Source: Cyanothece sp. UBA12306 (GTDB lineage: Bacteria > Cyanobacteriota > Cyanobacteriia > Cyanobacteriales > Microcystaceae). Taken from it: 13,965 bases of DNA. The notes under the pieces are model-generated. The model saw nothing but the letters and a program-made list of their open reading frames with translations, made no database searches and was not told where the DNA came from. This document shows, piece by piece, positions 1-13,965 of this stretch. Position 1 is the stretch's first letter. Each line of letters opens with the position of its first letter. The position numbers and the translations under genes are program-made. The DNA is taken from assembly GCA_003448685.1 (NCBI GenBank), contig DLXW01000293.1, forward strand, positions 1 through 13,965, given 5' to 3'.

Positions 1-95
1 TATAGCAGTCGAACTAAAGGTTAGGAAGTTTTTCTATTGTCTGTTTCCCTTGAATTAACAATTATGATGTCCTAATCTATGCTTCGACTGCTATA
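1..95. mobile_element. MITE-like element with terminal inverted repeats
   Basis: The first 13 bases (TATAGCAGTCGAA) are the exact reverse complement of positions 83-95, and the similarity continues inward imperfectly to about 26 bp per arm (22 of 26 positions match). The interior has no coding capacity. The terminal TATA and the TA at the junction fit a TA-target insertion, as made by IS630/Tc1-mariner transposases. The sequence right of it (TACTTATT...) is the interior of the interspersed repeat, so the element seems to sit inside that repeat. Its left flank is outside the window. The family assignment is inference. Confidence 0.6.
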
Positions 96-201
96 CTTAT
101 TCTTGATGTATGATTAATCGTTTTAAACGGCGAAACCCAACATCAACCTATTCTTTTATTATTAATGTTATTGTTGGGTTTACTTCTTCAACCCAACCTA
201 C
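94..201 (+). repeat. Interspersed palindromic repeat, copy A (left part missing)
   Basis: This copy shares TTTTAAACGGCGAAACCCAA and the end CAACCCAACCTAC with copies B and D. The left arm GTAGGTTGGGTT is absent because the 95-bp inverted-repeat element abuts at the TA before CTTATT. The internal arms GAAACCCAAC and GTTGGGTTT remain. Positions 202-262, up to the toxin remnant, hold nothing recognisable. Confidence 0.85.
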
Positions 202-262
202 TGTTTTATTGTTTTTATTTTGGAAAAGGGGATGATTTTTTAATACCTAACAAATCTCCGCT

Positions 263-556
263 TTATTTTTCTTCTATAGAGTTGATTTGCTGGGAACCAT
301 GAAGAACAGCTAGAATATCAATTTGCTCGGACTTAATATAATAAATAATACGGTAAGAACCTTCAATGATTTCTCGAATCTGCTTAGTTTCAAATTCTGG
401 AACTATACGACCTGATCAGGGAAAATCAGCAATCTGTTCAGATCGTCTAGTTAATCTTTCAACAATTATTTGGGCATATTGAGGAGAAGTTTGGGAAATA
501 TAGTTGTAGATAGAGGATAAATGATTAATAGCTGTTTCAGTCCAAAAAACTTTCAT
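263..556 (-). pseudogene. ParE/RelE-type toxin broken by an in-frame TGA
   Basis: Read from the ATG at 556, this is a 97-codon frame typical of type II ParE toxins. It begins MKVFWTETAINHLSSIYNYI and ends with the conserved core REIIEGSYRIIYYI followed by VLHGSQQI. Codon 47 (416-418) is TGA, between DFP and SGRIVPE. ParE proteins have a sense codon there (FPxSGR...PE), so one change such as CGA or TGG to TGA explains it. The rest of the frame is uninterrupted and full length, so the lesion looks recent. The ATG overlaps the antitoxin stop as ATGA, the usual coupled antitoxin-toxin order. A truncated 46-residue product lacking the C-terminal core should be inactive. Readthrough or a sequencing error are alternatives. 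Confidence 0.85.
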
Positions 557-741
557 TTTTGCAATCCAAACTTAGCCTTTACCTCTTCAACAGAAACAAC
601 TTTACCTGCTTCACTATCATCTAATCCTGACTCTACCGCTTGTCTGACATAAATTTCATACATCAAATCATCCCAGGTAGAATTTTCTGGCAACTTATCA
701 ATTAAACTTCGTGCTTTTTCCTTAATATTTTTGGTTTCCAT
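553..741 (-). CDS. Type II antitoxin partner of the ParE-type toxin
   Basis: This 62-residue protein starts METKNIKEKARSLIDKLPEN and ends SVEEVKAKFGLQK. It is small, charged and mostly helical, with a C-terminal VEEVKAKFG segment of the kind seen in many short RelB/ParD-like antitoxins that wrap their toxin. I chose the ATG at 741 rather than an in-frame ATG 14 codons upstream, because a strong AAGGAG (749-754) lies 7 bases before it. Its stop overlaps the toxin ATG by four bases. The toxin is broken, so the gene may now act only as an orphan antitoxin or autorepressor. The exact antitoxin family is not certain. Confidence 0.75.
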   Translation of the reverse strand: METKNIKEKARSLIDKLPENSTWDDLMYEIYVRQAVESGLDDSEAGKVVSVEEVKAKFGLQK

Positions 742-748
742 GAACTTT

Positions 749-754
749 CTCCTT
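749..754 (-). promoter_or_regulatory. Ribosome binding site AAGGAG for the antitoxin
   Basis: AAGGAG on the minus strand, 7 bases before the ATG at 741. It fixes that start over the upstream in-frame ATG at 783, which has no such site. Confidence 0.7.
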
Positions 755-786
755 AGTAAGTAAACTAAATCATTATGTATCATTAT

Positions 787-846
787 AGCCTGTAGGGCGA
801 TCGCCTCGCCTTCTTCGGTTGGGTTGGTCTGAACTTATTCTTAAAC
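787..846 (+). repeat. Interspersed repeat, partial copy E (left arm only)
   Basis: The stretch contains HIP1 (797-804), then CGCCTTCTTCGGTTGGGTTG and TCTGAACTTATTC, matching the left halves of copies C and D. The right half, with GAAACCCAAC and AACCCAACCTAC, is missing, so this is a truncated copy in the same orientation. Confidence 0.75.
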
Positions 847-895
847 AGCTTAGGTTAGGTTAAAATAAAAGCATAAATTTCCACCAGAAAAAATA

Positions 896-901
896 GAGGA
901 G
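896..901 (+). promoter_or_regulatory. Ribosome binding site GAGGAG before an ATT codon
   Basis: GAGGAG followed by 8 bases and then ATT CCA ACA TTA, where MPTLEQ would be expected if ATT were ATG. The position marks the ancestral start of the DUF6888-like gene. Confidence 0.65.
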
Positions 902-909
902 AAAAAGCC

Positions 910-1086
910 ATTCCAACATTAGAACAAAAAACTCAATGTTATATTTTAGGCTGTTGGTTTACAAAACTCTACTGGCCAATTAATATTATTCGTCTTGATG
1001 AACGAACTAGCAATATATTTTTCTTGGCAGGAGATAAAAATATTATAGAAATTTACAAAGATGGAAAATGGAGGTATATCCAATGA
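910..1086 (+). CDS. DUF6888-like small protein, apparent ATT start
   Basis: The frame encodes 58 residues: (I/M)PTLEQKTQCYILGCWFTKL, then a YWPINIIRLDERTSN core, a FFLAGD strand and a KDGKWRYIQ end. This matches my recollection of the cyanobacterial DUF6888 family, of unknown function. No in-frame ATG, GTG or TTG exists between the upstream stop (874-876) and the ATT at 910, yet a strong GAGGAG lies at the right distance. Either the gene starts at ATT (rare, but known from infC) or an ATG to ATT change has nearly silenced it. Its TGA overlaps the next ATG as ATGA. It sits among toxin-antitoxin modules and has the same compact pair architecture, so a toxin-antitoxin-like role is possible but unproven. 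Confidence 0.6.
   Translation: MPTLEQKTQCYILGCWFTKLYWPINIIRLDERTSNIFFLAGDKNIIEIYKDGKWRYIQ
1070..1074 (+). promoter_or_regulatory. Ribosome binding site GGAGG for the DUF6887-like gene
   Basis: GGAGG lies inside the 3' end of the preceding gene, 8 bases before the ATG at 1083. It excludes the in-frame ATG at 1068, which this site itself overlaps. Confidence 0.75.
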
Positions 1087-1301
1087 GTAAACCAAATTTT
1101 GCCACAATGACTCAAAAAGAATTACATGATTATTTTCTGACTCATCGAGATGATCAAGAGGCTTTTTATGCTTATGTTGATAAACTACATAGTGAGGGAA
1201 ATTGGGTTGAAATGCCACCTTTAAAATCATTAGATGACTTAAATCAACATCCTGATTTTATGGCACGTTTTCCACAGAATTCTCAAGGTAATGGTGAATA
1301 G
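1083..1301 (+). CDS. DUF6887-like small protein
   Basis: This 72-residue protein (MSKPNFATMTQKELHDYFLT, then HRDDQEAFYAYVDKL, ending in PDFMARF plus a polar tail) resembles the cyanobacterial DUF6887 family, which as I recall is usually encoded directly after DUF6888. The start is the ATG at 1083, which has GGAGG upstream and overlaps the preceding TGA by four bases, so translation is probably coupled. The N-terminal MTxKELxxYxLxHRDDxEAFxAY block is acidic and helical, as in many antitoxins, but I see no clear DNA-binding motif. Function is unknown. If DUF6888 is a toxin this would be its antitoxin, but that is hypothesis. Confidence 0.75.
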   Translation: MSKPNFATMTQKELHDYFLTHRDDQEAFYAYVDKLHSEGNWVEMPPLKSLDDLNQHPDFMARFPQNSQGNGE

Positions 1302-1302
1302 T

Positions 1303-1435
1303 GCGATCTTCTTCGTAGGTTGGGTTGAGCGGTACTTATTTTTAATGTATGACTAATCTTTTTAAACGGCGAAACCCAACACCAACCTATGATTATGAAT
1401 GTTATTGTTGGGTTTCCTTCCTCAACCCAACCTAC
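1303..1435 (+). repeat. Interspersed palindromic repeat, copy B (full length)
   Basis: The outer arms GTAGGTTGGGTTGAG (1315-1329) and its exact complement CTCAACCCAACCTAC (1421-1435) enclose a second inverted pair, GAAACCCAAC (1371-1380) and GTTGGGTTTC (1407-1416). The transcript could fold into a long nested hairpin. It begins directly after the DUF6887-like stop and ends about 40 bases from the end of the RelE gene. Confidence 0.9.
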
Positions 1436-1478
1436 AATTTAATTGATGGGGGAGGGGTTAAAAAGGCTATCGCGGGTA

Positions 1479-1736
1479 TTAATAAATTTCTCGACGATGA
1501 CCAACTCTGATAATGATAATTAATTTATTTTCTCTATCTAACTCATAAATAATTCGATAATCTCCTACTCTTAACTTATAAAACCCTGACCATTTACCTG
1601 TTAGAGAGAGAGGTGTAATTTGCTCAAAATTGATACCTAACCATGAAATCTTATTAAGAATCCGTATTCGCATCACTGGAGCCAAATTATCTAAATCGTT
1701 TACTGCTTCTGGTTCAAAACTAACAGAATAACTCAT
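1479..1736 (-). CDS. RelE/ParE-superfamily toxin, intact
   Basis: The 85 residues are the usual size for RelE-type mRNA interferases. The protein opens MSYSVSFEPEAVNDLDNLAP and carries the core YKLRVGDYRIIYEL (53-66) and the C-terminal RVGHRREIY. Arg61, Arg81 and Tyr85 lie where the catalytic or RNA-contacting Arg and Tyr residues of RelE fall, so ribosome-dependent mRNA cleavage is the expected activity (family inference). The ATG at 1736 directly follows the antitoxin TAA with no gap. It is the only module in this patch whose toxin appears undamaged. Confidence 0.88.
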   Translation of the reverse strand: MSYSVSFEPEAVNDLDNLAPVMRIRILNKISWLGINFEQITPLSLTGKWSGFYKLRVGDYRIIYELDRENKLIIIIRVGHRREIY

Positions 1737-1952
1737 TTAAGGCTCTATTCCATACCTTTTATACACTTCAGATGCTGGAATAGTTGGTCTTCCCTCTATT
1801 CGTTTACGCCGTATTTCCAAGAGACTTTGTTTGAACGATTCTTTCATGTCATTTCCCTCATCAGGATCGCCGAAGTATTCATCAAGGATCTCATCTACGG
1901 TGTTACGGATTAAGTTTTGTAACTGTTCCGTTGTCATCTCTTTTATTTGCAT
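1737..1952 (-). CDS. Antitoxin of the RelE-type toxin
   Basis: This 71-residue acidic protein (MQIKEMTTEQLQNLIRNTVD, ending TIPASEVYKRYGIEP) has the amphipathic helical N-terminus and the C-terminal PASEVYKRYGI segment common in cyanobacterial antitoxins paired with RelE. I kept the ATG at 1952, which has GAGAT 7 bases upstream. The in-frame ATG five codons later has only a purine run pressed against it. Its stop touches the toxin start, so the two genes are co-translated. It should neutralise the toxin and probably repress the shared promoter upstream of 1952. Confidence 0.82.
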   Translation of the reverse strand: MQIKEMTTEQLQNLIRNTVDEILDEYFGDPDEGNDMKESFKQSLLEIRRKRIEGRPTIPASEVYKRYGIEP

Positions 1953-1998
1953 CGTTTATCTCAACCATAAAATATATGACTAATTATATCAATCACGA

Positions 1999-2111
1999 GG
2001 GCGATCGCCTTCTTAGGTTGGGTTGGTCTGAACTTATTCCTAATGTATGATTAATCTTTTGAAAAGGGCGAAACCCAACATAATCAATTTCTATCGCCTT
2101 GCCCACCCTAC
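1999..2111 (+). repeat. Interspersed repeat, degenerate copy C
   Basis: The copy starts with HIP1 (2001-2008), then AGGTTGGGTTGGTCTGAACT, TTAATC and GGGCGAAACCCAACA. The right end is eroded to CGCCTTGCCCACCCTAC instead of TCAACCCAACCTAC, and about 20 bp of the interior are gone. Between this copy and copy D (2112-2175) I see no gene or motif. Confidence 0.8.
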
Positions 2112-2175
2112 AATTAGATAAAATAGGAAGTAAAATCAAACTATCAAACCAAATGACGAAAACATCAGCCTTTCA

Positions 2176-2316
2176 GGACGATCGCCTCGCCTTCGTAGGT
2201 TGGGTTGAGCCGAACTTATTCTGAATGTACGATTAATCTTTTCAAACGGCGAAACCCAACATTAACCTATGATGATTAACGTTATTGTTGGGTTTCCTAT
2301 TGTCAACCCAACCTAC
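2176..2316 (+). repeat. Interspersed palindromic repeat, copy D (full length)
   Basis: GTAGGTTGGGTTGAG (2195-2209) pairs with GTCAACCCAACCTAC (2302-2316), and the inner arms GAAACCCAAC and GTTGGGTTTC are also present. The right end directly abuts the BrnT-like remnant, so the repeat or the rearrangement that brought it removed the toxin 5' part. Confidence 0.9.
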
Positions 2317-2318
2317 TA

Positions 2319-2483
2319 TTTTATCAAGCAGGAAAAATATTTTTTATCGGACACGATGATAAAAATCGTCTTTTATTAGTTTGTTTTACTGAAAGAAATC
2401 GAATAATCCGCATTATCAGCGCACGTTTAACAACCAAAAAAGAACGTCTTGACTATGAAAAATACAGAGAATTCTCAAATTAA
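2319..2483 (+). pseudogene. BrnT-like toxin remnant (C-terminal half)
   Basis: The frame ending at TAA 2481-2483 reads GKIFFIGHDDKNRLLLVCFT, then ERNRIIRIISARLTTKKERLDYE and a short tail. This is the C-terminal half of a BrnT toxin: the (F/I)xIGxxDxxRLLxVxxTER strands and the RIISAR..TxxERxxYE helix. About 45 N-terminal residues are missing. In place of them is repeat copy D, and I could not find the missing part on its other side. There is no plausible start codon. The 3' end still overlaps the antitoxin gene by 29 bases, keeping the native BrnT-BrnA order. Confidence 0.8.
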
Positions 2484-2679
2484 CCAAGATTTAGAACCAG
2501 ATTTGCTTCGTGAATATAACTTTGACTATGGTAAAGCTCGTCCTAATCGTTTTGCTACTGAGGCAAATGAGACAAACATAACTGTTACTTTAGAATCAGA
2601 TGTTGCCCAAGTTTTCAAAACTTCTGAAGAGGTAAATAAGGCACTTCGAGCTATCTTATCTGCTATCCCTAAAAAATAA
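2455..2679 (+). CDS. BrnA-like antitoxin, orphaned
   Basis: The 74 residues start MKNTENSQINQDLEPDLLRE and include YNFDYGKARPNRFA, then a VTLESDVAQVFKTSEEVNKA block typical of BrnA/CopG-like antitoxins, in which a C-terminal ribbon-helix-helix-like segment binds DNA. The ATG at 2455 was preferred over a TTG two codons earlier. The gene begins inside the 3' end of the BrnT remnant, as in intact brnTA operons. With the toxin truncated, it may persist as a stand-alone repressor or simply await decay. How it is transcribed, with the original promoter lost or replaced by the repeat, is unclear. Confidence 0.8.
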   Translation: MKNTENSQINQDLEPDLLREYNFDYGKARPNRFATEANETNITVTLESDVAQVFKTSEEVNKALRAILSAIPKK

Positions 2680-2681
2680 GC

Positions 2682-2725
2682 CTGTAGCCTGTAGGTTGGT
2701 TTGAGTGATACTTATTGTTAATCTA
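2682..2725 (+). repeat. Interspersed repeat, fragment F (left arm only)
   Basis: GTAGGTTGGTTTGAGTGATA followed by CTTATTGTTAATC matches the left part of copies B and D. It lies immediately after the BrnA-like stop and closes the row of repeat-separated modules. Confidence 0.65.
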
Positions 2726-2764
2726 TTTCTTCAACATTGTCACTTCATTTTTGGAAATTTTGAC

Positions 2765-2797
2765 CAGCTAAAACCCATCTGAAATGGATTTTAGCTG
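2765..2797. terminator. Hairpin between convergent genes
   Basis: CAGCTAAAACCCAT (2765-2778) pairs with ATGGATTTTAGCTG (2784-2797) across a 5-base loop, with one imperfect pair in 14. It lies between the plus-strand antitoxin and the minus-strand glgB, so it can stop transcription from both sides. No clear U-tract follows it in either direction, which lowers confidence in factor-independent termination. Confidence 0.6.
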
Positions 2798-2838
2798 AAC
2801 ACACCTTTTGTGCAAAATTGAAGCAGAATTAATGCTAC

Positions 2839-4812
2839 TTACTGTAATTTAAACATAATCGCCGTAAACTTAGGAACTGTAATCTCTAGCGCATTATGGA
2901 AGTGTTCCGTATTCCATTGTTTTGTGTGCATAGGTGACGCATTGCCTTTACCACTTCCTCCATACATCTGGGAATCAGTATTGATTAATTCAATGTAAGT
3001 TCCGTGGTCTGGGACTCCTAGCCAATAATTATATTGGTCACAGTCCTTAAAATTACAAACTACCACGATTTTTTCAGGGGAATGTTTATCATGACGGATA
3101 AAAGAAATCATGCCTCGGCCAGCATCATGACAGTCAACCCATTGAAAGCCATTAGGAGTAAAATCATCTGTATAAAGGGCCGGCTGTTGGCGATAAATGG
3201 TATTGAGATCTTGGACTAACTTTTTCAGTTTCCAATGCAGTTCCTGATCGAGTAAGAACCACTCGAGATCAAGTCCATAACGCCATTCATGGGTTTGGCC
3301 AAATTCCATGCCCATAAATAAGGTTTTCTTCCCTGGATGGGTGAACATATAGGCGAATAGCACCCGTAAATTAGCTATTCTGTCCCAATCACTAACACCA
3401 TCTACACCTCCCATTTTCTGGAATAAATGTCCTTTACCATGCACCACTTCGTCATGGGATAGGGCTAACATAAAATTTTCATTGAAGGCATACCAAAGAC
3501 TAAAGGTCAGTTTGCTATGGTAATTGGAGCGATCGTGGGGATTACAATTAAAATATTTGAGGGTATCATTCATCCACCCCATATTCCATTTGAAATTAAA
3601 TCCTAGTCCCCCTCCCTCGATGGGACGGGACACATTTTGCCATTCTGTCGCTTCTTCAGCAATGGAAAGAATTCCTGGATAATAACCAAATAAAGTCTTA
3701 TTCAATTCCCGAAGGAAAGATACTGCTTCCTTATTGGAGTCCCCTCCCTCATCATTAGGAATCCATTGACCTGGTTCTCGTTGATGATTGAGGTAAATCA
3801 TTGAAGATACGGCATCCACCCGAATTCCGTCAATATGATACACCTCAAACCAAAATATGGCGCTGGCCATCAAGAAATTCCGCACCTCATTGCGGCCATA
3901 GTCAAAAACGAGGGTTCCCCATTCCAAGTGTTCTCCTTTACGGGGGTCTTCATATTCATAAAGGGTAGTAAAATCAAACCTGGCCAACCCATGACTATCC
4001 TTGGGGAAATGCCCTGGAACCCAGTCTATCAGCACCCCTATTCCCTGTTGATGGCATTGATCCACAAAATACATAAAATCCTGGGGAGTTCCATAGCGGG
4101 AGGTGACGGCAAAATAACCCACTACTTGATAACCCCAAGACCCATCAAAGGGGTATTCTGTCACCGGAAGCAGTTCAATATGGGTATACCCCATCTCTTT
4201 GACGTAGGGGATTAACTGGTCTGCTAATTCGCGGTAGTTGAGGAAACGGGCATTATCTTTATAGGGAACCCCAATAGGTACGGCATCTTTAGGTGCATTG
4301 TCCCAACTGGTGTGCTTCCATGACCCTAGATGGACTTCATAGACGGAAACAGGCTCATCCTGGGGGTTTTTCTGGGCTCGCTGATTTAACCAGTCTTGAT
4401 CATGCCAAGTGTAGGATAAATCGGTGACAATAGAGGCGGTGGCTGGCCGGACTTCTTGTTGATAACCATAGGGATCAGTTTTTTCCATCACGTCTTTGTG
4501 GTGATTTTTGACGGCAAATTTGTATTTTTCGCCAACTGTGATATTGGGGATGAAGAGTTCCCAAATTCCTGGGTTGTCCATTTCGATGCGTTTCATCAAA
4601 TGGCTATCTCGGTTCCAGTGGTTGAAGTCGCCGATTACAGCTATTTCATGGGCATTAGGGGCCCAAATAGCAAAATAAACCCCGGGTATGGAGTTAAATT
4701 CAACGGGGTGTGCTCCGAGTTTTTCATAGATTCTGTGATGCTTTCCTTCACCAAATAGGTAAAGATCCTCGTCACTAAATAAACTATTGGGATTAGCTAC
4801 AGTGTTTTTCAT
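2839..4812 (-). CDS. glgB: 1,4-alpha-glucan (glycogen) branching enzyme
   Basis: A 657-residue cytoplasmic GH13 enzyme that cuts alpha-1,4 glucan chains and re-attaches them by alpha-1,6 bonds to make branched glycogen. A CBM48-type beta-sandwich (about 28-120, with VYFAIWAPNA and VIGDFNHWN) precedes the catalytic barrel. The four GH13 signatures are visible: DWVPGHF (263-269), GIRVDAVSSM with nucleophile Asp333, SIAEEATEW with acid/base Glu386, and LSHDEVVHG with Asp454. A C-terminal beta domain ends at VPKFTAIMFKLQ. Common cyanobacterial GlgB proteins are about 760-770 residues with an extra N-terminal domain. This one starts about 20 residues before the CBM48 region, so it is the shorter type and may be one of several paralogues. 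It has no strong Shine-Dalgarno. The hairpin at 2765-2797 follows it. Confidence 0.96.
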   Translation of the reverse strand: MKNTVANPNSLFSDEDLYLFGEGKHHRIYEKLGAHPVEFNSIPGVYFAIWAPNAHEIAVIGDFNHWNRDSHLMKRIEMDNPGIWELFIPNITVGEKYKFAVKNHHKDVMEKTDPYGYQQEVRPATASIVTDLSYTWHDQDWLNQRAQKNPQDEPVSVYEVHLGSWKHTSWDNAPKDAVPIGVPYKDNARFLNYRELADQLIPYVKEMGYTHIELLPVTEYPFDGSWGYQVVGYFAVTSRYGTPQDFMYFVDQCHQQGIGVLIDWVPGHFPKDSHGLARFDFTTLYEYEDPRKGEHLEWGTLVFDYGRNEVRNFLMASAIFWFEVYHIDGIRVDAVSSMIYLNHQREPGQWIPNDEGGDSNKEAVSFLRELNKTLFGYYPGILSIAEEATEWQNVSRPIEGGGLGFNFKWNMGWMNDTLKYFNCNPHDRSNYHSKLTFSLWYAFNENFMLALSHDEVVHGKGHLFQKMGGVDGVSDWDRIANLRVLFAYMFTHPGKKTLFMGMEFGQTHEWRYGLDLEWFLLDQELHWKLKKLVQDLNTIYRQQPALYTDDFTPNGFQWVDCHDAGRGMISFIRHDKHSPEKIVVVCNFKDCDQYNYWLGVPDHGTYIELINTDSQMYGGSGKGNASPMHTKQWNTEHFHNALEITVPKFTAIMFKLQ

Positions 4813-5037
4813 CGCATTGAGACTTTTTCTTAATCTTTAATTTATTATTACAGCAATGTTAGGCCAAAATAGGCATTCTCTTAAGGCCCAATCAAAAAGT
4901 ATAGTCTTGATTAACCGATAGGGGTATGATCTGCTTCAATCTACAATCTCCATTTTTCTCGGTCACTAGCCATCCCAGGCTGATTTTTGCGAGTATTTTG
5001 TCAAAAAATACAGCGTGGGACTTTTCATGACATGAAG

Positions 5038-6426
5038 TTAATTGACCTTTGCTGGGACATATTTATCGATCACTTGACGATACTGGCTTTTTTGTTTAAC
5101 CCCTTTGAGTTGTTCGATGATTTCTTGGTCTTTAAAAAACTGAATGGTAGGAGTTCCAGTAACCATGGCGTTCTGAGCAATTTCGGGGTCAGCTTCGATA
5201 TCAATCTCTACAAAATGAATTCTTCCTTCATACTCATTAACCACCTTATTCAAAATTTGTTTGAGGGTATGGCAGGGACCACAGGTGGGGGAGACATATT
5301 TGACCATAATTAGGCGATCGCTTTCGTGGAATAATTTCCGTAGGGCAAATCCTCCCACATGACGGGTATTCTTAATATCAAAGGTTTCTTCGGTATCTGG
5401 GACTAAACCTGTCCCTGATTGATCTTTATACTCGTATTCTTCTTTTTCAGGAGTTTTCTGGTCTTCGTCAATCAGATTATTGTGGGATAACCACCTTTCT
5501 GCCATTAAAGATGCCATACAACCTGTTCCGGCTGCTGTTACCGCTTGACGATACTCCGCATCTTGAACGTCTCCTGCTGCAAATACACCCTCGACACTGG
5601 TTGTCACCGTTCCTGGTTTGACCAAAATGTAACCTGCCTCATCGAGTTCTATTTGCCCTTTAAATATTTTGGTATTGGGGGTATGGCCAATGGCATAAAA
5701 TAGACCTTTAATTGGTAATTCAGATTTTTCACCTGTTTTATTGTTATGGAGTTTGAGTCCGGCTACCTTAGAGTCTTTGATGATGGCATCGATGATTTCT
5801 GTATTCCAGTGAACTGTAATTCTCGGATGGGCTAAAACCCGATTTTGCATGATTTTGCCAGCCCGCATTTCTTCTCGACGGACTATAACGTGAATCTGGG
5901 AGCCATATTTAGTTAAATATAGAGCTTCTTCACAGGCTGTATCTCCTCCTCCCACGATCGCCAATTCTTCGTTTCTAAATAGGGGAGTTGCCCCGTCACA
6001 GATGGCACAAGCTGAAATACCTCGACTCCAAAATTCCTCTTCACTGGGGATTCCTAATCGTCGGGCGGTTGCTCCTGTGGCTATAATCAAACTATTAGCG
6101 TAAACTTCTTGATCAGTAGAACGAATTTTAAAAGGGCGTTTACTTAGATCTACTTCGATCACATCTTCGGTATGAAGTACGGTTCCCCAACGTTCTGCTT
6201 GGGCTCTCATGCGATCCATTAATTCAGGTCCAGTAATACCTTCAGGAAACCCAGGAAAATTCTCGACCTCGGTAGTAGTCATCAATTGACCTCCCCGAAT
6301 ACCGCCCATTTTTAGCCCTTCAAAGAGGACTGGTTTTAGTTTAGCCCTTCCTGCATAAATAGAGGCAGTATATCCTGCCGGACCTGAACCAATAATAACT
6401 AAGTTTTCTACCTTTGAACTGGCCAT
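5038..6426 (-). CDS. NADPH-thioredoxin reductase fused to thioredoxin (NTRC)
   Basis: This 462-residue protein joins a thioredoxin reductase to a thioredoxin, so it carries electrons from NADPH through FAD to target disulfides by itself. Seen in order: FAD-binding GSGPAG (13-18), redox-active CAIC (140-143), NADPH-binding GGGDTA (159-164) with the VRREEMRA phosphate site, a second FAD motif FAAGDV, a charged linker (about 318-350), and the thioredoxin domain with CGPC (382-385) and the cis-proline loop GTPT (424-427). NTRC occurs in plastids and part of the cyanobacteria, where it reduces 2-Cys peroxiredoxin and tunes carbon metabolism in the dark. It lies upstream of glgB on the same strand, but 225 bp apart, so co-transcription is uncertain. 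An extended -10 box lies upstream. Confidence 0.97.
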
Positions 6427-6462
6427 GTTTTAGTCAAACAAATCCATAATGATTACTTTATA

Positions 6463-6468
6463 ATTGTA
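6463..6468 (-). promoter_or_regulatory. Candidate extended -10 of the NTRC gene
   Basis: On the minus strand TG-C-TACAAT forms an extended -10 box about 37 bases before the ATG at 6426. No good -35 is visible, which extended -10 promoters often lack. Confidence 0.4.
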
Positions 6469-6493
6469 GCAAAAACTGGACATTAAATTATCA

Positions 6494-6523
6494 TTGTCTC
6501 TATAGATTCATGTGTCATATTAA
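6494..6523 (+). promoter_or_regulatory. Candidate promoter of the glycosyltransferase gene
   Basis: TTGTCT (6494-6499), an 18-base spacer and TATTAA (6518-6523). Transcription would start about 15 bases before the TTG start codon, leaving a very short leader. It is divergent from the NTRC promoter within the same 118-bp gap. Confidence 0.35.
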
Positions 6524-6544
6524 ACTAAAAACTAACTCATCCAA

Positions 6545-7777
6545 TTGCAAACAAAATCCTTGAATCCCTTGACTAATAACCATCCCCTGAAAATTTCCCT
6601 CATTGTTAGTGACCTCTCGAGTAAAGGTGCCGGTCGTTGGGGAGGAGGAATTCGTCCCTTTTTATTAGCCCAAGCGTTACAAGAATTAGGACACCAAGTT
6701 AGGTTATTTGGCCTAGCCTACGATTCCGATACGCCACCTCTGGCTAATGAACAATTAGGTATTTTTTCTATTCCCTGTCCTTATTATGCAGGTTTAGGAG
6801 GAACCTGGAGAACTCTCAATCAATTGTTACCTGAAATCGATGGTGACATCCTCTATGCAGTAAAATTAAAACCTAGTAGCTATGGTATTGCTTTATTAAA
6901 AAAAATTTTAACGGGCCGTCCTTTAATTGTGGATATTGATGATTGGGAAATGAGTTGGTTTGGGGGAGATGATTGGCGATATAATTTTAAATTAAAAGGA
7001 TTGGTTAAAGATCTTTTTCAAGCTGATGGTGTCCTTAAACATCCTGATCATCCTTTATATTTACAGTGGATAGAAAAGTTGGTTAAGCGAGCTGATGCAA
7101 TTACTCTACATACCCAATTTATTCAAGAGCGTTTTGGCGGATTTTATATTCCTAATGGTAAAGATACTAACCTATTTAATCCTGAGAATTATGATCCCCA
7201 AAAAAGTAGAGTTAAATATAAATTAGAAAATAAAAAAATTTTGATGTTTCCAGGCGCTCCCCGTCCTTATAAAGGTGTTGAAGATGTTTTAATAGCCTTA
7301 GAAAAGTTAAATCAACCTGATTTAAGATTAGTTATAGTGGGGGGAAGTCCCTACGATGAATATGACCAAAAATTACAAGAAAAATGGGGTAAATGGTTGA
7401 TTCAATTGCCGCGATCGCCTGTTAACCAAATGCCCGAAATTGTTGCCGCAGCTCATATTATTGTTGTTCCTCAAAGAGACACTCGTGCAACCCTAGCCCA
7501 ATTTCCTTTAAAACTGACCGATGGTATGGCTATGGCTAAACCGATTTTAGCGACTAAAGTGGGAGATATTCCTGAAATTTTAGGTGATACAGGCTATTTA
7601 GTTGATGCTAATTCTCCTGAACAATTAGCCGATAAAATAGACTGGATTTTTAATAATTTTGATCGGGCTAATCTTAAAGGAAAAAAAGCGAGGGAACGTT
7701 GTATTAAAGATTATAGTATTGACTCAATGGCAACCATTTTACAGGAAGTATTACAGCCTTATCAGCACGAATTTTAG
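6545..7777 (+). CDS. GT4-family (GT-B fold) glycosyltransferase
   Basis: A 410-residue cytoplasmic or peripheral sugar transferase using a nucleotide sugar. The acceptor domain begins KISLIVSDLSSKGAGRWGGG (16-35), with the glycine-rich donor/acceptor loop. The donor domain starts near 231 with ILMFPGAPRPYKG and LRLVIVGG (260-267). The usual EX7E-type segment reads QFPLKLTDGMAMAKPI (319-334), so Gln replaces the first acid and Asp326 lies near the second, as in several GT4 subgroups with a PxKLxDxMA motif. No in-frame ATG precedes the conserved core. The upstream stop is at 6533-6535, so initiation is probably at TTG 6545 (or TTG 6560), without a clear ribosome site. The product (exopolysaccharide, lipopolysaccharide or glycolipid) cannot be told. 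It ends 13 bases before the thymidylate synthase gene and may be co-transcribed with it. Confidence 0.88.
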   Translation: MQTKSLNPLTNNHPLKISLIVSDLSSKGAGRWGGGIRPFLLAQALQELGHQVRLFGLAYDSDTPPLANEQLGIFSIPCPYYAGLGGTWRTLNQLLPEIDGDILYAVKLKPSSYGIALLKKILTGRPLIVDIDDWEMSWFGGDDWRYNFKLKGLVKDLFQADGVLKHPDHPLYLQWIEKLVKRADAITLHTQFIQERFGGFYIPNGKDTNLFNPENYDPQKSRVKYKLENKKILMFPGAPRPYKGVEDVLIALEKLNQPDLRLVIVGGSPYDEYDQKLQEKWGKWLIQLPRSPVNQMPEIVAAAHIIVVPQRDTRATLAQFPLKLTDGMAMAKPILATKVGDIPEILGDTGYLVDANSPEQLADKIDWIFNNFDRANLKGKKARERCIKDYSIDSMATILQEVLQPYQHEF

Positions 7778-7790
7778 CAGTTAAAAAACT

Positions 7791-9296
7791 ATGACTTTAG
7801 CATCATCTAATTATCAATTTACTTACACACCCCACTATAAACCAAATCAATTAATTTGTGGTTATGGACAAACCGCGATTATTACAGGATGGACAGTCAA
7901 ACAATCAGTTGCTAAACATTTAAAACCTGAAGAATATGCAGTTATTGGTAATTTATATAGTCCCACTCGAGGAATTAGCCCTTTAATTCGTAATTTATTA
8001 GCTAATCCCCATGTAAGATTTTTAGTCATTTTGCAAGCAACCAAAGAAGATAAAAATGCAGGAGGATGTCAATGTTTATTAGATTTTTTAGAGAATGGTT
8101 TTAATCAGGGAAAAAGCGATACAGGGAGAGAGAGTTGGATTATTAATTCTAAAATTACTGGTTATATTGATATTGAAATTGATGCTGATGCTTTAGAAAA
8201 TTTACGTCAGTGTTTACAAGTACAACTAGCAAAATCAATCAAAGAAGTGATCAAGATAGTTGAAGAATTAAAGGACAAAATTCTTGAACCCTGGGGAGAA
8301 CCTATAAGCTTTCCCCAAACAGAAATTACACCAACAGTTTTACCTGGCCCAAGATATGGCCATCGTCTTGAAGGGAAAACTATCGCCGAAACTTGGGTTA
8401 AAATATTGCATCGTATTAAGACAACAGGAACCATTAGACCTACAACTTATGGACAATGGCAAGAATTGATTGATTTGATGGCAATTATAACCGATGAACC
8501 CCCAGATTTTTATTTTCCAGATCCAAATTATTTACCTATTAAAAGAAAATTTTTACAAGATTATATCGGACAAATATTAGATGATGCACCTCAAAAAGAA
8601 GGAGTAAAGTATACTTATGGTCAACGCTTAAGATCTTGGTTTGGACGTGACCAAATTGAACAATTAATTAATAAATTAGCAGGAGATATTGACTCTTCAA
8701 GGGCAGTTATGTCATTATGGGATGTGGGAGATTATGAAGACAATGATAGTCCTCCTTGTCTTAATCACATTTGGGTCAGAATTGTTGAGAATGAATTATC
8801 TTTAACCGCGACATTTCGTAGTAATGATATGTTTTCTGCTTGGCCAGCAAATGCAATGGGTTTAAGATATTTACAACAATATATCAAAGATAAAATCACT
8901 AAAAAATCTAATTATAAAATAACTTTGGGACCTTTAATTATTATTAGTCAAAGCGCACACATCTATAGTGATTGTTGGGAACACGCAGATCGAGTTATTA
9001 GTACAGAATATGAGAAAATTAATCAGCAAAGAAATTTTGATGATCCCAGTGGTAGCTTTTTAATTTCAATTAAAGATAATCAGATTATGGTAGAACATAT
9101 AACCCCAGGTTCGGGAGAAGTAGTTAATTGCTATTTAGGAAAAAATGCGTGTAAGTTATATCGCGAAATTGCTTTAAATTGTCCTACTCTTCAAGTTGAA
9201 CACGCGATGTATTTAGGAACAGAATTACAAAAAGCAGAATTATGTTTACTCAAAAAAATAAATTATTTTAAACAAGATAAACCTCTCATGTTTTAA
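7791..9296 (+). CDS. Thymidylate synthase with DUF4346/MtrA-like N-terminal domain
   Basis: The 501-residue protein has two parts. Residues about 1-175 (CGYGQTAIITGW, YAVIGNLYSPTRGISPLIRN, VRFLVILQATKEDKNAGG) resemble DUF4346, related in my recollection to subunit A of methanogen tetrahydromethanopterin methyltransferase. Residues about 185-490 are ThyA-like. YGQRLRSW (276-283) matches the YGxQWR site, Ser303-Arg304 the arginine pair region, Cys323 in PPC is the nucleophile, RSND (343-346) with Asn354 matches E. coli R166-S167-D169-N177, and His390-Ile-Tyr392 matches H207/Y209. dUMP contacts are therefore retained and dTMP synthesis is expected. Usual ThyA is about 264-320 residues. The role of the first domain is unknown. 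No Shine-Dalgarno is evident. Downstream lie dUTPase and dCMP deaminase, both of which supply dUMP. Confidence 0.85.
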   Translation: MTLASSNYQFTYTPHYKPNQLICGYGQTAIITGWTVKQSVAKHLKPEEYAVIGNLYSPTRGISPLIRNLLANPHVRFLVILQATKEDKNAGGCQCLLDFLENGFNQGKSDTGRESWIINSKITGYIDIEIDADALENLRQCLQVQLAKSIKEVIKIVEELKDKILEPWGEPISFPQTEITPTVLPGPRYGHRLEGKTIAETWVKILHRIKTTGTIRPTTYGQWQELIDLMAIITDEPPDFYFPDPNYLPIKRKFLQDYIGQILDDAPQKEGVKYTYGQRLRSWFGRDQIEQLINKLAGDIDSSRAVMSLWDVGDYEDNDSPPCLNHIWVRIVENELSLTATFRSNDMFSAWPANAMGLRYLQQYIKDKITKKSNYKITLGPLIIISQSAHIYSDCWEHADRVISTEYEKINQQRNFDDPSGSFLISIKDNQIMVEHITPGSGEVVNCYLGKNACKLYREIALNCPTLQVEHAMYLGTELQKAELCLLKKINYFKQDKPLMF

Positions 9297-9326
9297 TTGA
9301 AAAAACTTAATAGATTATGATATAAT
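9297..9326 (+). promoter_or_regulatory. Promoter upstream of the DUF29-dut-dCMP deaminase genes
   Basis: TTGAAA (9297-9302), an 18-base spacer and a perfect TATAAT (9321-9326). Transcription would start near 9333, leaving about 26 bases of leader before the ATG at 9359. The -35 starts directly after the thymidylate synthase stop, so the three following genes can be expressed separately from it. Confidence 0.6.
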
Positions 9327-9358
9327 TCATGTTAGTAGTAAAAAAATAACTTTAAAAA

Positions 9359-9808
9359 ATGAAAATAACAGCAGCAAAAACCCTTTATAAAAGTGACTTT
9401 AATCTATGGTTAGAGGAAAACATCAAGTGTCTCAAGCAAAAAAAATTAGATCAATTAGATATTGATAACTTAATTGAAGAGATGGAAGCAATGGGAAGAA
9501 GTGAAAAAAAAGCATTTCGCAGTAACCTAGAACAATTATTAATGCACCTTCTCAAATGGAAATATCAACCCAATAAACGTTCAGGAAGTTGGGAACGTTC
9601 TATACTTGAACACCGAAATGGAATTTTAGAAGACTTAGAAGACAGTCCGAGTTTAAAACCCTACTTTGATCAAGTTTTTGATAAGTGTTATCAAAATTCT
9701 AGAAAATATGCGAAAGCAGAAACTCTTTTAAATCTTGATATCTTTCCTGATGTTTGTCCCTTTACTAGGACTCAAATTTTAACACCTGATTATCTGCCTA
9801 AAAGTTAA
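9359..9808 (+). CDS. DUF29 family protein
   Basis: This 149-residue protein fits DUF29, a family expanded in cyanobacteria and of unknown function. The family pattern is visible: LYKSDFNLWLEENIKCLKQK (9-28), DIDNLIEEMEAMGRSEKKA (35-53), the LEQLLMHLLKWKYQP block (57-71), a SGSWERSILEHRNGI segment (75-89), and the C-terminal YAKAETLL...FPDVCPFT. It is predicted to be soluble and all helical, with no signal peptide. The ATG at 9359 is preceded by a good promoter but no obvious ribosome site. It sits between thymidylate synthase and dUTPase. DUF29 genes are often scattered singletons, so the position may be incidental. Confidence 0.88.
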   Translation: MKITAAKTLYKSDFNLWLEENIKCLKQKKLDQLDIDNLIEEMEAMGRSEKKAFRSNLEQLLMHLLKWKYQPNKRSGSWERSILEHRNGILEDLEDSPSLKPYFDQVFDKCYQNSRKYAKAETLLNLDIFPDVCPFTRTQILTPDYLPKS

Positions 9809-9885
9809 AAAAATAACCATTTATTTCAAAAAATATGACTATTTCTAAGTGACGAAGATATAAAAAGAGAACTAATTATCAAAAA

Positions 9886-10314
9886 ATGAAACTAAAAATT
9901 ACTAAATTAAACGAAAAAGCAATTATCCCTAAATATGAACATAATAATGATTCAGGACTAGATTTAATATCCATAGAAAATGTAGAAATTAAATCAGGAG
10001 AAAGTAAATTAGTTAAAACAGGAATTTCTATCGAATTACCTCCCAATACTGAAGCACAAATACGTCCTAGAAGTGGACTAGCATTAAAGCATCAAATCAC
10101 CGTTTTAAACACACCAGGAACTATTGATGAGGGATATCGAGGAGAAATTGGGGTTATTTTAATCAACCATAGTCAAACATCCTTTAAAGTAACACAAGGA
10201 ATGAGAATTGCTCAAATGGTAATTGCTCCGGTTATTCGCGTTACCATTGAAGAAGTAGACACCTTAAGTGAGACAATTAGGGGTAGTGGAGGGTTTGGAT
10301 CAACAGGAGTTTAA
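9886..10314 (+). CDS. dut: dUTP diphosphatase (trimeric dUTPase)
   Basis: The enzyme hydrolyses dUTP to dUMP and pyrophosphate, keeping uracil out of DNA and feeding dTMP synthesis. All five motifs of the homotrimeric family are present in 142 residues: SGLDL (23-27), RPRSGLA (60-66), [13 protein letters not shown] with catalytic Asp81 (78-90), RIAQMVIAP (107-115), and the C-terminal P-loop-like [10 protein letters not shown] (132-141) that closes over the active site. Its TAA shares one base with the ATG of the dCMP deaminase gene (TAATG), so translation is probably coupled. It lies 77 bases after the DUF29 gene with no clear terminator between them. Confidence 0.96.
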
Positions 10315-10850
10315 TGCTATCATCAGAAAAAGAAAGGCCAACCTGGGATGAATACTTTTTAATGATCGCTAAACTCGCAGCGACGAGGTCAACCTGCTTG
10401 GCGTTCCCCGTTGGTGCAGTAATTGTCAAAGATCGCCAAGTATTAGCTACAGGATATAACGGTTCTCCATCAGGATCAGTCCATTGTACAGCCCAAGGAT
10501 TTTGTTACCCTGAACTAAGTAGTTGTGACGCTTCTAGTAGTTTACCATCCCGTGCTGTTCATGCAGAAGCCAATGCGATCGCCCAAGCAGCTAAACACGG
10601 AATTTCTACTGAAGGGGCAATTATTTACGTTACCTTAGAACCCTGTGTTTCTTGTCTCAAATTAGTCATTTCTGCTGGAATTAAACAAGTTTTTTTTGAA
10701 ACTAACTTTAATAGTGGAGAAAAACTATTAGTTAGAGACTCTTTTATTAAAGATGGTTTAGTTAATTTGACCAAAATTAGTCTATCGGAAGCAACCGCTA
10801 AACGCGCTTCTTTATTCCTCTTAAATCCCACTTCAATACCAGAAAGTTAA
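10314..10850 (+). CDS. dCMP deaminase (deoxycytidylate deaminase)
   Basis: A zinc enzyme that deaminates dCMP to dUMP. The 178 residues begin with RPTWDEYFLMIAKLAATRST (8-27), a typical dCMP deaminase N-terminus, followed by VGAVIVKD, LATGYNGSPSG (44-54, substrate loop), the zinc/catalytic HAEANAI (83-89, Glu85 as proton shuttle), and PCVSC (110-114, Cys111 and Cys114 as zinc ligands). It overlaps dut by one base. With dut it gives two routes to dUMP, the substrate of the thymidylate synthase upstream, which argues for a functional dTMP cluster. The residues after 150 are variable in the family. Confidence 0.93.
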   Translation: MLSSEKERPTWDEYFLMIAKLAATRSTCLAFPVGAVIVKDRQVLATGYNGSPSGSVHCTAQGFCYPELSSCDASSSLPSRAVHAEANAIAQAAKHGISTEGAIIYVTLEPCVSCLKLVISAGIKQVFFETNFNSGEKLLVRDSFIKDGLVNLTKISLSEATAKRASLFLLNPTSIPES

Positions 10851-10900
10851 GGAAGTCTCCAAGTCAGAAGTTCCTCAGGATAGTTAAATAGATTTAAGTA

Positions 10901-10935
10901 TTAACTATTAACTATTAACTATTAACTATTAACTA
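10901..10935. repeat. Heptanucleotide tandem repeat (TTAACTA)x5
   Basis: Five perfect tandem copies of TTAACTA, the class of short tandemly repeated (STRR) heptamers known from cyanobacteria. The tract lies between convergent genes, and its right part forms the last codons and stop of the minus-strand cyclotransferase-like gene. Confidence 0.95.
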
Positions 10936-11533
10936 TTCCCTGTTTTAATTGAAGCTGCTGCATATGATTAAATAACCACCAGCAATATTCCTCAGATAAA
11001 CCACAGGTAATAGCGCCGCGCAAAACCACATTAAAATACCAATCATTAGGGGCTAATTCTCGAGGTAATTTTTCCACTACAACATAGGTTCGTACATCAT
11101 GATAAAACTTACCCCCACTATACACCTTGATATATTCGTGACGATAACCATTACGAGGAACTTCCTCCCTAACATCCAAAGCCTCACTAAATCGCCAAGG
11201 GAGATGGTATAGTACCCCTTCAACCTGAGAATTGAGATCGCGAACTACATCCAACGCACCACAATTTCGCCTGATAGAACGACGATAAAAACCTAAACGA
11301 TAACCCTTAAGGATCGCCTTTCCTACAACATATTGATGGGTATTTTCTCCAAAAGTCCGTTTTAAATCTACTGGACACATACAAGAACCGTAGGCAAAAT
11401 AATAAAATGAAGGTTCTGATTTTCCTTGAGGCTGCCAATGACTTCCCTGATGAGGGGAATAAGTCATAGTATTATTTAACTCAGGGAGAGTCAATAGTCG
11501 ATTTTGGTTTTGGGGTTTGGGGGAGAACTTCAT
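10922..11533 (-). CDS. Gamma-glutamylcyclotransferase-like protein
   Basis: The protein belongs to the GGCT/AIG2-like fold: the substrate-binding loop YFAYGSCM (45-52), KGYRLGFYRRS (76-86), GVLYHLPW (106-113) and the LDVREEVPRNGYRHEYI stretch (119-135), where Glu123 or Glu124 would be the catalytic acid. Family members release 5-oxoproline from gamma-glutamyl amines or peptides, but the substrate here is unknown. The ATG at 11533 gives 203 residues with a 40-residue non-conserved leader. The ATG at 11467 (MTYSPHQG) is an alternative, and neither has a good ribosome site. The last residues, VNS and the stop, are encoded by the TTAACTA tract, so the C-terminus was reshaped by repeat expansion. 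It is convergent with the dCMP deaminase gene. Confidence 0.8.
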   Translation of the reverse strand: MKFSPKPQNQNRLLTLPELNNTMTYSPHQGSHWQPQGKSEPSFYYFAYGSCMCPVDLKRTFGENTHQYVVGKAILKGYRLGFYRRSIRRNCGALDVVRDLNSQVEGVLYHLPWRFSEALDVREEVPRNGYRHEYIKVYSGGKFYHDVRTYVVVEKLPRELAPNDWYFNVVLRGAITCGLSEEYCWWLFNHMQQLQLKQGIVNS

Positions 11534-11573
11534 TTTAAGTATAGAAAATCAATAATTAAGTGGACTCAAGGAA

Positions 11574-11587
11574 GTCAGAAGTCAGAA
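11574..11587. repeat. Heptamer GTCAGAA in two tandem copies
   Basis: Two perfect tandem GTCAGAA units, with a further partial GT after them. A single unit occurs at 10863-10869 on the other side of the cyclotransferase-like gene, suggesting that STRR-type sequence flanks this gene on both sides. The rest of 11534-11702 shows no gene. Confidence 0.6.
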
Positions 11588-11702
11588 GTGGTAAAAATTA
11601 TCTATAAATTTCCACTTAAAATATACTTAACCAATCTTTCAGTAATAAACTTTAATTACATTTTTTATATCTTAAAAAAAGGTTGATCAATATAACAATT
11701 AA

Positions 11703-12344
11703 TTATACATTATCAAAACTATCTGCCAATTTCTCAGCGATACCTTCGATCCAATTTTCATCCTGTTTAGTATAGCTACGAGGAACATTTGCCCCTAAAA
11801 TCATAACCCCTTCTTTGCCCATCGGTTGACAGATTACTCCTTGGGTATTTTCGGGAAGATAATCAAATTCTACGCGCCCTGGATAGAGGGACAAATTAAC
11901 CAAATAAACAGGCTTTTGCGTAGCTAAAACCCTTTCTAGAATTTTTCCTGGGGTTACTTGACGGTTTTTGCCTAGAATTCCTCGCCTCAACACCACCTTT
12001 CCTTGATAATAGACCACTAAAGATTTAGTCACGGTATTGGTTAATACTAAATGGGAAGCCCAAGCCAGTTCTTTTTTGACTTCATCGGTTAAGTCTGTAG
12101 AAAATTCCAGCCCTTCTTCCCCTATGAGGGTAACAGCATCAGGCGATCGCGGTTGAACCTGTTGCCAAATTAATCCAATCAAAATCAGTACCCCACTCAA
12201 AATCACTCCCACCACATCAGAACGCGCTTGAGACTCGGTTAATTGTAAGGTAGTAAAACGGTTAATTAGGAGTAAAACTCCTCCTATTCCTCCGGCAAAA
12301 AAAGGCAGTAAACGTAAAATTCCATTAGGATCTGATTGTGCCAT
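11703..12344 (-). CDS. Cofactor assembly of complex C subunit B (CCB-type)
   Basis: This 213-residue membrane protein matches the cyanobacterial/plastid CCB family, which helps attach haem ci covalently to cytochrome b6 on the stromal/cytoplasmic side of the cytochrome b6f complex. Two membrane helices are evident, about 10-29 (ILRLLPFFAGGIGGVLLLIN) and 43-62 (DVVGVILSGVLILIGLIWQQ). A soluble domain follows, with VTLIGEEGLEF, a VLTNTVTKSLVVYYQG strand region, LSLYPGRVEFDYLPENTQGV and a final GANVPRSYTKQDENWI...LADS. Family recognition is from memory of conserved blocks. The start ATG has no Shine-Dalgarno. It is a core photosynthesis gene, unlike the restriction-modification genes beside it, from which it is separated by 58 bases. 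Confidence 0.85.
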   Translation of the reverse strand: MAQSDPNGILRLLPFFAGGIGGVLLLINRFTTLQLTESQARSDVVGVILSGVLILIGLIWQQVQPRSPDAVTLIGEEGLEFSTDLTDEVKKELAWASHLVLTNTVTKSLVVYYQGKVVLRRGILGKNRQVTPGKILERVLATQKPVYLVNLSLYPGRVEFDYLPENTQGVICQPMGKEGVMILGANVPRSYTKQDENWIEGIAEKLADSFDNV

Positions 12345-12354
12345 TTTCTAAATT

Positions 12355-12383
12355 TATTGATCTTAATAATCCAATTCAGTCAA
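12355..12383 (-). promoter_or_regulatory. Candidate promoter of the CCB gene
   Basis: On the minus strand TTGACT, a 17-base spacer and TCAATA, ending about 10 bases before the ATG. The -10 match is poor and the leader would be almost absent, so this is tentative. Confidence 0.22.
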
Positions 12384-12402
12384 GGTAAAAGCTAACATGA
12401 AT

Positions 12403-12999
12403 TTAATTTAAAGCTCTTCCATCTGTTCCTTTAAAAATACGAGGAACCTTTTCTGAAGTCCCGTCATGTTCAATCTCAATGATAGCTAAAACTCCTTGAT
12501 CAGTAGCAACATTGCGCCAGAGAGTAAAATAAGGTTCAAGTTCTCGAAAGTTACCGATACGATCAGTTAACCAGTTATACATTTTCCTTGATGGAACTAT
12601 TAGTATTCCCCCAACAATTACTTTTTCAAGTAACCCAATTGCAATTTTATTCAATGCTCTATGACTTGAAGAAATGTTACCGGTTTCCCATTCAACAACA
12701 AACAGTTTTTGAGCAGAAATAATTTTGACTGCGTCCACGGGGCCAGGTTTCGCATTAGCTACAATACTCATTCGTTTTTCTCGTACCCAACCATAATTGT
12801 ATAAGGCCGTCATAAAACCTTCTTTAATGGGTTTAACTCCATTGCCTTTTTTTTCAGGATAAAGAATAAATTGATCACTCCCTGGCGGCCAACGAACTGC
12901 ATCAATCGCATTATAAACCTCTTTAAGGATTTGGTTAAATTCCTCTGACTGTGCAAACTGTCCCTTTCTAATCAAAAATTCAGTTTTGTTGATCTTCAT
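12403..12999 (-). CDS. Type II restriction endonuclease, BglII/BamHI-like
   Basis: From the ATG at 12999 this is 198 residues. The centre carries a PD-(D/E)xK variant: Asp89 in PGPVDAV, then Glu103-Trp-Glu105 in FVVEWETGNISSSHRALNKI (100-119), the acidic D...ExE arrangement used by BamHI (ExE) and, as ExQ, by BglII/BstYI. The length is close to these enzymes (about 200-223). It is expected to cut unmodified DNA, possibly at a GATC-centred site, but the site cannot be read from sequence. A longer frame opens at 13044. I chose 12999 because GGAAG lies 9 bases upstream and the start nests within the end of the controller gene (20-base overlap), giving coupled C-then-R expression. Context (controller plus divergent methyltransferase) strongly supports the call. 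Confidence 0.83.
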   Translation of the reverse strand: MKINKTEFLIRKGQFAQSEEFNQILKEVYNAIDAVRWPPGSDQFILYPEKKGNGVKPIKEGFMTALYNYGWVREKRMSIVANAKPGPVDAVKIISAQKLFVVEWETGNISSSHRALNKIAIGLLEKVIVGGILIVPSRKMYNWLTDRIGNFRELEPYFTLWRNVATDQGVLAIIEIEHDGTSEKVPRIFKGTDGRALN

Positions 13000-13216
13000 G
13001 GAGTATGTCTTCCACTTCCGCAACAATAGATGCAGCAGAGACATTAAGAGCTTCTGCTAATTTGATAATGGTTGATATAGTTGGTTGTCTAAGTCCACTT
13101 TCAAGACGAGAAATAAATGTTCTATCAAGTCCACTACTAGAGGAAAGTTCTTCTTGTGAAAGTCCTTTGGACTTCCTGAGACGCTGAACAACTTTACCGA
13201 ATGCTTTTTCAGGCAT
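12980..13216 (-). CDS. XRE-family controller (C) protein of the restriction-modification system
   Basis: The 78 residues are the normal size for C proteins. The helix-turn-helix core spans about 8-60: VVQRLRKSKGLSQEELSSSS, then GLDRTFISRLESGLRQPTIS and KLAEALNVS. The LDRTFISRLESGxRxP pattern is typical of controllers that dimerise on C-box operators and activate their own and the endonuclease gene while limiting the methyltransferase. GGAGG lies 11 bases before the ATG. It overlaps the endonuclease start by 20 bases. The 18-bp palindrome at 13266-13283 is its likely operator. A generic XRE repressor is the alternative, but the context favours a C protein. Confidence 0.88.
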   Translation of the reverse strand: MPEKAFGKVVQRLRKSKGLSQEELSSSSGLDRTFISRLESGLRQPTISTIIKLAEALNVSAASIVAEVEDILHEDQQN

Positions 13217-13238
13217 TACTATAATATCCTCCAGCTAG

Positions 13239-13283
13239 AGCCTATCTTACTTGACAAAATAGTGCTGTAGCCTATAGGCTACA
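13239..13283. promoter_or_regulatory. Putative C-protein operator region with 18-bp palindrome
   Basis: TGTAGCCTATAGGCTACA (13266-13283) is a perfect 18-bp palindrome. The same AGCCTAT half-site recurs at 13239-13245, exactly 30 bp from the copy at 13269-13275, about three helical turns. The palindrome covers the methyltransferase -10 and lies where the -35 of a leftward controller promoter would be (TAAGAT as -10, minus strand 13244-13249, with a poor GGCTAC -35). This is the layout expected for a controller that represses the methyltransferase and activates itself. Binding is inference. Confidence 0.65.
13251..13278 (+). promoter_or_regulatory. Promoter of the methyltransferase gene
   Basis: A perfect TTGACA (13251-13256), a 16-base spacer and TATAGG (13273-13278). 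The -10 is embedded in the palindrome, so a bound dimer would block polymerase. The leader would be about 45 bases. Confidence 0.6.
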
Positions 13284-13314
13284 AAAAGAAACTGAGTTTT
13301 TATTAGTACAGTAG

Positions 13315-13319
13315 AGGAG
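13315..13319 (+). promoter_or_regulatory. Ribosome binding site AGGAG of the methyltransferase
   Basis: AGGAG 8 bases before the ATG at 13328. It supports that start, and so includes the HTH-like N-terminal extension in the protein. Confidence 0.7.
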
Positions 13320-13327
13320 AATTTATT

Positions 13328-13965
13328 ATGGTTTTATCACATCAATTTTTTAAAGCTTTGGATATTGAACCTAAGGACTCAATAGCTATTAAACGATTAG
13401 CTGATAAAACTGGAATTTCCGTCAAAAAACTGAAAGATTATGATAAAAATAATATTCTTCCTTTAGGAGAAGATTTAGAAAAAATTTGTACAGTGAAAAA
13501 TATTTCTTTATTAAAACTTAAATTGTTTATGGGAATTATTGATCAAGAGATTATTTCATCTATTCAGCAAAAAGCCCCAGAAATTTATGAAATGATCAAA
13601 GATAAACAAAAATCAAATACTCTTATCCCAGAAAAAAAATCTTTAAAATTAAAAACTAAATTTGGACAGCTTTATCAAGGCGATTGCTTAAATTTAATGA
13701 AAGAAATAAAATCAGGAACAATTGATTTAGTTTTTGCCGATCCACCTTTTAACCTAAATAAAAATTATCCTTCTCAAATCAATGATAGTTTGAGCAATAC
13801 TGATTATTTATTTTGGTGCGAAACGTGGTTATTAGAATGTATTCGTCTTCTGAAACCAGGGGGAAGTTTATTTCTTTGGAATTTACCGAAATGGAATACT
13901 TACTTATCTAGTTTTCTCAATCAATATCTAACTTTTCGACATTGGATAACCGTTGATATTAAATA
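13328..13965 (+). CDS. Type II DNA methyltransferase with HTH-like N-terminus (partial)
   Basis: The first 212 residues are present and the gene runs off the right edge. Residues about 108-183 start the catalytic domain: LYQGDCLNLMKEI (115-127), motif IV ADPPFNL (137-143) and RLLKPGGSLFLWN (173-185). A DPP(Y/F) motif preceding any FxGxG motif fits the beta class, and DPPF favours N6-adenine modification, to protect the sites cut by the neighbouring endonuclease. Residues about 18-62 (IAIKRLADKTGISVKKLKDY, then LPLGEDLEKIC) look like an XRE/HTH-type fold, so the enzyme may also bind its own promoter. The motif I region and most of the target-recognition part are beyond the window. It is divergent from the controller-endonuclease pair. 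Confidence 0.87.
   Translation, partial: MVLSHQFFKALDIEPKDSIAIKRLADKTGISVKKLKDYDKNNILPLGEDLEKICTVKNISLLKLKLFMGIIDQEIISSIQQKAPEIYEMIKDKQKSNTLIPEKKSLKLKTKFGQLYQGDCLNLMKEIKSGTIDLVFADPPFNLNKNYPSQINDSLSNTDYLFWCETWLLECIRLLKPGGSLFLWNLPKWNTYLSSFLNQYLTFRHWITVDIK

Follow-up and report, generated by a model that had tools for sequence, protein, structure and literature searches.

Modules and repeats at the contig start

The window, by which we mean the whole 13,965-nucleotide stretch of Cyanothece sp. UBA12306 that was analysed, opens with four small two-gene modules (M1 to M4), between which stand six copies or fragments of one palindromic repeat, all in the same orientation (positions 1-2725; Table 1). 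This layout, claimed in a preliminary description of the sequence, was borne out by repeat, open reading frame and profile searches. The two full copies, B and D, were 87-89% identical. Arms of the repeat (GTAGGTTGGGTT, at most one mismatch) were found seven times in positions 1-2838 and not at all in the remaining 11.1 kb of the window, and 200 dinucleotide shuffles gave a mean of 0.01 and a maximum of 1. An Rfam scan of the window returned no match. A 95-bp inverted-repeat element, which differs from the repeat, abuts copy A where the 5' arm of A is missing. Copies of this element at 100% identity also open contigs C367 and C211.

Table 1. Features in the first part of the window, in order of position.
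Feature	Position	Strand	Remarks
95-bp inverted-repeat element, contig start	1..95	.	arms 1-26 and 70-95, 85% complementary
REP dimer, copy A	94..211	+	without 5' arm
M1 toxin gene, ParE_toxin PF05016	263..556	-	in-frame TGA at 416-418
M1 partner, 62 aa	553..741	-	weakly RelB/ParD-like, matches below cut-off
REP fragment, copy E	794..844	+	5' third only, GCGATCGC prefix
M2 gene 1, DUF6888 (PF21828)	910..1083	+	frame read has no ATG/GTG/TTG start
M2 gene 2, DUF6887 (PF21826)	1083..1301	+	
Full REP dimer, copy B	1307..1445	+	GCGATC prefix, 46-nt head loop
M3 toxin gene, ParE_toxin / RelE_StbE	1479..1736	-	frame open
M3 partner, presumed antitoxin	1737..1952	-	no family match, frame open
REP, copy C	2009..2080	+	5' half, GGGCGATCGCCTTC prefix
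Full REP dimer, copy D	2191..2325	+	CGATCGCC prefix; end of D is 5' truncation point of brnT
M4 brnT remnant, BrnT_toxin PF04365	about 2319..2480	+	profile positions 42-77 of 77
M4 brnA-like antitoxin gene	2449..2679	+	weak BrnA match, E 0.076
REP fragment, copy F	2691..2726	+	5' third only, without GCGATC prefix

A known toxin family beside a small partner gene was recognised in M1, M3 and M4 (PF05016 twice, PF04365 once), the partners being weakly matched or unmatched. M2 gave matches to DUF6888 and DUF6887 only, neither of which is a named toxin or antitoxin family, and comparison of DUF6887 with the PDB by sequence yielded three weak matches, the best with an E of 0.027. Intact toxin genes were found in neither M1 nor M4: the ParE_toxin match of M1 falls into two pieces, one on each side of the in-frame TGA, and BrnT of M4 lacks its first half because the reading frame starts where repeat D ends. 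In this assembly both toxin genes look broken. The term 'toxin-antitoxin-like', which the preliminary description had applied to all four modules, fits them loosely.

The repeat as a GTAG-type REP

By its sequence features the repeat belongs to the GTAG-type REP dimers, pairs of inverted REPs that are associated with REP-associated tyrosine transposases (RAYTs). As inverted REP pairs, the dimers of the window resemble REPINs, which Bertels and Rainey reportedly described in 2011 as miniature mobile DNA. The repeat carries the GTAG tail and the inverted-repeat hairpin, and its many dispersed copies, found mainly in intergenic DNA, include both monomers and inverted dimers, the monomers standing also between ordinary genes. 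Exact matches to the short-loop REP numbered 12 in the own genome and occurred in 34 of the 59 genomes searched (the own included), and the reversed pattern, used as a control, gave none. At orthologous gaps, the presence of REPs differed between contig C169 of the own genome and genome G006.

The flanking of RAYT genes was seen in relatives, where REP arms lay at most 250 bp from four of nine genes judged by eye to be of RAYT type (L339, L340, L347 and L357); a scan that covered these four of the nine assigned them to NF047646 (REP_Tyr_transpos). For comparison, arms were found at 2 of 30 other PF01797 loci (L324 and L329), measured there from the edges of the match. No RAYT was found in the own genome, which is 88% complete; of its five PF01797 matches, four have the size of IS200 elements and the fifth is a fragment, and no arm with at most one mismatch was present in their flanks.

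Passages of Di Nocera et al. 2013 (PMC3733652) describe GTAG REP families of Cyanothece, where GTAG-15 and GTAG-16 are present and large loops of 9-15 nt are a feature of GTAG-15, as well as REPtrons consisting of a RAYT plus REPs. The repeat analysed here is like the families in those passages in its GTAG tail, inverted dimers, intergenic position and flanking of RAYT genes, but differs from them in the GCGATCGC prefix, in a head REP loop of 46-47 nt (copies B, C and D; the tail REP of B has a loop of 9 nt) and in its clustering beside toxin-antitoxin modules; nowhere does the main text of that paper use the word 'toxin'.

The REP core was also found in 33 plasmid records, 25 of them from Moraxella and the rest from Desulforapulum, Saccharobesus and cyanobacteria. 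Of five cyanobacterial plasmid regions fetched, two have annotated ordinary or CRISPR genes beside the REP match and one has only hypothetical proteins, more than 350 bp from it. Two exact composites gave no match in phage contigs and hence, at exact match, no sign of a viral carrier.

Prefixed repeats beside toxin-antitoxin genes

The preliminary description had proposed to look for enrichment of the repeat next to toxin-antitoxin genes, and in the own genome such enrichment was found. Seven of the 13 REP loci outside the window lay at most 150 bp from a toxin-antitoxin gene identified by Pfam or from its operon partner, assigned by adjacency, whereas in a systematic 186.5-kb control sample no more than 4 gaps out of 104 did so (Fisher, 9e-6). 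Two of the seven are borderline: C196 is near an ORF with no family match, with the YafQ partner starting about 350 bp away, and the distance of C203, 149 bp, was measured to a BLAST match. C207 was left out of the 13 loci because it had been found by a toxin search. A second control, 300 kb of G002 and G006 scored by eye with DUF6887 and single HicB-like genes counted as toxin-antitoxin-like, put the gaps bordered by such genes at about 14 at most, out of 161.

Most of the toxin-antitoxin-linked copies carry the HIP1-like GCGATCGC prefix. When a prefix was scored as GCGATC, CGATCG or GATCGC within 30 nt beyond one or the other end of a REP cluster, toxin-antitoxin adjacency was found at 19 of 34 prefixed clusters versus 9 of 76 unprefixed ones, the latter near the control level (pooled p = 3e-6, for clusters that are not fully independent). 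Tier A, from genus g1, comprised 39 clusters at 29 loci of G000, G002 and G006, omitting C319, both C203 loci and C257 (arms with two mismatches or none) as well as C207; it gave 13/22 against 4/17 (p 0.028), and as the prefix had first been noticed in data from this genus, it is no independent test. In tier B, with one locus from each of 27 genomes and neighbours profile-scanned at ten, adjacency was 3/5 against 1/22 (p 0.013, corrected for counting L177, with its Xre/MbcA/ParS antitoxin domain, as adjacent). Tier C, stretches of G008, G012 and G031, gave 3/7 against 4/37 (p 0.07), and 3/5 against 3/32 (p 0.022) after removal of contigs C9 and C64 of G031, which had already been seen to carry repeats before the sampling. 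The other two of the five plasmid regions, which lack annotation (L379 and L383), carry GCGATCGC ahead of the arm, and inspection by eye revealed no toxin-antitoxin gene within 150 bp. The prefix is possibly a target site, with REPs inserting at pre-existing HIP1 sites; consistent with this, locus L127 of G011 has GCGATCGCCGATCTT within an apparent terminator hairpin that follows DUF6887, where no REP is present.

Probable module exchange and its possible causes

In several related cyanobacteria, prefixed REPs are often found at the junctions of small modules, which are toxin-antitoxin pairs and DUF6888/DUF6887, joined in a single genome by a RAYT gene, and the order and place of related modules between such repeats vary among species. 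Bracketing by REPs on both sides was seen in the window, C309 and C204 of G000, in L186, L276 and L290 of G002, in L175 of G033 and in L271 of G008; the last, in a second genus, is an array of four modules with the same composite between them, in which HicAB was identified by eye alone and does not affect the scoring of any cluster.

With the identity of glgB as the baseline, several modules common to two genomes exceeded it and ended at or near a repeat. M2 of the window was 87% identical to G002 over 475 bp (glgB 81.5%), with REPs bounding both sides and other neighbours differing; YoeB/YefM of G000 and G031 (YoeB 83%, glgB 75%) had a breakpoint at the repeat; and HicAB with its REP in G002 and G012 (85%, glgB 78%) was the only shared block to end exactly at the GTAG tail. 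DUF6888/DUF6887 of G014 and G008 were 97% identical (glgB 84%). Little or no excess was seen for YefM/RelE in G002 and G008 (83% versus 82.7%), for M3 in G012 (76% versus 74.4%) and for M4, of which positions 2341-2682 were 84% identical to G006 DNA (glgB 81.4%). At 25 of the 26 fetched module-homologue loci of relatives, flanks of up to 1.5 kb held no REP arm with at most one mismatch, so that modules are evidently transferred or retained in the absence of the repeat as well, although this counterevidence is softened by the six of those 26 genomes that have no exact REP match anywhere. Moreover, module homology generally stops at the module ends, so that a breakpoint coinciding with a repeat next to them carries little weight. 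No empty site was found for any window module, the glgB neighbourhood being not conserved in G006 or G002, nor were orthologous empty sites found for C344 and C309, whose flanks are rearranged. The earlier suggestion of cassette-like gain and loss with breakpoints in the repeats is therefore upheld in part, by the REP enrichment and by the cross-species cases of M2, HicAB and YoeB/YefM, but most homologue loci speak against it.

These comparisons hint at a cassette-like exchange of small selfish modules in the evolutionary history of the group. On balance, it is probable that prefixed GTAG REP dimers mark module junctions and that modules have been gained, lost and cut back through events ending in the repeats. 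Such events may be homologous recombination, with the directly repeated composites as partners, or RAYT action at the GTAG tail, and in the window they would have left four modules in a row, of which two have toxins that look broken. Toxin-antitoxin pairs on chromosomes are frequently mobile, and the question touched here is by what route single pairs of about 500 bp are acquired when no vector is evident. An end-marking repeat in several genera would make this question directly testable and would turn the widespread REP/RAYT elements into cargo carriers or landing sites; it also suggests DUF6888/DUF6887 as a candidate for a new pair of addiction-like type. In passages of PMC6006769, an E. coli REPtron locus is described at which a toxin/antitoxin operon stands where other strains have the REP/RAYT locus; that case is alike in the site occupied, but is a single locus with no bracketing array in the description.

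It is possible, though rather doubtful, that the repeats move nothing, with REPs inserting wherever they are tolerated and toxin-antitoxin genes passively gathering in the same variable intergenic regions. The REPs between ordinary genes, the REP-less majority of the fetched homologues and the stopping of homology near gene ends whether a REP is present or not all agree with this. However, passive co-residence does not sit well with the unprefixed REPs, many from the same genomes, which show only about the control level of adjacency, or with two-sided bracketing that recurs in G000, G002, G033 and G008.

We think it unlikely that there is a RAYT-driven cassette system whose ends are the GCGATCGC-prefixed GTAG REPs and in which any small module enclosed by two of them would be excised and inserted as single-stranded DNA, with the RAYT acting in trans; if true, toxin-antitoxin arrays analogous to integron arrays would be made by an exploited Y1 HUH transposase. 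Less likely again is that direct REPs delete the intervals between them and that those with a toxin-antitoxin pair persist since their loss is punished. Passages of Bardaji et al. 2019 (PMC6354349) report this for the MITEs of a Pseudomonas plasmid, with an increase of about 50-fold in MITE-mediated deletion once the toxins were neutralised. That system is alike in its short direct repeats with toxin-antitoxin genes and in its inter-repeat deletions, but it is plasmid-borne, with another repeat family, an interval of 8.3 kb and no row of modules. Moreover, two of the four window toxin genes look broken, DUF6888/DUF6887 is no known addiction module and the prefix would be left unexplained.

Very improbable is the retention of the hairpins as candidate terminators or mRNA-stabilising insulators beside small operons. 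Several of the copies analysed here follow a stop codon at a distance of 6-50 bp, and according to passages of PMC3733652 REPs of other genomes are mostly just downstream of genes; however, copies also occur on the promoter side (E, C, the left copy of C204 and the right copy of C336), and such a role would not single out toxin-antitoxin genes.

Chromosomal integron cassette arrays also consist of small modules between same-orientation hairpin sites, and the REP arms fit RYYYAAC/GTTRRRY, presumably by chance, but the idea that the repeats are attC sites and the modules gene cassettes was dropped on inspection as extremely improbable, since the loops vary among copies rather than being conserved as L boxes would be, and the same hairpins flank RAYT genes and stand as lone monomers carrying no cassette. 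The comparison with integrons extends only to how such an array works, and the earlier wording 'without an integrase' is apt insofar as the repeat, by inspection, belongs with the RAYT/REP elements and not with attC sites; cargo-less monomers of it abound.

Repeat copies and modules in the window

The window comprises the first 13,965 bases of the 15,406-base contig C267, from a genome (G000) of 4.65 Mb in 370 contigs and 88% complete; gene content, HIP1 sites and named homologues suggest a unicellular cyanobacterium. Next to glgB lie four small modules (M1-M4) on alternating strands, together with six same-orientation copies or fragments (A-F) of one repeat. The arm of this repeat, GTAGGTTGGGTT, was counted seven times at up to one mismatch in bases 1-2838, whereas 200 shuffled sequences averaged 0.01, and it was absent at that threshold from the other 11.1 kb of the window; with the mapping of modules and repeats, these counts bear out the layout given in the preliminary description. 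Its palindrome is now identified as a GTAG-tagged REP, the full copies B and D being inverted REP pairs (outer pair GTAGGTTGGGTTGA/TCAACCCAACCTAC, inner pair AAACCCAACA/TGTTGGGTTT). The head REP loop measures 46-47 nt in copies B, C and D, and a loop of such length was present in one of 22 other loci scanned, that of contig C309 (47 nt, diverged; 77% match to copy B over 73 bp), which suggests that one variant with a long head loop spread locally within the row. REPs with a GTAG tag form a known class; according to PMC3733652, Cyanothece strains have families GTAG-15 and GTAG-16, with large loops characterising GTAG-15.

Since M1 carries an in-frame TGA and the M4 BrnT lacks the first half of its profile, both are probably not working addiction modules at present, barring an assembly error behind the M1 stop. 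The M4 BrnT frame begins at the end of repeat D; a homologue of M4 in the relative G006 shows 84% identity, and no REP arm was found in the 13-kb stretch around that homologue. The contig opens with a 95-bp inverted-repeat element that abuts repeat A; contigs C367 and C211 start with identical copies, weaker matches occur in the relatives G033, G058 and G023, and the element is a possible cause of the break in the assembly. Elsewhere in the window, an HTH regulator stands with a 213-aa protein and the beginning of a gene, together resembling a restriction-modification unit.

Features of the window, of other contigs (C) of its genome and of fetched loci (L)
Feature	Location	Strand	Content
Inverted-repeat element	window 1-95		95 bp
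Module row	window 1-2725	alternating	M1-M4, repeats A-F
M1			ParE with in-frame TGA; partner weakly RelB-like
M2	window 910-1301		DUF6888 + DUF6887, reading frames overlapping
M3			ParE/RelE + partner without family match, both frames open
M4			BrnT without first half of profile + BrnA-like partner
glgB	window 2839-4812	minus	adjoins module row
HTH regulator region	window 12403-13963		
REP-adjacent	C309		ParE/RelB-like and HTH/Gp49
REP-adjacent	C336, C204		BrnT
REP-adjacent	C274		YoeB
REP-adjacent	C344		PemK
REP-adjacent	C196		YafQ operon
REP-adjacent	C203		Phd/YefM
tRNA-Phe gene	L154 6963-7035		
G008 array	L271 8453-11368	one strand	ParE-like pair; HicAB-like pair (by eye); YefM/RelE-like pair; DUF6888/6887
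Other DUF6888/DUF6887 sites	L156, L175, L189, L271, L276, L278		

Association with toxin-antitoxin genes and the HIP1-like prefix

Enrichment of the repeat beside toxin-antitoxin (TA) genes, proposed earlier as a genome-wide check, was found in the window's own genome. Seven of the 13 REP loci outside the window lay within 150 bp of a Pfam-supported TA gene or its partner, against at most 4 of 104 control gaps (60 bases or longer) in 186.5 kb of sequence from 20 contigs sampled at regular intervals (Fisher p = 9e-6), where TA genes were called by Pfam for 25 of 42 families in batch and by eye for the remainder, yielding two modules and hence at most four adjacent gaps. An eighth locus, on C190, has DUF6887. 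When C336, which may be foreign to this genome, was left out, 6 of 12 loci were TA-adjacent. This short contig (L155) is GC-richer (42%) and holds three REPs and one frame looking RHS-like. Ten ParE matches were present in the genome, two of them in the window; of the other eight, two (on C309 and C207) lie no more than about 300 bp from an arm. A tRNA-Phe gene directly precedes the REP/TA row of C309.

In most TA-linked REPs, GTAG is immediately preceded by GGGCGATCGCCTTC, (A)GTGCGATCGC(C/T)GATCTT or a closely similar sequence. Clusters were counted as prefixed when a HIP1-like hexamer lay up to 30 nt outside them, and as TA-adjacent when a TA gene or DUF6887/8 lay within 150 bp. In the genus of G000, G002 and G006, where the pattern was first spotted and which is itself one of the counted sets, 13/22 prefixed and 4/17 unprefixed clusters were TA-adjacent (p 0.028). 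The corresponding counts were 3/5 and 1/22 in 27 further genomes with one automatically picked locus each (p 0.013, corrected), and 3/7 and 4/37 in stretches of G008, G012 and G031 (p 0.07). Pooled, they gave 19/34 against 9/76 (p 3e-6), or 13/34 against 9/76 without DUF6887/8 (p 0.002), all of these p values being optimistic because neighbouring clusters are non-independent. Thus, unexpectedly, the TA association was found to be specific to prefixed REPs more than to REPs generally.

HIP1 itself, at 0.37-0.55 per kb, is a common site, but the systematic stretches of six genomes contained just six instances of GCGATCGC(C/T)GATC. One G008 array accounts for four, each continuing into GATCTTGT and REP-like sequence, unlike the remaining two. 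Beside two prefixed plasmid copies, no TA neighbour was recognised. At L127 of G011, GCGATCGCCGATCTT behind DUF6887 forms the left arm of an apparent terminator hairpin without a REP, and is a possible origin or target of the prefix.

None of the titles and abstract openings listed by searches of open-licence papers describes this TA-REP association. Excerpts of other reports describe MITE-mediated deletion suppressed by toxin-antitoxin systems on a Pseudomonas plasmid (PMC6354349), replacement of a REPtron locus (RAYT gene plus REPs) by a toxin/antitoxin operon in some E. coli strains (PMC6006769), and a link between REP sequences and the instability of a toxin-antitoxin locus in E. coli (PMC4666352).

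Proximity to RAYT genes

Twenty regions around long PF01797 genes of relatives were fetched, and nine held REP-associated tyrosine transposase (RAYT)-type proteins, assigned by eye. REP-family arms lay within 250 bp of four of these nine genes, on both sides in two, and these four, the only ones of the nine scanned, scored far above the NCBIfam REP_Tyr_transpos cut-off. At other PF01797 loci, an arm lay within 250 bp of the match in 2/30 and within 1.5 kb in 6/30. The own genome has five PF01797 matches, four IS200-sized and one a fragment, and their flanks contained no arm at up to one mismatch. The G012 RAYT gene has a composite of prefix and REP on each side, about 180 and 480 bp off; their REPs fall into two kinds, and beyond one composite lies a HicAB pair.

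Proposed module exchange between genomes

In G008, of another genus, four modules stand in a row with composites between them. What is constant in these composites is the prefix, the sequence after it varying (GTCGGTTGGG, GTAGGGTGTG, GTAGGGTGCG, GTATGTTGGG). The YefM/RelE-like pair of this row is 83% identical in DNA to a RelE-matching pair of G002. G002 itself shows the order REP, DUF6887/6888, REP, YafQ-like pair (weak match) and REP-like remnant, and its HicAB (L290) and ParE pair (L186) are likewise bracketed; in G033, REP copies enclose a DUF6888/6887 pair.

For each genome pair, module DNA identity was judged against that of a single core gene, the conserved copy of glgB, which is a thin yardstick. 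M2 matched G002 at 87% over 475 bp (glgB 81.5%), the block being bounded by REPs with other neighbours differing. The G002 HicAB matched G012 at 85% over 485 bp (glgB 78%), starting at the end of hicA and taking in the REP up to its GTAG tail, and G031 at 89% over 424 bp (glgB 78%). DUF6888/6887 of G014 and G008 were 97% identical over 427 bp (glgB 84%), similarity in G014 beginning beside a REP, and YoeB/YefM of C274 and G031 83% (glgB 75%), the match stopping at the prefix in the own genome. These four blocks show signs of single-module transfer, with part or all of the REP apparently travelling along in two. C190 matched G033 at 81% (glgB 77%), and little or no excess was seen for G002/G008 YefM/RelE (83% against 82.7%), M3/G012 (76% against 74.4%) and M4/G006 (84% against 81.4%).

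Against a cassette-like array, as first described, the arm at up to one mismatch was absent from flanks up to 1.5 kb in 25 of 26 homologous-module loci (best match per genome only; six of the 26 genomes lacked any exact REP match), so the modules do not need the repeat. Similarity of these modules to the window stops near gene ends, and breakpoints would therefore coincide partly by chance with repeats near module ends; no empty site lacking a window module was seen at the loci compared. Our best reading, at slightly better than even confidence, is that the repeats act as junctions at which modules are exchanged. REPs also turn over at an orthologous non-TA locus: one gap holds a REP in C169 but not in G006, another the reverse, insertion and loss being indistinguishable.

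The overlapping small genes DUF6888/DUF6887 lie beside REPs in five genomes (G000, G002, G008, G014 and G033), in some also beside TA pairs, and are a candidate new addiction-like pair. RHS-looking frames (66-71% DNA identity among them) lie beside prefixed REPs in G012 and G002 (L339, L274, L278).
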